Origin: Clostridium sp. 1001275B_160808_H3
GTDB taxonomy: Bacteria; Bacillota; Clostridia; Clostridiales; Clostridiaceae
DNA: 64,000 nt
Assembly: GCF_015550425.1 (NCBI RefSeq)
Contig: NZ_JADNAT010000011.1
Span: 1-64,000, forward strand
Reading direction: 5' to 3'
Shown here: one piece after another, positions 1 to 64,000 of the stretch
How the letters are laid out: the number at the start of each line of letters is the position of its first letter
Position numbering within the stretch: the first letter of the stretch is position 1
The notes under the pieces: model-generated
Seen by the model: only the letters and a program-made list of their open reading frames with translations
Database searches by the model: none
Told to the model about the DNA's origin: nothing
Program-made: the position numbers and the translations under genes

Positions 1-21
1 ATTTATTTAATTATATAAAAA

Positions 22-70
22 ATACCTATAGCCATAAACCCTTTTATTTAAGTGTCTAGTCTATAGGTAT
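22..70 (-). terminator. Terminator-like inverted repeat facing the minus strand
   Basis: Two perfect 10-base arms, ATACCTATAG (22-31) and CTATAGGTAT (61-70), enclose a loop of 29 bases. On the minus strand the second arm runs into a T-tract (complement of 17-22), the layout of an intrinsic terminator for a leftward transcript. No leftward gene was recognised just to its right, so it could end a small RNA or belong to a neighbour outside the window. The long loop lowers confidence. Confidence 0.35.
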
Positions 71-643
71 CAGTTTAAAACGCGAGCCCCTTTAAAGTTG
101 TTATTTTTATTTATCTAAAAGGTTTTTTATGTAAATATTCATAAAAAGGTTTCCTAATTTATGATTAATTATTAATTAGAATTTGTATATTAAATATTTT
201 ACAAAACAGCAGAATTAAACTTAAATTTGCACAATGTTTTCTCAAATATAAGAAAGAGGTGAAAAAATAAAATAATTTTAATTTCTTATTAAATATAATT
301 CAACAAATATTTTAAAATAATATCGACATAAATATTAAAATAATTTTCTATTTTTTTTAGCTTTCTATAGTTAAATATAATGAATTTTTAAATGATAAGA
401 AAAATATTAAGATATTATGTAGAAAATAATCGAAAAATAAGATTTGAATTGCTGAAATTAAAAAATTCATAAAAATATAATGGGTATTTTTAATGAAATT
501 ATTATAGAAAAATAATTCATATTAAACTATAATAGAAATATGGTGAATTTTTCATAAATAACCTAATTAAGAAAAAGAAATAAAAGTAGCTGTTTGTAAA
601 TTAAACTTGAGAATTGAAGAATGTTGTTGTAGGGAGAGGGATT
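71..643. other. Long non-coding region upstream of the flagellar operon
   Basis: About 570 bases of very AT-rich DNA hold no convincing gene. A TATAAT at 528-533 could be a -10 element for the flagellar operon and would give a leader of roughly 100 bases, but no good -35 lies 16-18 bases upstream. No sigma-28 consensus (TAAA with GCCGATAA) was seen. Related clostridia control this operon through a long leader, so the length is suggestive, but I could not recognise a riboswitch here. Confidence 0.4.
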
Positions 644-1039
644 ATGAATATAAATAATGATAGTTCAATGCAATTTATAAAATTAGGATTGGATGCATCT
701 GCATTAAGAGAAAAAGTAATTGCAAATAATATGGCAAATATAAATACTAAGGATTTTAAGAAATCATATGTTTCTTTTGAAGATAATCTAACAAAAGCAA
801 CTGAAGAGTTTTCTTTAAAGAAAACTAAAAAAGGGCATTTAAATGGAGAATTAAACAATTCTTTAATTAGTGTTAAACAAGATAAAAGTACTAGTATGAG
901 AACTGATGGAAATAATGTTGATATGGATTTAGAAAAAGTAAATCAAGCAGCAAACACATTAATGTATAATGCATTAATAACTCAAGCAAATTCAAAATTA
1001 AATATGACTAAGAGTGTTATATCAGGAGGAAGTAGATAG
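644..1039 (+). CDS. flgB: Flagellar basal-body rod protein FlgB
   Basis: Proximal rod subunit of the flagellar basal body, exported by the flagellar type III system. The 131-residue product has the conserved N-terminal rod motif, here ANNMANINT, followed by a phenylalanine-rich stretch, and a C-terminal helix typical of rod/hook proteins. The ATG at 644 is preferred to an upstream in-frame TTG at 614 because the purine-rich AGGGAGAGGG lies just before it. First gene of the operon; flgC starts 2 bases after its stop. Confidence 0.93.
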
Positions 1040-1041
1040 GG

Positions 1042-1446
1042 ATGGGAATATTTAATACTATGAGAATAAGTGCAAGTGGTCTTTCGGCGGAGAGGTTGAG
1101 GATGGATACGATAACATCTAATATAACTAATGCAACTACAACTAGAGGAGAAGATGGTAAACCTTACGTAAGAAAAATTGCGGTGTTTCAAGAAAATTTA
1201 GATGAGGCAAAAAAACTTAATGGAGTAAAAGCTGTTGGAATAGTTGATGATGAGTCGCCTCTAAAAAGTGTTTATGATCCTACTCATCCAGATGCAAATG
1301 AAGATGGGTATGTTACTATGCCAAATGTTAATTTACTTAATGAAATGGCTGATATAATATCAGCTTCTAGATCTTATGAGGCGAATATAGACACTTTGAA
1401 TGCTTCAAAAAGCATGTTTACTAAAACATTAGAGTTGGGAAGGTAG
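1042..1446 (+). CDS. flgC: Flagellar basal-body rod protein FlgC
   Basis: Rod subunit that stacks on FlgB. The 134-residue protein starts with the family signature ([16 protein letters not shown]) and ends with the common C-terminal rod/hook helix, which contains ASRSYEANI. The ribosome binding site AGGAGGA lies inside the end of flgB, so translation of the two genes is probably coupled. Length is normal for the family. Confidence 0.95.
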
Positions 1447-1455
1447 AAATAAATT

Positions 1456-1758
1456 ATGATAGTTAATAACTTTATTCCAAGTGAAAAGATTTTTGAAAGC
1501 AATATTAATACCAATAATATTAAGACAAGCCCTTCAGAAAAGAATTTTCAAAGTGCTTTAAAGGATAGTTTGGATAATTTAAATGAGAAACAAATTAATG
1601 CAGATAATATGACAAATGATTTTATTTCAGGAAAAGATGTTGAAGTTCATGAAATGATGCTAAGCATGGAGGAAGCTAAAATGTCACTTCAATTAGCAAT
1701 TCAAGTAAGAAATAAAGTTGTTGAAGCAGTACAAGAATTAACAAGAATGCAATTGTAA
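1456..1758 (+). CDS. fliE: Flagellar hook-basal body complex protein FliE
   Basis: Small adaptor (100 aa) that joins the MS-ring to the rod. The C-terminal half carries the conserved FliE region with EVHEMMLSMEEAKMSL and ends in VRNKVVEAVQELTRMQL, the usual family terminus. The N-terminal 35 residues are Asn/Ser-rich and poorly conserved, as is common. It sits between flgC and fliF, its standard position in Firmicutes. Confidence 0.93.
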   Translation: MIVNNFIPSEKIFESNINTNNIKTSPSEKNFQSALKDSLDNLNEKQINADNMTNDFISGKDVEVHEMMLSMEEAKMSLQLAIQVRNKVVEAVQELTRMQL

Positions 1759-1779
1759 TTATGGTAAGGAGTGCTATTA

Positions 1780-3342
1780 ATGGATAAGCTTAAGGAAAGC
1801 TTCAGTAAGCTGTGGGGGAAGTTTAAGTCATTTAGTAAAGGAATAAGAATTGCAATAATAGCAGCGCTGGTTACATTTATTATTGCTATAGGGTCTTTAT
1901 TTTTTTACAATTCGGCTAATAAATATAAGGTTTTGTTTTCTAATTTAGATGCAAGTGATGCACAACTTGTAACAAATAAATTAAAAGAGAAAAAAGTTGA
2001 TATGAAAATTGAAGGTGAAACAATAATGGTTCCAAAGGAATCAGTAGATGAGCTAAGGCTTGAATTAGCTCCTGAACTTTCAGATGGAAGTAAAGGTTAT
2101 GAATTAATGGATACTGGAAACTCATTTGGAATGACTGATGAAGAATTTAAATTAAAAAAATTAAGAATGCAACAAGGAGAATTAGAAAAAACTATAAAAA
2201 GTTTTCCTCAAATTGATACAGTAAGAGTACATATAACACCTTCAAAGGATTCTGTTTTTGTAGAAGATAAGGAACCAGGAAAGGCAGCTGTTTATTTAAA
2301 ACTTGTTCCGGGTAATAAGTTAGGTAAAGAACAAGTGGAATCGATTGTTGCGTTAGTTTCAGGAAGTACTGAAAATGTCCCTAAGGAGAATATTGAAGTA
2401 ATAGATGATAATATGAATCTTTTAACTAAAGGTTTAAATAATTCAGATGGAACAGAAGTAAGCTCTGAAACTATAGAAAAACAATTTGATTTAGAAAAAA
2501 AATATGAAGAAGACATACAAAAATCAATTATTGATCTTTTAGAACCTGTAGTAGGGAAAAATAAAGTTAAAAGTTCTGTAAATGTCGATTTAGATTTTGA
2601 TTCTAAGCAAAAAACAGAAACAACTATAGATCCTAATAAGGTTATTGTTAGCCAGCAAACTATAAAAGAAAATAATGGAACAGGCACAGGAGAAAATAGC
2701 GGTGGTCCTGTAGATAATAACATGGGAAATACTATAGATGATGGTAGCACAGGAAATAATTCTTCAAGAGAAGAGGTAAGCACTAACTATGAAAGTGGAA
2801 AAACAGAAACTAAAACTATAAGTGCTCCAGGAGAAGTTAAAAGATTAACTGCTTCTGTTTTCATTGATGGGAATATAGCAGGAAATGTACAAACAGCTAT
2901 AGAAAAATCTGTTGCTAATGCAATTGGACTTAATACGGAAAGAGGAGATAGTGTATCAGTAGTTGGTATGACTTTCGATCCAGTGACAAAGGAAGAAGCA
3001 CAAAAGGAATTTGATGATATAAATGAATTATTAGCAAAAGAAAATAGAAATAAAATGATAATTTATTCAGTTTTAGGATTATTGGGACTTATTATTATAA
3101 TAGTAATTTTAATTTTAGTAAGAAGGAAATCTAAAAATAATAAAGAAGATAAAGAAAACTTATTAGATGTTGTTATAGATGACAGATTAACTAATGAGAA
3201 TACTGAAACTATGTCTTCAATTAATTTTGAAACTATAAATCCAAAGGCACATATAGAAAATGAAATAAAGCAATATGCAACTGAAAAACCAGATCAAGTA
3301 GCAGATATAGTAAAATCCTGGTTAGCTGAGAATGAGAGGTGA
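1780..3342 (+). CDS. fliF: Flagellar MS-ring protein FliF
   Basis: Builds the membrane MS-ring of the basal body. The 520-residue product has a first membrane helix at about residues 22-44, the YscJ/FliF periplasmic ring-building domains (with GYELMDTGNSFG near residue 108), a low-complexity Gly/Asn/Thr linker near 300-325, and a second membrane helix near 428-452. The C-terminal tail ends in DIVKSWLAEN, the FliG-binding motif. ATG 1780 is chosen over the in-frame GTG at 1771 because TAAGGAG (1764-1770) is correctly spaced for the ATG. Confidence 0.95.
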   Translation: MDKLKESFSKLWGKFKSFSKGIRIAIIAALVTFIIAIGSLFFYNSANKYKVLFSNLDASDAQLVTNKLKEKKVDMKIEGETIMVPKESVDELRLELAPELSDGSKGYELMDTGNSFGMTDEEFKLKKLRMQQGELEKTIKSFPQIDTVRVHITPSKDSVFVEDKEPGKAAVYLKLVPGNKLGKEQVESIVALVSGSTENVPKENIEVIDDNMNLLTKGLNNSDGTEVSSETIEKQFDLEKKYEEDIQKSIIDLLEPVVGKNKVKSSVNVDLDFDSKQKTETTIDPNKVIVSQQTIKENNGTGTGENSGGPVDNNMGNTIDDGSTGNNSSREEVSTNYESGKTETKTISAPGEVKRLTASVFIDGNIAGNVQTAIEKSVANAIGLNTERGDSVSVVGMTFDPVTKEEAQKEFDDINELLAKENRNKMIIYSVLGLLGLIIIIVILILVRRKSKNNKEDKENLLDVVIDDRLTNENTETMSSINFETINPKAHIENEIKQYATEKPDQVADIVKSWLAENER

Positions 3343-3346
3343 TAAT

Positions 3347-4363
3347 ATGGCAAGAGATTTAGCAAAATTAAACGGAGTACAAAAGGCAGCTATATTGTTT
3401 ATAACACTTGGGCCTGAAGCCTCATCAGCAATTTTGAAGAAGCTTCCAGAACCGGAAATACAAAAGATAACGTATGAAATTGCTAATATATCGTCTGTTA
3501 CGGCTGAACAAAGACAGATTATTCTAGATGAATTTTTAGAAATGAATAAGGCCAGAGATTATATTATAGAAGGTGGAATAGAGTATGCAAGAACTTTATT
3601 ATCAAAGGCTTTGGGAACTCAAAGAGCAAATGAAATTTTAGGTAAGGTTACAGAAGCAACTCAGCAATATAGGCCATTTTCAATTGCAAGAAAGGCAGAT
3701 GCTCATCAACTATTGAATGTAATTAGCTATGAACATCCACAAACAATAGCTTTGATATTATGTTATCTTCAACCAGATAAGGCTGCACAAGTTTTAGCTG
3801 AATTACCTGAAGATACTCAAAGTGAAGTAGCTTATAGAATAGCAACTATGAGCAATACTTCTCCAATGGTAATTAAAGAAATTGAAAAAGTACTTGAAAG
3901 TAAATTAAGTACTGTTGTTAGAAGTGAAATGACTTCACTTGGTGGAGTTGAAACTTTGGTAGATATTTTAAATCAAGTTGATAGAACTACAGAAAAGAAT
4001 ATTACTGAAAGCTTAGAAAGAGAAGATGCAGAACTTGCAGATATTGTTAAAAGCTCAATGTTTGTATTTGAAGATATTATTACTCTTGATGATGTATCTA
4101 TTCAAAGGATTCTTAGAGAAGTTGATGGAAAAGAACTTGCACTTGCGCTTAAAGGATGTTCAGATGAGGTTGCAAATTGTGTTTATAGAAATCAATCTAA
4201 GAGAGCAGCAGCTTCACTTAAGGAGGATATGGAATTCTTAGGTCCAGTTAGACTTATGGATGTTGAAAAAGCACAACAAAAAATTGTTTCAATAATAAGA
4301 AGATTAGATGATGCTCAAGAAATAATAATTTCAAGAGGTGGAGAAGATGCAATTATCCTATAA
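3347..4363 (+). CDS. fliG: Flagellar motor switch protein FliG
   Basis: Rotor protein (338 aa) linking the MS-ring to the C-ring and carrying the torque-generating charged helix. The N-terminal domain includes LNGVQKAAILFITLGPE; the middle carries the EHPQTIALIL motif (EHPQ) that contacts FliM; the C-terminal part has the alternating charged residues typical of FliGC. ATG 3347 follows GAGAGGTGAT and is preferred to the in-frame ATG at 3332, which overlaps fliF. FliM and FliN, its usual partners, are not in this window. Confidence 0.96.
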   Translation: MARDLAKLNGVQKAAILFITLGPEASSAILKKLPEPEIQKITYEIANISSVTAEQRQIILDEFLEMNKARDYIIEGGIEYARTLLSKALGTQRANEILGKVTEATQQYRPFSIARKADAHQLLNVISYEHPQTIALILCYLQPDKAAQVLAELPEDTQSEVAYRIATMSNTSPMVIKEIEKVLESKLSTVVRSEMTSLGGVETLVDILNQVDRTTEKNITESLEREDAELADIVKSSMFVFEDIITLDDVSIQRILREVDGKELALALKGCSDEVANCVYRNQSKRAAASLKEDMEFLGPVRLMDVEKAQQKIVSIIRRLDDAQEIIISRGGEDAIIL

Positions 4364-5105
4364 TCTTATAAAAAGTGACTCTGCTTTAGAAGTTTCTAAA
4401 AAAAAGATAGAAACTAATTATGTAAGTAAAGTAGAAGTTGTAGAAGAGAATAAAGAAAAAGATATGAAATCTATTGAAGCAGAAATTAGAAAAAGCTATG
4501 AGAGCTTAGGAGCCAGTATTATAAAAAAGGCTAAAAGAGAAGCAGAAGCACTACTTATGAAAAGTAGAAAAACTGCTGTTGAAATTGAAAAAACTTCTTA
4601 TGAAGAAGGGTATGCACAAGGCAAAGAAAATGGTTTTGAAGATGGATATAAAGAAGGATTACAAAAAGCTAAGTTAGAAACTGAAGAAAAGGTAAGAGAA
4701 AATATAAAAAAGTCAGAAAAAATATTAGAATCTGCAAATAATGAATATAGAGAATATTTAAAACTGAAAGAAAAAGATATTATAAATATAGCTTTTGAAA
4801 TGGCATCTATAATAGTTAGAAAAGAGTTCCAACAACCTGAAAGTATATTGCCTTTATTAGAAGAAGTTTTAAATGAAGCTAAGGGTGAAGAAAATATAAT
4901 AATAAAATGTAATACAGTTCATGTAAAAGCAATTGAAGATAAAGTTGATTACTTTAAAAAAGTATATGCAATAAAAGGTGAAATATTTATTATTGAAGAT
5001 CCTTTAATGGAAAATGGAAATGCCATAGTCGAGAAAAATACAGGGAAAGCTATTATTGGGTTAGATATTGGATTAGAAAAACTTGAAGAAGCTTTATTTA
5101 AATAG
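4347..5105 (+). CDS. fliH: Flagellar assembly protein FliH
   Basis: Stator-like regulator of the export ATPase FliI. The 252-residue protein is highly charged and coiled-coil rich, with a glycine-spaced helix (EEGYAQGKENGFEDGYKEG region, roughly residues 87-108) that is typical of FliH. The ATG at 4347 overlaps the end of fliG by 17 bases and follows GAGGTGGAG; the upstream in-frame GTG at 4338 is less likely. It directly precedes fliI. Confidence 0.9.
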   Translation: MQLSYNLIKSDSALEVSKKKIETNYVSKVEVVEENKEKDMKSIEAEIRKSYESLGASIIKKAKREAEALLMKSRKTAVEIEKTSYEEGYAQGKENGFEDGYKEGLQKAKLETEEKVRENIKKSEKILESANNEYREYLKLKEKDIINIAFEMASIIVRKEFQQPESILPLLEEVLNEAKGEENIIIKCNTVHVKAIEDKVDYFKKVYAIKGEIFIIEDPLMENGNAIVEKNTGKAIIGLDIGLEKLEEALFK

Positions 5106-5120
5106 TAAGTAGGTGAAAAT

Positions 5121-6431
5121 ATGATAAATGTAGATTTTGATTTATTAAATAGAAAAATTAAAGAAGTAAATACTTGCTATTTAGAAGGAACAGTTAAACA
5201 AGTAATAGGATTAACAATCGAAGTTCAAGGGGTTAAAGCTTTTGTTGGAGAACTTTGTACTATATATAATCTAGAAAATCAACCAATTAAATGTGAAGTA
5301 GTTGGGTTTAGAGAAGATGCAGTACTTTTAATGCCTCTAGGAGAACTTATAGGAATATCTCCGGGATGTAGAGTAGTTCCAGAAAGAAGACCTTTAGAGG
5401 TAAGGTGTTCAGATGATTTACTAGGCAAAATACTTGATGGATTAGGTAATCCACTTCAAGGGGATGAGATTTTTCAAGGGGAAGGATATCCTCTTGAAAA
5501 TCAACCTCCAGATCCATTAACAAGAAGGCGAATAACAGAAATTCTCCCAACTGGAGTAAGAGCTATAGATGGATTTTTAACTGTAGGTGAAGGACAGAGA
5601 ATTGGTATATTTGCTGGTTCTGGCGTAGGAAAAAGTACTACACTTGGAATGATAGCAAGGGAGGCTGAAGCCGATATTAATGTAATTTCTTTAATTGGAG
5701 AAAGAGGAAGAGAAGTTTTAGAGTTTATAGAAAAGGATTTAGGTCCGGAAGGTATGAAAAAATCTATTGTTGTATGTGCAACATCAGATAAACCAGCTTT
5801 AATAAGAATTAAAGGTGCATTAACAGCAACAGCTATAGCAGAATATTTTAGAGATAAAGGGAAAAAAGTTATATTGATGATGGATTCGGTAACTAGATTT
5901 GCCATGGCACAAAGAGAAGTTGGTTTGGCCATAGGAGAACCACCGGCACAAAAAGGATATACACCATCTGTATTTGCTAAATTGCCTAAACTTATGGAAA
6001 GACCAGGTACATCTGATAAAGGATCTATAACAGCTTTTTATACAGTTTTAGTTGATGGTGATGATTTTAATGAGCCAATTGCAGATGCTGTAAGAGGTAT
6101 ATTAGATGGACATATAGTTTTATCAAGAGCTTTAGCACATAAGAATCATTATCCTGCTATAGATATTTTGAATAGTATTAGTAGACTTATGCCTAGTATT
6201 GCTACTGATATTCATAAGGAAGCTGCATCAATGGGAAGAGATTTACTTGCAACATATAAAGATGCTGAGGATTTAATAAATTTAGGTGCTTACGTAAAGG
6301 GAAGTAATAAAAAGATAGACTTATCAATTCAATATAATGATAGATTAAATGGCTATTTAAAACAAGGAATTGAAGAAAAATCTGATTTTAACACTTCTTT
6401 AGAAAAACTTATTTCTATGTTTAGAAATTAA
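5121..6431 (+). CDS. fliI: Flagellum-specific ATPase FliI
   Basis: Hexameric ATPase of the flagellar export apparatus, related to the F1 beta subunit. The 436-residue product has the N-terminal barrel, a Walker A motif GSGVGKS at residues 166-172, GERGREV shortly after, and a Walker B strand in VILMMDSVTRFAMAQREVG. The sequence PPAQKGYTPSVF is the signature of type III secretion ATPases. Preceded by a TAGGTGA-type ribosome binding site. Confidence 0.97.
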   Translation: MINVDFDLLNRKIKEVNTCYLEGTVKQVIGLTIEVQGVKAFVGELCTIYNLENQPIKCEVVGFREDAVLLMPLGELIGISPGCRVVPERRPLEVRCSDDLLGKILDGLGNPLQGDEIFQGEGYPLENQPPDPLTRRRITEILPTGVRAIDGFLTVGEGQRIGIFAGSGVGKSTTLGMIAREAEADINVISLIGERGREVLEFIEKDLGPEGMKKSIVVCATSDKPALIRIKGALTATAIAEYFRDKGKKVILMMDSVTRFAMAQREVGLAIGEPPAQKGYTPSVFAKLPKLMERPGTSDKGSITAFYTVLVDGDDFNEPIADAVRGILDGHIVLSRALAHKNHYPAIDILNSISRLMPSIATDIHKEAASMGRDLLATYKDAEDLINLGAYVKGSNKKIDLSIQYNDRLNGYLKQGIEEKSDFNTSLEKLISMFRN

Positions 6432-6445
6432 AAGGAAGGCTCAAA

Positions 6446-6877
6446 ATGTCGGGAAATTTTAAATTTAGATTAGAAAAACTTCTTGAAATAAGAACAGAAA
6501 AGGAAGAAGAAAGCAAAAGATTATTTACTAAGACTGAAAGAGAAAAACAAAAAACAGAAGAAAAGTTAAATAATCTTAAATTTAATTATGATAAATACAG
6601 TGGAATAAATAAAGGCGAAAGCCTTGTATATCAAAAAATTAAAAGAAACTATTTATTTGCTTTAGATAAAGGAATTACAGAAACAGAAAAAGATTTAACT
6701 ATAAAATTAAAAGAACTTGATATAAGAAGAGAAGATTTATTGAAAAAGCAGATAGAAAGAAAAACTGTTGATATATTAAAAGAAAGAAAATCCTTAGAAT
6801 TTTATAAAGAAGAAGAAAGAAAAGATCAAATATTTAATGACGAACTTGCTTTATATGCATACATGAGAAAGCATTGA
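6446..6877 (+). CDS. fliJ: Flagellar export protein FliJ
   Basis: Small coiled-coil protein (143 aa) that acts as the central stalk of the FliI hexamer and escorts export chaperones. The sequence is almost entirely charged helix, starting with FKFRLEKLLEIRTEKEEE, the usual FliJ opening. Identification rests on this start, the size and its place between fliI and fliK; the family is poorly conserved elsewhere. Confidence 0.85.
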   Translation: MSGNFKFRLEKLLEIRTEKEEESKRLFTKTEREKQKTEEKLNNLKFNYDKYSGINKGESLVYQKIKRNYLFALDKGITETEKDLTIKLKELDIRREDLLKKQIERKTVDILKERKSLEFYKEEERKDQIFNDELALYAYMRKH

Positions 6878-6894
6878 AAGGAGGTGAGTAAAGA

Positions 6895-8403
6895 GTGATA
6901 AATACAAAAATTCTGATTGATTTAGATAATAAGTTAAAGGATATAAAAACTATCTCAAAGAAAGAAGAATCTAAAAAAGAAGAAAAGGTAAATTCAGATT
7001 TTAAAGATTATCTTAATAAAGAAGTTGAAAATGATAATTCAAAGAGTTTAGCAAATAATACATCAGTACAAGAAAATAATAAAACTTATATTGGTAAAAA
7101 TGAGATTTCTGAGAATGAAGATAATGTGGAAAATATATTATCAGAGGTAGCTAATAAAATAGAAGAATTAATAGATAGTGGGAATTTTATAGAAAGTAAG
7201 GATTTTATAAAAAGCGAATCTGATATAGATGCTTTAAGTGAAATATTAATATTATTATCTAGACTTTTAAATAAAAATTTAAGTAATGAAAATTTAATTA
7301 CTACCGATAGTGAGGTTAATAGTTTAAATAATTCTAGCTTAGATAATATAGAAAATTTATTCTTAACATTATTTAATTCAAAAGAGGATACAAAAATAGC
7401 AGATCCTTTACAAGCTCTAGAATTACTAAGCAAAAGCAATAATAATTCAGATAATATTGATATTAAGGATTTACTAAGAGATTTAAAAGGGTCAACTAAT
7501 AGTATTTTAGAAGACATAAACTTAAATACTTTTGAGAGTAATACTATAGAGGATTATAAGGGTGAGTTATCAAATAAAATTATTTCTTTATTAGAATTAT
7601 TACCAAAAGAATCTATAGAAAAAATATCTTCTAGTATTAAAGAGAAAGACAAGCTTAAAATATTAAGTGCTTTGATATTACAAAAAGTAAATAATGAAGA
7701 TAATATTATAGAAGAAAGTACTAGTAATACAAGAGTAATTGTAAATGATAATGTTGTAGATAATAAGGCTAACTCATTGGATAAGAATTCAAATAAAGAT
7801 AAAAATCTAAATTATAATAATTCATTAAAACAAAATGCCTTAGATGAAAATAATGATGAAGATAAAATACTTTCTAAGATAATAGATAATGATAGTAAAG
7901 GATCATTTTCAAAAGTATTAAGCTATTATGATAAATTTAATAAAAATAATGTAGAAGTAATAAAAGAACCAATAGTTGTAAATAAGCAAACATTAGATTT
8001 AGATGTAATAAAAAATGTTAAGTTTATGATGAAAAATGCTGTTCAAGAATTAAAAGTTAAAATTTATCCTAAAGAGCTAGGAGAAATGACTATTAAAATC
8101 CTTTCAGAAGAAGGAATAATGAGAGCCGAGATAAAAGCAACTTCTAAGGAAACTTATAATTTATTAAATTCTAATTTACATGAGATAAAGAAAAGTTTAG
8201 TAGATCAAAATATTAAAATTCAAGAAGTAAATATAGGAATATATAATGAAGATACTACTTTCTTTAATGGAAAAGAAAATTCATCAGATAATTTTAGAAA
8301 TCAGCAAAGCAGAGATGATAATAATAATAATCCTATATTTATTGATGACGAAGAAATTAAAGAAGAATTACTTAATGAAAGTAATGTAAATTTATTAGCA
8401 TAG
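6895..8403 (+). CDS. fliK: Flagellar hook-length control protein FliK
   Basis: Secreted ruler that sets hook length and switches export specificity. The 502-residue product has a long low-complexity N-terminal region very rich in Asn, Asp, Ser and Lys, and a compact C-terminal Flg_hook domain (about residues 365-450) with LKVKIYPKELGEMTIKI, the conserved core. It starts at GTG 6895 behind an excellent AAAGGAGGTGA. A ruler would need to match the unusually bulky hook protein encoded downstream. Confidence 0.9.
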   Translation: MINTKILIDLDNKLKDIKTISKKEESKKEEKVNSDFKDYLNKEVENDNSKSLANNTSVQENNKTYIGKNEISENEDNVENILSEVANKIEELIDSGNFIESKDFIKSESDIDALSEILILLSRLLNKNLSNENLITTDSEVNSLNNSSLDNIENLFLTLFNSKEDTKIADPLQALELLSKSNNNSDNIDIKDLLRDLKGSTNSILEDINLNTFESNTIEDYKGELSNKIISLLELLPKESIEKISSSIKEKDKLKILSALILQKVNNEDNIIEESTSNTRVIVNDNVVDNKANSLDKNSNKDKNLNYNNSLKQNALDENNDEDKILSKIIDNDSKGSFSKVLSYYDKFNKNNVEVIKEPIVVNKQTLDLDVIKNVKFMMKNAVQELKVKIYPKELGEMTIKILSEEGIMRAEIKATSKETYNLLNSNLHEIKKSLVDQNIKIQEVNIGIYNEDTTFFNGKENSSDNFRNQQSRDDNNNNPIFIDDEEIKEELLNESNVNLLA

Positions 8404-8415
8404 GGGGAAAACTAA

Positions 8416-9108
8416 GTGTCTAATGTTATTAATAGCTATACAGGTACTAGAGCAACTGATAGAGGAACACAAATAGTTAAACCTGGACAAGATATGGATA
8501 AAAATGCATTTTTAACAATATTATCTGCAGAGTTGTCTAATATGGATCCAATGGGAAATAACGATTCTACTCAATATGTTACTCAAATGGCACAATTTGC
8601 TTCAATGGAGCAAATGACAAATTTAAATAGCACAATGTCTAGTTATGCAAATAATTCAATGGTTGGTAAAGGGGTAACTTTAAAGAGTGTTGATAATGCA
8701 GGGAATCCTTATACTGGAATTGTGAAATCTGTAACTTCTACATCAGGTAAAACAACGATTTCTGTGGAAGTTAATGAAAATGGAACTAATTCTTATAAGG
8801 ACTTTGATATAACAGATGTGCTTACTGTTTTAGATGTTCCTGATTATTCGTTACCATCAATTAATAATATTAATGGTAATATGTCATTTTTAGTTGCTTC
8901 TTCATTTATAGGAAAACATGTTGAATTAAGTGAGAAGGATTCAAAAGAAAATAATATTACTGGAGAAGTTTTAGGTGTACTAAAGGACCAAGGTGTAGTT
9001 AAGGTAAGAATTAAGTTACATGATTCGGATGAAATAAAAGAATTTACTTATGACAAGATAATTAAAGCTTCAAATAGTAGAGAAGAAATAAAGCTAGAGG
9101 AAGAGTAA
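8416..9108 (+). CDS. flgD: Hook assembly (capping) protein FlgD
   Basis: Scaffold that caps the growing hook. The 230-residue protein has the conserved N-terminal segment MDKNAFLTILSAELSNMDP and QYVTQMAQFASMEQM, which define FlgD. A beta-rich C-terminal region follows, longer than the minimal Bacillus FlgD. Start is GTG 8416 behind TAGGGGGAAA. It precedes a small flagellar gene and flgE, the standard clostridial order. Confidence 0.93.
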   Translation: MSNVINSYTGTRATDRGTQIVKPGQDMDKNAFLTILSAELSNMDPMGNNDSTQYVTQMAQFASMEQMTNLNSTMSSYANNSMVGKGVTLKSVDNAGNPYTGIVKSVTSTSGKTTISVEVNENGTNSYKDFDITDVLTVLDVPDYSLPSINNINGNMSFLVASSFIGKHVELSEKDSKENNITGEVLGVLKDQGVVKVRIKLHDSDEIKEFTYDKIIKASNSREEIKLEEE

Positions 9109-9144
9109 GAAGTAAATAATTAAATTATTAAAGTAGGTGATTTT

Positions 9145-9531
9145 TTGAGCTTTAGAGTTATAAATGGAAAAGCTTATCCTGTAGGTAATTTTCAGTTACC
9201 AAACGAAAGTGTAAATGGAAAAAATAATCACTATAAAAGTAAGTTTAATGACATTTTAAATGAAGCTATAAATAAAGGTAGTGAAGAATATACACTATCA
9301 AAACATGCAGCAGACAGATTAAAAGAAATTAATTTTACGGATAAAGATATGGAGCAAATTGCAAAAGGATTCAAAATGGCACAAGATAAAGGCTCTAAAA
9401 ATTCTGTAATGATATACAAAGATGTAGCTTTAATAGCTAGTATAGAAAATAAAACTGTAATAACAGCAATTGAAAAAGAAAGAGCTAAGGAAAATGTATT
9501 TACAAATGTTGATAGTGTTGTAATTTTATAA
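9145..9531 (+). CDS. Flagellar operon protein, TIGR02530 type
   Basis: A 128-residue soluble protein found between flgD and flgE in many Firmicutes. It carries LSKHAADRLKEINFTDKDMEQIAKGFKMAQDKG, centred on the conserved KHAxxRL helix, followed by a short beta region (SVMIYKDVALIASIENKTVITA). Its molecular role is not established as far as I know. It starts at TTG 9145 behind AAAGTAGGTGAT. Confidence 0.85.
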   Translation: MSFRVINGKAYPVGNFQLPNESVNGKNNHYKSKFNDILNEAINKGSEEYTLSKHAADRLKEINFTDKDMEQIAKGFKMAQDKGSKNSVMIYKDVALIASIENKTVITAIEKERAKENVFTNVDSVVIL

Positions 9532-9607
9532 GCTGGACCTATTTTAGGAGGCTTGATTCTTGCTGAATGACAGATGCAAGAAAAAATAAAGGGTTGGAGG
9601 TCAATTT

Positions 9608-12244
9608 ATGTTAAGATCAATGTATTCTGGTATAAGCGGTATGAAAGTTAATCAAACTAAGTTAGATGTTATAGGAAATAATATATCAAATGTTGGAACT
9701 ACATCATTTAAATCATCAAGAGCAAGATTTAGTGATATGCTAAGTCAAAATGTCTCAGATGCTATGGCACCATCTAACAATCAAGGTGGAGTAAATGCTA
9801 GCCAAGTTGGGCTTGGAGTTCAACTTGCAAGTATAGATTCTGTTATGACACAAGGTATGATGCAACCTACAGGAAGACAATTAGATGTTGCAATAGATGG
9901 TGATGGATTCTTTATGGTAAGTAAAGGACCATCAATTTATGATGGAACTTTAGAAGTAAATCATAGGGCTGGGGCGCATAATATAACTGCTCAGTCATTA
10001 AGCAATTCTGGAAGCGAAATAATGTATAGTAGAGATGGATCATTTATCCTAGATGAGCAAGGGAATTTATTAACTGGTGATGGATTTAGAGTTATGGGTT
10101 ATTCATTAACAAATGATGATAGCTCACAAGATGCAACAGGACAAGCTCCTAATGGAGTAAGCACAGCGGGATTAGACTTTAGATTTGGACCTGGATCACA
10201 ATTAAATGGATATAAAATAGTTCTAGGATCTGTTGGACCAGGAACAGTTACATCTGCAGATGTTAATAAGGCTGAAAAACTAATAGTAGTAAATGGAGAT
10301 TTTTCTAGAGCAGGAGCATTAACACCAGCTCAAGTAGAATCAGCAGTAAATAAAGGACTTTCTTCTGCTGGAATATCCCAACAAATGTTTGTTAGTGGAA
10401 AGCCTATTAGCTTTGAAGGTTTAGGATCATCAGCAGTCGTAGGTGGTACAGATGCATTAGCACCTAAAGCTATTACTATATCTGGGTTTACTATCCAACT
10501 TAACGAAGGTAGTGATTTAAATGGATATAGTTTTGAAATTGGAGAAATATCAAAAGATCCACTAGAAGTTAATATAGAAAAAGGAAGAAAGAAAATTGTT
10601 ATTAATGCAGATTTTTTAAATAAATCATTTAATTCTGCAGATTTGCAAGATGAGTTAAATAGTAAGTTTAAAGGTGCAGGAATCACACAAGAAGCAAAAG
10701 TTACAGGAACTCCTGCAACTTTGGGTAATATAAGTGGTGGGACAGATGATTCAGGTAAAGTAAATTCTCCAGCTGAAATAGTAGATGCAAAAGATGGAAG
10801 TGCAGCTAAAGCTGTTGGTGGATTTACTTTTACTGGAGTAACTGATGGTGAACTTAATGATTATACTATTTCTATAGGAGAAAGTTCAGTAGGTACCCCA
10901 CTTACAGTAGTAGTTGAAAATGGAAACATAATTATTAATGGTGATTTTAATACTACACCACCTAAATTTACTGATACAGAATTACAATCTAAGCTAAATA
11001 GTTCATTAAAAGCTAATGGAGTTAAGACTCAATTAACAGTTTCAGGAGTTGTTAATTCAGCAAATGTAACAAATAAAATTAAGTTCCAAGATGGTGTAAC
11101 AGCGTCATCTCCAAAAGCGTTAAATATTGCTGGGTTAAATGTAGAACTTCCAGCAGGAACACTATTAAATAATTTAGAGTTTCAAATTACAGATATTAAT
11201 GAACCAGGATTATCAGTAGAATATGTAGCAGCTTCAGGTGGAAATAATCATAAATTAGTTATTAAAGGTGATTTTACTAAAAAAGTTGCAGCAAGAGATT
11301 TAGAGGATAAGATAAATGCAGAGTTAAATGCAGAGTTAGGTACAAGTGAGAAAGTAAAGGTATCTGGAACATCAAAACCTTACACTGGATTAACTTCAGA
11401 TAATATTGAAGGTGGAGAGGTTGATAAGGCACCAGGCAAAATTACTGTTGGTGGTGTTGAATTAACATTTGATGCTGGAGCAGCGTTGAATGGATACAAA
11501 TTCCAAGTTGGACAAATAACACCTGGTACTAAGACATCAGCTACAATTGATGAAAAAGGAAAGACAATTACTATAAATGGTGATTTTGTAACTACAAATG
11601 CTATTACAGCTAAAAATATACAAGATGCTTTAACTAGAGCTTTAGAAGGAAAAGGAATAGCTCAAGGAATAACTTCAACAGGAAAACCAATGGAAATTGG
11701 AGGCGTTGTTTCAGAAGAAACAAATGGAGGAACTCCAATAGAAAGTATGAATACTGATGGAAGTATTAACTTTATAGATGCAACAAAAAATCTTAAATCA
11801 TATGATGGAGAATTAAAAACTCTTAAGATTCCAGACAAGGTAAAAGTACCAGGTACAGATACAGAACTTAGAGTTAAAACTTATACCATAGATAAAAATG
11901 GTGTAATTAATGGAGTACTTGAAGATGGTAGAGTAGCGGCACTTGGACAAATAGCCATGGCAAGTTTTAAGAACCCAGAAGGTTTAACTAAGCTTGGAGG
12001 AAATCTTTATAGTTCATCAGTTAACTCAGGAGATGCTGTTATAAAGAGTGGTGTTGGAACTTTAAATGATGATAACTCAAAAGGGTATGGAGATAATCTT
12101 CAAGGAATGCTTGAAATGTCAAATGTAGATTTATCAGAACAATTTACAGATATGATAGTTTCAAGTAGAGCTTTCCAAGCATCAGGAAAAATGATAACTA
12201 CTGGAGATGAAATTCTTCAAGATATAATTAACTTAAAGAGATAA
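9608..12244 (+). CDS. flgE: Flagellar hook protein FlgE, repeat-expanded
   Basis: Hook subunit forming the universal joint. The N-terminus (MLRSMYSGISGMKVNQ, then VIGNNISNVGTTSFKSSRA) and the C-terminus (SNVDLSEQFTDMIVSSRAF, then IINLKR) are the conserved rod/hook helices, so both ends are intact. At 878 residues it is about twice the common length of roughly 400. The extra length is a block at about residues 189-708 made of five diverged tandem repeats, annotated separately. It starts at ATG 9608 behind GGGTTGGAGG. Between the preceding gene and this start (9556-9590) there is a short TTCTTGC/GCAAGAA hairpin. Confidence 0.95.
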   Translation: MLRSMYSGISGMKVNQTKLDVIGNNISNVGTTSFKSSRARFSDMLSQNVSDAMAPSNNQGGVNASQVGLGVQLASIDSVMTQGMMQPTGRQLDVAIDGDGFFMVSKGPSIYDGTLEVNHRAGAHNITAQSLSNSGSEIMYSRDGSFILDEQGNLLTGDGFRVMGYSLTNDDSSQDATGQAPNGVSTAGLDFRFGPGSQLNGYKIVLGSVGPGTVTSADVNKAEKLIVVNGDFSRAGALTPAQVESAVNKGLSSAGISQQMFVSGKPISFEGLGSSAVVGGTDALAPKAITISGFTIQLNEGSDLNGYSFEIGEISKDPLEVNIEKGRKKIVINADFLNKSFNSADLQDELNSKFKGAGITQEAKVTGTPATLGNISGGTDDSGKVNSPAEIVDAKDGSAAKAVGGFTFTGVTDGELNDYTISIGESSVGTPLTVVVENGNIIINGDFNTTPPKFTDTELQSKLNSSLKANGVKTQLTVSGVVNSANVTNKIKFQDGVTASSPKALNIAGLNVELPAGTLLNNLEFQITDINEPGLSVEYVAASGGNNHKLVIKGDFTKKVAARDLEDKINAELNAELGTSEKVKVSGTSKPYTGLTSDNIEGGEVDKAPGKITVGGVELTFDAGAALNGYKFQVGQITPGTKTSATIDEKGKTITINGDFVTTNAITAKNIQDALTRALEGKGIAQGITSTGKPMEIGGVVSEETNGGTPIESMNTDGSINFIDATKNLKSYDGELKTLKIPDKVKVPGTDTELRVKTYTIDKNGVINGVLEDGRVAALGQIAMASFKNPEGLTKLGGNLYSSSVNSGDAVIKSGVGTLNDDNSKGYGDNLQGMLEMSNVDLSEQFTDMIVSSRAFQASGKMITTGDEILQDIINLKR
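10172..11731 (+). repeat. Five diverged protein repeats inside FlgE
   Basis: Five consecutive units of about 90-100 residues occupy FlgE residues 189-280, 288-379, 400-496, 503-603 and 611-708. Each unit shows the same series: a hydrophobic strand, then (D/A/S)xLNxYxFxxG or close variant, a strand I(I/V)(I/V)NGDF, a helix like LQDxLNxxLxxxGI, a V(S/T)GTP-like strand, and a terminal Gly-Gly. The units differ widely in sequence and have no obvious DNA-level identity, so the duplication is old. They probably form surface domains on the hook. Confidence 0.8.
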
Positions 12245-12255
12245 TAAAACAAAAT

Positions 12256-12301
12256 AGATTGCTCATGCTCAGTTGATCCAATAAACTGAGCAAAGCAGTC
12301 T
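12256..12301 (+). other. Strong two-part stem-loop after flgE
   Basis: Outer arms AGATTGCT (12256-12263) and AGCAGTCT (12294-12301) pair with one G-T, and inner arms GCTCAGTT (12267-12274) and AACTGAGC (12284-12291) pair perfectly around a 9-base loop. No T-tract follows, so it is not a canonical terminator. A partial terminator, mRNA processing site or stability element that sets the flgE/motA ratio would fit. Confidence 0.6.
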
Positions 12302-12376
12302 AACTATATAAGTAAATTACGAAAAAGTATTTTACATCTACTAAAGTGAATTTACTATAGTGAAGAGGGGAATTAA

Positions 12377-12568
12377 ATGATTAATGTAACAGCTATGAAT
12401 AATAAAGATTTTATTTTAAATGCAGATCATATAGAGAAAATAGAAGAGGTTCCTGAAACTTTAATTACATTAACTAATGGTAAAAAGTATATTGTGCTTG
12501 AAAGTGTAGAAGAGATAGTAGAAAAAGTAATTAGATACAAAAATAAGATTGTTACTTATAGATTATAA
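12377..12568 (+). CDS. swrD: FlbD/SwrD family flagellar protein
   Basis: A 63-residue protein of the FlbD family. In Bacillus subtilis the equivalent gene (swrD/ylzI) lies after flgE and is needed for full stator power and swarming. The sequence has ALxxKDFxLNxxHIEKIEEVPxTxITLTNGKKY-like pattern, with TLTNGKKYIVLESVEEIV as the clearest match. It sits immediately upstream of motA, which fits a role with the motor stator. Confidence 0.85.
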   Translation: MINVTAMNNKDFILNADHIEKIEEVPETLITLTNGKKYIVLESVEEIVEKVIRYKNKIVTYRL

Positions 12569-12584
12569 TGGGAGGCAATATTAT

Positions 12585-13391
12585 ATGAAAAAGTCAGACA
12601 TATTAACCTCAGTGGGTTTAATATTAAGCATAGTATTAATGATTTATGGAATGCTTATTGGAAGTAGTCTTAAAATTTTCTGGGACTTAGCATCTGTAAT
12701 AATAACTGTAGGAGGATCTTTATCAGCTCTTTTAATAACATATTCATTAGAAGAAGTGAAAAATATGGGAAAGCTTTTCATACAAGCTTTTAAGGAAAAT
12801 AAATCATCAGGAAAAGATATAATTGTAAGATTTGGTAATCTTTCTAAAAAGGCTAGAAGAGAAGGCTTGTTATCATTAGAGGATGATATTTCAGAAATGG
12901 AAGACCCTTTTATGAAAAAAGGATTACAAATGGTTGTAGATGGTATTGAGCCAGAAACAATAAGAGAAATATTAGAGTTAGAAATTGGTGAAATGGAAAA
13001 TAGACATGAAAGAGGAGCAGGTATTTACGCTGCTTGGGGAGCTTATGCACCTGCATTTGGTATGCTAGGGACTTTAATTGGATTAATTCAAATGCTTGCA
13101 AATTTAACAGATGTCGCTAATATTGCATCTGGTATGGGAAAAGCCTTAATAACTACATTCTATGGTTCACTTTTGGCTAATATTTTCTGCAATCCTATTG
13201 CTTCTAACTTAAGACAAAAGAGTGCAAAGGAAGCTGGAGAAAGAGAAATGATTTTAGAAGGAATACTTGCAATACAATCAGGTGTAAATCCAAGAATTGT
13301 GGAAGAAAAGCTAATAACATACTTACCTCCTAAAGAAAAATTAGAATATTTAAATAACAGCATTGAAAATGGTGAAGGAGTTGTTATTTAA
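12585..13391 (+). CDS. motA: Flagellar motor stator protein MotA
   Basis: Membrane subunit of the proton-type stator. The 268-residue product has four membrane helices: two near the N-terminus (about 7-27 and 33-53) and two near residues 147-170 and 180-200, with the family motif YAPAFGMLGTLIGLIQML. The cytoplasmic loop with charged residues between helices 2 and 3 contacts FliG. ATG 12585 is preferred to an in-frame upstream TTG because GGGAGGC at 12569-12575 is well placed. It overlaps motB by one base. Confidence 0.94.
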   Translation: MKKSDILTSVGLILSIVLMIYGMLIGSSLKIFWDLASVIITVGGSLSALLITYSLEEVKNMGKLFIQAFKENKSSGKDIIVRFGNLSKKARREGLLSLEDDISEMEDPFMKKGLQMVVDGIEPETIREILELEIGEMENRHERGAGIYAAWGAYAPAFGMLGTLIGLIQMLANLTDVANIASGMGKALITTFYGSLLANIFCNPIASNLRQKSAKEAGEREMILEGILAIQSGVNPRIVEEKLITYLPPKEKLEYLNNSIENGEGVVI

Positions 13392-14131
13392 TGGCTAGAA
13401 AGAAAAAGAATAAAGGTGATGGCTTAAGAGGCGATGAATGGATGGCAACTTATGCTGATACTGTAACTTTATTGCTTACTTTTTTCGTTTTGTTATATTC
13501 AATGGCTACTGTTGATGCTGAAAAAACAAAAAGTATTTCTAATGCCTTTGTATCAATGATGAGTGGGCAAAGTGGTGACAGTATAATGGAATATAACATG
13601 TATAATGGTGAAGTACCTTTAATTGGCGGAGAAACGGATGATAATATAGAGGGTGGAGAGTCCTTAACAGAACAAGAAAAAATGTATAAGAATGTTAAAG
13701 AATTTGTTAATGAAAATAGATTAGAATCTGTAGTAGATATAATCGATAATAAAAGAGGAGTAATAATACAGCTAAGAGATAACGTATTATTTGAAACTTC
13801 AAGTTCTGATTTAAGAGAAGAAAGTAAAGAAGTACTTAATAAAATCAATTCTCTTCTAGCATCTATAGATAATTTAATATTAGTTGAAGGTCATACAGAC
13901 AATAGACCTATAAATACAAGTAGGTTTCCATCGAACTGGGAATTATCTGCTGATAGAGCAGTTAATGTAGTTAAATATTTTATAGAAGTAATGGGACAAG
14001 ATCCTTCAAGATTTAGTGCGGCAGGATATGGTGAGTACCATCCAGTAGCAGCTAATGATACTTATGAAAATATGGCTAAAAATAGAAGAGTTGATATTTT
14101 AATTGTGACAACTGAAAAGGAGGAAGAATAA
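13391..14131 (+). CDS. motB: Flagellar motor stator protein MotB
   Basis: Peptidoglycan-anchoring stator subunit (246 aa). The short N-terminal tail is followed by WMATYADTVTLLLTFFVLL, in which Asp23 is the ion-carrying residue. A periplasmic OmpA-like domain follows, with VEGHTDNRP and NWELSADRAVNVVKY, the peptidoglycan-binding signature. The start overlaps motA (TAATG), so the two subunits are translationally coupled. Whether the ion is H+ or Na+ cannot be settled by eye. Confidence 0.95.
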   Translation: MARKKKNKGDGLRGDEWMATYADTVTLLLTFFVLLYSMATVDAEKTKSISNAFVSMMSGQSGDSIMEYNMYNGEVPLIGGETDDNIEGGESLTEQEKMYKNVKEFVNENRLESVVDIIDNKRGVIIQLRDNVLFETSSSDLREESKEVLNKINSLLASIDNLILVEGHTDNRPINTSRFPSNWELSADRAVNVVKYFIEVMGQDPSRFSAAGYGEYHPVAANDTYENMAKNRRVDILIVTTEKEEE

Positions 14132-14132
14132 A

Positions 14133-14579
14133 ATGGCTGAAAGCAAGCAAGAGAAAAAAAAGGGTAGCAAATTAATTATAATAATTGCTATTCTAGCAAT
14201 TTTGGGTGGGGGGACATTTGGGGGAGTATATTACTTTATGAATAAAAATAATGCCTCACAGCCAGTTGTTATGGAAGAAGCTTTTTTTGAAGTTGGAGAA
14301 ATATTTGTTAATTTAAGTGATGGAGGATCAAATAGATATATTAAGCTTAACCTTTCAATAAGTTATGACAAAAATAATAAAGATTTAACTAAAGAAATAG
14401 AAGATAAAAAAGTAGTACTTAGAGATGTAGCTAATTTCTATATAAAATCCTGTAAGGCAAAAGACTTTGAGCCAGCAAATGAAGCAGTTATTAAAGGTGA
14501 TATTGTAGCTAGAATGAATCAAAAATTAAAGTCAGGTATATTAAAAGATGTATATATAAGCGATATTATAGTACAATAG
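14133..14579 (+). CDS. fliL: Flagellar basal-body-associated protein FliL
   Basis: Single-pass membrane protein (148 aa) that supports the stator. A lysine-rich cytoplasmic tail precedes one helix at about residues 14-33, followed by a periplasmic domain with FFEVGEIFVNLSDGG and YIKLNLSISY, the typical FliL strand pair. It begins 1 base after motB's stop, with AAAAGGAGGAAG inside motB. Confidence 0.92.
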   Translation: MAESKQEKKKGSKLIIIIAILAILGGGTFGGVYYFMNKNNASQPVVMEEAFFEVGEIFVNLSDGGSNRYIKLNLSISYDKNNKDLTKEIEDKKVVLRDVANFYIKSCKAKDFEPANEAVIKGDIVARMNQKLKSGILKDVYISDIIVQ

Positions 14580-14598
14580 AAGGAAGTAGAGTTAAAAG

Positions 14599-14967
14599 AT
14601 GGATTTAGTGTTTATGATAGTTAGACTAATATCTGCACTTATTGTAGTACTGGGACTTATGTATTTAGTATTTAAAATAAGTGGAAATAGACTTAACAGG
14701 TTTAATGAAGGAAAATATGTAAAAATATTAGAAAGAGTTCAAATATCTAAAGATACATCAATAGTAGTGGTAAGGATTGGTAAAAAAGGTTATATAATGA
14801 GTTCGTCTAATAATAATACTGAAAAGATAGATGAAATATCTGAGGAAGATATATTGCTTTTAGAAGAGGAGAAAAGAAGAGAAAAAGAAAAGATTAATCA
14901 GCAATATGAAGTAGCTATTAAAGGTTTAAAATCTAAAGTAAATAAACTTAAGAATAAATATAACTAA
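14599..14967 (+). CDS. fliO: Flagellar export apparatus protein FliO (FliZ)
   Basis: Small single-pass protein (122 aa) that helps assemble the FliP ring. One membrane helix at about residues 2-25 is followed by the FliO core with VKILERVQISKDTSIVVVRIG and GYIMSSS, and a highly charged coiled C-terminal tail. The position between fliL and fliP is diagnostic, since the sequence family is weak. In Firmicutes this gene is often called fliZ. Confidence 0.85.
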   Translation: MDLVFMIVRLISALIVVLGLMYLVFKISGNRLNRFNEGKYVKILERVQISKDTSIVVVRIGKKGYIMSSSNNNTEKIDEISEEDILLLEEEKRREKEKINQQYEVAIKGLKSKVNKLKNKYN

Positions 14968-14980
14968 AAGGAAGATAAGT

Positions 14981-15754
14981 ATGAGTAAAAAGAAAAAATA
15001 TTTATTTATGATGCTAATAGCATTGACGTTAATATTCACCTTTGATAAATGCGTAAGTGCTGAGCCTATAAATGTACCAAACGTTAATATTTCGGTAGGT
15101 GGTGAATCTACTTCTCCTCAAAATTATGTTGACAATATAAAATTGTTAATAATACTAACTATTTTAACATTATTACCTTCAATAATAATAATGATGACAT
15201 CTTTTACAAGAATAATAGTTGTATTTTCATTTTTAAAAAATGCATTAGGAGCGCAACAATCTATACCAAATCAAATACTTATAGGATTAGCATTATTTTT
15301 AACTATATTTATAATGCAACCAGTGTATAGTGAGATTAATAACAATGCATTTAAGCCTTTTATGGAAAATACTATAACACAAAATGAAGCTATGGAGGCT
15401 GGAAGCAAGCCTTTAAGGGAATTTATGTTAAAGCAAACAAGACAAAAAGATTTAGAGTTATTTGTTGAAGCATCAAAATTAGATAAAGAAGAAATAACAA
15501 GAGATAATATTCCATTAACTGTTGTTATACCAGCTTTTGCAATAAGTGAACTAAAAACAGCTTTCCAAATAGGATTTTTACTTTTTATACCTTTCTTAAT
15601 AATAGATATGGTTGTAGCAAGTGTACTTATGTCAATGGGAATGTTTATGGTACCACCTGTTATGGTAGCACTACCGTTTAAATTATTATTATTTGTAATG
15701 GTAGATGGTTGGTATTTAATGGTTAAGTCATTGATAATGAGCTTTGGAGGGTAG
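14981..15754 (+). CDS. fliP: Flagellar export gate protein FliP
   Basis: Core component of the export gate (257 aa). A cleavable signal-like N-terminus (KKKKYLFMMLIALTLIF) precedes the FliP domain with SFTRIIVVFSFLKNALG, LIGLALFLTIFIMQP and PFLIIDMVVASVLMSMGM, all hallmarks of the family. The C-terminal segment with PFKLLLFVMVDGW completes the family pattern. Normal length. Confidence 0.97.
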   Translation: MSKKKKYLFMMLIALTLIFTFDKCVSAEPINVPNVNISVGGESTSPQNYVDNIKLLIILTILTLLPSIIIMMTSFTRIIVVFSFLKNALGAQQSIPNQILIGLALFLTIFIMQPVYSEINNNAFKPFMENTITQNEAMEAGSKPLREFMLKQTRQKDLELFVEASKLDKEEITRDNIPLTVVIPAFAISELKTAFQIGFLLFIPFLIIDMVVASVLMSMGMFMVPPVMVALPFKLLLFVMVDGWYLMVKSLIMSFGG

Positions 15755-15763
15755 GTGATATGT

Positions 15764-16033
15764 ATGAGTGAAAATTTAATAATAGGAATTGTTAGAGATG
15801 CATTATATACATCATTAAAGGTAGCAGGACCTATTTTAATAGTATCAATTTTAATTGGATTAATAATAAGCATATTTCAAGCAACCACTCAAATACAAGA
15901 ACAAACATTAACCTTTGTTCCAAAACTTATAGGAATTGCAGCTGTAGGACTAATGTTATCAAGCTTTATGTTACATACACTAGTATCTTTTACAGAAAGA
16001 ATATTTGAGCTTATTATTAAGATATCTACTTAG
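15764..16033 (+). CDS. fliQ: Flagellar export gate protein FliQ
   Basis: Small two-helix gate subunit, 89 aa, the usual family length. The first helix region contains LIGLIISIFQATTQIQEQT, the conserved FliQ turn, followed by LTFVPKLIGIAAVG. ATG 15764 is preferred to the in-frame GTG at 15755 because GGAGGGTAGGTGAT lies at the right distance and the length then matches other FliQ proteins. Confidence 0.95.
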   Translation: MSENLIIGIVRDALYTSLKVAGPILIVSILIGLIISIFQATTQIQEQTLTFVPKLIGIAAVGLMLSSFMLHTLVSFTERIFELIIKIST

Positions 16034-16047
16034 GGGGTAGGTAAAGT

Positions 16048-17892
16048 ATGATAGATACAGCCTACTTTTTAGCCCTGTTTTTAATATTTTTAAGAGTGAC
16101 GGCATTTTTTGCTATAACTAATATATTTTTTCCAAATGGAACACCGAAAACATTAAAAGCTATGTTTTCTTTCATATTTTCCTTTGCATTACTTGGAGGA
16201 ATAGATTATTCAAATATAAATTCAATAACTAGCAATTATTATTTAGTTATTTATATGATTTCAGAAGTCACAACAGGATTAGTTCTTGGATTAATCTCTA
16301 ATATTGCTTTTGAAGTAGTACTTATGGCAGGGAGTTTAATAGATGTACATATAGGGTTGAGTATGGTTAATACAATAGATCCAAATAGTAAAACGAGTAC
16401 GACTATAAGTGGTAATTTGCTTCATTATGTAGCATTAATGATTTTCTTTGTAGTAGATGGACATCATATGCTTATTAAATTGCTTATAGAGAGTTTTATA
16501 ATACTACCGATGGGTAAAAGTTTAATGTATCCAGATACAATGATGGTACTTATAGAAGTTATAGCAAAGTATTTTGTAATAGGATTGAAAATTGCAATAC
16601 CAATAGTATTGATAATTATATTAACAGATCTTTGTATGGGACTTATTTCAAGAGCTGTCCCACAAATAAATGTGATGATACTTGGTATGCCAGTTAAAAT
16701 GCTGGTTGGGATAATTGCAATATCGGTATCACTGCCAATTATAATAAAGTTATTTGTTAGTAGTATAAGTTATTTACCAGATATATTCAGAAAAATAATG
16801 ACAACTGTTCCATTAATTTTTTTAATTGGTGCAGATGAAAAAACAGAAGAAGCTACGCCAAAGAAGAAAAGTGATTCTAGAAAAAAAGGGCAAATAGCTA
16901 GAAGTAAAGATATTGGTCTTGCAATCACAATGATAGCTACTATATTAGTTATTGTTACATTAAGTGGATTTATAGTATCTTCCTTGAAGGATAATGTAGT
17001 TTATTTTCTAGGAGATATGGGGTCAATGGAAGTTACTGAAAATAGCATAAAAGGTATTAATACTCTTATTATAAGCAAAGCAGCAATGGTAATAATGCCT
17101 GTTATTTTACCTATAATGATTGCTGGAGTTGCTGCAAGCTTAATTCAATCTGGATTTTTAGTAGTTAAGGATGCTATAAAGCCTTCATTTGGAAAGCTAA
17201 ATCCGATTAATGGATTTAAGAATATGTTTTCTAAAAAAGCTTTAGTTGAACTAATAAAAAACTTAATTCTTATTTCAATAGTGATATACATTTCCTATTC
17301 ATATGTAAGAGATAACTTTGATAAGATAATGCAAATTGGAAATTTATATTTACCTACTTTGGGGGGAGAAGTTAAATCTTTAATAGTAGGTATATTTGTG
17401 AAAATATGTATATTATTAGTTGTAATTGCAATTATAGATTATGTTGTTCAATATATGCTTTTCAAGAAGGATATTAGAATGACTAAACAAGAAATTAAAG
17501 AAGAATACAAACAAATGGAGGGAGATCCTCAAATTAAATCTAAAATAAAACAAAGGCAAAGAGAAATGTCTCAAAGAAGAATGATGCAATCAGTTGGTGA
17601 TGCTACTGTTGTAATTACAAATCCTACTCATTTAGCTGTTGCAATAAAATATGAGGAAGGTAAGATGGAAGCACCTAAGGTTGTAGCTAAGGGAGCAGAT
17701 GCGATAGCTATAAAGATAAAAGAAAAAGCTATTGAGTCTAAAGTACCAATAATAGAAAACAAGCCTTTAGCAAGAATGATATTTGAATCTGTAGAAATTG
17801 ATAAAGAAATTCCACAAGATATGTATCAAGCTGTAGCAGAAGTTTTAGCTATGGTATTTAAATTAGATAAGAAAAAAAGACGTACTAGATAA
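16048..17892 (+). CDS. fliR-flhB: Fused flagellar export protein FliR-FlhB
   Basis: A single 614-residue reading frame joins FliR (about residues 1-256, six membrane helices) to FlhB (from about 257). The joint lies around LIGADEKTEEATPKKKSD; the second half of this is the normal FlhB start. FlhB autocleavage motif NPTH is at residues 525-528, followed by LAVAIKY. Fused FliR/FlhB proteins are known from clostridia. The frame is continuous with no slippery sequence noticed, so the fusion is real and not a frameshift artefact. Confidence 0.95.
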   Translation: MIDTAYFLALFLIFLRVTAFFAITNIFFPNGTPKTLKAMFSFIFSFALLGGIDYSNINSITSNYYLVIYMISEVTTGLVLGLISNIAFEVVLMAGSLIDVHIGLSMVNTIDPNSKTSTTISGNLLHYVALMIFFVVDGHHMLIKLLIESFIILPMGKSLMYPDTMMVLIEVIAKYFVIGLKIAIPIVLIIILTDLCMGLISRAVPQINVMILGMPVKMLVGIIAISVSLPIIIKLFVSSISYLPDIFRKIMTTVPLIFLIGADEKTEEATPKKKSDSRKKGQIARSKDIGLAITMIATILVIVTLSGFIVSSLKDNVVYFLGDMGSMEVTENSIKGINTLIISKAAMVIMPVILPIMIAGVAASLIQSGFLVVKDAIKPSFGKLNPINGFKNMFSKKALVELIKNLILISIVIYISYSYVRDNFDKIMQIGNLYLPTLGGEVKSLIVGIFVKICILLVVIAIIDYVVQYMLFKKDIRMTKQEIKEEYKQMEGDPQIKSKIKQRQREMSQRRMMQSVGDATVVITNPTHLAVAIKYEEGKMEAPKVVAKGADAIAIKIKEKAIESKVPIIENKPLARMIFESVEIDKEIPQDMYQAVAEVLAMVFKLDKKKRRTR

Positions 17893-17909
17893 TAAAGGAT
17901 GGGATAAGG

Positions 17910-19970
17910 TTGCTTGTAAATAATAAAATTAATTTGAAGAAAAACACAGATATATTAGTAGCCTTTGGTGTATTGGGTATTGTACTTATGATAATAATAC
18001 CTCTTCCACCGATAATATTAGATATTTTATTAGCATTTAATATTACACTTTCAGCTGTAGTAATAATGATCACTATGTTTACGACAAATGTATTACAATT
18101 ATCAGTCTTTCCAACACTACTACTTGTAACAACACTTTTTAGATTAGGCCTTAACATATCATCTACAAGGCTTATATTAAGTGAAGGTAGTGCAGGAAGT
18201 ATAATCGAAGCCTTTGGAGAATTTGTTATAGGCGGAAACTATATCGTTGGAATAATAATTTTCTTAATTATAGTAATTATACAATTCGTAGTAATAACTA
18301 ACGGTGCAGGAAGAGTTTCAGAAGTATCGGCAAGATTTACTTTAGATGCTATGCCAGGTAAACAAATGAGTATAGATGCTGATTTAAATGCTGGAATAAT
18401 TGATGAAGTAACGGCAAGAAAAAGAAGACAAGACTTACAATCAGAAGCAGATTTTTATGGATCTATGGATGGGGCGTCTAAGTTCGTAAAAGGAGATGCT
18501 ATAGCAGGGATAATAATAACTTTAATTAATATAGTAGCAGGAATTGTTATTGGAGTAATGAGCGGTATGAGCTTTACACAAGCTGGAGAATTATACACAA
18601 GACTCACTATTGGAGATGGGTTAGTTAGCCAAATACCAGCATTATTAATATCCACAGCATCAGGTATATTAGTAACTAGATCAGGTTCTTCTGATAACTT
18701 TGGTAAAACATTTAGCAAACAACTTACTGCATTCCCTGTTGCACTTGGAATAGTTTCTGCAGTAATGTTCTTTTTATCTTTAATACCAGGTATGCCAAAG
18801 ATTCCATTTTTATTAGCAGCTGTTACAGGAAGTGTTGCTACATATCTTTTAATAAAGGAAGATCAGAAAAATCAAGAAGCTGAGCTTGCAAAGGTAGAAG
18901 AAGAGTATACAGAAATGGAAAGAAAAGAGCCTGAAAATGTAATGAGTTTAATTTCTGTAGAACCTATGGAAGTAGAAATAGGTTATGGATTAATTCCTTT
19001 AGCTGATGAATCAACAGGTGGAGATTTACTTCAAAGAATTGCTTCAGTTAGAAGACAATGTGCAATTGAAATGGGAGTTGTTGTACAACCTATAAGAATA
19101 AGAGATAATCTTCAATTAAAAACAAATGAGTATGTAATAAAGATAAGAGGAACTGTTATTGCCTCAGCAGAGCTTATGGCAAATATGTTACTTTGTATGG
19201 ATCCATCTGGAGAGAATTCTCAAATATCTGGAATAAGAACTATTGAACCTACATTTAATTTGCCAGCAGTATGGATAAATAAAGATCAAAGAGAAGAAGC
19301 AGAAATAAAAGGTTTAACGGTTGTAGATCCAACTACAGTAATGGTAACCCATTTAACTGAAACTATAAAATCTCATTCTTATGAATTACTTGGAAGACAA
19401 GAGGTTCAATTAATAGTAGATAATACTAGAGAAAAATATAGTACAGTTGTAGAGGAACTTATACCAGACTTAATGACAATAGGAGAGCTTCAAAAAGTAT
19501 TACAAAATTTATTAAGAGAAAAAGTTCCAATAAAAGATATGGTTACAATAATGGAATCTTTAGCAGATAATTCAAGACTTACAAAGGATCTAGAACTTTT
19601 AACTGAGTATGTTAGATTTGCATTAGCAAGAACAATTTGTAATCAAGTAATAGATGAAGATAGAAGTATAACAGTTGTTACTTTATCTCCACAAATAGAA
19701 GAAATAATATCTGCTAATACTCAAAAATCTATGCAAGGATCATTCCCAGCAGTTGATCCAGATACAACTACTAGAATACTTGAGAGTGTAAGAGATACTC
19801 TTGATAGAGTATATTTTTACAATAATCAACCAGTTATATTGGTATCACCTAATATAAGACCTGTATTTAGAAAGCTTATAGAAATGGTATTTCCACATGT
19901 GATGGTCATATCATTAAATGAGATACCAAATGACGTAGAAATAAGAACTGAAGGAGTTGTATCATTGTAA
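17910..19970 (+). CDS. flhA: Flagellar export protein FlhA
   Basis: Largest export-gate protein (686 aa). About eight membrane helices fill the first 320 residues; the conserved FHIPEP-family segment appears as LFRLGLNISSTRLIL and SEVSARFTLDAMPGKQMSIDADLN. The cytoplasmic C-terminal half (from about residue 345) docks substrates and chaperones. It starts at TTG 17910 behind AAGGATGGGATAAGG. Its stop overlaps flhF's start (TAATG). Confidence 0.97.
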   Translation: MLVNNKINLKKNTDILVAFGVLGIVLMIIIPLPPIILDILLAFNITLSAVVIMITMFTTNVLQLSVFPTLLLVTTLFRLGLNISSTRLILSEGSAGSIIEAFGEFVIGGNYIVGIIIFLIIVIIQFVVITNGAGRVSEVSARFTLDAMPGKQMSIDADLNAGIIDEVTARKRRQDLQSEADFYGSMDGASKFVKGDAIAGIIITLINIVAGIVIGVMSGMSFTQAGELYTRLTIGDGLVSQIPALLISTASGILVTRSGSSDNFGKTFSKQLTAFPVALGIVSAVMFFLSLIPGMPKIPFLLAAVTGSVATYLLIKEDQKNQEAELAKVEEEYTEMERKEPENVMSLISVEPMEVEIGYGLIPLADESTGGDLLQRIASVRRQCAIEMGVVVQPIRIRDNLQLKTNEYVIKIRGTVIASAELMANMLLCMDPSGENSQISGIRTIEPTFNLPAVWINKDQREEAEIKGLTVVDPTTVMVTHLTETIKSHSYELLGRQEVQLIVDNTREKYSTVVEELIPDLMTIGELQKVLQNLLREKVPIKDMVTIMESLADNSRLTKDLELLTEYVRFALARTICNQVIDEDRSITVVTLSPQIEEIISANTQKSMQGSFPAVDPDTTTRILESVRDTLDRVYFYNNQPVILVSPNIRPVFRKLIEMVFPHVMVISLNEIPNDVEIRTEGVVSL

Positions 19971-21121
19971 TGGTAATTAAAAAATACTTAGTTAAAAATA
20001 TGAATGAAGCTCTAACTAGAATAAGGTATGAGCTAGGTAAAAACGCTATTATAATTAGTCAACGAAAGGTAAGAGAATCAGGTGTTAAGGGATATTTTAG
20101 ACCTAAGCTTATTGAAGTAACAGCAGCTTTGGAAAATAACAAGATAGATAAAAAGAGTAAATTAAATATGGGAAATGAAAATGATATAGATTTTAAAGAT
20201 TCACTAGACAGTATTAACAAGATAATAAATGATAGTAAAGATACAAAGTTTGATAAAGGTCAACAGATTAATAAAGAAGCAGCTTTAACAAATGCAGATA
20301 ATATAAAAGAAGAAGTAAAAGAAATCAAAGATTTGTTAAATAAAGTTATTAGAAATACTAACAAAGAAGAGGAAAAAGACTTAGTATTAGAATATTTAAA
20401 AGATATTGATATTGATGATGAACTAATAAAAGAAATATTAATGAATAAGTATGATAATTTAGATGAATTTAAAATATACTTTAAAAGTTTGCTAGAGAAT
20501 GAAATTGAAGTTTGTACTGCAAGCTTAAATGGTAAAGTAGTTTTAGTAGGGCCAACAGGAGTAGGAAAAACCACAACTATAGCTAAGCTTGCAGGAAGAT
20601 TAGCATTAATTGAAAAAAAGAAGGTTGGTTTAATTACAATAGATACATATAGAATTGGTGCTGTAGAGCAATTAAAAACTTATGCGGAAATTATGAATAT
20701 CCCTTTTAAAGTAGTTATAACTTTAAAGGAAATGGAATTTGCAGTTAATCAGCTAGAAGATTGTGATGTAATATTAATTGATACGACTGGTAGAAGTAGC
20801 AAAAATACTATGCAGATTTCAGAACTTAGAGCTTTTATTCAAAAAGTAAATGCTGATCATATAGCATTGGTTATAAGTGGAACAACGAAAAATAGAGATA
20901 TACAAACAATAATCAATGGATATAGTGAAATTGGCTATGAAAAAATGATAATAACTAAACTTGATGAAACTAGCTCATATGGATGTATGTACAATATTAT
21001 AAAGAAAGCACAAAAGCCTATAGCATATATTACTACTGGTCAAAATGTTCCAGATGATATTAGAATCCCTTTAAAAAGTGAAATTTCAAGACTTATTCTA
21101 GGGGAGGAAACTATATGTTAG
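19970..21121 (+). CDS. flhF: SRP-family GTPase FlhF
   Basis: GTPase of the Ffh/FtsY class that controls flagellar position and number. The 383-residue product has the variable basal B domain, then an NG domain with G1 motif GPTGVGKTTT near residue 194, DTYRIGAVEQLKTYAEI, and DTTGRS. C-terminal TKLDET is the guanine-specificity motif. It pairs with flhG, which overlaps its end by 7 bases. Confidence 0.96.
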   Translation: MVIKKYLVKNMNEALTRIRYELGKNAIIISQRKVRESGVKGYFRPKLIEVTAALENNKIDKKSKLNMGNENDIDFKDSLDSINKIINDSKDTKFDKGQQINKEAALTNADNIKEEVKEIKDLLNKVIRNTNKEEEKDLVLEYLKDIDIDDELIKEILMNKYDNLDEFKIYFKSLLENEIEVCTASLNGKVVLVGPTGVGKTTTIAKLAGRLALIEKKKVGLITIDTYRIGAVEQLKTYAEIMNIPFKVVITLKEMEFAVNQLEDCDVILIDTTGRSSKNTMQISELRAFIQKVNADHIALVISGTTKNRDIQTIINGYSEIGYEKMIITKLDETSSYGCMYNIIKKAQKPIAYITTGQNVPDDIRIPLKSEISRLILGEETIC

Positions 21122-21978
21122 ATCAAGCTGAAAGCTTAAGGAGACTAGCAAGAGGTGAAGCCCTAGAGGAGCAAAAAGGAAAGCCTAGAATTATTACAGT
21201 AACATCAGGTAAGGGAGGAGTCGGTAAGAGCAATTTTGTAGTTAATTTAGCAATTACATTAGTACAGAAGGGAAAAAGAGTATTAATATTTGATGCTGAT
21301 ATAGGAATGGGAAATGATGATGTATTAATGGGAATATATCCTAGAAATAGTGTTTTAGATTTAATAAATGGTAAATTAACAATGGAAGATATTATAGTTA
21401 ATGGTCCAGAAGGAGTTAAGTTATTACCAGGTGGAAGTGGTCTCAATAATATAGAGGATTTAGAGCAAAATCAAAGAGATTTGTTTTTAAAAAAGATAGA
21501 AATGTTAGAGGGATTTGATTATATCTTTATAGATACAGGTGCAGGAATAAGTAGAAGCGTTTTGGCTTTTATTGCATGTTCTGATGAAGTAATATTAGTA
21601 ACGACTCCAGAACCAACATCATTAACAGATGGATATAGTTTATTAAAAGCAGTAGATCATTTCAAAATAAAGGATAGGGCAAGTATAGTAGTTAATAAGA
21701 TATTAGAAAAAAAAGAAGGAGATCAAACTTTTTCGAAATTCAAAATGGCAGTTAATAGATTTTTAAAGATAGATGTAGGCTTTTTAGGAGTTGTATATGA
21801 GGACAGAAAACTTATAATGTCTGTAAGAGAACAGCTTCCATTTGTAATAGGATATCCAAATTGCGATGCAGCTAAATGTATAAAAACTATAGCCGAAAAA
21901 ATTATAGGTGAAAAAAAAGAAACTATGGGAGCAGGAGCTCAAGGGTTGTTTAAAAAATTATTTAATATTTTTTCTTAG
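21115..21978 (+). CDS. flhG: MinD-like ATPase FlhG (YlxH)
   Basis: ParA/MinD-family ATPase that stimulates FlhF and limits flagellar number. The 287-residue product opens with the N-terminal activator helix DQAESLRRLA, known to contact FlhF, then the deviant Walker A GKGGVGKSN, and switch motifs in FDADIGMGNDDVLMGI and DTGAGIS. It overlaps flhF by 7 bases, consistent with coupled expression of the pair. Confidence 0.95.
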   Translation: MLDQAESLRRLARGEALEEQKGKPRIITVTSGKGGVGKSNFVVNLAITLVQKGKRVLIFDADIGMGNDDVLMGIYPRNSVLDLINGKLTMEDIIVNGPEGVKLLPGGSGLNNIEDLEQNQRDLFLKKIEMLEGFDYIFIDTGAGISRSVLAFIACSDEVILVTTPEPTSLTDGYSLLKAVDHFKIKDRASIVVNKILEKKEGDQTFSKFKMAVNRFLKIDVGFLGVVYEDRKLIMSVREQLPFVIGYPNCDAAKCIKTIAEKIIGEKKETMGAGAQGLFKKLFNIFS

Positions 21979-21988
21979 GGGGTCAGTC

Positions 21989-22630
21989 ATGGCAAAATTA
22001 GAACTTGGTATAAATTGCAAAATTGATGTTTTATGGGAAGAAGGTATGTATAAATCTTCGATTCAAGATATAAAGGATGATGAAATACTAATAACTATTC
22101 CGGTAAGTGATGGTATTTATTTAACATTAAAAGATGGAAATGAAATAGAGCAGATTTTTTATGATGATAAAGGAAATGTATTTGGATATAAGAACAAGGT
22201 TTTAGGTCGAGTTATAGAAAAAGATATACCATTTTATAGAGTAAGTAAACCTTATGATGTAACAAGAATTCAAAGAAGAGACTACGTAAGAGTCAATGTT
22301 GTACAAATTATCAATTATATAAAGGAAGAAGAGTTAAAAGCAAATATTAGTGGGGAAGAAAAGTATGAGCATGCATTGCTTCTTGATTTAAGTGGTGGAG
22401 GTATGCGAATTAAGATAAAAGAAGAAATTAAAGTTTCAGATATTATAATTGCAAATTTAACATACGATAACGAAAAAATATCTGTGAGAGGAAAAGTTAT
22501 AAGGGTCGATAAAGCACAAGATAAAAAATATATATGTGGTATAAATTTTGATGATATAGATAGTGGAACTAGAGAAAAAATTATTAAAACTGTATTTACA
22601 ATAATGAGAAAGCAAAGAGAACTTATTTAG
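21989..22630 (+). CDS. ycgR: YcgR-like PilZ-domain flagellar brake protein
   Basis: A 213-residue protein with an N-terminal YcgR-type barrel and a C-terminal PilZ domain. The c-di-GMP-binding residues are visible: RIQRR at 93-97 (RxxxR) and DLSGGGMR further on (D/NxSxxG). In other bacteria such proteins slow or stop the motor when c-di-GMP is high. ATG 21989 follows AGGGGGTC; longer in-frame starts lie inside flhG and are rejected. Placement inside the flagellar operon supports the motility role. Confidence 0.9.
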   Translation: MAKLELGINCKIDVLWEEGMYKSSIQDIKDDEILITIPVSDGIYLTLKDGNEIEQIFYDDKGNVFGYKNKVLGRVIEKDIPFYRVSKPYDVTRIQRRDYVRVNVVQIINYIKEEELKANISGEEKYEHALLLDLSGGGMRIKIKEEIKVSDIIIANLTYDNEKISVRGKVIRVDKAQDKKYICGINFDDIDSGTREKIIKTVFTIMRKQRELI

Positions 22631-22644
22631 AGGAGGTCATTAAT

Positions 22645-23370
22645 ATGGAATGTCAAAGCCCTGTAATTCATAAAGAACAAATAGTCGAAAAGTATATACC
22701 ATTAGTTAAATATTTGGCTTCTAGAGTTATGCTCGGTAAAACTAAGTATATAGAATATGAGGATTTAGTGAGCTACGGAATTGTTGGGCTTTTAGATGCA
22801 ATTAATAGATATGATTCAACGAAAGGGATGAAGTTTTCATCTTATGCAACTTTAAGGATCAAAGGAGCTATGATTGATGAAATAAGAAAATGCAGACCTA
22901 TTTCAAAAGGAGCTATGGATAAATTAGCAAAATATAATGAATGTGTTGAAAAGCTTCAAAATAGATATATGAGAGATCCAAGTTTACAAGAAATTGCTCT
23001 AGAATTAAATATATCGGTGGAAGAAGTTTCTCAAGTTGAAAATTATATTAACTACATGTCTATAATGTCTTTAGAATCTATAATTTATTCAGACGATGAT
23101 GATGTAACTATAATGGAAACCTTAGAAGACAAAAATTCTATTTCTCCTGAGGAATCTTTAGAGTATAAAGAAAAATTAGAGATTCTCGCAGAAGCAATTG
23201 AAAGGTTAAAAGATAAAGACAAGCTTATTTTAAATTTATATTATTATGAGAAGTTGACACTAAAAGAAATTGGACAAATCTTAGAAGTTTCAGAATCTAG
23301 AGTTTGTCAGTTACATAGCAGAGCAATAAGAAATTTAAGAGTAGTAATGCAAAAAATAAATTATATATAG
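22645..23370 (+). CDS. fliA: Flagellar sigma factor sigma-28 (FliA/SigD)
   Basis: RNA polymerase sigma factor for late flagellar genes (241 aa). Region 2 reads DLVSYGIVGLLDAINRYD then KFSSYATLRIKGAMIDEIR; region 4 has the helix-turn-helix LKEIGQILEVSESRVCQLH. Both match the FliA/WhiG class. Start ATG 22645 is right behind AGAGGAGGTCAT. No anti-sigma flgM was seen in the window. Confidence 0.97.
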   Translation: MECQSPVIHKEQIVEKYIPLVKYLASRVMLGKTKYIEYEDLVSYGIVGLLDAINRYDSTKGMKFSSYATLRIKGAMIDEIRKCRPISKGAMDKLAKYNECVEKLQNRYMRDPSLQEIALELNISVEEVSQVENYINYMSIMSLESIIYSDDDDVTIMETLEDKNSISPEESLEYKEKLEILAEAIERLKDKDKLILNLYYYEKLTLKEIGQILEVSESRVCQLHSRAIRNLRVVMQKINYI

Positions 23371-23409
23371 AAAGTAATTTATTTTGAACATAATAGAGGG
23401 GAAAAGATT

Positions 23410-23925
23410 ATGCTTCCTATATTAACAATTTTAATAGGAATTATGCTTATAATTTTAAATATTAAGGCAATAAAAAAAGAGAATAAATCATTTGATAAAA
23501 TATTAGAGAGAGAAGAATCAAATAATGATAAAGACTATGGTTTAGAGATAATAGCTATAAGAAAAGACTTAGCAGAAACTGTTTTAGACTTGCAGAAAGA
23601 AATTGAGGAATTAAAAATTTCAATCACTGATATTAAGAGTTCTAAGATAACAGACGATAATAAAATAAATATAACAAGTTTTGAAGTAGAAGAATTAGAT
23701 AATGATTTAAAAAAAGAGCATATTAATAGCGAATTTAATGAGAATGTAATATCTGAAATAAATTTTTCAAATAAGTCAAATATTTCGTATAACAATTTAA
23801 AAAATGATAAGTTAGAGAAAGTAAAATTACTTCTAGAAGCTGGATTAACTGATGAAAAAATATGCGAAGAGCTATCCATAGGTAAGGGGGAAGTATTATT
23901 AATAAAAAGTTTATTAAAAAATTAA
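23410..23925 (+). CDS. Membrane-anchored protein in SwrB position
   Basis: A 171-residue protein with one N-terminal membrane helix (about residues 2-19), a charged coiled region, an Asn/Asp-rich linker, and a C-terminal helix pair resembling a small DNA-binding or sensor helix-turn-helix (EAGLTDEKICEELSIGKGEV). Bacillus swrB/ylxL occupies the same place just after sigD and has the same plan (one helix, coil). Homology to SwrB is an inference from place and plan, not from clear sequence identity. Confidence 0.65.
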   Translation: MLPILTILIGIMLIILNIKAIKKENKSFDKILEREESNNDKDYGLEIIAIRKDLAETVLDLQKEIEELKISITDIKSSKITDDNKINITSFEVEELDNDLKKEHINSEFNENVISEINFSNKSNISYNNLKNDKLEKVKLLLEAGLTDEKICEELSIGKGEVLLIKSLLKN

Positions 23926-24128
23926 CTGTAATATTTGATTTCTTAACAGATAGAAAAGTACTTATGGGAATAGGAATAGGAATGGTATTAACTTCGATTT
24001 TTATGTTTGGATATAGCTATAATAAAGAGATTTCTAGTGATAAGATAGAAGAAAAGGCTAGAGATCTTGGAATGCACTATGATGATGAATGTAAAGTACT
24101 ATTTAAAGGGGATGAGAGCAATGATTAG
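23898..24128 (+). CDS. Small single-pass membrane protein, non-ATG start
   Basis: An open frame runs from a stop at 23883-23885 to TAG at 24126-24128. It has a strong GGTAAGGGGG ribosome site at 23881-23890 but no ATG, GTG or TTG until 23964. The first well-spaced codons are ATT (23895, 23898). The product (about 76 aa) would be a basic N-terminus, one helix (GIGIGMVLTSIFMFG), and SSDKIEEKARDLGMHYDDE, a pattern seen in small clostridial membrane proteins. ATG 23964 would cut off the N-terminus and has no ribosome site. It overlaps the next rod gene by 8 bases. Confidence 0.6.
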   Translation: MNKKFIKKLTVIFDFLTDRKVLMGIGIGMVLTSIFMFGYSYNKEISSDKIEEKARDLGMHYDDECKVLFKGDESND

Positions 24129-24903
24129 AAGTCTATATACAGCTGTGTCAGGATTAATATCACTAGAAAATAGGCAAAACAATATTACTAGCAATATGAC
24201 TAATGCTAATACAACAGGCTTTAAGGGAGATAATTTATCAATCAAAAGCTTTGATGAAGTTATGATGCAAAATAGGGATAAAGTAATTAATGGTAAAAAT
24301 GTAACACAAAAATTAGGAACTATAAGTCTAGGATCAGAAATAGATAGTGTTGATACTGCATTTACTCAAGGACTTATAAAAAGCACTGATAAACAAACAG
24401 ATTTTGCTATAGAAGGTAGGGGGTTCTTTACTATAGAAAGACAAACCAATAATGGTAACGAAATATTATATACAAGAGATGGTAATTTTAAAGTTGGAAA
24501 TGATGGATATCTAATAAATACTAATGGTGATAGAGTTCTTGGAACTAATAAAAATACAGGTGAACTTGAGCCTATATTTGTTGGTGGAGATAAATTTGTT
24601 TTAGATCAAAATAATAATATTTATGTAGGAAATAGATCAACTCATAATTTAGCAACTGCAGACTTTAGTGATTATGGAGATTTACTAAAGGTAGGGGACA
24701 ACTATTTTAGAGGAGAAAATCCTATATATAATGCACAAGTATGGGTTACACAAGGTGCATTAGAAGGATCTAATGTAAATATTTCTAATGAAATGGTTAA
24801 TATGATAACTACAATGAGAAATTTTGAAACTAATCAAAAAATAGTACAAACTATTGATGAAACTTTAGGAAAGGCTGCAAATGAAATAGGAGCAGTTAAA
24901 TAG
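24121..24903 (+). CDS. flgF: Flagellar rod protein, FlgF/FlgG type
   Basis: Rod subunit (260 aa) with the conserved opening MIRSLYTAVSGLISLENRQNN, cut here at LISLEN for family comparison, then MTNANTTGFKGD. The central FFTI-type segment (IEGRGFFTIER) and TRDGNFKVGNDGYLI are typical, and the C-terminus has LEGSNVNISNEMVNMIT. ATG 24121 follows AAAGGGGATGAGAGC; the longer frame from 24067 is rejected. It is the first of two tandem paralogues, as in C. difficile where they are both called flgG-like. Confidence 0.88.
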   Translation: MIRSLYTAVSGLISLENRQNNITSNMTNANTTGFKGDNLSIKSFDEVMMQNRDKVINGKNVTQKLGTISLGSEIDSVDTAFTQGLIKSTDKQTDFAIEGRGFFTIERQTNNGNEILYTRDGNFKVGNDGYLINTNGDRVLGTNKNTGELEPIFVGGDKFVLDQNNNIYVGNRSTHNLATADFSDYGDLLKVGDNYFRGENPIYNAQVWVTQGALEGSNVNISNEMVNMITTMRNFETNQKIVQTIDETLGKAANEIGAVK

Positions 24904-24917
24904 TAGGGGGAGAATGT

Positions 24918-25691
24918 ATGTTAAGAACATTATGGACTGGTAGAACAGGAATGAATGCAAATCAGGATAAGTTAGATGCAATTTCAAATAATATAGCAAA
25001 TTCAACTACTATGGGCTATAAGAAAATAGATGTTGGTTTTAAGGATTTACTTACAGAGTCCTTAGATAGAAAAGGAATTCCACTTAATGATAAGGAGTCT
25101 GTAATTGGGACTGGTACAAGAACTTCAGAATGGTTTAGAGACAACTCACAGGGGATGCTTCAAGAAACTTTAAGAAGTACTGATTTATCAATAGATGGAT
25201 TAGGATATTTTAAAATTATTTCTGATAATGGTCAAGAATCATATACAAGAGATGGAGCTTTAGCTATTGATTCTAGAGGTAGGCTTGTAGATAATAGAGG
25301 AAATAAATTAGAGTTAAATTACTTAGATGGATACTCAGAAGATAATGTTGTGTTTAATAAAGATAACTTTTTAGTAGATAAAAAAGGCCAAGTGTATATA
25401 AAAGATAAAGGAAACTTTATACAAGTTGCTGAAATTCCAGTATATACAGCTGTAGGAGATAGAGCTTTCTTATCAATAGGAGATAATTTATTTACTCCAT
25501 CACCAGGAGTAGAAGTCCAAAGAACAACAAATTTTGATATATATCAAGGTTCATTAGAAGGATCAAATGTTGATATTGCAACTGAATTTTCAGAGATGAT
25601 AGTAACACAAAGAGCCTTCGAACTTAGCTCAAGAGGAGTAAAAACTGCAGACGAAATGTGGGGAATGATTAATAACATGAGAGCTAGGTAG
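24918..25691 (+). CDS. flgG: Flagellar distal rod protein FlgG
   Basis: Distal rod subunit (257 aa). It opens with MLRTLWTGRTGMNANQDKLD and has ISNNIANSTTMGYKK, then YTRDGALAIDSRGRLVDNRG, and the C-terminal signature LEGSNVDIATEFSEMIVTQRAFE. It lies 14 bases after the preceding rod gene with TAGGGGGAGAA in front. It is the last gene of the operon; a terminator follows after about 140 bases. Confidence 0.92.
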   Translation: MLRTLWTGRTGMNANQDKLDAISNNIANSTTMGYKKIDVGFKDLLTESLDRKGIPLNDKESVIGTGTRTSEWFRDNSQGMLQETLRSTDLSIDGLGYFKIISDNGQESYTRDGALAIDSRGRLVDNRGNKLELNYLDGYSEDNVVFNKDNFLVDKKGQVYIKDKGNFIQVAEIPVYTAVGDRAFLSIGDNLFTPSPGVEVQRTTNFDIYQGSLEGSNVDIATEFSEMIVTQRAFELSSRGVKTADEMWGMINNMRAR

Positions 25692-25738
25692 AAATGGGAA
25701 GAATTAAAGAGTGAAATAGTGAAAGAATTAAGGGAATA

Positions 25739-25786
25739 ATTAAAGAATGAAATAATTAAAGAGTGAAATAATTAAAGAGTGAAATA
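25739..25786 (+). repeat. 16-bp tandem repeat, three copies
   Basis: Three adjacent copies of ATTAAAGAGTGAAATA occur at 25739-25754 (one base change), 25755-25770 and 25771-25786. Degenerate copies reach back to about 25702. They lie in the untranslated tail of flgG. The unit is not a multiple of three and no reading frame uses it. It looks like slippage-prone simple DNA. Confidence 0.85.
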
Positions 25787-25795
25787 ATTATGGTT

Positions 25796-25818
25796 ATAAT
25801 TCAGATAAGCTGAATTAT
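25796..25818 (+). other. Hairpin in flgG 3' region
   Basis: Arms ATAATTCAG (25796-25804) and CTGAATTAT (25810-25818) pair perfectly over a 5-base loop. There is no T-tract. It precedes the strong terminator and may protect the 3' end of the flagellar message. Confidence 0.5.
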
Positions 25819-25828
25819 TGAATAAAAT

Positions 25829-25856
25829 AAAGGCTGAGATTTTCTCAGCCTTTTTA
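25829..25856. terminator. Bidirectional terminator between flgG and ppaC
   Basis: Stem AGGCTGAG (25831-25838) / CTCAGCCT (25844-25851) is flanked by A-rich sequence on the left and TTTTT on the right, so it can act for the plus-strand flagellar operon and for the leftward pyrophosphatase gene. Confidence 0.9.
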
Positions 25857-25937
25857 ATTCTATTTAGAAGTTCCAGTGGAATTTCATCCATAACTTTTTC
25901 TTTTTTCATTCTTTCATTAGTAATTTAGCTAGCTAAA

Positions 25938-27578
25938 TTATAGTGATGATACTGCAGCAGTTATTGGTGGAACTACTTGTTTCTTTCTTGAAAGTACTCC
26001 ATCTAAGAATGCAGTATTGTCTTTTAGTGTAACGTTGAATGCTTTTTCTACTATTTCTGGTCTATCTCCAGCAACTAGTATTTGAGATCCTTCGTTTAGT
26101 ATGTCTGTAAGTAATAACATTACCATATCTAGGTTAGCTTCTTTTGCTTTAGTGTTCATATAAGCTAACATTTCATCCTTAAGTGGCATAAATCCTTCAA
26201 TATCCATTGTATTTACTTGAGCTATACCAACTCTTGTATCTTCAATTCCAAAAGGCTTGAAATCTTGGTTAAAGATTTGTTCTACTGTTTTTCCTTTTAA
26301 TGAAGTTCCAGCCTTGAACATTTCTTTAGCAAATTCTTCTACATTTATTCCAGCTATTTCTGCTAATTTTAAGCAAATGCTCTTGTCTTGTGGAGTACAA
26401 GTTGGACTTCTAAATAATAGTGTATCTGAAATTATTGCGCCACATAAAAGTCCAGCAGCTTGCTTGGAAGGTCTTATTCCATTTTCAAAGAAGCATTTAC
26501 CAACTATAGTAGAAGTACTTCCAATTGGTTCACTTCTAAAGTATAGTGGACCGCTTGTTTGAATATCAGCTACTCTGTGGTGATCTATTATTTCTAAAAT
26601 TTCTGCATCTTCAAGTCCATCAACAGATTGACTTCTTTCATTATGGTCAACTTGAATGATTTTCTTTTTAAAGTTAGAAATTAAATGATATCTTGATACA
26701 GTACCAAGTACTTTACCATTTTCTGAAATAACAGGATAACTTCTGTATCTTGTATCTATCATAACTTTTTTTACGTCTTCTACTAAGTCATCAGTTGAGA
26801 ATGTTACTAATTTTTCTTTAATCATAACATATCCAACAGGAATACTTTGAACTATAAGTCTTGAAGCTGTAAATGAATCATGAGGTGTACTTATAATACT
26901 TACGTTATGTTGTTTAGCTTTTTCTACTATTGCATCAGTTGGTGCATGAGAGCCTGTTATTATTAGTAAAGATATATCAAGATCAAGTAAAGCATCTTGA
27001 ACTTCTTCTCTATCTCCAACTATTGCTATATCTCCAGCTTCTATATGATCTTTCATACTTTCTGGTTTCATTGCTGAAACAACAATCTTTCCAGGGAAAG
27101 TTTTTCTTTCATAATTTACAAATACTTCTTTTGCAGATAATGTATCAACAATATTTTCAAAAGTAGTATTACTCTTAGCTAAAATTTTATTATCCCATAT
27201 ATCCATATAACATGAAGTTAAGTTAGATACAGCTAGAACTCCAAGTAAATGATCATTTTCGTCAGCGACTGGAAGAGTTTTTATATTTTTATCCTTCATT
27301 ATCTTCCATGCAGTTTTTAATGAAATTTCAGGAGATACTGGAGTTATTCTATCAAACTCTAAATCTTCTATTTTTAATTTTACAGTTTTTAATAATTGAG
27401 GAGCTTCAACTCCGAAATAATCAAGAATATATTGAGTTTCTTGACTAACATTTCCTAATCTTACTGGTATTGCAGGCAGATTGCCTGTCTTATTTTTATA
27501 TTCAGCATATGAAAAAGCTGCACATATTGAATCTGAATCTGGATTCTTATGTCCAGTTACATAAATTACATCTTTCAA
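25938..27578 (-). CDS. ppaC: CBS/DRTGG-domain manganese-dependent inorganic pyrophosphatase
   Basis: Family II pyrophosphatase (546 aa) that hydrolyses PPi in the cytoplasm. The DHH catalytic part starts with GHKNPDSDS (metal ligands) and resumes with EIIDHHRV near residue 335; inserted between are CBS 1, a DRTGG domain (about 135-245) and CBS 2, the regulatory insert known from clostridial enzymes that respond to adenine nucleotides. A DHHA2 domain ends it. The start is TTG 27578, 7-8 bases after AAGGAGGG. A good promoter lies just upstream. Confidence 0.95.
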   Translation of the reverse strand: MKDVIYVTGHKNPDSDSICAAFSYAEYKNKTGNLPAIPVRLGNVSQETQYILDYFGVEAPQLLKTVKLKIEDLEFDRITPVSPEISLKTAWKIMKDKNIKTLPVADENDHLLGVLAVSNLTSCYMDIWDNKILAKSNTTFENIVDTLSAKEVFVNYERKTFPGKIVVSAMKPESMKDHIEAGDIAIVGDREEVQDALLDLDISLLIITGSHAPTDAIVEKAKQHNVSIISTPHDSFTASRLIVQSIPVGYVMIKEKLVTFSTDDLVEDVKKVMIDTRYRSYPVISENGKVLGTVSRYHLISNFKKKIIQVDHNERSQSVDGLEDAEILEIIDHHRVADIQTSGPLYFRSEPIGSTSTIVGKCFFENGIRPSKQAAGLLCGAIISDTLLFRSPTCTPQDKSICLKLAEIAGINVEEFAKEMFKAGTSLKGKTVEQIFNQDFKPFGIEDTRVGIAQVNTMDIEGFMPLKDEMLAYMNTKAKEANLDMVMLLLTDILNEGSQILVAGDRPEIVEKAFNVTLKDNTAFLDGVLSRKKQVVPPITAAVSSL

Positions 27579-27613
27579 ATTTTTACCCTCCTTAGTTAAT
27601 TACATATATACCT

Positions 27614-27642
27614 ATTCTATATTTATATTTTAAATTTGTAAA
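27614..27642 (-). promoter_or_regulatory. Sigma-A-type promoter of ppaC
   Basis: Read on the minus strand: TTTACA (27642-27637), a 17-base spacer, and TAGAAT (27619-27614). Both hexamers match five of six consensus bases. The distance to the TTG start leaves a leader of about 30 bases. Confidence 0.75.
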
Positions 27643-27805
27643 GCTATCTATTTAAAGTATGTGTAGAAATTTGTACAATTAAACTCGATAATTAATAATT
27701 ATAAAAATGAAAAATTATTAGATTAACATAGTAATAATTAAAAAAAATCATATCTTTGATTTTACTAAATATAATATATAGAAACTATTATAAGGAGGAC
27801 AACCG

Positions 27806-30355
27806 GTGATACAAGAACGAGAAATGTCTAGGGGTCTATCTACAAAGGAAGCTGAGAAAAGACAAAGCACTTATGGGTTAAATGAATTGTCACACAAGAA
27901 AAAAACATCACCTGTAGTAATATTTTTATCTCAATTTAATGATTTTATTGTTTGGGTATTAATAGCTGCTACTGTAATATCTGGATTAATGGGAGATACT
28001 GCAGATGCTATAACGATACTTATTATAGTTGTTGTAAATGCAATAATGGGATTTGTTCAAGAATATAGAACAGAAAAGTCCTTAGAAGCATTAAAGGAAT
28101 TAGCAGCACCAACTTGTAAAGTTATTAGAGATGGGGTATTGAAAGTATTAAATTCAATAGAAGTTACTATAGGAGATTTAGTAATCTTAGAAGCTGGAGA
28201 TAGAATTCCAGCTGATGGTACATTTATTGAAGCATCGGGGATGATGATTGATGAATCTCTTTTAACTGGAGAATCAGTTGGAGTATCTAAAGATTCAAAA
28301 AGAGGAAAAAACCAAGGATTTATGGGAACAACAGTATTAAAAGGAAGAGGAATTTTACTTGTTGATGGTATTGGAATGAATACAGAAATGGGGAAAATAG
28401 CAAATCTTTTAGATAATATTGAAGAAGAAAAATCTCCATTAAGAGAGAGATTAGATTCACTAGGTAAAATATTAGTAGTACTATGCTTAACTATTTGTGC
28501 AGTTGTAACAGTACTTGGAATACTTAGAGGTAATGAAATAACAGAAATGTTCTTACTTGGAGTTTCATTAGCTGTTGCGGCAATTCCAGAAGGACTAGCA
28601 GCTATTGTAACAGTTGCACTAGCATTAGGCGTATCTAGAATGTTAAAGAAAAATGCTTTGGTAAGAAAATTGCCAGCAGTAGAAACACTAGGTTGTACTT
28701 CTGTTATATGCTCAGATAAAACTGGAACATTAACTCAAAATAAGATGACAGTAAAAGAGATATATATGAATGGTAAAATTCATGATTTAGATAAAGAAGA
28801 GTTAACTAACCATTCGACTATGATGAAAGCCTTAGTTTACTGTAATGATTGTAATTATGATTTTAATGTTAAAAACATAGAAAAGGCTTTACATGGGGAC
28901 CCAACTGAAACGGCATTAATAAAAGCTTTCTTTAAAGATGTGAATTTGCTTAAAGCTTTTGTTTCTAATGCAAAAAGAATTTACGATATTCCATTTGATT
29001 CTTCAAGAAAGATGATGAGCGTTATAGTTAGGGAAGGAACAAAGGAAGTTTGTTATATGAAGGGAGCTCCAGAAAGAGTTATTGAAAGGTGTACCCACAT
29101 ATTAGAAAATGGAACTATTAAGCCTTTAACAGCTCAAAAGAAAAAGCAAGTTGCATCATATATAGAAGCTATGTCAAATAGAGCTTTAAGATGTATAGCT
29201 GCTGCATATAAAGAAACTGGATTAGTAAAAAATGAAGGTTTAGAAAAAGATTTGATATTCTTAGGCGTTGCAGGAAGCATTGATCCACCAAGAGTTGAAG
29301 TTAGGGATGCAGTTCTTAAATGTAAACTTGCAGGTATACAACCTGTAATGATAACAGGAGATCACAAAAATACTGCACTTGCAATAGCAAAGTCAATAAA
29401 TATTTGCAACACAGATGATCAAGCTATGACTGGTGAAGAAATAGAAAAGACTAGTGATGAAGAACTTATGAAAAAAGTTAAAAATGTAAGAGTATTTGCA
29501 AGGGTATCTCCACATCATAAGCTTAGAATAGTAAAAGCCTTTAAAAAGCAAAACAATATAGTTGCAATGACTGGGGATGGTGTTAATGATGCTCCAGCAA
29601 TAAAGGAAGCAGATATAGGTATTGCTATGGGGATATCTGGAACTGATGTAACTAAAGAAGCTGCTTCAATGGTATTAATGGATGATAATTTTGCAACTAT
29701 AGTATCTGCTGTGGAAGAAGGAAGAATAATATATGATAATATAAGAAAGTTTATAAGATATTTATTATCTTGTAATCTAGGTGAAGTATTAACCATGTTC
29801 TTAGCATCAATATTTTATTTACCGAATCCACTTACTCCAATACAAATTTTATTTGTTAATTTAGCAACAGATGGTTTACCAGCAATCGCTCTTGGTGTGG
29901 ATCCTGCTGATAAAGATATAATGATGCAACAGCCTAGAGAAAAGAATGAAGGTATTTTTGCAAGAGGCTTATGGTCAAAAATTGTTGTGAGAGGATGTCT
30001 AATTGGTATTTGTACTTTACTTTCATTTATGACAGGAAGATTGTATGGAATGGACTTAGCTACATGTAGAACACTTGCATTAATAACACTTGTTATGTCA
30101 CAATTGCTACATGTTTTTGAATGTAGATCAGAAAGACATTCTATTTTTGAAATTAAGGTATTTAGTAATCCGTATTTAGTTGGAGCTGTAACTGTCTCAA
30201 TGCTTATGGTATGTGCAATACTATATGTACCATTTTTAGCAAGTATATTTAATACCGTTCCATTAAAGCTTGGACAATGGGCTATAGTTTTATTCTACTC
30301 AGGAATAATTTTCTTAATAAATAGTGTGTATTTATTTATAAGATCAAAAAAATAG
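27806..30355 (+). CDS. Calcium-type P-type ATPase
   Basis: Membrane cation pump (849 aa) of the SERCA/PMCA class. It has the actuator motif TGES, the helix-4 ion-binding motif AAIPEGL, the phosphorylation site DKTGTLT at Asp304, KGAPE in the nucleotide domain and TGDGVNDAPA in the hinge. About ten membrane helices are expected: two pairs before Asp304 and six at the C-terminus. Ca2+ export is the most likely role; Mg2+ or Mn2+ cannot be excluded. Start is GTG 27806 behind TAAGGAGGACAA. It is monocistronic. Confidence 0.92.
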   Translation: MIQEREMSRGLSTKEAEKRQSTYGLNELSHKKKTSPVVIFLSQFNDFIVWVLIAATVISGLMGDTADAITILIIVVVNAIMGFVQEYRTEKSLEALKELAAPTCKVIRDGVLKVLNSIEVTIGDLVILEAGDRIPADGTFIEASGMMIDESLLTGESVGVSKDSKRGKNQGFMGTTVLKGRGILLVDGIGMNTEMGKIANLLDNIEEEKSPLRERLDSLGKILVVLCLTICAVVTVLGILRGNEITEMFLLGVSLAVAAIPEGLAAIVTVALALGVSRMLKKNALVRKLPAVETLGCTSVICSDKTGTLTQNKMTVKEIYMNGKIHDLDKEELTNHSTMMKALVYCNDCNYDFNVKNIEKALHGDPTETALIKAFFKDVNLLKAFVSNAKRIYDIPFDSSRKMMSVIVREGTKEVCYMKGAPERVIERCTHILENGTIKPLTAQKKKQVASYIEAMSNRALRCIAAAYKETGLVKNEGLEKDLIFLGVAGSIDPPRVEVRDAVLKCKLAGIQPVMITGDHKNTALAIAKSINICNTDDQAMTGEEIEKTSDEELMKKVKNVRVFARVSPHHKLRIVKAFKKQNNIVAMTGDGVNDAPAIKEADIGIAMGISGTDVTKEAASMVLMDDNFATIVSAVEEGRIIYDNIRKFIRYLLSCNLGEVLTMFLASIFYLPNPLTPIQILFVNLATDGLPAIALGVDPADKDIMMQQPREKNEGIFARGLWSKIVVRGCLIGICTLLSFMTGRLYGMDLATCRTLALITLVMSQLLHVFECRSERHSIFEIKVFSNPYLVGAVTVSMLMVCAILYVPFLASIFNTVPLKLGQWAIVLFYSGIIFLINSVYLFIRSKK

Positions 30356-30468
30356 TAAATATATATGATTTCAATTTGTTATTTTGATAAAATAATTAAA
30401 TTGGCTATTTAGTAATATACTGTATTGATTATATAGTATATTGATTAAAGCATATATAAATATGAATT

Positions 30469-30506
30469 AAAATATAGGGGTAATTTATAACTCCTATATT
30501 TTATTG
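30469..30506 (+). terminator. Terminator after the P-type ATPase
   Basis: Arms AAAATATAGGGG (30469-30480) and CTCCTATATTTT (30491-30502) pair with one G-T and run into TTATT. It separates the ATPase from the threonine genes. Confidence 0.7.
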
Positions 30507-30538
30507 CAAAAAAATATATGTTTACAAATTAGAAACAC

Positions 30539-30567
30539 TTGTATTCCAATAAAGAACATGGTAATAT
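30539..30567 (+). promoter_or_regulatory. Possible promoter of thrC
   Basis: TTGTAT (30539-30544), 17 bases, TAATAT (30562-30567). Each hexamer matches four of six bases, so the call is tentative. No T-box or attenuator was recognised in the 40-base leader. Confidence 0.35.
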
Positions 30568-30606
30568 ATTGGTAAAGGATGGTAAACCGAAGCTTGGGGT
30601 GATTTT

Positions 30607-32070
30607 ATGAGGTTTATTAGTACTAGAGGAGGAGAAGTTAATATATCTTCTTCAAAGGCAATTATAAATGGAATTTCTAGTGATGGTGGATTATATGTTC
30701 CAGAAGAATTTCCTAATTTATATGAAAAAATAAAAAATAAAAAAAATCTTAAATATGAAGAAATTTCTTTTGAAGTCATTAAAGAATTTTTTACAGACTT
30801 TACTTATGAAGAAATTAAATTTGCAGTAAATAAATCATATGAAGATCGATTTAAAGTAGTAGAGGAAAATGGATTTTTAGAATTATATCACGGACCAACA
30901 TCTGCATTTAAGGATGCAGCGTTGTTGTTTCTTCCTCAAATAATGAAATTAGCAAAAGAAAAAGAAAATATAAATGATGAAATTATTATTTTGGCAGCTA
31001 CTTCAGGTGATACGGGAAAAGCAGCATTAGAAGGATTTAGTGATGTAGAAGGTTTTAAAGTACTTGTGTATTATCCGAAAGATGGGGTAAGTTCAGTACA
31101 AAAAATGCAAATGCTAACTCAAAAAGGTAGAAATGTAAAAGTTGTTGGAATTAAAGGGAATTTTGATGAAGCTCAAAGAGGCGTAAAGGAAATATTTGGG
31201 GATGAAGAATTTAAAGAAAAGATGTTAAGCGAGGGTATTAGGATTTCTTCTGCAAACTCAATTAATATTGGAAGGTTAATTCCACAAATAGTGTATTACT
31301 ATTATGGATACTTTCAATTAGTAAATAAGCAAAAAATAAAATTAGGGGATAAGATAAATGTTGCAGTTCCAACGGGAAATTTCGGGAATATATTAGCTGC
31401 ATATTATGCAAAGGAAATGGGGCTTCCTATTGCAAAGTTCATATGTGCATCTAATGAAAATAAAATCTTAGCTGATTTCTTTAATGAAGGAATATATGAT
31501 AGAAGAAGAGAGCTTATATTAACAGAATCTCCATCTATGGATATATTAGTTTCATCAAACTTAGAAAGACTCTTATTCGAAGCTAGTGGACGAGACGCGA
31601 ATGAAATAAAAACGTTAATGGAAGAATTAAAGAATAAGGGTGTATATAGTATTAGTAAGGAAAGTAAGGCGTTTTTAAAAGACTTTTATGGAAATCATGC
31701 GAGTATAAAAGAAGTATATAAAGCAATAAAGAATTTATATGAAAAAGAGGGCTATTTAATTGATACTCATACAGCTGTAGCTTATGTAGTTTTAAATAAG
31801 TATATTAAATCTACGGGAGATACAACACCATATTTGATTGCTTCAACAGCAAGTCCATATAAATTTCCAAGAAGCATAACAAATGCTTTAGAAATAGATA
31901 CTAATAAGGATAACGATTTTGAAGTAATAAAAAGGCTAAATGAATATTGTGGAATAAATCTTCCTACTAATTTAAGAGATTTGGATAAGAAAGAGGTTCT
32001 TCATAATAATATTTGTAGCACTGAAAATATGAGACAAGTTCTTGAGGAATTTGTAGGAGAAAATATATGA
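30607..32070 (+). CDS. thrC: Threonine synthase
   Basis: PLP enzyme (487 aa) converting O-phosphohomoserine to threonine. The N-terminal FISTRGG and SSDGGLYVPEEFP are family markers, and the PLP lysine is in HGPTSAFKDAALL. TSGDTGKAALEGF and AVPTGNFGNILAAYYAKEMG complete the pattern of the longer (yeast-type, about 490 aa) threonine synthases. It overlaps thrB by 4 bases (ATGA). Confidence 0.95.
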   Translation: MRFISTRGGEVNISSSKAIINGISSDGGLYVPEEFPNLYEKIKNKKNLKYEEISFEVIKEFFTDFTYEEIKFAVNKSYEDRFKVVEENGFLELYHGPTSAFKDAALLFLPQIMKLAKEKENINDEIIILAATSGDTGKAALEGFSDVEGFKVLVYYPKDGVSSVQKMQMLTQKGRNVKVVGIKGNFDEAQRGVKEIFGDEEFKEKMLSEGIRISSANSINIGRLIPQIVYYYYGYFQLVNKQKIKLGDKINVAVPTGNFGNILAAYYAKEMGLPIAKFICASNENKILADFFNEGIYDRRRELILTESPSMDILVSSNLERLLFEASGRDANEIKTLMEELKNKGVYSISKESKAFLKDFYGNHASIKEVYKAIKNLYEKEGYLIDTHTAVAYVVLNKYIKSTGDTTPYLIASTASPYKFPRSITNALEIDTNKDNDFEVIKRLNEYCGINLPTNLRDLDKKEVLHNNICSTENMRQVLEEFVGENI

Positions 32071-32990
32071 TAAGGGTTAGAGTACCAGCAACATCTGCAA
32101 ATATAGGACCAGGATTTGATTCTTTGGGAATAGCTTTTAACTTATATAATGAGTATGAGTTTTCTGAATGTGAAGAAGGAATTAATTTTGATGGATTCAA
32201 AAATGAGTTTTGCAATGAAGAAAATATAGTATATAAGGCTATGAATACATGTTTCGAGAAATATGATTTTAAACCTAAAGGATTAAATATAAAATTAATT
32301 AAAGAGGATATACCTATTTCAAGGGGACTAGGGTCAAGCTCTAGCTGTATTGTTGCAGGATTATTAGGCGCTAATTATATTATGAAAAATAAATTAAGTA
32401 TAGAAGAACTTTTTAAAATAGGAGTTGATATTGAGGGACATCCTGATAACATAGCTCCAGCATTTTTTGGTGGTATGGTTGTATCTGTTATGGAAGAAAA
32501 AGATGTTATTTACAATAAAATAGATATAAAGGAAGGAATTAGTTTTATAGCATTAATTCCGAAATTTGAATTATCAACTGCAATGGCTAGAAAGGTTTTA
32601 CCTGTAGAAGTTAAAATTAGTGATGCTATATATAATATTAGCAGAGTATCATTAATGATTTCTAGTTTTGTAAGTGGAAAATATGAATTATTAAAATATT
32701 GTTGCAAAGATGCAATTCATGAAAAATATAGAATTCCATTGATAAAAGATTATAATTTAGTTTATAATAAATGTATATCACTAGGTGCATTGGGATGCTT
32801 TTTAAGTGGTGCAGGGCCAACAATTATGTCTATAATAAAAAGTAATGATACTAAGATGTTTTCAGATATAAAAGATTTCTTGAAAAATGAGAATATTAAT
32901 TGGGATATTAAGGAGCTTTATATAGATAATAATGGGGCTACTATATTTGAAGGTGATACTAATGAAGGGGAATTTTCTAGTAGTAGATAA
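32067..32990 (+). CDS. thrB: Homoserine kinase
   Basis: GHMP-family kinase (307 aa) making O-phosphohomoserine, the substrate of ThrC. The start has VRVPATSANIGPGFDSLG, and the ATP loop is PISRGLGSSSSCIVAGL. Motif 3 appears as GCFLSGAGPTI. It is coupled to thrC by overlap and overlaps the ACT-domain gene that follows. Homoserine dehydrogenase is not next to them. Confidence 0.95.
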   Translation: MIRVRVPATSANIGPGFDSLGIAFNLYNEYEFSECEEGINFDGFKNEFCNEENIVYKAMNTCFEKYDFKPKGLNIKLIKEDIPISRGLGSSSSCIVAGLLGANYIMKNKLSIEELFKIGVDIEGHPDNIAPAFFGGMVVSVMEEKDVIYNKIDIKEGISFIALIPKFELSTAMARKVLPVEVKISDAIYNISRVSLMISSFVSGKYELLKYCCKDAIHEKYRIPLIKDYNLVYNKCISLGALGCFLSGAGPTIMSIIKSNDTKMFSDIKDFLKNENINWDIKELYIDNNGATIFEGDTNEGEFSSSR

Positions 32991-33399
32991 AAGAGTTTTG
33001 CCAGAGGTTTATGAAAAGGTAGTGGATGCAAAGAGATTGTTAAAAGAAGGAAAAGTTAAAGATGTTACTGAGGCAGCTAAAACGATTAATATTAGTAGAA
33101 GTGTTTATTATAAATATAAAGAGGCTGTTTTTGAACTTGCCGAAACTGAGCAGGGACAAAAGGTAACAATCAACATGATGATAAAAGATAATAAAGGTGT
33201 ACTTTCTGGTATTTTAAATTATATTTCTGAAGAAGGAGGAAATATAATAACAATAAATCAAGGAATACCTATGAATAAAAGTGCAAACTTGAGTTTAACA
33301 ATTGATATATCATCACTTAGTGGGGACTTAAAAACTTTACTTGAAGATTTGTCAAAATTAAATGATGTTGAAAAGGTAGAGTTTGTAGCTATGGAATAA
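32962..33399 (+). CDS. HTH and ACT-domain protein, PheB/UPF0735 type
   Basis: A 145-residue protein. The N-terminal part has a helix-turn-helix-like segment (DVTEAAKTINISRSVYYKYK, about residues 33-52) and the C-terminal part is an ACT domain (KVTINMMIKDNKGVLSGIL onwards), a fold that binds amino acids. Members of this family were named PheB but are not proven enzymes; a ligand-responsive regulator fits the domain plan. ATG 32962 follows AGGTGATACTA and overlaps thrB by 29 bases. Confidence 0.85.
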   Translation: MKGNFLVVDKRVLPEVYEKVVDAKRLLKEGKVKDVTEAAKTINISRSVYYKYKEAVFELAETEQGQKVTINMMIKDNKGVLSGILNYISEEGGNIITINQGIPMNKSANLSLTIDISSLSGDLKTLLEDLSKLNDVEKVEFVAME

Positions 33400-33445
33400 T
33401 TTTAATTAAGTTTAAAGCTTCTTTATTGAAGTTTTGATATCTTGC

Positions 33446-33497
33446 AAAGGGCTGTTGTAATGTGTTTATTTTATACAATTACAAAGCCTTTTTTTAA
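33446..33497 (+). terminator. Terminator of the thr operon
   Basis: Stem of AAGGGCT..TTGTAAT (from 33447) with AATTACAAAGCCTT (to 33490), one bulged base, followed by a run of T residues at 33489-33495. The long A/T loop is unusual but the T-tract is clear. Confidence 0.75.
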
Positions 33498-33584
33498 TGA
33501 TTTAAATTTATGAGTTCAATATGTAATATTTATAAATATTATATATACAATGTATTATATAGTAGTTTATTAGGAGCATAAGTC

Positions 33585-33680
33585 TTGTTAGAAATATTTT
33601 TATCAATTTCCATGGTACTTTTAACAACAACAGTAATACTTATTATAGAGTATAAAAAGATGAAAAGTAATAATAAGTAA
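33585..33680 (+). CDS. 31-aa single-pass membrane peptide
   Basis: TTG at 33585 follows TAGGAGC with good spacing. The peptide is MLEIFLSISMVLLTTTVIL, then IIEYKKMKSNNK: one hydrophobic helix and a basic tail, positive-inside orientation. It lies alone between two terminators. No homologue is recognised. The plan fits small membrane peptides (regulatory or toxin-like), but a chance frame cannot be excluded. Confidence 0.45.
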   Translation: MLEIFLSISMVLLTTTVILIIEYKKMKSNNK

Positions 33681-33684
33681 AATA

Positions 33685-33733
33685 AAAGATTATCTCTAAG
33701 ATATAGTAATATTTTACGAGATAGTCTTTTTAC
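33685..33733 (+). terminator. Terminator after the 31-aa ORF
   Basis: AAAGATTATCTC (33685-33696) pairs with GAGATAGTCTTT (33718-33729), one G-T pair, followed by TTTT. It ends 5-50 bases after the small ORF, which supports a real short transcript there. Confidence 0.75.
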
Positions 33734-33955
33734 TTGTTTTTATAAGTTAGTGATAAAAATTAAACCTTTATTTATTTTGGGAAATTTGATATAGTAATTT
33801 TAAACATGAAGAAAAGATAGGAAACTTTAGTTTATAATGTATTTATAATAAAGTTTATATTTCTTTGCGTAAAAAATAAGGGGATGCTTAAGTTTCATAT
33901 TGTGAATTTAAGAAATAATAAAAGATAATAATATTATTATAAGGAGGGATAAAGT
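33734..33955. other. Leader region of the cysteine desulfurase-thiI genes
   Basis: Between the terminator and the gene lie two TATAAT boxes (33833-33838 and 33844-33849), neither with a good -35. Downstream is a weak hairpin around 33889-33914 (CTTAA/TTAAG with TTCA/TGAA). Nothing else was recognised. Confidence 0.4.
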
Positions 33956-35101
33956 TTGGAAATTTATTTTGACAACAGTTCAACAACAAAACCATATAAA
34001 GAGGTTATAGATGAAGTAGTAAATGCAATGGAGGAATATTTCGGAAACCCATCATCTCTCCATAAGATAGGTATGAAATCTGAAAAGAAGCTTGTTGAAG
34101 CAAGAGAATTTTTAGGGAAGAGTATAAACGCATCAAAAGATGAAATTTATTTTACATCAGGTGGAAGTGAAGCAAATAATCTAATAATAAAAGGGTTAGT
34201 AAAGCCTGGGCATCATGTTATTACAACTATTTTTGAGCATCATTCAGTTTTAATGACATATAAAGAACTTGAAAAGAATGGAGTTAAAGTTACATATTTA
34301 GATGTAGATAAAGATGGAAAGATATCTCTAGAAGATTTAAAGAATGCCATATGCAAGGACACAGTATTAGTTTCTATAATGCATGTTAATAATGAAATGG
34401 GAGCAATACAAGATATAAAGAGCATAGGAGAGATTATTAAAGAAAGAAGTTCTAGGGCAAGGTTTCACGTTGATGCAGTTCAATCTTATGGAAAGTTAGA
34501 CATAGATGTAAAGAAAATGAATATAGACATGCTATCAGTGGCTGCTCATAAAATCCATGGTCCAAAGGGAATTGGATTTTGTTACATTAAAAAAGGAATA
34601 GTATTAAATTCATTAATAAATGGTGGAAGTCAAGAAGGTGGCTTTAGAGGAGGCACTCAAAATGTACCAGCTATAGTTGGTTTACATAAGGCAGCAGAAA
34701 TCACTTTTAGTAATACAAAAGAAAACTTTAAATATGTAAGTGAATTAAAGGAATATATGATAAAAAGGCTAGAAGAAATAGATAATATACGAATAAATAG
34801 TCCTTTAAGTGAAGGTTTTACACCATATATATTAAATGTTTCTTTTATTGGAGTAAGAGCTGAAGTGTTACTTCATTTAATGGAAGATAAAGATATTTTT
34901 GTAGCAACTGGATCTGCTTGTACATCAAAAACTAGCGCAGCATCTGGAAGCTATGTAATAAAGGCTTTAGGATTAAATAATAAAGAAATAGAAAGTGCCA
35001 TAAGATTTTCATTTTCAAGGTTTAATACTAAAGATGAAGTAGACAAAGTTATAGAAGTTTTAAAAAGTTCATTAACATTTTTAAGGAGAGTAAGAAAATG
35101 A
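33956..35101 (+). CDS. Cysteine desulfurase (NifS/IscS family)
   Basis: PLP enzyme (381 aa) that takes sulfur from cysteine. The PLP lysine is in AAHKIHGPKGIGF and the active cysteine in ATGSACTSKTSAASGS. Opening YFDNSSTTKPY is the family start. It overlaps thiI by 4 bases, so it probably supplies persulfide to ThiI, as NifZ does in Bacillus. Start is TTG 33956, 7 bases after AAGGAGGG. Confidence 0.93.
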   Translation: MEIYFDNSSTTKPYKEVIDEVVNAMEEYFGNPSSLHKIGMKSEKKLVEAREFLGKSINASKDEIYFTSGGSEANNLIIKGLVKPGHHVITTIFEHHSVLMTYKELEKNGVKVTYLDVDKDGKISLEDLKNAICKDTVLVSIMHVNNEMGAIQDIKSIGEIIKERSSRARFHVDAVQSYGKLDIDVKKMNIDMLSVAAHKIHGPKGIGFCYIKKGIVLNSLINGGSQEGGFRGGTQNVPAIVGLHKAAEITFSNTKENFKYVSELKEYMIKRLEEIDNIRINSPLSEGFTPYILNVSFIGVRAEVLLHLMEDKDIFVATGSACTSKTSAASGSYVIKALGLNNKEIESAIRFSFSRFNTKDEVDKVIEVLKSSLTFLRRVRK

Positions 35102-36252
35102 ATAAATTAATATTAGTAAAATATGCATCAGAGATTTTTTTAAAGGGCTTAAATAGAAATAAATTTGAAAAAAAATTAAGGGATAATATAAAGAAAAAGT
35201 TAAAAGGAATTGAATATACATTAATATCTGATCAAGGTAGATATTTTATTAAGGCGGATAATATAGAAGAAGCTACTGAAAGAGTAAGAAAAGTTTTTGG
35301 TGTTGCTGAGGTTTGTATAGTAACAGAAGTTCCAAGAGATATGGAAGCTATTAAAGAAGAGGCATTAAGAAAGGTTAAAGAAGCTAATCCTAAAAACTTT
35401 AAAATTGAAACTAATAGAGCAAATAAGGCATTCCCAAAAAATTCATTAGAAACATCTAAAGAAGTTGGGGCTTATGTAGTTTATCATATGAATGGATTAG
35501 AAGTTAAAGTTAAAAATCCAGAGTGTCTAGTAAATGTAGAAATCAGAGAAAATGCATATATATATACAACTAAAGATAAAATAAAAGGTGTAGGTGGCTT
35601 ACCATATGGTATTAATGGTAGTACTATGCTTATGTTATCAGGTGGTATAGATTCTCCAGTTGCTGGATATTTAATGGCTAAAAGAGGTGTAGAATTACAT
35701 TGTGTATATTATCATAGCCATCCATATACATCAGAAAGAGCTAAAGATAAGGTAAAAGATTTAGCTAAAATATTAGCTACATATACAGAAAGAGTAAACC
35801 TGCATATAGTACCATTTACAGAAATACAAATGGCAATAATAAATGGTTGTAGAGAAGATGAATTAACAATAATAATGAGAAGATTTATGATGAGAGTTGC
35901 ATGTAGTTTATCAGAGAAATACGGTATTCAATCAGTATCATCAGGGGAAAGTATTGGGCAAGTAGCAAGCCAAACTATGGAAGGATTAATGGTAAGTAAT
36001 GATTGCGCTGATAGACCAGTATTTAGACCATTAATAGCTATGGATAAAACAGATATAATGGATATAGCAAGAGAAATTGGAACATATGAAACATCAATAT
36101 TACCATATGAAGATTGTTGTACTATATTTGTTCCAAAGCATCCTAAAACAAAACCAAGAGTAGATTTAATAAGAAAATCAGAAGAAGTTTTAAATATTGA
36201 CGAATTAGTAAATAAAGCTATTGAAGAGACAGAACTTGTAGTATTTAACTAA
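35098..36252 (+). CDS. thiI: tRNA 4-thiouridine sulfurtransferase ThiI
   Basis: Makes s4U8 in tRNA. The 384-residue product has a ferredoxin-like/THUMP N-terminus (residues about 1-165) and a PP-loop ATPase domain starting with LMLSGGIDSPVAGYLMAKRG, cut at the SGGIDS core. The rhodanese domain of the E. coli enzyme is absent, as in many Firmicutes, and the adjacent desulfurase can replace it. A cysteine in EDCCTIFVPKHP is conserved. Confidence 0.95.
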   Translation: MNKLILVKYASEIFLKGLNRNKFEKKLRDNIKKKLKGIEYTLISDQGRYFIKADNIEEATERVRKVFGVAEVCIVTEVPRDMEAIKEEALRKVKEANPKNFKIETNRANKAFPKNSLETSKEVGAYVVYHMNGLEVKVKNPECLVNVEIRENAYIYTTKDKIKGVGGLPYGINGSTMLMLSGGIDSPVAGYLMAKRGVELHCVYYHSHPYTSERAKDKVKDLAKILATYTERVNLHIVPFTEIQMAIINGCREDELTIIMRRFMMRVACSLSEKYGIQSVSSGESIGQVASQTMEGLMVSNDCADRPVFRPLIAMDKTDIMDIAREIGTYETSILPYEDCCTIFVPKHPKTKPRVDLIRKSEEVLNIDELVNKAIEETELVVFN

Positions 36253-36292
36253 TATAGCTTTTTGAACAGAAGATAAGGAAGTGAAGATAAGG

Positions 36293-37729
36293 GTGAAGAG
36301 AAAAGTATCTTTAGTTATAAGTGTATTACTATCAATATTAGTTATGGTAGGATGCACTAATAATAAAGAAACATTAAATAGTGAGAAAAAATTAGTTGTT
36401 GCAATGTCTGGAACTTATTATCCTTTTACATTTTTAAATGGTGATAAGATAGAAGGATTTGATGTTGATGTATGGAGAGAAATAGGTAACAGATTAGGGT
36501 ATAATATAGATTTTACAACGGCATCTTTTAGTGGTCTGTTTGGACTATTAGATACTAATAAGGCTAATACTATTTCAAATCAAATTACTGTTACAGAAGA
36601 GAGACAAGAGAAATATTTATTTAGTGATCCATATGTTTATAGTGGAGCGCAAATAATTGTACAAGAAGGAAATCCAAAATCAATTAATAGTTTTGAAGAT
36701 TTAAAAGGAAAAAAAGTAGGAGTTGATCTTGGTAGTAACTACGAGCAAATAATAAGAGATAAAGATGTAAACAATGAAGTTTCTGTTGTAACATATCAAA
36801 ATACAGATGCTGCCTTTACAGATTTATTACTTGGTAGAATTGATGGAGTAGTTATAGATAAGATTTCTGCAATAGTAACAATAAATGAAAAAAATTTAGA
36901 TTTAGAGTTAGCAGGTGAGCCAATAGAACCTGTTGAAAATGCATTCCCATTTATAAAGAATTCAGAAAATGAAACACTAGTAGCAGAAGTAAATAAAGCT
37001 TTAAATGATATGAAAGAAGATGGAACCTTTACTGAAATATCTAATAAATGGCTAAAAACAGATGTAACTGGTTCAAATGTTAACTATATTAAATCATTAT
37101 TAATAAGTATATTAAGTGGTTTAAAAACTACGTTAAGTTTGTCAATAATATCTATGATAATTGCTTTAGTAATTGGAGTTATAGTAGCTCTAATTAGAAT
37201 TAATAATATAAAGATATTAAAGCAATTAGTAGAAGTTTATATATCATTTTTAAGAGGAACTCCACTTCTAGTTCAATTATTTTTACTTTACTTTGGATTG
37301 CCTCAAATAATACCATCATTAAAAGGTATTACGGCTTATACAGCAGCTGTAATAGGATTGGCTTTAAATGCATCAGCTTATATTGCAGAATCTTTAAGAG
37401 GTGCATTTGATGCTATAGATAATGGACAAATGGAAGCGGCTTTATCAGTAGGGATGACTAAGATGCAAGGAATGAAGCGTATAGTTATGCCGCAAATGTT
37501 TAGAGTTGCAGTACCTTCCCTTGGAAATGTATTTGTAGATAATATCAAAGGATCTTCTTTAGCATTTACATTAGGAGTAACAGAAGCTCTAGCTAGGGCA
37601 CAAATGAGTGCAGCAGCAAGCTATAGATTTTTTGAAAGTTATATAGCTGTTGCAATAGTTTATTGGGTAACAATTAGTGTTTATAATGTTATACAAAAAT
37701 CGATAGAAAAGAAGCTATCTGTTTACTAA
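36293..37729 (+). CDS. Amino-acid ABC transporter, fused binding protein and permease
   Basis: One polypeptide (about 478 aa) joins a lipoprotein-anchored periplasmic-type binding domain to a membrane permease. The signal KRKVSLVISVLLSILVMVGC has a lipobox; the SBP_bac_3 domain covers about residues 30-260 (MSGTYYPFTFLNGDKIEGFDVDVW); the permease has the amino-acid family EAA loop ALSVGMTKMQGMKRIVMPQ. Such fusions (GlnP-like) are common in Firmicutes. Start GTG 36293 is chosen for the lipoprotein signal; GTG 36281 is possible. Substrate (polar or acidic amino acid, cystine) is not resolvable. Confidence 0.9.
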   Translation: MKRKVSLVISVLLSILVMVGCTNNKETLNSEKKLVVAMSGTYYPFTFLNGDKIEGFDVDVWREIGNRLGYNIDFTTASFSGLFGLLDTNKANTISNQITVTEERQEKYLFSDPYVYSGAQIIVQEGNPKSINSFEDLKGKKVGVDLGSNYEQIIRDKDVNNEVSVVTYQNTDAAFTDLLLGRIDGVVIDKISAIVTINEKNLDLELAGEPIEPVENAFPFIKNSENETLVAEVNKALNDMKEDGTFTEISNKWLKTDVTGSNVNYIKSLLISILSGLKTTLSLSIISMIIALVIGVIVALIRINNIKILKQLVEVYISFLRGTPLLVQLFLLYFGLPQIIPSLKGITAYTAAVIGLALNASAYIAESLRGAFDAIDNGQMEAALSVGMTKMQGMKRIVMPQMFRVAVPSLGNVFVDNIKGSSLAFTLGVTEALARAQMSAAASYRFFESYIAVAIVYWVTISVYNVIQKSIEKKLSVY

Positions 37730-37741
37730 GAGGTGACAAAG

Positions 37742-38479
37742 ATGATTAAGATAAGTAATTTAAAAAAGAAATTTGGAAATGATGAAATTCTAAAAGGAAT
37801 AAATTTAGAACTCAAAAAAGGTGAAGTAGTAGTAATAATTGGACCATCAGGGTCTGGAAAATCAACCTTTTTAAGATGTTTAAACTATTTAGAAATACCT
37901 ACTTCAGGAGAAATTCAAATTGCAGATTTAAAGGTAGAAACTGATAAAGTTTCTAAAAGGGATATTCATAATTTAAGATCTAAATCAGCGATGGTTTTTC
38001 AAAATTATAATTTATTTAATAATAAAACTGTTATTGAAAATGTAACAGAAGCATTAATTGTAGTTAAAAGAATGGATAAAGAAGAGGCAAATAATATAGC
38101 AGCTAAAGCATTAAAAAAAGTTGGATTATTAGAAAAAAAAGATGTTTATCCAAAAACTTTATCTGGAGGACAAAAACAAAGAGTAAGTATAGCAAGAGCA
38201 ATAGCTATAAATCCAGAGGTAATATTATTTGATGAACCAACTTCCGCTTTAGATCCAGAACTAGTTTCAGAGGTTTTAGGAGTAATTAAAGATCTGGCAA
38301 AAGAAAATATGACTATGATAATAGTAACTCATGAAATGAGATTTGCAAAGGATGTTGGAGATAGAATAGTATTTATGGAAAATGGGGTTGTAGTAGAAGA
38401 GGGAGCTCCAGAAGACATATTTACAAAACCTAAAAAAGATAGAACTAGGGAATTTTTAAGACTAATAGAAGAAAAATAA
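37742..38479 (+). CDS. Amino-acid ABC transporter ATP-binding protein
   Basis: ATPase (245 aa) for the fused transporter just upstream, 12 bases away. Walker [10 protein letters not shown], signature LSGGQKQR, Walker [12 protein letters not shown] and the switch histidine in VTHEM are all present. The sequence is of the GlnQ/ArtP polar amino-acid class. ATG 37742 follows AAGAGGTG; the in-frame GTG at 37733 overlaps this site. Confidence 0.94.
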
Positions 38480-38486
38480 AAAAAAT

Positions 38487-38518
38487 AAAAACAGCCTAAA
38501 ATTTTTAGGCTGTTTTTA
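38487..38518. terminator. Bidirectional terminator after the ABC transporter
   Basis: AAAAACAGCCTAAAA (38487-38501) pairs with TTTTAGGCTGTTTTT (38503-38517). It also covers the last bases before the stop of the leftward gene and can serve both strands. Confidence 0.88.
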
Positions 38519-38935
38519 TTATCTTGCTCTCATTCTTGTTGCTTGTTGTCTTGCTTTTTTAATTTGATTGTGATCAAATGGATGTAAGTCTTTTTTAGTA
38601 GTCAAATTAGCTATATTTGAAATAGTAATAACTTCTGAATCAGCCTTACCTTTTTCACCTTCAATTCCCATAACGATTACTTTATGACCTTGTTTAACAT
38701 CAATAAAAGTTGGCTTTTTAAACCATTTTCTAGCCTTATATTGAGTTTTAACTACACCTTTGCCCATATCTGGTTTTATTAAAATATGAGCTGTTAACTT
38801 TCTTATTATACCTAGTATGTTTTTTTCTTCAATTTTTACAGATAAAACGGTACCAGCAGTACTAGTCATTCTATCACCGTATTTTTCCATATATGCATCT
38901 GTAAAGTATTTACTCATTTTATCTTTGAAACCCAT
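38519..38935 (-). CDS. Conserved hypothetical protein, 138 aa
   Basis: Not recognised. A basic soluble protein (many Lys/Arg) with a beta-rich centre (GTVLSVKIEEKNILGIIRKLTAHIL, then GHKVIVMGIEGEKG), which could be a small barrel, and a very basic C-terminus (KKARQQATRMRAR). No signal peptide or membrane helix. It has its own ribosome site (AAAGGAG) and shares a terminator with the ABC operon. Role unknown. Confidence 0.75.
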   Translation of the reverse strand: MGFKDKMSKYFTDAYMEKYGDRMTSTAGTVLSVKIEEKNILGIIRKLTAHILIKPDMGKGVVKTQYKARKWFKKPTFIDVKQGHKVIVMGIEGEKGKADSEVITISNIANLTTKKDLHPFDHNQIKKARQQATRMRAR

Positions 38936-39041
38936 AATTAAAACTCCTTTATATTAAGAAATATTGTCATAATCAAATAATTATAATAACAAGGTCATTA
39001 TAACATAATTCTATTATTAATTAAATAAAAAATTAAATTAA

Positions 39042-39563
39042 TTATTTACTCATTTCTATTTCATATAAATTAGTTAAAATTTTTATATGGAGCTCTTCAT
39101 CTAGTATTATTCTATTAAGGATTGCAATTATGTTTTCATCATTAATTGAGTTAGCAGTTTTTCTATATAGCTTTATAGCTTCTTCTTCATTTTTTATATC
39201 CTCTAAAAGCATATCTTTTATTGAATCAGAAGTACATATAAATTTAGAATTCCAGTTTAATTTTTTATCTTTTTTATTTATAGAAAAGTCTGGATTTTCA
39301 CCTAGAGCCACAATGAGTTCTCCTAAAATTTCTAAATGATGCATTTCAACTTCTGCTATCTTTTTTAATATATTTCCTATTATATTATTAGCAATTAGTC
39401 CTTGATAAGTATATTGAGTTACTGCAGTTAATTCAGAGATATTTCCAGCATAGCTTCTTTTTATTAAGTTAGCATAATTGGAATTTTTCTCAGAAATCTC
39501 TATTTTAGGATAAGGTAATCCTAATGAGCAATTTTCATGTAAGTCTCTAAAGTCATTTTTCAT
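39042..39563 (-). CDS. Ferritin-like diiron-fold protein
   Basis: A 173-residue four-helix protein with ferritin/rubrerythrin-type ligands: ELTAVTQYTYQ in helix 1, EVEMHHLEILGELI (ExxH) in helix 2, EEEAIKLYRKTA in helix 3 and DEELHIKIL (ExxH) in helix 4. No rubredoxin domain. The closest families are rubrerythrin-like and manganese-catalase-like proteins of anaerobes. An oxidative-stress or iron-storage role is likely but not proven. It is divergent from an IscA-like gene. Confidence 0.8.
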   Translation of the reverse strand: MKNDFRDLHENCSLGLPYPKIEISEKNSNYANLIKRSYAGNISELTAVTQYTYQGLIANNIIGNILKKIAEVEMHHLEILGELIVALGENPDFSINKKDKKLNWNSKFICTSDSIKDMLLEDIKNEEEAIKLYRKTANSINDENIIAILNRIILDEELHIKILTNLYEIEMSK

Positions 39564-39728
39564 AATAGCTCCTTTAAATTATTTTTTATTATAGTATACG
39601 AAAAGAAGTTGTATGGTGATATCAAAAGAGCATAGATAGTAAAGTTTCTTATGTAGATTATTAATTGAAACATATATATAATAAAAATAATAGTATTATT
39701 TTAACGAACAATATGAAGGAGGATAAAC

Positions 39729-40004
39729 ATGAATATAATATTTAATGAAAGTACAAAGGAAGCATTATTAAGTGAAATAGAAAAAAGCAGCTATAATCAT
39801 ATAAGAGTAAAGGTAGTAGCAGTTGGATGTGGAAAGCCAGCTTATGATTTGTATGCAGATTTTATGTCAGACGAAGATTTCGAAGTAATTATAAATGAAG
39901 TGAAATTTACTATAGCTAAAAGAGATGAAAGGTTATGTAATGATATTGAAATAAAATATGATAAAGAAATTTATAATAAAGGGTTTTATGTGAGAAGTTT
40001 ATAA
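39729..40004 (+). CDS. IscA/HesB-like protein
   Basis: A 91-residue protein of the HesB/IscA fold. VGCGKPAYDLY is the family loop, with one cysteine; a further cysteine is in RDERLCNDIE. The usual C-terminal CGCG pair of true IscA is missing, which places it with the clostridial HesB-like (seleno)protein group. An iron-sulfur or iron-binding role is an inference. Ribosome site AAGGAGGA precedes ATG. Confidence 0.75.
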   Translation: MNIIFNESTKEALLSEIEKSSYNHIRVKVVAVGCGKPAYDLYADFMSDEDFEVIINEVKFTIAKRDERLCNDIEIKYDKEIYNKGFYVRSL

Positions 40005-40089
40005 GTTTTTATATAATATTAAACTAAGATTAGATATTATTTTATAAAAAGTAATTGATAAGCATAAAATAGAGCTTACTTATAAAAAG

Positions 40090-40127
40090 AAAGATGAATG
40101 AATTAAAAAAATTCATTCATCTTTTTT
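40090..40127. terminator. Bidirectional terminator, 15-bp perfect stem
   Basis: AAAGATGAATGAATT (40090-40104) and AATTCATTCATCTTT (40110-40124) with a 5-base loop and T-runs on both sides. It serves the IscA-like gene and the leftward gene beyond. Confidence 0.9.
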
Positions 40128-40142
40128 CATAATACTAAGAGG

Positions 40143-40171
40143 ACACTAATTAATGCATCCATTATTAGTGT
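40143..40171. other. Hairpin downstream of the leftward hypothetical gene
   Basis: ACACTAAT(T)AATG pairs with CATTATTAGTGT, 12 pairs with one bulge and a 4-base loop. It has no T-tract. It lies between the stop of the leftward gene and the strong terminator, so it is probably part of that mRNA's 3' end. Confidence 0.5.
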
Positions 40172-40201
40172 TGCCAAAAAGATAATTATTATACAAATTA
40201 T

Positions 40202-40906
40202 TTAGTTTATTGAAATAAAATATCTAGATAAATCTATTTTATATTCTAATAGCATTTCAATTATTGTGTCTCTAAAATCATTTTGAGGTGATTTTTTTGT
40301 GTTAAGATTTGGAAAAGTTATGTTTGAATATAATAGATCCTTTGAATTCTTATAATTTTTTATAAGTATGTCTGCAGTTTTTATAACAAGGTCGTTCCAG
40401 TCATCTACTTTTACTTTAGAGCTATCTAGTTTAAAATATAAAGGATTTTTATCAGTAAAATCATTACAAATTTCTAGAAAATTATCGTTAATGTCATCAT
40501 CTAAGGGGAGAGAATCCTCATTTTCATCTTTATTATCAGGTGTAGAGTCAAGCGTTGCCTTGTTATTTAAGCCCTTCATCCACTGTATATATTTTTCTAT
40601 ACTAATACTTATATCATGAAGTCTTATGGATGTGTCTCTATATTTTCCACTTAAGCTAAAGTTACGTTCATTTTTTATTATTGAGCTAGATATATCTTCT
40701 ATATAATCTATTGTTTTTTCTAATGTATTTTTTAAATTTGTAAGAGAGTTGCTTATTTCTTTAGATGTATTAGGAAATTCTTTTGAGATAAATTCTATTA
40801 CTTCAGTATCTATTATTGGATAGTTATCCTTTTTTTCTGTAATAGTAGTTTCCTCAATAACGTCGTTATTTGATGATTTTAGTATTGAAAATTTCTTACC
40901 AGCCAT
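40202..40906 (-). CDS. Hypothetical acidic coiled-coil protein, 234 aa
   Basis: Not recognised. An acidic soluble protein with helical segments (about residues 40-125, ISNSLTNLKNTLEKTIDYIEDI) and an Asp/Asn-rich linker (DENEDSLPLDDDINDN) before a second helical part. No membrane helix or signal peptide. ATG 40906 is preferred to the in-frame TTG at 40921 because AAAGGA lies between them at good spacing. It diverges from the Cys/Gly-rich protein gene. Confidence 0.7.
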   Translation of the reverse strand: MAGKKFSILKSSNNDVIEETTITEKKDNYPIIDTEVIEFISKEFPNTSKEISNSLTNLKNTLEKTIDYIEDISSSIIKNERNFSLSGKYRDTSIRLHDISISIEKYIQWMKGLNNKATLDSTPDNKDENEDSLPLDDDINDNFLEICNDFTDKNPLYFKLDSSKVKVDDWNDLVIKTADILIKNYKNSKDLLYSNITFPNLNTKKSPQNDFRDTIIEMLLEYKIDLSRYFISIN

Positions 40907-41066
40907 ATTTATTCCTTTCAAAATTATTGCTATATATAATTATATTAATAAGTTTATTTAATATATAACTAAATTAGTAAAATAATAAATTTATATTGGG
41001 TAAACAATAGTATAAGTTAAACATATTATGTATTATCTAACTTTAAGATAAAAGGGGAAAATACAA

Positions 41067-41852
41067 ATGAAAATATGTTTAACAAGAGTAAAAAATAATG
41101 ACTGTATAGGCAATGAGTATAATCTAATAATTTGTGCAGATGAATGCATAGGAAGAGAGCTTAGGAGAAATTTACCAAGAAACATCTGTGGTGATGGAGT
41201 AAAGATAAATATAATCATTGTTAATTGTGGTAGAATTTTATCAGCTCCAGCTCTTCCATGTAATGACTTACTAGCAATTTCTACTCCGATTAGAGTAATA
41301 AGAAGAAATCCGTGCTGTAATAATAATTCTATTAACAGTTTTAGAAATGAACTAAATGGTTTTAGTAATAATTTTAATTTAGAAGGTTTAGAAGGCGAGG
41401 ATTCAAGTATCAATGATTTTAATTTCAACGATTTTAATATTCATGATTTTAGTATTAATGATATAAGTAGTACAGACTGTAATAGTAGATTATCTAACAA
41501 CGATTTTAATTTAGGATTAGAAAAGGTTAATATAAATTGTTGTTTTAGAGAATCTTTTGAACCTCAAGAATTTGTAATTATAGTAAGATCTTTTAGCCCA
41601 TGGCTATCAAAATTCTTCTGTAAATTTCCACAAATGTTTTTAAAGGATTGTGAAAATACTATAAAACTAACTATCATATTTGATAGAAAGGGTAGTGTAA
41701 TTCAAAATCAATGCTTCAACAATTGTTGTGGAGGCTGTGGAGGATTTGGCTGTGGTGGCGGATTTGGATGCGGAGGATTTGGATTTGGTGGTTGCGGATG
41801 TGACTGCTGGTTTGGATTAACAGCTCTTGCATTACTATTCTGTTGTTGTTAA
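41067..41852 (+). CDS. Cys/Gly-rich protein with pentapeptide-like segment
   Basis: Not recognised. The 261-residue product holds 26 cysteines (10%). A basic N-terminal region (residues 1-84) has scattered cysteines; residues 115-140 form short tandem units NDFNF, NDFNI, HDFSI, NDISS, TDCNS like pentapeptide repeats; residues 152-212 look like a folded domain with FVIIVRSFSPWL; the tail (220-261) is almost pure Gly, Cys and Phe and ends in FCCC. There is no signal peptide. A weak SigE/SigK-like -10 (CATATTAT, 41022-41029) suggests, but does not show, a spore-coat-like role. AAAGGGG precedes ATG. Confidence 0.8.
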   Translation: MKICLTRVKNNDCIGNEYNLIICADECIGRELRRNLPRNICGDGVKINIIIVNCGRILSAPALPCNDLLAISTPIRVIRRNPCCNNNSINSFRNELNGFSNNFNLEGLEGEDSSINDFNFNDFNIHDFSINDISSTDCNSRLSNNDFNLGLEKVNINCCFRESFEPQEFVIIVRSFSPWLSKFFCKFPQMFLKDCENTIKLTIIFDRKGSVIQNQCFNNCCGGCGGFGCGGGFGCGGFGFGGCGCDCWFGLTALALLFCCC

Positions 41853-41879
41853 TTATAAAATAAACAAATGACAAATGCT

Positions 41880-41918
41880 AAGAGCCAAGATAAGATGAAT
41901 TCTTACCTTGGCTTCTTT
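41880..41918 (+). terminator. Terminator of the Cys/Gly-rich gene
   Basis: AAGAGCCAAGATAAG pairs with CTTACCTTGGCTTCTT around a short loop with two mismatches, followed by TTT. The stem GCCAAG/CTTGGC is its core. Confidence 0.7.
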
Positions 41919-42030
41919 AATGTATGTTTTATAAATTGTTATAATTTTGTTATGAAACTGACACAGTTTTTATAGTATAATAGTATTGGGGAATTTAATA
42001 TGCTTAAAGTAAAGTGAGGGAGTATTAGAT

Positions 42031-42981
42031 ATGGAGAAACTTCTCAAAGACAGAATAAATCTGACAATTGAGAACTATAGAAATGCAAAGGAAGATCTTA
42101 GAAATGATGGAGATTTAATTAATCACTTTGCATCATTAGTTTTTGCCCATTATGAAAAAGAAATTCCATTTGAGAGAGTAAAGGAAATAAGAAAATATAT
42201 AAAAGCAACATCATCAAGGGTTTCACCTTTTAGAGGTGACATGCTTTATATTTTATCTTTATTAATTGCGTTAGAAGAAGGACATGAAAATAATTTAATT
42301 GATGATATATATGAAGTAATGGATGTTTTAAAATTTCAAGGATTTAATGAATGTGATTATTTAGTGTTAACTTCATTTGTTATAGCTAAATATGGATATA
42401 ATAAAGATAAGCATAAGATAGCAAATAAAATGAAAGCTGTATATCTGCTTTTAAAAGAAAAATATTATAATATTACAGGCGAAGATGATTATTTAGTTTG
42501 TGCTCTATGGGCGTTAAATGATATTGATGTTAATACTATTGATGAGTTCATTGAAACTATTTATACTCATATGACGGATTTAAACATTAAATCCAAGAAT
42601 AGCATTCAAGGATTAACAAATGCAATTATGTTAAATGGATCTTCAGGTCATATGTATAAAACAATAGAGTTTATGTTGCAATTAGAAAAGAGAGACATAA
42701 AACTGGCACAGCAATTTTTACCTTTGCTAGGTGTATTATCTAATAATGATATGAGAAAAAGTATTGATTTAATCGAAGATGTAGTAGATATGCTTTGTGA
42801 GGAAGAAAGTGAATACGAATATTATATGGATAAAGGATTTAGAACTATTATTGCAATATCAATACTTTCATTTACAACTATCTATGAAAAAAGAAATTAT
42901 ATAGATGAGTTATTAGCTCAAGGAGTATATTGTTTTATAAAATCAAAAAATAAAGGAATGTTTGCAGAAGCCTTAGCTTAA
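42031..42981 (+). CDS. DUF4003-family protein
   Basis: A 316-residue, mostly helical soluble protein. The opening INLTIENYRNAKEDLRNDGDLINHFASL, shown here by its core ENYRNAK, and SSRVSPFRGDMLYILSLLIA resemble the DUF4003 family of Firmicutes. Function is unknown. It lies 11 bases before dinB, so the two probably share a transcript. No catalytic motif is evident. Confidence 0.75.
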   Translation: MEKLLKDRINLTIENYRNAKEDLRNDGDLINHFASLVFAHYEKEIPFERVKEIRKYIKATSSRVSPFRGDMLYILSLLIALEEGHENNLIDDIYEVMDVLKFQGFNECDYLVLTSFVIAKYGYNKDKHKIANKMKAVYLLLKEKYYNITGEDDYLVCALWALNDIDVNTIDEFIETIYTHMTDLNIKSKNSIQGLTNAIMLNGSSGHMYKTIEFMLQLEKRDIKLAQQFLPLLGVLSNNDMRKSIDLIEDVVDMLCEEESEYEYYMDKGFRTIIAISILSFTTIYEKRNYIDELLAQGVYCFIKSKNKGMFAEALA

Positions 42982-42992
42982 AAGGAGAAATT

Positions 42993-44039
42993 ATGGAAAG
43001 GTTAATTTTGCATGTCGATATGGATGCTTTTTTTGCATCAGTTGAACAACTAGATAATAAGAGTTTAAGGGGAAAGCCAGTTATAGTTGGAGGCATTAGT
43101 GAAAGAGGAGTAGTATCAACATGTTCATATGAAGCCAGAAAATATGGAATACATTCTGCAATGCCAATTTTTATGGCACAAAAATTATGTCCACATGGAG
43201 TATATTTAAGAACTAGGATTTTTAGATATAAAGAAGTTTCAAATCAAGTTTTTGATATTTTAAGAGATGTTACTTCAATTATACAGCCTATTTCAATAGA
43301 TGAGGCCTATTTAGACATAACTCATAGCAGTTTTAAAAATGGGATGGAAGCAGCAAGATATATAAAAAATAGAGTTCTTAAAGAAATTGGATTAACTATT
43401 TCCGTAGGTATATCATATAATAAATTTTTAGCAAAATTGGCTTCGGATTGGAACAAGCCTAATGGAATAAAAATAATTACAAAAGAAATGGTTCCAGATA
43501 TTTTATTACCATTTCCAGTATCTAAGATACATGGAGTTGGGAAAAAATCAGTTGAAAAATTAAATAATATAGGAATATTTACTATTAAAGATTTATATGA
43601 AATGCCAAAAAGTTTTTATATAGAATATCTAGGCAAGTATGGTTTAGAAATCTATGATAGAATACGTGGAATTGATAATAGAGAAGTGGAAGTTGAAAGA
43701 GATAGGAAATCTTATGGAAAAGAAAGAACATTAAAGAGTGATACTCATGATAAAGAAGAATTAATTCTTTATTTAAAAGATTTTTCTAATGAAATAAGTA
43801 GATATCTTATAAGAGGTAATTTAGAAGGAAAAACTATCACAGTAAAATATAAAACAAGTGACTTTCAAAATCATACAAGAAGCAAAACATTAAATTATTA
43901 TACTAATAATTTTGCGGATATATTTAAGACTTGTCAGGAAATACTAGATAATGAAGAAATAAATGAAGGAGTTAGATTAATAGGAGTTACGGTTTCATCA
44001 TTTAAAGAGAATAAGGTGGAACAACTACGTTTATTTTAA
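42993..44039 (+). CDS. dinB: DNA polymerase IV (Y family)
   Basis: Translesion polymerase (348 aa). Catalytic acidic residues are in HVDMDAFFASVEQ and SIDEAYLDIT; SVGISYNKFLAKLASDWNKPNG is the palm-domain signature. HGVGKKSVEKL is the helix-hairpin-helix. The C-terminus ends in EQLRLF, a beta-clamp-binding motif (QLRLF), so it should work at the replication fork. AAAGGAGAAATT precedes the ATG. Confidence 0.96.
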   Translation: MERLILHVDMDAFFASVEQLDNKSLRGKPVIVGGISERGVVSTCSYEARKYGIHSAMPIFMAQKLCPHGVYLRTRIFRYKEVSNQVFDILRDVTSIIQPISIDEAYLDITHSSFKNGMEAARYIKNRVLKEIGLTISVGISYNKFLAKLASDWNKPNGIKIITKEMVPDILLPFPVSKIHGVGKKSVEKLNNIGIFTIKDLYEMPKSFYIEYLGKYGLEIYDRIRGIDNREVEVERDRKSYGKERTLKSDTHDKEELILYLKDFSNEISRYLIRGNLEGKTITVKYKTSDFQNHTRSKTLNYYTNNFADIFKTCQEILDNEEINEGVRLIGVTVSSFKENKVEQLRLF

Positions 44040-44151
44040 TTAAATTTTATAAAAAATAAGATTTGTTAAAAACTCTCTTTAATTACTAGAGATTTTCATT
44101 TATAATGAATTTTTGAGAGAAAAAATAATTTAACATACAGGAGGAGATCTT

Positions 44152-44826
44152 ATGAATAAAAAAGATTTAGCAAGAATGATAGATCACACTATCTTAAAGG
44201 CAGATGCTACAGAAATGGAAGTTGAAAAACTTTGCACTGAAGCATTAGAGTATAATTTTGCATCAGTTTGTATTAATCCAGCAATGGTAGAAAAGGCTGC
44301 AAATATGTTAAAGGGTAGTGATGTGAAGGTTTGCACAGTTATTGGATTTCCTTTAGGAGCTACTACAACAGAAGTAAAAGCTTTTGAGACAGAAGACGTT
44401 ATTAAAAAAGGTGCAACAGAAGTTGATATGGTTATAAATATAGGAAAGCTTAAAGAAGGAAACTTAGAATATGTTAAGAAAGATATAGAAGCTGTAGTTA
44501 ATGCTGCAAAGGGAAAAGCTTTAACAAAAGTTATTATAGAAACTTGTCTTTTAACTGATGAAGAAAAAGTAACAGCTTGCAAATTATCAAAGGAAGCAGG
44601 AGCTGATTTTGTTAAGACATCTACAGGATTTAGTACTGGAGGAGCTACAGCAAGTGACATAAAGCTTATGAGAGAAACAGTAGGACCAGAACTTGGAGTT
44701 AAGGCTTCAGGTGGTGTTAGAAGTTTAGAAGATGCAATGGCTATGATAGAAAATGGAGCTACAAGAATAGGAGCTTCAGCTTCAATAGCAATTTGTGAAG
44801 GAACTAAATCTAATTCAAATTACTAA
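44152..44826 (+). CDS. deoC: Deoxyribose-phosphate aldolase
   Basis: Cleaves 2-deoxyribose 5-phosphate to glyceraldehyde 3-phosphate and acetaldehyde in deoxynucleoside breakdown. The 224-residue product has [23 protein letters not shown], and the Schiff-base lysine in [16 protein letters not shown], then [14 protein letters not shown]. Length and motifs are normal. It stands alone, without the usual deoA/deoD or nucleoside transporter. AGGAGGAGA precedes the ATG. Confidence 0.96.
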
Positions 44827-44841
44827 TTATAAATATGTTAT

Positions 44842-44873
44842 TATAAGGTAATCTAAATAAAGGTTACCTTATA
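44842..44873 (+). terminator. Weak terminator after deoC
   Basis: TATAAGGTAA (44842-44851) and TTACCTTATA (44864-44873) pair perfectly, but no T-tract follows. It may act as a weak or processing hairpin. Confidence 0.45.
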
Positions 44874-44966
44874 TCAATTATTAATCCATATATTCAACAT
44901 TTTTTATAACATTAAATTAATCCTAAAAACAAATAATAAGGATGTAAGTTATAGGAGGTGTTTAAT

Positions 44967-45080
44967 ATGGCTAATGGATGTGGTTGTAAAAACAAAAAAG
45001 TAGAAGAAAAGAAACATACTGATGAATGTGGATGTCATGGAGCAAAAAAGACAGCTACAAATAATCAATGGGGTAAATAA
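44967..45080 (+). CDS. 37-aa cysteine-rich small protein
   Basis: ATG 44967 follows TAGGAGGTG, an excellent ribosome site. The peptide starts MANGCGCKNKKVEEKK and continues HTDECGCHGAKKTATNNQWGK. Two CGC motifs plus histidines suggest metal or cluster binding. It has its own terminator. No family is recognised. The strong translation signal makes it a likely real gene. Confidence 0.7.
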   Translation: MANGCGCKNKKVEEKKHTDECGCHGAKKTATNNQWGK

Positions 45081-45089
45081 TAAGTAAAT

Positions 45090-45137
45090 AAAGTATAAAA
45101 ATAGGAGTTAATTAATTAACTCCTATTTTTATACTTT
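45090..45137. terminator. Bidirectional 48-bp palindromic terminator
   Basis: A perfect palindrome with a 24-base half-site runs from AAAGTATAAAAATAGGAG (45090) to its mirror at 45137. It separates the 37-aa gene from the leftward DUF975 gene and overlaps that gene's stop codon. Confidence 0.9.
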
Positions 45138-45759
45138 ATTTTTGCATATTATATTTTAGTTTTAAATAGAAGTTTGTTTCTGTAACTTTTTGATAAGGAT
45201 TAACCCATAAAGCACCTATACCTAAAGTCAATACTGCTAATAACCACCAGCCAATAAATGAAAGCTCTAATACAAAGAAATTCCATTTATAACCGTACAT
45301 AAGCTTTGAACTTTCTCTTAAACATTCTACAATTCCCTTATCAGGATCTTCAGCTAAAATAAAAAAGGCTTGTGAATACATTATAGCTACTATAATACCA
45401 GGAATAATAAGAAATAATGTAGCTAGAAATATGGCAAATCCCATTAAAATATATAGTCCAAGTGCCTTGAAAAATATTCTAAATTGTGAAAATAAATCTG
45501 CAAATTTAGGATTTTCTTTATTAGTTGTAAGGTTTAAAAGAAATTTACTCAATCCGACAGAAATAACGCCACCAAAAATAAACGAAATTAAGTTTAATGT
45601 TAAAGTTAAATTGTCTGAAACTTCAATTACATAGTCCAGACCTTTTGTCATGCTAGTAGTGTCAACAATTAAACTTGCAACAAGTGCAGTGATTATTGCT
45701 AATCCCCAGCGGCCTTTTAATTGTTCCTTTGCTTTAGATTTTAATTCAGCTCTATTCAT
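45136..45759 (-). CDS. DUF975 membrane protein
   Basis: A 207-residue integral membrane protein with about five helices. The opening RAELKSKAKEQLKGRWG is the typical DUF975 start, and the loop YSQAFFILAEDPDKGIVECLRESSKLM is the conserved core. Function unknown. The gene is alone on its strand, with an AGAGGTG site before ATG. Confidence 0.85.
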   Translation of the reverse strand: MNRAELKSKAKEQLKGRWGLAIITALVASLIVDTTSMTKGLDYVIEVSDNLTLTLNLISFIFGGVISVGLSKFLLNLTTNKENPKFADLFSQFRIFFKALGLYILMGFAIFLATLFLIIPGIIVAIMYSQAFFILAEDPDKGIVECLRESSKLMYGYKWNFFVLELSFIGWWLLAVLTLGIGALWVNPYQKVTETNFYLKLKYNMQK

Positions 45760-46065
45760 AGCACACCTCTAAAACTTGTTTTGTTATTATATTATATTTT
45801 AAATTATATAGAATAATTCCTGTGAAAAAATAATAAGTTTTAAAAAAAAATTATATGGATTATTGAACTAACTATACAATAATAAATAATGTTTTAGTAT
45901 TAAATAATTAATATCTTTGCAAATAAAACATGAAAAATAATATATGAAATAATTTTATAGTTTTAAATAAGATAGAAATTTTCTTTAGAAATATATTTAC
46001 AACTATTATATTATAATGTAATATATACTATATAATACGGTAGAATAAATACTGGAGGATGGAAA
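45760..46065. other. Intergenic region between divergent membrane-protein genes
   Basis: Very AT-rich, no coding frame. The best promoter is the one described at 45996-46024 for the rightward gene. No clear promoter for the leftward gene or other signal was recognised. Confidence 0.5.
45996..46024 (+). promoter_or_regulatory. Likely promoter of the 541-aa membrane protein gene
   Basis: TTTACA (45996-46001), 17-base spacer, TAATAT (46019-46024). The -35 matches five of six consensus bases, the -10 four of six. A second TATAAT at 46031-46036 lies just downstream. Confidence 0.5.
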
Positions 46066-47691
46066 ATGGAGAATATAAGAAACATTACACCAAAAAAAGG
46101 ATCATTTTTTAAATATTTAGGATGGCTATTAACAGCTTATATTATAGTTGGAATATTTTTAGCTTTTAATAGTAGTTTAATACTAGATTTTACATTGAGT
46201 TCATTTTATATTGCAGGAGTATTTGTTGTAGTAACAGCAACTTATGCTTTTTTTACATTAAATAAGAAATATGGACTAGCTGCAGTAATAGTTGCTGCAA
46301 TTTATATTATATCATTAGTAGTATTTAGCCCTATAGTGAGCTATAAGGCCCATAGAGGATTACTTGGTGATGTGGAAGGTGTTGAATTTAGTAGTGAAAT
46401 TGAACACATAGATTTAAAACAGTTACCAACTATAGATAAAGAAGTTGCATATAAATTAGCTGATAAGAAATTAGGGGAAATACCTAGCTTAGGTAGCCAA
46501 GTAACTATTGGAGATTTAACATTGCAAAGTGTGAATGGACAACTTTATTATGTTGCCCCATTAGAACATTCCTCATTATTTAAATGGTTTACTAATAGAG
46601 AAGGAACTACAGGTTATATAAAGGTAAGTGCAACAAACGAAAGTGATGTACAATTAGTAACAGAGGTAAATGGAAAAGATATTAAAATTAAATATTTAGA
46701 ATCAGCTTATCTTTTTAGTGATTTACACAGAGCAGCTTATCTTAGAGATATGAAGGCTGGTCATACTGATTTTACTTTTGAATTAGATGATGAAGGAAAT
46801 CCATATTGGGTTGTTACTAGGTATGATAATGCTATTGGGATAGCAGAGGCAAAAGCGATAGGTGTTCTTGTATTAAATGCTGAGACGGGAGAATCTAATG
46901 TTTATGGAATAGAAGATGCACCAAAATGGATAGATAGAATTCAACCAGATAGATATATAAAAAATTATATAGATAAATGGGGAGAACTTGTTCATGGAGT
47001 ATTTAACTTTAGCGATAAAGATAAGTTAAAGTCTACAGATGGAATGAACTTAATATTTAATAATGATGAATGTTATTATTTTACGGGAGTAACATCGGTA
47101 GGAAATGATGAAGGATTAGTAGGCTTTACTTTAACTAATACAAGAACAGGTGAAACAAGCTTATATAAAACATCAGGAGCAACAGAAACTGCAAGTATGA
47201 AATCTGCACAAGGTAAAGTTCAACAATATGGATATACAGCCACCTTACCATATTTAATAAATATACAAAATGAACCAACTTATTTTATGACTTTAAAAGA
47301 TTCAAATGGATTAGTTAAACAGTATGCTATGGTGAATGTTAAAAATTATAATATAGTAGGCGTTGGAGATTCATTACAATCAACTCTTAATAAATATTTA
47401 GAGGGATTAACTAACACTAATATTTCGCTTGAGGGTAGTAATAGTGAGGAAAGCTTAGAAGGTGAAATCGAAAGAATTGGATTAGTTGTTAAGGATGGAA
47501 CTAGTATTTATGATATAAAAATTAAAGGAAGTGATAATATATTTTCAGTTTCAACAGAAACATCAAGAGAAGTAGCATTAAGCTCTGTTGGTGATAAGAT
47601 AGTAGTTAAATTTATAAAAGTTGGAGATGGAAAATTTATATTAACAAATTCATTTGAAAATATTACTTTAAAAAGCACACAAAATCAATAG
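46066..47691 (+). CDS. Large membrane-anchored protein of unknown function
   Basis: A 541-residue protein with three N-terminal membrane helices (about residues 18-38, 43-62 and 70-92) and a long soluble remainder, probably outside the cell, rich in beta strands (YYVAPLEHSSLFKWF, YWVVTRYDNAIGIAEAKAIG). The C-terminal part after residue 455 is a small separate domain. Related proteins are conserved in clostridia but I know no assigned role. It is monocistronic with a strong terminator. GGAGGATGG precedes ATG. Confidence 0.8.
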   Translation: MENIRNITPKKGSFFKYLGWLLTAYIIVGIFLAFNSSLILDFTLSSFYIAGVFVVVTATYAFFTLNKKYGLAAVIVAAIYIISLVVFSPIVSYKAHRGLLGDVEGVEFSSEIEHIDLKQLPTIDKEVAYKLADKKLGEIPSLGSQVTIGDLTLQSVNGQLYYVAPLEHSSLFKWFTNREGTTGYIKVSATNESDVQLVTEVNGKDIKIKYLESAYLFSDLHRAAYLRDMKAGHTDFTFELDDEGNPYWVVTRYDNAIGIAEAKAIGVLVLNAETGESNVYGIEDAPKWIDRIQPDRYIKNYIDKWGELVHGVFNFSDKDKLKSTDGMNLIFNNDECYYFTGVTSVGNDEGLVGFTLTNTRTGETSLYKTSGATETASMKSAQGKVQQYGYTATLPYLINIQNEPTYFMTLKDSNGLVKQYAMVNVKNYNIVGVGDSLQSTLNKYLEGLTNTNISLEGSNSEESLEGEIERIGLVVKDGTSIYDIKIKGSDNIFSVSTETSREVALSSVGDKIVVKFIKVGDGKFILTNSFENITLKSTQNQ

Positions 47692-47694
47692 TAT

Positions 47695-47738
47695 AAAAGA
47701 GGCTATAAATTAAAAATTAATTTATAGCCTCTTTTTAT
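47695..47738 (+). terminator. Terminator after the 541-aa protein gene
   Basis: AAAAGAGGCTATAAATT and AATTTATAGCCTCTTTT form a perfect 17-pair stem over a short A-rich loop, followed by TATTT. Confidence 0.9.
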
Positions 47739-47863
47739 TTATATCAGAAAATAAAAAGTTTTATATTTAATAAGTATTTCCTTACTAAAAAAGTAATATA
47801 ACTTAAATTTAAGGCATAAAATGTTTAGAACGTTATAAGAGCAAGTTTTAATAGAGGTGTTAA

Positions 47864-48805
47864 ATGAAGATAAAAATAGATATATATTCAGGATTTTTAG
47901 GAGCAGGAAAAACTTTTCTTATGAAAAAGCTTATTACTGAAGGTGCATATGAAAAAAATATAGCAATTATAGAAAATGAGTTTGGAGAGGTAAGTATTGA
48001 TGCAGCTATACTTAGACAATCTAATATAGAAGTAAAGGAAATAAATTCAGGTTGTATTTGCTGTCAAGTTACTGGTGATTTTAAGGAAGCGATATTAGAA
48101 GTAATAGAAAAATATCATCCAGATAGAATAATTATTGAACCTTCAGGGGTTGCAAAATTAACAGATATAATAAAAGTTTTTAAGGAAGGAAAATTAAAAG
48201 AAAAATCAGAAGTTGACAATATAATTACTGTTATTGATCCTGAAAAATTTGATATGTATATTAATAATTTTAAAGATTTTTATGAAGATCAAATACTAAA
48301 TACTAAAAAAATAGTTTTAAGTAGAGTTCAAAAGTTAAATTATGAAGAAGTTCAAGATGTAGTTTCTAAAATAAAAAAACTAAATAGACGAGCAGTTATT
48401 ATTAGGGAAGATTGGAACAAGATAAAAGGAAAAGATATATTAAATCAAAATAATTCTGAAAACTTAAATTTAAAAGGAAACAACTCATATAAGGCTAAAT
48501 TAACTAAAAAGTTAGAAGAACATAAAAAAGCTGATGAAGTTTTTGAAACTTTTGCAATATATCCTAATTCTAAGATATCTAAATCAGAATTAATATCAAA
48601 GTTTAAGTTCATATCTTCATCAAAAAGTTATGGGGATGTACTAAGGGCTAAAGGAATTGTTAAGCTTTTAGATGGAAGTAATGGACAATTTGATTTTGTA
48701 AAAGATGAATTTGAGATTAGAGAAATAAAAGACAATACAAATAGTGTTATTTCTTTTATTGGTATTAAATTAAATAAAGAAGAGTTAAAGCAACTTTTTA
48801 AATGA
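47864..48805 (+). CDS. G3E-family (COG0523) GTPase, metal chaperone type
   Basis: A 313-residue CobW/YciC/ZigA-like protein. Walker A is GFLGAGKTF; the metal-binding GCICC (Cys64, Cys66, Cys67) follows ENEFGE, the family signature; IIIEPSGVA is Walker B-like. COG0523 proteins deliver or insert zinc, cobalt or other metals. A dyad TTACT-aaaaa-AGTAA (47782-47796) lies upstream but is not a Zur box I recognise. It heads a four-gene operon with a second GTPase-like gene and a permease pair. Confidence 0.88.
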   Translation: MKIKIDIYSGFLGAGKTFLMKKLITEGAYEKNIAIIENEFGEVSIDAAILRQSNIEVKEINSGCICCQVTGDFKEAILEVIEKYHPDRIIIEPSGVAKLTDIIKVFKEGKLKEKSEVDNIITVIDPEKFDMYINNFKDFYEDQILNTKKIVLSRVQKLNYEEVQDVVSKIKKLNRRAVIIREDWNKIKGKDILNQNNSENLNLKGNNSYKAKLTKKLEEHKKADEVFETFAIYPNSKISKSELISKFKFISSSKSYGDVLRAKGIVKLLDGSNGQFDFVKDEFEIREIKDNTNSVISFIGIKLNKEELKQLFK

Positions 48806-48814
48806 GGATAAAAT

Positions 48815-49438
48815 ATGAAATGTAAGCTAGAAATTGTAAGTGGATTTTTAGGTTCAGGTAAAACATCTTTTATAAATTCTTATTTAACTACAGAAATGTG
48901 TAATAATGATGAAACATTAGTGGTTCTTCTAGAAAGGGGAACTACTAATATAGAAAAAAAATTTAAAAATGTAAAAATAGTTTATTTAAATAACTGTGAT
49001 AATATGGAAGATTTATTGATAGATGAAATTAAACATAAAAAATACAATAGAATAATAATTGAATTTAATGGAACTTATGATTTAAGTATAATTGCTAAAC
49101 TTTTAAAAAATAGAAAAGTTAAAGAACAAGTAACTTTTTATGGAAATTACTTTATAGGAGATAGTAGTAATTTAGAAGTTTATTTAAAAAATATGGGAGA
49201 ACTAATAATACCATTTATTCAATCAAGCAAAATAATTGTTTTAAATAATTTAAATTCTATAAATAAAGAAAAAAGAGAAAGATTAATGAATATAATTGAG
49301 GGTATTAATCTTACTGCACCGATTATTTGTTCTTTAAGCATAAATAATTTAAAAGAAGATTTAAACAAAAGTAGTTATTTTAGGGAAGGTATATTGACTA
49401 GGGGAATTAGAACTCTTTTTAATAAGGAGGGAAAATAA
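48815..49438 (+). CDS. Short CobW-like GTPase lacking the CxCC motif
   Basis: A 207-residue protein with Walker A GFLGSGKTS and IIIEFNGTYDLS in place of Walker B, so it is a G3E relative. The CxCC metal site is absent and the C-terminal CobW domain is missing. It may regulate or partner the full-length GTPase encoded 9 bases upstream. The motif IIVLNNLNSIN resembles the guanine-specific region. Confidence 0.75.
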   Translation: MKCKLEIVSGFLGSGKTSFINSYLTTEMCNNDETLVVLLERGTTNIEKKFKNVKIVYLNNCDNMEDLLIDEIKHKKYNRIIIEFNGTYDLSIIAKLLKNRKVKEQVTFYGNYFIGDSSNLEVYLKNMGELIIPFIQSSKIIVLNNLNSINKEKRERLMNIIEGINLTAPIICSLSINNLKEDLNKSSYFREGILTRGIRTLFNKEGK

Positions 49439-49441
49439 AGA

Positions 49442-50347
49442 TTGAGTATGGGATTAGAAAAATGGGCTAATACATTTATAAGTATGATTTTAGAAGCATT
49501 ACCTTTTATATTAATTGGTTCAATTATTTCAGCAGTAATACAAATGTACATTTCAGAAGAATTAGTAAAAAAAATACTTCCTAAAAATAAATTTATTTCA
49601 ATAATATTTGCTGCATTTGCTGGAGTTTTCCTTCCAATATGTGAATGTGCTATAGTGCCTATTGCAAAGAGCTTAATAAAAAAAGGAGTACCAATAGGTG
49701 TTTCCATAGTATTCATGCTTTGTGTACCTATTGTAAATCCTGTAGTTATTGCATCAACATTTTATGCATTTAATGATATTAAAGTTATTTTAATAAGAGT
49801 ATTTGGTGGAATATTATGCGCAATAATAATAGGAATTTTAATAGATTTATTAACAAATAAAAGAAAAGAAATTATAAAAAGTACTAATGATTATGAAAAT
49901 TTATGTGATTGTGGTTGTGTAGTAACAGATTATTTTTATAATAAATCAAAAATAAGATTATGTTTAGAACATGCTAATAAGGAGTTTTCAAATATATTAA
50001 AGTACTACATATTTGGATCATTTTTATCAAGTATATTTATAACTATAGTTAATGATACAATGCTTAACAATATGGCAAGTGGAAAATATTTAGCCATAAT
50101 TATAATGATGCTACTTTCATTCCTACTTTCCTTATGTTCTGAAGCAGATGCATTTATAGCAAAGGGATTTTTAGAACATTTTGGACTACCAGCTATTTCA
50201 GGATTTTTAATACTTGGACCAATGATAGATTTAAAAAATGCTATAATATTGGGCTCATATTTTAAAAAGGGATTTACAATTAAGCTTATTACTTTAATTA
50301 TTTTAGTTGTACTAGCATTTTCGGTAAGTTTAACAATAATCATATAG
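49442..50347 (+). CDS. UPF0718 permease (YcgR/DUF318 type)
   Basis: A 301-residue membrane protein with about eight helices and a hydrophilic loop containing CDCGCV near residue 155-160. FAGVFLPICECAIVPIAKSL is the family core with the CxC motif, and VNPVVIAS follows. Such permeases (PF03773) often pair with the TIGR03943 protein encoded next. Start is TTG 49442, 10 bases after AAGGAGGG; in-frame ATG 49448 is too far. The pair with COG0523 GTPases suggests metal transport. Confidence 0.8.
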   Translation: MSMGLEKWANTFISMILEALPFILIGSIISAVIQMYISEELVKKILPKNKFISIIFAAFAGVFLPICECAIVPIAKSLIKKGVPIGVSIVFMLCVPIVNPVVIASTFYAFNDIKVILIRVFGGILCAIIIGILIDLLTNKRKEIIKSTNDYENLCDCGCVVTDYFYNKSKIRLCLEHANKEFSNILKYYIFGSFLSSIFITIVNDTMLNNMASGKYLAIIIMMLLSFLLSLCSEADAFIAKGFLEHFGLPAISGFLILGPMIDLKNAIILGSYFKKGFTIKLITLIILVVLAFSVSLTIII

Positions 50348-50355
50348 GAGGTAGC

Positions 50356-51009
50356 ATGAAAAAATTTAATGTAGATGAATTTATATGGTTATTAATACTA
50401 GTTCTTTTAACAACATTTATTGGTTATTTAATGTTATCAGGATATATATATAAATTTTTAAGTCCAAAAACTGCTAAAAATTTATATATAGCTTTAGCTA
50501 TATTGCCTATTTTAATTATAGTTCAAATATTTAAAGTTATAAGTTTTAATACTAGAAAAGATAATTCAATTAGTTATATACCTATAATATTTACTTTAGT
50601 AATTGGAGTTTTTATATTATTAAATGATTTTATTTCTCAAGAACAATTTAGCATAAATGACTATAAATTTAAAAATAGTTCTGCTAATGAAGCAATAGAA
50701 GTATCTTATGAAAATCACCATATAATTGAGGAAATAAGTGAAAATGGACAAGATTATTTAGGTAAATATATAATTTTCACTGGATTTGTCCACAAGCATA
50801 ATGGTGAAGAAAAATTTATTTTGGCTAGAGAAGAAATGAACTGTTGTGTAGCAGATTCAGTAATAATAGGATTAAATTCAATTTGTAAAGATACTTTAAA
50901 AGAAGGTCAATGGATTAAGGCATTAGGTAAAATAGAGTATGATGGAAACTACTACTTTAATATAGAAGAATATATGAAGGTGAAACCACCAGATAACCAA
51001 TATTTTTAA
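50356..51009 (+). CDS. TIGR03943/DUF1980 permease partner
   Basis: A 217-residue protein with three helices in the first 100 residues, then a soluble domain with FTGFVHKHNGEEKFILAREEMNCCVAD, of which EMNCCVAD is the conserved two-cysteine motif, and WIKALGKIEYDG. This is the YcgQ-type partner of the preceding permease. It ends the operon and is followed by a terminator. GGAGGTAGC precedes the ATG. Confidence 0.82.
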   Translation: MKKFNVDEFIWLLILVLLTTFIGYLMLSGYIYKFLSPKTAKNLYIALAILPILIIVQIFKVISFNTRKDNSISYIPIIFTLVIGVFILLNDFISQEQFSINDYKFKNSSANEAIEVSYENHHIIEEISENGQDYLGKYIIFTGFVHKHNGEEKFILAREEMNCCVADSVIIGLNSICKDTLKEGQWIKALGKIEYDGNYYFNIEEYMKVKPPDNQYF

Positions 51010-51014
51010 CAATG

Positions 51015-51053
51015 AAATGACTAGTTATATAATATATAGCTAGTCATTTTATT
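51015..51053. terminator. Bidirectional terminator
   Basis: AAATGACTAG (51015-51024) pairs with CTAGTCATTT (51040-51049) over an AT palindrome, followed by TATTTAT. It separates the permease operon from the leftward transporter gene. Confidence 0.8.
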
Positions 51054-51058
51054 TATAA

Positions 51059-51919
51059 TCAATCAGGTTCAACATGAATAATAACATCAATTTTTTTTCC
51101 TAGTCTATCAGATAAAGTATCCTCAACCTTATGAACAAGGCTATGTGCTTCATCAACGCTTAAATTTGAGTCTACTTTTATGTGCATATCTAAGAATACA
51201 TAATCTTTATATCCTCTAGATCTAATATTGTGAACATTTTTTATATCATCAAATTCATCTAAAATATCAACAACAACTTCCTCATCTAACATTACCTTAT
51301 CCGTTAAAGAAGAAAGATTATCTCTAAATATTTCGTAAGCTGCATGAAGAATAAATAAAGCAACAACGAAAGACGCAATTGTATCTATTACTGGAGGAAG
51401 TCCGAGTTTTACAGAACATAGAGCTATAAGTACTCCTATGGAAACAAAGATATCACTTTTAGTATGAAGGGAATCAGCTATTAATAATTGACTATTAAGC
51501 TTTTGGCCTTGTTTATTTTCATAAAAGGCAACAAATATATTAATAAATAAAGTTATTAACATAATAATTAAACTTTCTAGACTAACTTCCAATGTTGAAG
51601 GATTAAATAATTTACTAATAGAAGATTTAATAACATTAAAAGATATAAATAGAAGCATTGTTCCTATAAACATACTTGCAATTGTTTCGAATTTTTTATG
51701 TCCATATGGATGATCGGTATCTTTAGGTTTTGAAGCCATAACAATACCAATCATGCCTACAATATTCGATGCACCATCTGAAATGGAATGAAATCCATCA
51801 GCCATTACACTAGAACTATTAATAATTAATCCAACTAATATCTTTGATACAGCGACAACTATATTAGCTATTAATATTATTAATAATATTATCTTAACTT
51901 TTTTATAATTAGATTCTAT
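51059..51919 (-). CDS. Cation diffusion facilitator transporter, ATA start
   Basis: A 286-residue CDF transporter if it starts at ATA 51919. Metal sites are HSISD in helix 2 and HTKSD in helix 5 (HxxxD), and the cytoplasmic ferredoxin-like domain ends in HVEPD. The first ATG (51805) falls at MADGFHSISD, just before the helix 2 ligands, and would delete helix 1. In frame upstream lies a well-spaced AAAGGAGAGGA, then ATA, and helix 1 (KVKIILLIILIANIVVAVS). No ATG, GTG or TTG occurs between the stop and 51805. Either ATA is used as a start or the start has mutated. Confidence 0.75.
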   Translation of the reverse strand: MESNYKKVKIILLIILIANIVVAVSKILVGLIINSSSVMADGFHSISDGASNIVGMIGIVMASKPKDTDHPYGHKKFETIASMFIGTMLLFISFNVIKSSISKLFNPSTLEVSLESLIIMLITLFINIFVAFYENKQGQKLNSQLLIADSLHTKSDIFVSIGVLIALCSVKLGLPPVIDTIASFVVALFILHAAYEIFRDNLSSLTDKVMLDEEVVVDILDEFDDIKNVHNIRSRGYKDYVFLDMHIKVDSNLSVDEAHSLVHKVEDTLSDRLGKKIDVIIHVEPD

Positions 51920-52137
51920 TTTAGTCCTCTCCTTTACAAATAATCTACAATTTCATTTTATTCTTACAAAATATAAAAGTTACAATGAAATAAAAAATGC
52001 AAAAATGAGAATTTAGTGTAAATAAATAAAGATTTTAAGGGGATGGGGAATAGAGTAATCAAATTAAAGGATTAAGGTATTTATGAATAAGTTTTGGTTA
52101 AACTAAAAGTAAAATTAAATGGAGGTCGATATTTTTT

Positions 52138-52659
52138 ATGACTATAATAAATTTTATTTTATTTAACTTTATACTATATTCGCTAGTAGGATGGGTAATT
52201 GAAGGAGTATATAGCTACATAATAACAGGAAATTTTAAAAAGGAAGGTTTCATGAAAGGACCATATAAACCAATGTATGGTATTGCTTTTACTATTTTAG
52301 TTTTATGTGATAAGTATTTTAATTTTAATAATATTATAAGCTTTATAATTTTTCTAATAGTTCCAACAACTGTGGAATTTATAAGTGGATATTTATTAAA
52401 AGAAATATTTAATAAGCAATATTGGGATTACTCTAAATTAAAATATAATTATAAAGGTTTGATAACATTAAGATTTTCTATATATTGGATGATATTGTGT
52501 TATATAGGAATTAATTTACTTCAACCTATAGTAAATAATATATATTTAAGTTTAGAAAAGGTATTTAGAATGACAAATGGCATTGTTATTTTTATAATAA
52601 TTATTGATTTAATAATGACAATAAAAATGCTTTATAGAAGTCCTGTTATTCAAAATTAA
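52138..52659 (+). CDS. CmpB-type putative ABC transporter permease (DUF1113)
   Basis: A 173-residue membrane protein with about five helices. LYSLVGWVIEGVYSYIITG and WDYSKLKYNYKGLITLRFSIYW are the family signatures (the core is WDYS..NxxGxIxLxxS-like). Despite the name, no ABC ATPase is adjacent. Function is unknown. TGGAGGTCG precedes the ATG. The preceding stretch from 51936 to 52137 contains no recognisable gene. Confidence 0.75.
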   Translation: MTIINFILFNFILYSLVGWVIEGVYSYIITGNFKKEGFMKGPYKPMYGIAFTILVLCDKYFNFNNIISFIIFLIVPTTVEFISGYLLKEIFNKQYWDYSKLKYNYKGLITLRFSIYWMILCYIGINLLQPIVNNIYLSLEKVFRMTNGIVIFIIIIDLIMTIKMLYRSPVIQN

Positions 52660-52755
52660 TAGTAAGTATATTTGTAAAAAATTCAAGGTTGCTTAATTCT
52701 TAGTATTTTTATATGATATAGATATATAAATTTATAATTTAAGAAGGAGAAGATT

Positions 52756-53184
52756 ATGTCATTTGAAAAATTAGATACAAAAGATACAGAAGTTAAAGAA
52801 GGAAGAAGTTGTGTAATTTTATGCAACTTTAATCAAAAGGAAATAAAAACAGTAAGCAATCTTGCTGGAATGATTGGAATTAGAGATAGAATAGTTTTAA
52901 GCTATAAAAATGGAAATTCAATCGTGAAAGATGTAATAGAGGGTAATATATTAAGTGATGCAGAAGATGGAATAAAGAATAAAGCAATAATATTTAATAA
53001 TATTCCAGGTGCTAAAATGGGAATTTTCATTGAAAACTTAAAGAAATTTAGAGTTAATAATGTTTTAAAGGCAACAGTTACAGAAACATCTAAAGAATGG
53101 ACTATTAATGTGTTATTAAAAAATTTAGTTGCTGAAAGAATAGCAATGAAAACAGGAAAAGATTTTGAACATGATGCAGAATAA
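52756..53184 (+). CDS. DUF3783-family protein
   Basis: A 142-residue soluble protein with an ACT-like alternating beta/alpha order (CVILCNFNQKEIKTVSNLAGMIGI then ALIFNN-like KAIIFNNI). It matches the small DUF3783 family of clostridia by eye. Function unknown. GAAGGAGAAG precedes ATG. Confidence 0.7.
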   Translation: MSFEKLDTKDTEVKEGRSCVILCNFNQKEIKTVSNLAGMIGIRDRIVLSYKNGNSIVKDVIEGNILSDAEDGIKNKAIIFNNIPGAKMGIFIENLKKFRVNNVLKATVTETSKEWTINVLLKNLVAERIAMKTGKDFEHDAE

Positions 53185-53225
53185 TTTACTTTATATTTAT
53201 TCTTAGATAAAAGAGGTGATTTTAA

Positions 53226-53375
53226 ATGGGGGTTAAGAGAGAAGTTGAATTACAAACAATAACTACTAGATTTTTAAATCTTAAAAATCTAGGATTAGAT
53301 GAAGAAACAATTATAAAGTTACTTGAAATAAATGAAGAAGATTTAGAAGCAGTAAAATTAAATTTAGAAAAATAA
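53226..53375 (+). CDS. 49-aa helical small protein
   Basis: ATG 53226 follows AAGAGGTGATT. The sequence begins MGVKREVELQTITTRFLNLK and ends LLEINEEDLEAVKLNLEK; it is helical and slightly acidic, with LGLDEETIIKLLEINEEDL resembling a UBA- or HTH-like small domain. The strong ribosome site and own terminator support a real gene. Role unknown. Confidence 0.65.
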   Translation: MGVKREVELQTITTRFLNLKNLGLDEETIIKLLEINEEDLEAVKLNLEK

Positions 53376-53406
53376 TTAAGATAAGGCTTTTAGTCTTATC
53401 TTAATA
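53376..53406 (+). terminator. Terminator after the 49-aa gene
   Basis: TTAAGATAAG (53376-53385) and CTTATCTTAA (53395-53404) pair perfectly over a 9-base loop. The T-tract is weak. Confidence 0.6.
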
Positions 53407-53420
53407 TAAATAGGTGTTAA

Positions 53421-54155
53421 ATGAAATTAAATAAAAAAGTCAAATGTTTAGCAAGTATTATTTTAAGTATTACTATATTAATATTTTTAGGGTTTATAAT
53501 TTGGACAAGCAATACATATAAACCATTAAATGAATTATTTAATACCATAAGTGTAGACGAGTACTCTAAAGAAGAGAGCTTTTATGTATTTTATCCAAAA
53601 CAAAATAATAAAAATGTAGGAATAGTTATATATCCTGGTGCTTTAGTAGAACCTTTAAGTTATTCTTATTATGCTAATGAGTTATCAAAGGCAGGATATT
53701 TAGTGTCAATTGCAGATGTCAATTATAATTTATCAATTTTAGACAATAATAAAGCAAGTGAATTTATAAAAAGAAATGCAGATATAGATGATTGGTATGT
53801 TGGTGGACACTCTATGGGGGGAGTAAGTGCCGCTATGTTTGCAGAAAATAATCAAGGTATAGTTAAGGGAGTAATATTGTTAGGATCATATCCATCAAGT
53901 AGTAGTGATTTATCAGATAATGATATAGAAGTTCTTAGTATATATGCTGAAAATGATGGATTAACTACTATAGATGATATAGAAGATAGTAAAGAAAACT
54001 TGCCAGCAGAAGCAGTTTTTAAAGAAATCAATGGTGGAAATCATGCACAGTTTGGGGTATATGGAAATCAAAAGGGGGATAATGAGTCTATAATATCTTG
54101 GGAAGAGCAACAAAAGGAAATGATAAATACAACATTAGAGTTTTTAGAAAAATAG
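53421..54155 (+). CDS. Alpha/beta hydrolase, membrane-anchored
   Basis: A 244-residue protein with one N-terminal helix (about residues 9-29), probably an uncleaved anchor, and an alpha/beta hydrolase domain. The nucleophile is Ser in GGHSMGGVSAAM, and the catalytic His is in GGNHAQFG; an acid (Asp) is in YAENDGLT. The sequence resembles dienelactone-hydrolase-like clostridial enzymes. Substrate unknown. Start ATG 53421 follows TAGGTG. Confidence 0.85.
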   Translation: MKLNKKVKCLASIILSITILIFLGFIIWTSNTYKPLNELFNTISVDEYSKEESFYVFYPKQNNKNVGIVIYPGALVEPLSYSYYANELSKAGYLVSIADVNYNLSILDNNKASEFIKRNADIDDWYVGGHSMGGVSAAMFAENNQGIVKGVILLGSYPSSSSDLSDNDIEVLSIYAENDGLTTIDDIEDSKENLPAEAVFKEINGGNHAQFGVYGNQKGDNESIISWEEQQKEMINTTLEFLEK

Positions 54156-54190
54156 ATATTGTAAACTAATTAGTTTACAATATCTATTTT
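54153..54190. terminator. Palindromic terminator
   Basis: TAGATATTGTAAACTAA (from 54153) is mirrored by TTAGTTTACAATATCTA (to 54186), overlapping the hydrolase stop and followed by TTTT. It lies between converging genes and can act on both strands. Confidence 0.85.
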
Positions 54191-55038
54191 CATATTTCAG
54201 ACATAACAGCAACAGCTAGTAGTCTAGGACCAGAGTGAATTCCAACAGCTGGAGTTATGGTACCTTTATATATAAATGTAGTATTTTCATGAGAAGATAA
54301 GATTTCTTTAAGTTTATCGGCTTCATTATGCATAGTACCAGTCATTATTATAACTTTACCTTTACCTTTATTTAAAATATTTGTAGCTAAATCTTGAAGC
54401 TTTTTAAATGCTTGTTTAGACCCTCGAACTTTTGCATAATTTGTGTACGCGCCATCATCGTTCATAGTTATTATAGGTTTTAAATTTAGCATTTCTCCTA
54501 TTCCACCAGTAACTTTACCGATTCTACCTCCTTTTATTAGATATTCTAGAGTATCTACAGTAAAGTACATCCATAAATTTTCTCTAAGTTTAGGTATTGA
54601 ATTGCATATATCTTCAAAATTCATTTTTTTATTAATCATCTTACCAACTTCAATAACTAATAATCCAACTGCCATAGAGAGTATTTTAGTATCAAATATA
54701 AATGTACTTATTTTATCTTCAAATTGCTCACTAGCTAACCTAAAACTGTTTATTGTACCTGATAAACCAGATGATATAGGTAAAACTATTGCATGAGTAT
54801 ATCCTTTTTTTAATAATTCAGCATATAAAGATATTACATCATCTACAGCAGGCATAGAAGTCGTAGGAAGTTCTTGTGGTAATTTAGAATAAACTTCTTC
54901 AGGAGTAATGCTTATTCCATCAATAAATTCTTTATCTTTATATAAAATTTTTAAAGAAACAACTTTAACATCATATTCATCAATAAATTCTTTAGGTAAA
55001 CCACATGTACTATCAGTTATCAATGCAATCTTATTCAT
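54190..55038 (-). CDS. DegV-family fatty-acid-binding protein
   Basis: A 282-residue protein of the DegV/FakB fold, which binds a fatty acid for phosphorylation by FakA. The opening IALITDSTCGLPKEFIDEY, LPTTSMPAVDD and VLPISSGLSGT are family markers, and the C-terminal part has HSGPRLLAVAV. No fakA kinase is adjacent. ATG 55038 follows GAAGGGAA. It is divergent from ccdA. Confidence 0.92.
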   Translation of the reverse strand: MNKIALITDSTCGLPKEFIDEYDVKVVSLKILYKDKEFIDGISITPEEVYSKLPQELPTTSMPAVDDVISLYAELLKKGYTHAIVLPISSGLSGTINSFRLASEQFEDKISTFIFDTKILSMAVGLLVIEVGKMINKKMNFEDICNSIPKLRENLWMYFTVDTLEYLIKGGRIGKVTGGIGEMLNLKPIITMNDDGAYTNYAKVRGSKQAFKKLQDLATNILNKGKGKVIIMTGTMHNEADKLKEILSSHENTTFIYKGTITPAVGIHSGPRLLAVAVMSEI

Positions 55039-55129
55039 AAAAACATTCCCTTCATTTATTGTTATATCAATAATATATCATAAAATTAAATATGGTCAAC
55101 ATGTAGTTTTAAAAACTAGATAATAAAAT

Positions 55130-55158
55130 GTTACTTTCTATGGTGTCATAAAAGTAAC
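55130..55158. promoter_or_regulatory. Hairpin or operator upstream of ccdA
   Basis: GTTACTTT (55130-55137) and AAAGTAAC (55151-55158) form a dyad, extended by TATG/CATA, around a 4-base loop with one bulge. It lies between divergent degV and ccdA, about 25 bases before a TGATATACT extended -10 box. No T-tract follows, so an operator is more likely than a terminator. Confidence 0.45.
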
Positions 55159-55181
55159 TTATTCAATTATTCCAGATATTA

Positions 55182-55190
55182 TGATATACT
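55182..55190 (+). promoter_or_regulatory. Extended -10 promoter element of ccdA
   Basis: TGATATACT fits the TGnTATAAT extended -10 form; the -35 region (TTCAAT at 55162-55167, 17 bases away) is weak, as expected for this class. The transcript would begin about 20 bases before the ccdA start. Confidence 0.45.
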
Positions 55191-55216
55191 ATCAAAAAAA
55201 GGAGAGGAGTGATGTT

Positions 55217-55897
55217 GTGAATTATCTTATTCTATTTTTGGAGGGAATAATTACGTTTGTTTCACCATGTATATTACCTATGCTTCCTATATATGTCTCA
55301 TATTTTATGGGAGGTAGTGATGATAGAAAGGGTAATAAGGCTTTGATAAACTCTATTGGATTTGTAATTGGATTTTCAATTGTTTTTACAATTCTAGGTG
55401 GAGCTGCTGGAACCTTTGGAGTATTTATACAAAGGTATATGAAAACTTTTAATGTTGTAGCAGGAGCATTATTAATTCTATTTGGATTAAATTACATTGG
55501 AGTTTTAAAAATATCAATTTTAGATAGAAGTTTTAAATTAAAAAATAAAAGTGATTTAAATAATCTTAATTTAATTTCTTCAATATTATTTGGAGTTATT
55601 TTTGCAATAGGTTGGACACCGTGCGTTGGAACTTTTCTAGGATCTGCTTTAATGCTAGCAGCAAATAGTAAAGATTCAATGCAAGGGATATTCATGTTAC
55701 TTACTTATAGTTTAGGCCTTGGAATTCCATTTATAATATCAGCATTATTAATTGATACATTAAAGGGTGCTTTTACGTTCATTAAGAAAAATTACAAGGT
55801 TATTAATACTATTTCAGGGATATTGTTAATTATAATAGGTTTTTTAATGATGACAGGATACTTAAATTTATTATTATCAATACTTACATTTAATTAG
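55217..55897 (+). CDS. ccdA: Thiol-disulfide interchange protein CcdA
   Basis: Six-helix membrane protein (226 aa) that passes reducing power from thioredoxin to the outside. The first helix carries FVSPCILPMLPIYVSY with one of the redox cysteines; the second is in GWTPCVGTFLGSALML. Start GTG 55217 follows AAGGAGAGGAG; longer in-frame starts place the ribosome site inside the gene. It is followed 13 bases later by its thioredoxin-like partner. Confidence 0.92.
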   Translation: MNYLILFLEGIITFVSPCILPMLPIYVSYFMGGSDDRKGNKALINSIGFVIGFSIVFTILGGAAGTFGVFIQRYMKTFNVVAGALLILFGLNYIGVLKISILDRSFKLKNKSDLNNLNLISSILFGVIFAIGWTPCVGTFLGSALMLAANSKDSMQGIFMLLTYSLGLGIPFIISALLIDTLKGAFTFIKKNYKVINTISGILLIIIGFLMMTGYLNLLLSILTFN

Positions 55898-55910
55898 GGA
55901 GGTAAAAAGC

Positions 55911-56468
55911 TTGAATGATAAGAAAAAATTAATAACAATAATTATATCTTTAATTTTATTAATTGTAATAGTAAAGTTTGGATATGGATATTTAGCTGGT
56001 GAATATATGCCTATAGATACAACAAATGAAAATAGCTCAACAGATTATAAGGCAGCTAAAGATTTTGAAGTTTATGATGAAGCTGGAAATTCAATAAAGT
56101 TATCTGATTTTAAAGGGAAAAAACCAGTTATAGTAAACATATGGGCAAGTTGGTGTGGCCCATGTAAAGCAGAAATGCCATATTTTGAAGAAGCAATGAA
56201 AAAGTATGGTGATGATGTTGAAATACTTATGGTAAATCTTACAGATGGGAAAAGAGAAACTAAAGAAAAGGCATTAAATTATTTAAAAGAAAACAATTTA
56301 GATATGAAAATAGTTTTTGATACAAAATTTAGTGCGGCAAATGCTTATGCTGTTCAAGCAATACCAAGAACTATATTTATAGATAGAAATGGGAATATAG
56401 TTAAAGATAATAAGGGATTAATTGATCAAAAAATATTAAATAACTATATTAAGAAGCTTATAGAGTAA
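55911..56468 (+). CDS. TlpA/ResA-type membrane thioredoxin
   Basis: Extracytoplasmic thiol reductase (185 aa). An N-terminal helix (about residues 6-25) anchors it; the thioredoxin domain has the WCGPCK active site in NIWASWCGPCKAEMPYFEEA. A cis-proline is in AIPRTIFID. It is probably reduced by CcdA, encoded just upstream. The start is TTG 55911 after GGGAGGT. Confidence 0.92.
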   Translation: MNDKKKLITIIISLILLIVIVKFGYGYLAGEYMPIDTTNENSSTDYKAAKDFEVYDEAGNSIKLSDFKGKKPVIVNIWASWCGPCKAEMPYFEEAMKKYGDDVEILMVNLTDGKRETKEKALNYLKENNLDMKIVFDTKFSAANAYAVQAIPRTIFIDRNGNIVKDNKGLIDQKILNNYIKKLIE

Positions 56469-56476
56469 ACTTTTAT

Positions 56477-56524
56477 AAAATATAAGGTCAGGCAAAAGAT
56501 TATGTGTCTGATCTTATATTTTTA
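56477..56524 (+). terminator. Terminator of the ccdA operon
   Basis: AAAATATAAGGTCAG (56477-56491) and CTGATCTTATATTTTT (56508-56523) pair with one G-T, followed by T residues. Confidence 0.8.
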
Positions 56525-56568
56525 TAGTAATATAAAATATAATGACTTTTATTTAGGGGGATATTTGG

Positions 56569-57723
56569 GTGGATAGCAGGAGGTTACTTTCTTTAATAAA
56601 AAAGGAAGAAGGAGTAAAGCTAGATTTTAAATTAAAGCTATCATTACAATCAGAAGGAAATAAAAAAGAGCTTGCAAAGGATGTTTGTGCTATTGCTAAT
56701 TCTAGAGGGGGAAGAGGATATATAATAATAGGTGTAGAAGATAAAAGTAAAGAAATTATAGGTATAAATGAATCAGAAATTGTAAAAGAAGAGCAAGTAC
56801 AGCAAATAGTATCATCAAGATGTGAGCCACCTATCCCAATATCAGTTGATACATGTAATATTCAGGGAAAAAAAGTATGTGTAATAACTATATATTCAGG
56901 AGAGCAAAAGCCATATCAAGTAAGAGAAAATGGAGCTTTCTATATAAGAAGGGGTTCAACTACAGATACAATGAGAAAGCAAGAGTTAATAGAAGCTTTT
57001 GAAGAGAATTTAGATTTCTTTATGGAAACATCTATAGTTATGAGAAGTGATATTTCATTTTTGGATGAAGATTTACTTAAACAGTATTTTAAAAATAAAG
57101 GAATAGAGCTAAATGAAGAAAATAAGGAGTTTCTTTTAGAAAGCTCTAGAATAGCATATAAGGAAAAAGAAAGTGAAAATATGAGTTGTACTCTAGGAGG
57201 ATTATTAATATTTTCAAATTATAATAGCTTATGGATACCCCAAAATATGATAAAAATTATAAATAGAATAAATAAAAATAAAGATGAAGTTATAATAATT
57301 CAAGGTAATATATTAGAAATGGTTGATAAGGCAGAAAAGATAATTTATGATTTAATGCCAAAGGAGTACCCATCATCTGCAATAATAGAAGGAATAAAAA
57401 ATGCAGTACTATATAGAAAATATTCATCAGTAAATAGAGTTATTGAAATAAATATTGGATATAAATCTATATCTATAAATAGTCCAGGGGCTTTAATAGA
57501 AAAAAACAACTTAGATAAAGGAATAAGTCACAGCAAAAGAAATATGTGGCTTTATGAAAAATTAATAACTTTAGATAATAATAAAAGATTTTTAAATAAC
57601 GGAAGAGGATTCTTAAGAATGAAAAAAGCCTTCTATGGCGTTGGTAAGGTTAAATTAATAAATTCAATTAAAGATGATTATTTTAAAGTAATATTTCCTG
57701 GTATAAGTATATATAATAAATAA
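56569..57723 (+). CDS. AlbA_2/Schlafen-domain protein
   Basis: A 384-residue protein with the AlbA_2 domain: KLDFKLKLSLQSEGNKKELAKDVCAIANSRGGRGYIIIGVED, whose core is IANSRGGRGYIIIGVED. RENGAFYIRRGSTT completes the domain. The C-terminal part does not show the usual HATPase motif. AlbA_2 proteins are often DNA-associated regulators or RNases; a specific role is not shown. Start GTG 56569 follows TTAGGGGGAT. It is monocistronic. Confidence 0.82.
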   Translation: MDSRRLLSLIKKEEGVKLDFKLKLSLQSEGNKKELAKDVCAIANSRGGRGYIIIGVEDKSKEIIGINESEIVKEEQVQQIVSSRCEPPIPISVDTCNIQGKKVCVITIYSGEQKPYQVRENGAFYIRRGSTTDTMRKQELIEAFEENLDFFMETSIVMRSDISFLDEDLLKQYFKNKGIELNEENKEFLLESSRIAYKEKESENMSCTLGGLLIFSNYNSLWIPQNMIKIINRINKNKDEVIIIQGNILEMVDKAEKIIYDLMPKEYPSSAIIEGIKNAVLYRKYSSVNRVIEINIGYKSISINSPGALIEKNNLDKGISHSKRNMWLYEKLITLDNNKRFLNNGRGFLRMKKAFYGVGKVKLINSIKDDYFKVIFPGISIYNK

Positions 57724-57753
57724 GTTTGTGACTTTATCACAAACTTATTTATT
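57715..57753 (+). terminator. 17-pair perfect terminator
   Basis: AATAAATAAGTTTGTGA (57715-57731) and TCACAAACTTATTTATT (57737-57753) pair fully over a 5-base loop, overlapping the stop of the AlbA_2 gene. Confidence 0.85.
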
Positions 57754-57786
57754 ATTTTATTTTATAATTTGTATGAGGTGATTTAA

Positions 57787-58218
57787 TTGAAAAAAGCTAT
57801 ATCGATAATATCATTAATATTTATTTTTAATTTCACATTCTTTACAGGCTGTACAAATAAAAAAGATATCAGAGAAGAAAATGAAGCTTCTGAAAGTGTA
57901 ACTGAAGATATTAAAGTAACCCAAATAGATGCAGAAGAAGCAAAAAACGAAATGGGAAAAAATGAAGTTATTATTTTAGATGTGCGATCTGAAGAAGAAT
58001 ATAATAGTGGACATATAGAAAATAGCATTTTAATACCTATAGATAAATTAGAAGAAGAAGCAGAAAATATATTAAATGATAAGAATAAAAAGATTCTTGT
58101 GTATTGCAGAAGTGGAAATAGAAGTAAAAAAGCATCGAATATATTATTAGAAAAGGGATACACTAACGTATATGATTTTGGTGGCATAAAAGATTGGCCA
58201 TACGAGATTGTTAAATAA
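57787..58218 (+). CDS. Rhodanese-domain lipoprotein
   Basis: A 143-residue secreted lipoprotein with signal ISLIFIFNFTFFTGC (lipobox). The rhodanese domain has IILDVRSEEEYNSGHIENSI and the active loop CRSGNRS, followed by GYTNVYDFGGIKDW. The active-site cysteine supports sulfurtransferase or thiosulfate activity outside the membrane. TTG start at 57787 follows GAGGTGATT. Confidence 0.9.
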   Translation: MKKAISIISLIFIFNFTFFTGCTNKKDIREENEASESVTEDIKVTQIDAEEAKNEMGKNEVIILDVRSEEEYNSGHIENSILIPIDKLEEEAENILNDKNKKILVYCRSGNRSKKASNILLEKGYTNVYDFGGIKDWPYEIVK

Positions 58219-58308
58219 AACAATATAGTCCTTGAAATTATAAACTATTATGATATAATAATTATTATTAGATAATAAATTTATATTTATTAGTAAGGGG
58301 AGTTTAAG

Positions 58309-58887
58309 ATGAATAATAGAGTGGAATTAATATATGAAAATAATGAGTATAGCGTTGCTGTTAATGGATCAGTAGTAAATAGGGATAAAGATTTAGAAAA
58401 TGCTTTTTCACAATTTAAAAGTGTTATAAATAATAATAAAACTGCTGAAGCAAGAGCATGGAATGATATAGTAGAAAAATTTCAAGCATTAAATAATAAA
58501 GATTTAGAAATAAATTATGAATTTAGAACAATGAGTTATGGTAATATGAAGTATTTCTATAACATGGGTAAAGTATTTTACATGGCAAATGGTTCTATGA
58601 TACCACTTATTGGAGGATATGAATTATTTAAGTTTGTTTTAACTGTAGTATGTAATGGAAATATAGAAAAGGCTAATAATTTTGTGGAATTCTGCAAGGA
58701 CGTAATGTTAGCAAAAGTAAATTATAGAGTTACAGAAGCAAGTATAATAGTTTCTAGTGCAAGCTTTAATTATGGTTCAGCAGAATATAATTTTAATAGT
58801 GGAAAAATAAATAAAGGAGCTTCAATAATAAGTGGAAGTTTTGAAGAATTTAAAAATTATGTTTTAGATATAATAAAACCAATGTAA
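58309..58887 (+). CDS. Hypothetical soluble protein, 192 aa
   Basis: Not recognised. No signal peptide or membrane helix. The sequence is Asn-rich with a beta N-terminus (RVELIYENNEYSVAVNGSVV) and helices in the middle (FQALNNKDLEINYEFRTM). FNYGSAEYNFNSGKINKG near the end is beta-like. It has its own ribosome site (AAGGGGAG) and terminator. Confidence 0.65.
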   Translation: MNNRVELIYENNEYSVAVNGSVVNRDKDLENAFSQFKSVINNNKTAEARAWNDIVEKFQALNNKDLEINYEFRTMSYGNMKYFYNMGKVFYMANGSMIPLIGGYELFKFVLTVVCNGNIEKANNFVEFCKDVMLAKVNYRVTEASIIVSSASFNYGSAEYNFNSGKINKGASIISGSFEEFKNYVLDIIKPM

Positions 58888-58913
58888 AGGGTGAGAGTTA
58901 TCTCATCCTTTTT
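58886..58913 (+). terminator. Terminator before the two-component genes
   Basis: AAAGGGTGAGA (58886-58896) pairs with TCTCATCCTTT (58901-58911), two G-T pairs, followed by TTTATT. Confidence 0.75.
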
Positions 58914-58915
58914 AT

Positions 58916-58944
58916 TTGTTACATTATATATATTAATGTATAAT
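58916..58944 (+). promoter_or_regulatory. Sigma-A-type promoter of the sensor kinase gene
   Basis: TTGTTA (58916-58921), 17-base spacer, TATAAT (58939-58944). The -10 is a perfect consensus and the -35 matches four of six. The leader to the ATG at 58988 is about 38 bases. Confidence 0.75.
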
Positions 58945-58987
58945 TATTGTGTGAAAAAAATAATGATTATAGTATAGGAGTATAAAA

Positions 58988-60526
58988 ATGACTTTAGAAA
59001 AGAAAATTACAAGACTTACAATTAGTATTTTTATTGCAGTAATATTAATTATAAGTATTTTTTCTTTAGTAGTTATAAATAATAAAGTAACTGAAGCAAT
59101 AGGAAAGAGTCTTATTGATACTGCTTTTGTGGTGGCAGCCAATCCTATGATTCAAAAAGAATTAGCTGATAATGGAGATCCAACACATTTAAAAGTCCAA
59201 AACTTTGCTGAAAGAGTAAGACTTAAAACAGGATTATTATTTATAACAGTTATGAATAATGAAGGAATTAGATATTCGCATCCAATTCCCGATAATATTG
59301 GAAGAAGATTTTTAGGTGGAGATGAAAAGTTAGTTTTAAGAGAAGGAGAAACCTATGTATCTGAAGGAGAGGGGCATTTAGGCAGATCTATAAGAGGCTT
59401 TGTACCAGTACATAAAGATGGTGTACAAGTTGGGGCTGTAGCTGTAGGAATGCTAAAAAGAGATTTACGAGGGGAGGTGAAGGAATATATAAAAGGATTA
59501 ATACCTGTATTTATAGGAGTTTTTGTTGTTATAATTTTTTTAGCAAAGAAGTTAGCTATTAACATAAAAGAAGATATTTATGGATTAGAGCCAGAAGAAA
59601 TAGCTATTCAATTAAGAGAAAAAGAATCTATTATCAATAATATAGAAGAAGGATTAATAGCAATAAATAATTCTGGATGTATTACAGTAATAAATAATAA
59701 AGCTTCAGAAATACTTAATATAAATTCAAATGATGAAATAGATAGTAAAATAATAAATTTATTATTTGAAGTTATGTATAGAAGAAGTAGAATATTCAAT
59801 AAGGAAATACGATTAGAAAATAATATAATAATAATGGGAAATTTCTACAGCATTATTGGTGAGTATGGCAAGGTTGTAGGAGCAATTGCGAGCTTTCAAG
59901 ATTTTACAAAGGTTCATAATATGGCAGAAGAGTTAACAGGAGTAAAGGAGCTAACTTGGAATTTAAGAGCTCAAAATCATGAATTTATGAATAAATTACA
60001 TACAATAGCAGGACTAATACAATTAGATGAAACTGATAAGGCTTTGGAGTACATTTTCCATACAACAGAAACTAGAGGAATAATAACAGATAATTTAAGT
60101 AAAATAAAAGAGCCATCAATACAAGGATTGTTATTTTCTAAATATAATAAGGCGGATGAAATGAAAATAAAATTTGAAGTTGATGAAAAATCATACTTAA
60201 AGTTTATTCCTAATAATATAAAAGTACAAGAGATATTGACTATTATAGGAAATCTCTTAGAAAACTCAATTGAAGAACTTAAATCAAGAGAAAATGGATA
60301 TATATATATTGGAATCTTTCAAGAAGAAAAAATAAAAATAATAGTTAAAAATAATGGAAATAAAATCGCTGATGATACAAAAGAAGAAATATTTAAAAGG
60401 GGATTTAGTACAAAAGGAAATTTTAGAGGCCTTGGCCTATATAATATAAAGAATATTATAGAATCATTAAATGGCAGTTTAAAATTAACTTCAGATAAGA
60501 TTACAACATGGGAGGTAGAAATATAG
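58988..60526 (+). CDS. DcuS/CitA-family sensor histidine kinase
   Basis: Membrane sensor (512 aa) of the organic-acid family. Two helices (about residues 9-32 and 172-190) bracket an extracytoplasmic Cache domain whose opening NPMIQKELADNGD and GRSIRGFVPV resemble CitA/DcuS. A cytoplasmic PAS domain (about 200-310) and a SpoOB-type dimerisation helix with QNHEFMNKLHTIAG (His331) follow, then an ATPase domain with NLLENSIEE and RGLGLYNIK. Paired with the response regulator, whose start follows the kinase stop by 3 bases. Confidence 0.93.
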   Translation: MTLEKKITRLTISIFIAVILIISIFSLVVINNKVTEAIGKSLIDTAFVVAANPMIQKELADNGDPTHLKVQNFAERVRLKTGLLFITVMNNEGIRYSHPIPDNIGRRFLGGDEKLVLREGETYVSEGEGHLGRSIRGFVPVHKDGVQVGAVAVGMLKRDLRGEVKEYIKGLIPVFIGVFVVIIFLAKKLAINIKEDIYGLEPEEIAIQLREKESIINNIEEGLIAINNSGCITVINNKASEILNINSNDEIDSKIINLLFEVMYRRSRIFNKEIRLENNIIIMGNFYSIIGEYGKVVGAIASFQDFTKVHNMAEELTGVKELTWNLRAQNHEFMNKLHTIAGLIQLDETDKALEYIFHTTETRGIITDNLSKIKEPSIQGLLFSKYNKADEMKIKFEVDEKSYLKFIPNNIKVQEILTIIGNLLENSIEELKSRENGYIYIGIFQEEKIKIIVKNNGNKIADDTKEEIFKRGFSTKGNFRGLGLYNIKNIIESLNGSLKLTSDKITTWEVEI

Positions 60527-60528
60527 CA

Positions 60529-61227
60529 ATGAATAAAATTAAAGTTTTTATTGTTGAAGATGACCCAATGGTAAAGGAAATAAATACAAGGTTTCTAGAA
60601 AAGCTTGAAGGTTTTATAGTTGTAGGAGATGCAAGTAGCATAGAAGAAGCAAAAATTAAAATTACTAAAGAAAAGGCTGATTTAGTTTTATTAGATATTT
60701 TTTTGCCAGATGGAAAAGGTATAGATTTATTAAAATGGATAAGAAGCAAAGAAATAAATATAGATACTATTTTAATTACCGCTGATAAATGTAAATCTTC
60801 AGTAGATGAGGCATTTAAGTATGGTGCGATTGATTATTTAATAAAACCATTTAAATTTGAGAGATTTAAGGAAGCTTTATCTAATTATAGGAATAGATTT
60901 GTTGAATTAAATAATATAGATAATATAAATCAAGATTATATAGACCAATATATATTAAATATTAATGCTAATTTTCTAGATGAAGAAATACAAGAAAAAG
61001 AATTGTGCAAAGGTTTGAGTTTAAAAACATACAATAAAATAATCAATTATATGATCCAAAAGAATGGACAAGATTTGACTGCAGAAGAAATTGCAAAAGG
61101 AAGTGGACTAGCTAGAGTAACGGCAAGAAGATATTTAGAAAAGATGGTTGAAGAAGGTAAAGTTGAAATAAATCAGGAGTATGGAAAAATAGGTAGACCA
61201 ACAAATTATTATATACTTAAAAAATAA
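60529..61227 (+). CDS. DcuR/CitB-family response regulator
   Basis: A 232-residue regulator. The receiver domain has FIVEDDPMV and the phosphoacceptor Asp56 in LVLLDIFLPDGKGIDL. The C-terminal helix-turn-helix ends in SGLARVTARRYLEKMVEEGK and GRPTNYYIL, as in CitB/DcuR. ATG 60529 follows GGGAGGT; the earlier in-frame ATG 60508 lies inside the kinase gene. It probably binds the repeats just downstream of its own stop codon and activates the reductase genes. Confidence 0.93.
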   Translation: MNKIKVFIVEDDPMVKEINTRFLEKLEGFIVVGDASSIEEAKIKITKEKADLVLLDIFLPDGKGIDLLKWIRSKEINIDTILITADKCKSSVDEAFKYGAIDYLIKPFKFERFKEALSNYRNRFVELNNIDNINQDYIDQYILNINANFLDEEIQEKELCKGLSLKTYNKIINYMIQKNGQDLTAEEIAKGSGLARVTARRYLEKMVEEGKVEINQEYGKIGRPTNYYILKK

Positions 61228-61261
61228 GACCAAAAAGACCAAAATAAACAATATGACCACA
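61226..61261 (+). promoter_or_regulatory. Repeats in 9-bp register, likely response-regulator site
   Basis: Four 9-bp blocks start at 61226: AAGACCAAA, AAGACCAAA, ATAAACAAT, ATGACCACA. Blocks 1, 2 and 4 share GACCAmA, with starts 9 and 18 bases apart. They end 4 bases before the -35 box of the reductase gene. The placement fits a class I activator site. Confidence 0.55.
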
Positions 61262-61264
61262 ATA

Positions 61265-61293
61265 TTGATTGTTTATTAATTAACAAATATACT
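61265..61293 (+). promoter_or_regulatory. Promoter of the secreted reductase genes
   Basis: TTGATT (61265-61270), 17-base spacer, TATACT (61288-61293). The -10 matches five of six and the -35 four of six. The leader to ATG 61334 is about 35 bases and contains GGGGAGA as the ribosome site. Confidence 0.7.
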
Positions 61294-61333
61294 AATGATG
61301 AAAATAACTCAAAGATTAAGGGGAGAATGTTAA

Positions 61334-62755
61334 ATGAAAAAGAAGGTTTTAGCATTAGTAATGTCAGCTTTAATTTTAGTTCCAACAGCTTTAGTTGGTT
61401 GTGGTGGAAAAAAAGAAACTGCTGATATAGTTGTAATAGGAGCTGGTGGTGCAGGATTATCTGCTGCTGTACAAGCTAAACAAGATGGAGTACAAAATGT
61501 TGTTGTTTTAGAAAAGATGCCAATGGTAGGTGGAAATACAAATAGAGCTACAGGTGGATTAAATGCAGCTGAAACTGAACAACAAAAAGCAAAAGGCATA
61601 GAAGATTCAATACAAACTATGTATGATGATACTATGAAAGGTGGATATGAAAAAAACAATCCTGAATTAGTTGAAAAGTTATCAAATGAAGCTAAAGAGT
61701 CAGTTGCATGGTTAACTGATTTAGGTGCTGATTTATCAGATGTTGGTAGAATGGCAGGAGCTACAAATTATAGAACTCATAGACCAACAGGGGGAGCAGC
61801 TGTAGGAGCTCATTTAGTTGATACATTAAAGGCATCAGCTGAAAAAGAAAAAGTTGATTTAAGATTATGGAATGAAGCAAAAGAAATAGTTTTAGATAAA
61901 GATGGTAATGTTTCAGGAGTAAAGGTTACTGATAAAGAAGGAAAAGAATATACTATAAATACAAAAGCTGTAGTTATTGCAGCAGGTGGATTCTCAGCTA
62001 ATCAAGAAATGGTAGTTAGTTATAAAGAAGATTTAAAAGGATTTGCAACAACTAACCATAACGGAGCTACTGGTGATGGTATAGTTCTTGGAGAAAATGT
62101 TGGTGCTGATTTAGTAGATATGAAGGAAATTCAAACTCATCCAACAGTTGTTCCAGAAAAGGCTGTAATGGTAACAGAAGCTGTAAGAGGTAATGGAGCA
62201 ATTCTTATTAATAAGGATGGTAAAAGATTTACAAATGAATTATTTACAAGAGATGTAGTTTCAAAGGCTATATTAGATCAAAAAGATGGAGTAGCTTATC
62301 TTTTCTTTGATGAAGGATTAAGAAAGAGCTTAAAAGCAACTGAGGAATACTTCAATATGGGATTAGTTACAGAAGCGGATTCAGTAGAAGAACTAGCAGA
62401 AAAATTATCAATAGATAAGAATACAATGGCTGAAACAATTAATAAGTACAATGAAGCGGTTGCAGCTAAAAAAGATTCAGAATTTAATAGGGAAGACCTT
62501 CCAAGACAATTAAATGAAGGAAAAGTATATGCTATACCTGTAACTCCAGCTGTGCACCATACAATGGGTGGATTAAAGATAAATACAAATGCTGAAGTTT
62601 TAAATAAAGATGGAAATGTAATTCCTGGTTTATTTGCAGCAGGAGAAGTAACTGGTGGAGTTCATGGTGGAAATAGATTAGGTGGAAATGCATTAGCTGA
62701 TATAGTTACTTTTGGTAGAACAGCAGGAAAAAATGCAGCAGCATTTATTAAATAG
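61334..62755 (+). CDS. Secreted fumarate-reductase-like flavoprotein, lipoprotein
   Basis: Extracytoplasmic flavin reductase (473 aa). The signal KKKVLALVMSALILVPTALVGCGG, shown by its lipobox ALVGC, anchors it outside. The FAD fold starts with IVVIGAGGAGLSAAVQAK, and catalytic residues of soluble fumarate reductases are present: QTHPT (His269), TRDVV (Arg306), VHHTMGG (His408-His409) and GGNRLGGNA (Arg448). There is no heme or FMN domain in this chain; the next gene probably supplies FMN. The substrate (fumarate, urocanate, cinnamate or similar) is not decided by the sequence. Confidence 0.9.
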   Translation: MKKKVLALVMSALILVPTALVGCGGKKETADIVVIGAGGAGLSAAVQAKQDGVQNVVVLEKMPMVGGNTNRATGGLNAAETEQQKAKGIEDSIQTMYDDTMKGGYEKNNPELVEKLSNEAKESVAWLTDLGADLSDVGRMAGATNYRTHRPTGGAAVGAHLVDTLKASAEKEKVDLRLWNEAKEIVLDKDGNVSGVKVTDKEGKEYTINTKAVVIAAGGFSANQEMVVSYKEDLKGFATTNHNGATGDGIVLGENVGADLVDMKEIQTHPTVVPEKAVMVTEAVRGNGAILINKDGKRFTNELFTRDVVSKAILDQKDGVAYLFFDEGLRKSLKATEEYFNMGLVTEADSVEELAEKLSIDKNTMAETINKYNEAVAAKKDSEFNREDLPRQLNEGKVYAIPVTPAVHHTMGGLKINTNAEVLNKDGNVIPGLFAAGEVTGGVHGGNRLGGNALADIVTFGRTAGKNAAAFIK

Positions 62756-62779
62756 GATTTAATTGTAGGAGGAATAAAA

Positions 62780-63124
62780 ATGAAGAAAATAACTGCAATA
62801 TTAAGCACAATAGCATTATCAGCAACTTTGTTAGTTGGCTGTGGTGGTGGAAAATACACTGATGGAACATATACAGGTGAAGGTCAAGGCGCTTCTGGAG
62901 CAATAAAGGTAGAAGTTAAAGTTGAAAAAGGAAAGATATCTGAAGTAAATTTAGTTGAACATAACGAAACTAAGACTTTAGTTGATGGTGTTAAAGATAA
63001 TTTAGTTCCAGAAATAATTGAAAAGCAAAGTACTGAAGGTGTTGAAGCTATATCAGGAGCAACTAATTCATCAAAAGGTGTAATAGAAGCTGTTAATAAA
63101 GCTTTAGAATCAGCAGTAAAATAA
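62780..63124 (+). CDS. FMN-binding lipoprotein, probably covalently flavinylated
   Basis: A 114-residue lipoprotein with lipobox LLVGCGGG, followed by an FMN-binding domain (GTYTGEGQGASGAIKVEV). The motif SGATNSS (from residue 92) matches the DgxSGATxS/T target of ApbE flavinyltransferases, with Ser97 or Ser98 as the likely acceptor. It lies 24 bases after the reductase gene and is the probable electron donor to it. ApbE itself is not in the window. Confidence 0.88.
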   Translation: MKKITAILSTIALSATLLVGCGGGKYTDGTYTGEGQGASGAIKVEVKVEKGKISEVNLVEHNETKTLVDGVKDNLVPEIIEKQSTEGVEAISGATNSSKGVIEAVNKALESAVK

Positions 63125-63153
63125 AAATTATCCCTTAAAATTTATAAATAGAC

Positions 63154-63194
63154 AATAGGTAGATTTTAACAAGTAAAATCTACCTATTTTTTTT
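63154..63194 (+). terminator. Terminator of the reductase genes
   Basis: AATAGGTAGATTTTA (63154-63168) pairs with TAAAATCTACCTATT (63174-63188), followed by a T8 run at 63185-63194. Confidence 0.85.
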
Positions 63195-64000
63195 ATTGAA
63201 GTTTAATTATCTTATATTCCATGGACTTAAAGTTTATAGAATTATGTTTGTTTATATTAATTAAAGATTTATTTATTAAATCAAAACCATTTATATCAAA
63301 ATTTAATTTAGCATCTATATCTTTAGTATTTTTATTTAAACATATTAAAATTGATTCATTAGGTAACTCTCTTTTAAAAATTAAAAGATTATCTTTATAA
63401 TAAATAGGAGTAAATGTACCATAAATTAAAGATTTATATTTTTTTCTAAGATTTATTAATAATTTATATAAGTCTAGTAAATCATTATTTTGTTTAGAAG
63501 TGTCCCAAATCATACATTTTCTATTAAGTGGATCATCTTCTCCAGTTAATCCAATTTCATCACCATAGTAAATATAAGGTACACCTATATAGGAAAATTG
63601 AAAAACTAAGGCAAGTTTCATAGATGAAATATCAAATTGACATTCATTAATGAATCTCTTAGTGTCATGACTACCTAATAAGTTCCACATTTGACGTGAT
63701 ATACTATTCATATATAACATTCTATTTTCAGATAAGATATTCAAAAAATCTTCTGGATCTATTATTCCTTTAGCAAAAAAATCTACACATGCATTTTTAA
63801 AAGTGTAATTCATAATACAATCAAATTCATCACCTCTTAAAAAATTAAATCCATTATGGAATATTTCACCGATTATTATTAAATCTTTGTTTAGTGATTT
63901 AATTCCTTTTCTAAAGTTTTTCCAAAAATTATGACTAACTTCATCACTTACATCAAATCTCCAACCATCTATTCCAATTTAATTTATCCAGTACTTACCA
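63193..64000 (-). pseudogene. GH13 alpha-amylase-family gene with in-frame stop, partial
   Basis: The leftward frame up to the window edge encodes the catalytic centre of a cyclomaltodextrinase/neopullulanase-like GH13 enzyme. Conserved regions are IGIDGWRFDVSDEV (nucleophile Asp), LIIIGEIFHNG (acid Glu) and NLLGSHDTKR (third Asp), then the C-terminal beta domain. A TAA at 63981-63979 interrupts the frame just before IGIDGWRF, where a residue such as Lys (AAA) is expected. The rest lies beyond the window. The downstream part has an ATG at 63813, which starts after the first two catalytic regions and is not a credible full enzyme. Confidence 0.8.

Follow-up and report, generated by a model that had tools for sequence, protein, structure and literature searches.

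The flagellar hook has to bend flexibly while being strong enough for torque, and how it does so is an open mechanical question. The window analysed here, a 64,000-nucleotide stretch of the genome of Clostridium sp. 1001275B_160808_H3, encodes a hook protein (FlgE) with a long repeated region between its two core halves. In this study, we aimed to establish what this region consists of, how it has changed among relatives, and what it may do for the hook. Enlarged hook proteins as a kind are already known; new here are the apparent replacement of hook domain D2, a ladder of zero to six copies with memory of position, and a domain shared with flagellins.

flgE follows fliK and flgD, both recognized by Pfam, within a flagellar cluster (Table 1). 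The core halves of FlgE matched Flg_bb_rod, LlgE_F_G_D1, and Flg_bbr_C (PF00460, PF22692, and PF06429, respectively), all above cut-off, which bears out the recognizable N- and C-terminal hook halves reported in the initial annotation. The NCBIfam FlgEFG_subfam model matched at 194.2 bits (cut-off, 70.25 bits); the NCBIfam FlgE equivalogs also matched, below their own cut-offs. Among species-named proteins, that of Clostridium mucosae was the closest (97% identity over residues 165-750). The nearest genome, G001, had 20% of sampled words in common with the window, and its FlgE was 88% identical. In the counts below, the family is that of G001, which was taken to be Clostridiaceae. Another protein of the window, 541 aa long and encoded at 46066-47691, has hydrophobic segments close to its N-terminus and matched no Pfam family at E up to 1e-4.

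Table 1. Features of the flgE locus, in window positions.
Feature	Position	Strand	Remark
fliK, hook-length control, 502 aa	6895..8403	+	Pfam Flg_hook
flgD, hook cap, 230 aa	8416..9108	+	Pfam FlgD N-terminal region
Small flagellar operon protein, 128 aa	9145..9531	+	Pfam Flagellar_put
flgE, flagellar hook protein, 878 aa	9608..12244	+	Single open reading frame
N-terminal D0/D1 half of FlgE, aa 1-180	9608..10147	+	Pfam Flg_bb_rod and LlgE_F_G_D1
Unit U1, aa 181-281	10148..10450	+	Profile match 108.7 bits
Unit U2, aa 286-383	10463..10756	+	Profile match 101.8 bits
Unit U3, aa 402-496	10811..11095	+	Profile match 78.9 bits; least conserved, inferred distal tip
Unit U4, aa 502-604	11111..11419	+	Profile match 87.3 bits
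Unit U5, aa 609-709	11432..11734	+	Profile match 113.9 bits
C-terminal D1/D0 half of FlgE, aa 710-878	11735..12241	+	Pfam Flg_bbr_C

A unit profile was made from the five units of the window FlgE and iterated over 120 listed relatives. It placed the array at residues 181-709 (window 10148-11734; 10172-11731 in the initial annotation). With hand-set boundaries, the ten unit-pair scores had z values of 4.9 to 28 and were reached by none of 1000 shuffles; the weakest pair, U3-U4, scored 57, and its shuffles reached 52 at most. The protein was also scanned diagonally against itself in 40-residue ungapped windows with no preset boundaries. Peaks appeared at offsets 428, 323, 216, and 105 (scores of 109, 81, 74, and 56, respectively), and 100 shuffles of the array region gave a maximum of 53, which the offset-105 peak barely exceeds. 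The internal repeat is thus significant both in the boundary-free self-alignment and in the unit-pair shuffles. The five homologous units are real, and the profile and shuffle tests uphold the earlier claim of five diverged copies between the D0/D1 halves, at about 105 residues each. Tandem Repeats Finder (TRF) found no DNA array of unit period, DNA-level matches between repeats were limited to 24-30 nt, and mean identity between units inside one protein was 31-39% in 33 five-unit FlgE; the array is therefore old. No Pfam family reached its cut-off in any unit of the window FlgE.

In AlphaFold models, U1, U2, U4, and U5 were predicted to have five strands, then a helix, then one more strand, and U3 had four strands ahead of the helix. 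The similarity of the predicted folds agrees with the idea of copies of one domain, except that U3 is one strand short before the helix. A single unit modelled alone had a pLDDT of 86.9 and a pTM of 0.77, and no convincing solved structural relative was found for it. The full FlgE model had block pLDDT values of 77-94 over the array, below 50 over most of D0, and a pTM of 0.43; at this pTM, the placement of domains, the out-and-back course discussed below, and the contacts between subunits are tentative. In the predicted model, the array comes directly after the D1 strands. PF07559, the canonical hook D2, was absent among the Pfam matches of the window FlgE at E up to 1; hence, the array seems to stand in place of D2. 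The initial annotation had described the units as extra residues of the hook protein; instead of sitting on a canonical D2, the array appears to replace it. PF07559 had one match in 68 same-genus genomes, in a frame of 217 aa that is not FlgE and lies apart from flgE; of the 14 control genomes, three were positive, namely E. coli, Caulobacter, and Thermotoga. To our knowledge, there is no solved Clostridium hook structure, and none was among the PDB sequence matches of the window FlgE.

The distribution of the unit was then evaluated. At E 1e-5, the profile matched in 51 of 206 family genomes, representing 13 of 46 genera. In 47 of the 51, the units are in FlgE, and matches per genome never exceed FlgE's own units; two unit-bearing genomes (G037 and G056) have FlgE at contig ends. 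In the other four, FlgE has no units, and the match lies in FliD (G033) or in flagellins (G080, G114, and G148), as identified by Pfam. The match in G080 is strong (74.8 bits); the other three range from 21 to 29 bits. At the class level, three of 393 genomes matched: two of the same genus (G001 and G007) and G550, in a flagellin by Pfam. At the phylum level, three of 398 matched, namely G001 and two weak cases, G676 and G868; the matching frames of these two are presumably flagellins, judging from a motif at their ends. Every match above the dropped noise, where the protein was inspected, was in a flagellar axial protein. A scan of named genomes, which gives no frequencies, had the unit-bearing loci L083, L084, and L085 among the 80 loci listed. 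Two weak partial matches in that scan (5.8 and 10.6 bits), stray profile matches in short frames (5.8 to 11.8 bits), and a second match of 5.0 bits in flagellins L244 and P0142 were dropped.

Unit number and length were tabulated for 110 FlgE, one per genome and with the window included, at a profile cut of 12 bits. FlgE had 262-558 aa with no unit (n=63), 457-470 aa with one (n=3, with the weak single unit of G183, a genome outside the 51, counted as one), 550-560 aa with two (n=6), 662 aa with three (n=1), 762-764 aa with four (n=3), 866-921 aa with five (n=33), and 974 aa with six (n=1). Among relatives, then, unit number varies from zero to six. The five-copy architecture proposed in the initial annotation is present, but other genomes share it: five is the most frequent copy number on the one-to-six ladder (33 of the 47 unit-bearing FlgE). 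A tree of the same proteins, with the split FlgE of G037 and G056 left out and a hand-picked sample of unit-free FlgE outside the genus, needs, irrespective of direction, at least three changes between units and none and at least 13 for all states. Nested among the unit-bearing FlgE is a same-genus clade of 22 FlgE with no units, in genomes where FlgE, FlgD, and FliK are all present. Six-unit counts of P0088 and P0101 were rejected since single units had been matched twice; the sole true six-unit FlgE seen was P0119, identical to that of G186. Four-unit counts of P0038, P0049, P0053, and P0061 were not used, these being shortened database entries.

The units keep their identity by position. 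Position-class profiles were made from 101 five-unit proteins, one per position. They were tried on 13 five-unit FlgE sharing no more than 71% identity with any of the 120 relatives. The top score came from the unit's own class for 62 of 65 units, and for 29 of 30 in six same-genus proteins (L045-L050, 45-57% identical); several class margins were slim, 0-5 bits. In a tree of 112 units over 100 columns, in which six of 109 inner branches were starred, the changes needed were two for first units, two for flagellin units, five for last units, and nine for inner units. Because the position classes are kept and the unit tree groups in this way, the copies probably arose before these genera diverged. 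Shorter arrays tend to keep the ends. Five of six two-unit FlgE are U1+U5 (L189, L190, L191, L200, and L054; the exception is L194), and six of nine classified four-unit proteins are U1-U2-U4-U5, without U3 (P0064, P0066, P0067, P0070, and P0071, relatives of the window protein, and L182). No clean class order was obtained for L194 (two units), P0098, L193, and L195 (four units), or L201 (six units), and the middle unit of the three-unit L051 was placed differently by profile and by tree.

Conservation follows the same pattern. In the 33 five-unit FlgE, mean pairwise identity was 72.0% in the N-core and 70.9% in the C-core, and 56.4, 38.1, 30.8, 37.0, and 45.6% in U1 to U5, respectively. Conservation along FlgE is therefore V-shaped, with its minimum at U3. 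The chain exits and re-enters D1 and so must go out and back; from this and the conservation gradient, we infer that U3 is outermost and that U1 and U5 are next to the shell. The V shape could also come from exposure alone. The retention of U1+U5, the loss of U3, and the V-shaped conservation together suggest an out-and-back stalk altered at its tip. Against five close relatives, dN/dS was 0.07-0.34 for the units of the window FlgE and 0.04-0.34 for any segment; selection on the units is purifying in these close pairs. Against a sixth, more distant relative (L042), it was 0.10-0.49, except for U3, whose value of 1.33 at 20% identity was taken as misalignment or saturation and is unreliable.

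These observations lead to the following model. The outer part of FlgE consists of five homologous domains, each about 105 residues long, and appears to occupy the site that D2 has in other hooks. From D1 the chain runs through U1 to U5 and back into D1, most likely as an out-and-back array in which U1 and U5 are near the shell and U3 forms the tip. Arrays of adjacent subunits would touch, thicken the hook, and raise its stiffness or strength, by analogy with D3/D4 of Campylobacter. Taken as a whole, the explanation we consider fairly probable is that the window FlgE is an ordinary hook subunit as to its D0/D1 core, that an out-and-back array replacing D2 stiffens or strengthens the hook, and that repeated changes in copy number, often in mid-array, have occurred in the family.

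Among the closest known systems is FlgE of C. jejuni (851 aa; 5jxl and 5az4), which is likewise enlarged, with a conserved D0/D1 core and a large outer insertion. It was the best Foldseek match of the full model (E 5.3e-07), with TM-scores of only 0.14-0.15. C. jejuni FlgE is reported to keep D2 and add D3 and D4 (PMC5097172, PMC5069557), whereas in the window FlgE D2 (PF07559) was undetected and copies of one domain are found there. C. jejuni cells with D3/D4 deleted were reported to be very poorly motile; >90% of them bore short flagellar stubs, and broken flagella were numerous. The authors of that study proposed that D3/D4 make the hook stiffer and stronger (PMC5097172). By this analogy, mechanical strengthening is the likeliest role of the units, and stiffness would be the best supported of the effects that the initial annotation had proposed. 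That annotation had also asked how FliK and FlgD cope with a larger subunit. Since Salmonella FlgE with about 386 inserted C. jejuni residues is reported to make normal flagella still, with poorer swimming (PMC5069557), a larger subunit would be no bar in itself. FlgD frames in the five-unit set had 155-256 aa. Unit number had a Spearman correlation of 0.44 with FliK frame length and a weak negative one of -0.21 with FlgD in 102 of the 110 rows (those dropped had no FlgD, or FliK missing or of at most 330 aa); these values ignore shared ancestry and were not relied on.

Alternatively, the units may be weakly constrained decoration: a domain gained early, spread by internal duplication and drifting in copy number with little effect on the hook. 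Its points are the range of zero to six copies, the nested unit-free clade that still has FlgE, FlgD, and FliK, and other family FlgE (423-558 aa) with outer inserts of similar size that lack a unit match. Such drift is nonetheless at odds with purifying selection on every unit in the five close pairs, with position classes preserved across long divergence, and with the fairly good conservation of U1 and U5, and we regard it as unlikely. Among the unit-free FlgE, the outer inserts of L206, L207, L212, and L232 (458-558 aa) had no Pfam family above cut-off.

A surface display layer serving adhesion, glycan attachment, or immune variation is less probable still, and we give it little credence. 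In its favour, the units are located between the D1 halves, which in known hooks is the outward-facing side (PMC5097172), and the related flagellin domain sits between Flagellin_N and Flagellin_C. Even so, no unit had a Pfam adhesin or lectin match at E up to 10, the five close pairs gave no sign of positive selection, and TRF found no DNA array of unit period that would permit slippage. The adhesion and immune recognition suggested earlier thus found no support, with no adhesin or lectin family and unit dN/dS of 0.07-0.34.

Flagellins carry a related domain. A domain from flagellin P0121 (genome G080; P0123, named Clostridium lacusfryxellense, is its database copy) was searched against about 5.8 billion sequences and found 22 proteins, namely 14 flagellins and eight FlgE, with FlgE at E down to 8.4e-48. 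A second search found 12 flagellins, that of Desulfosporosinus burensis among them. Unit-bearing flagellins include those of Peribacillus asahii, Sediminibacillus, Lederbergia, and Sporosarcina. In these proteins, the domain sits between Flagellin_N and Flagellin_C. A profile made only from FlgE matched 23 of 23 flagellin rows at 40.8-92.4 bits, compared with at most 10.8 bits in 2400 shuffled sequences; the rows come mostly from similarity search and are not independent, P0121 equals P0123, and P0133 and P0140 look shortened. Hook and flagellin units aligned in hhalign with E 1.7e-33 over 101 columns (score 171.2 versus 15.7 for reversed units), at 40% identity and with internal gaps of at most four residues. 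At the level of sequence, these comparisons show that the hook unit and a domain from the variable region of flagellins (P0121, P0130, P0140, and kin) are homologous. Independent origin, with both units having converged on a simple arrangement of strands and helix joined by G-rich linkers, might be favoured by the shortness of the units, their richness in G, T, A, V, and S, and the recruitment of most flagellin rows by similarity; it is very improbable given the 40% identity over 101 columns with such small gaps, the P0121 search, and the ceiling of the shuffles.

In G033, the FliD filament cap (L242:1-1998, minus strand) has one weak unit match (29.4 bits), and the domain may be present in the filament cap too. 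No unit was seen in hook and flagellin together in the 51 unit-bearing family genomes, where divergent flagellin units could escape the profile. A broader reading, held tentatively and with slightly less than even confidence, is that an uncurated domain, found only in flagellar axial proteins among the genomes searched, serves hook, filament, and perhaps cap alike as an outer brick, stacked one to six times in the hook as an out-and-back stalk whose length changes at the tip, the series tuning stiffness. A common domain means that the outer parts of hook and filament can share an origin. A literature search by title and start of abstract, with most subscription papers outside its coverage, returned no paper on FlgE repeats in Clostridium or on a domain common to FlgE and flagellin.

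Flagellins P0129, P0130 (Peribacillus asahii), and P0135 carry three units each, tandem copies of the same domain family in flagellin and not in FlgE. The P0129 copies and two of the three P0130 copies cluster in the unit tree, which was made without P0135, as if recent, whereas the hook units form old position classes. Giant flagellins with duplicated DE regions (PMC6248924) are likewise comparable, with a tandem outer domain between conserved axial halves and the same question of an out-and-back chain. They are filament proteins with two copies, studied in marine gamma-proteobacteria, whereas the window has a hook protein with five; the likeness seen is one of architecture. The natural series of FlgE with 0, 1, 2, 3, 4, 5, and 6 copies on a conserved core would make hook thickness and stiffness measurable against copy number.

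Several minor features of the loci were observed. L055 (G002) and L064 (G068) have two unit-free tandem flgE frames (366 + 384 aa and 352 + 352 aa, respectively) between flgD and a motA-like gene; a fused double hook in G068 (731-aa frame) was rejected on finding the two 352-aa frames. In the 22-FlgE unit-free clade (L055-L068 and L070-L077), FlgD has 253-406 aa versus 155-256 aa in the five-unit set, a hint from related genomes that perhaps reflects one event. Neighbouring frames with FliK similarity are very long in three loci: 1283 aa (cut by the stretch end) in L201 (G186), where FlgE has six units; 1081 aa in L216 (G148), where it has none; and 854 aa in L193 (G149), where it has four.
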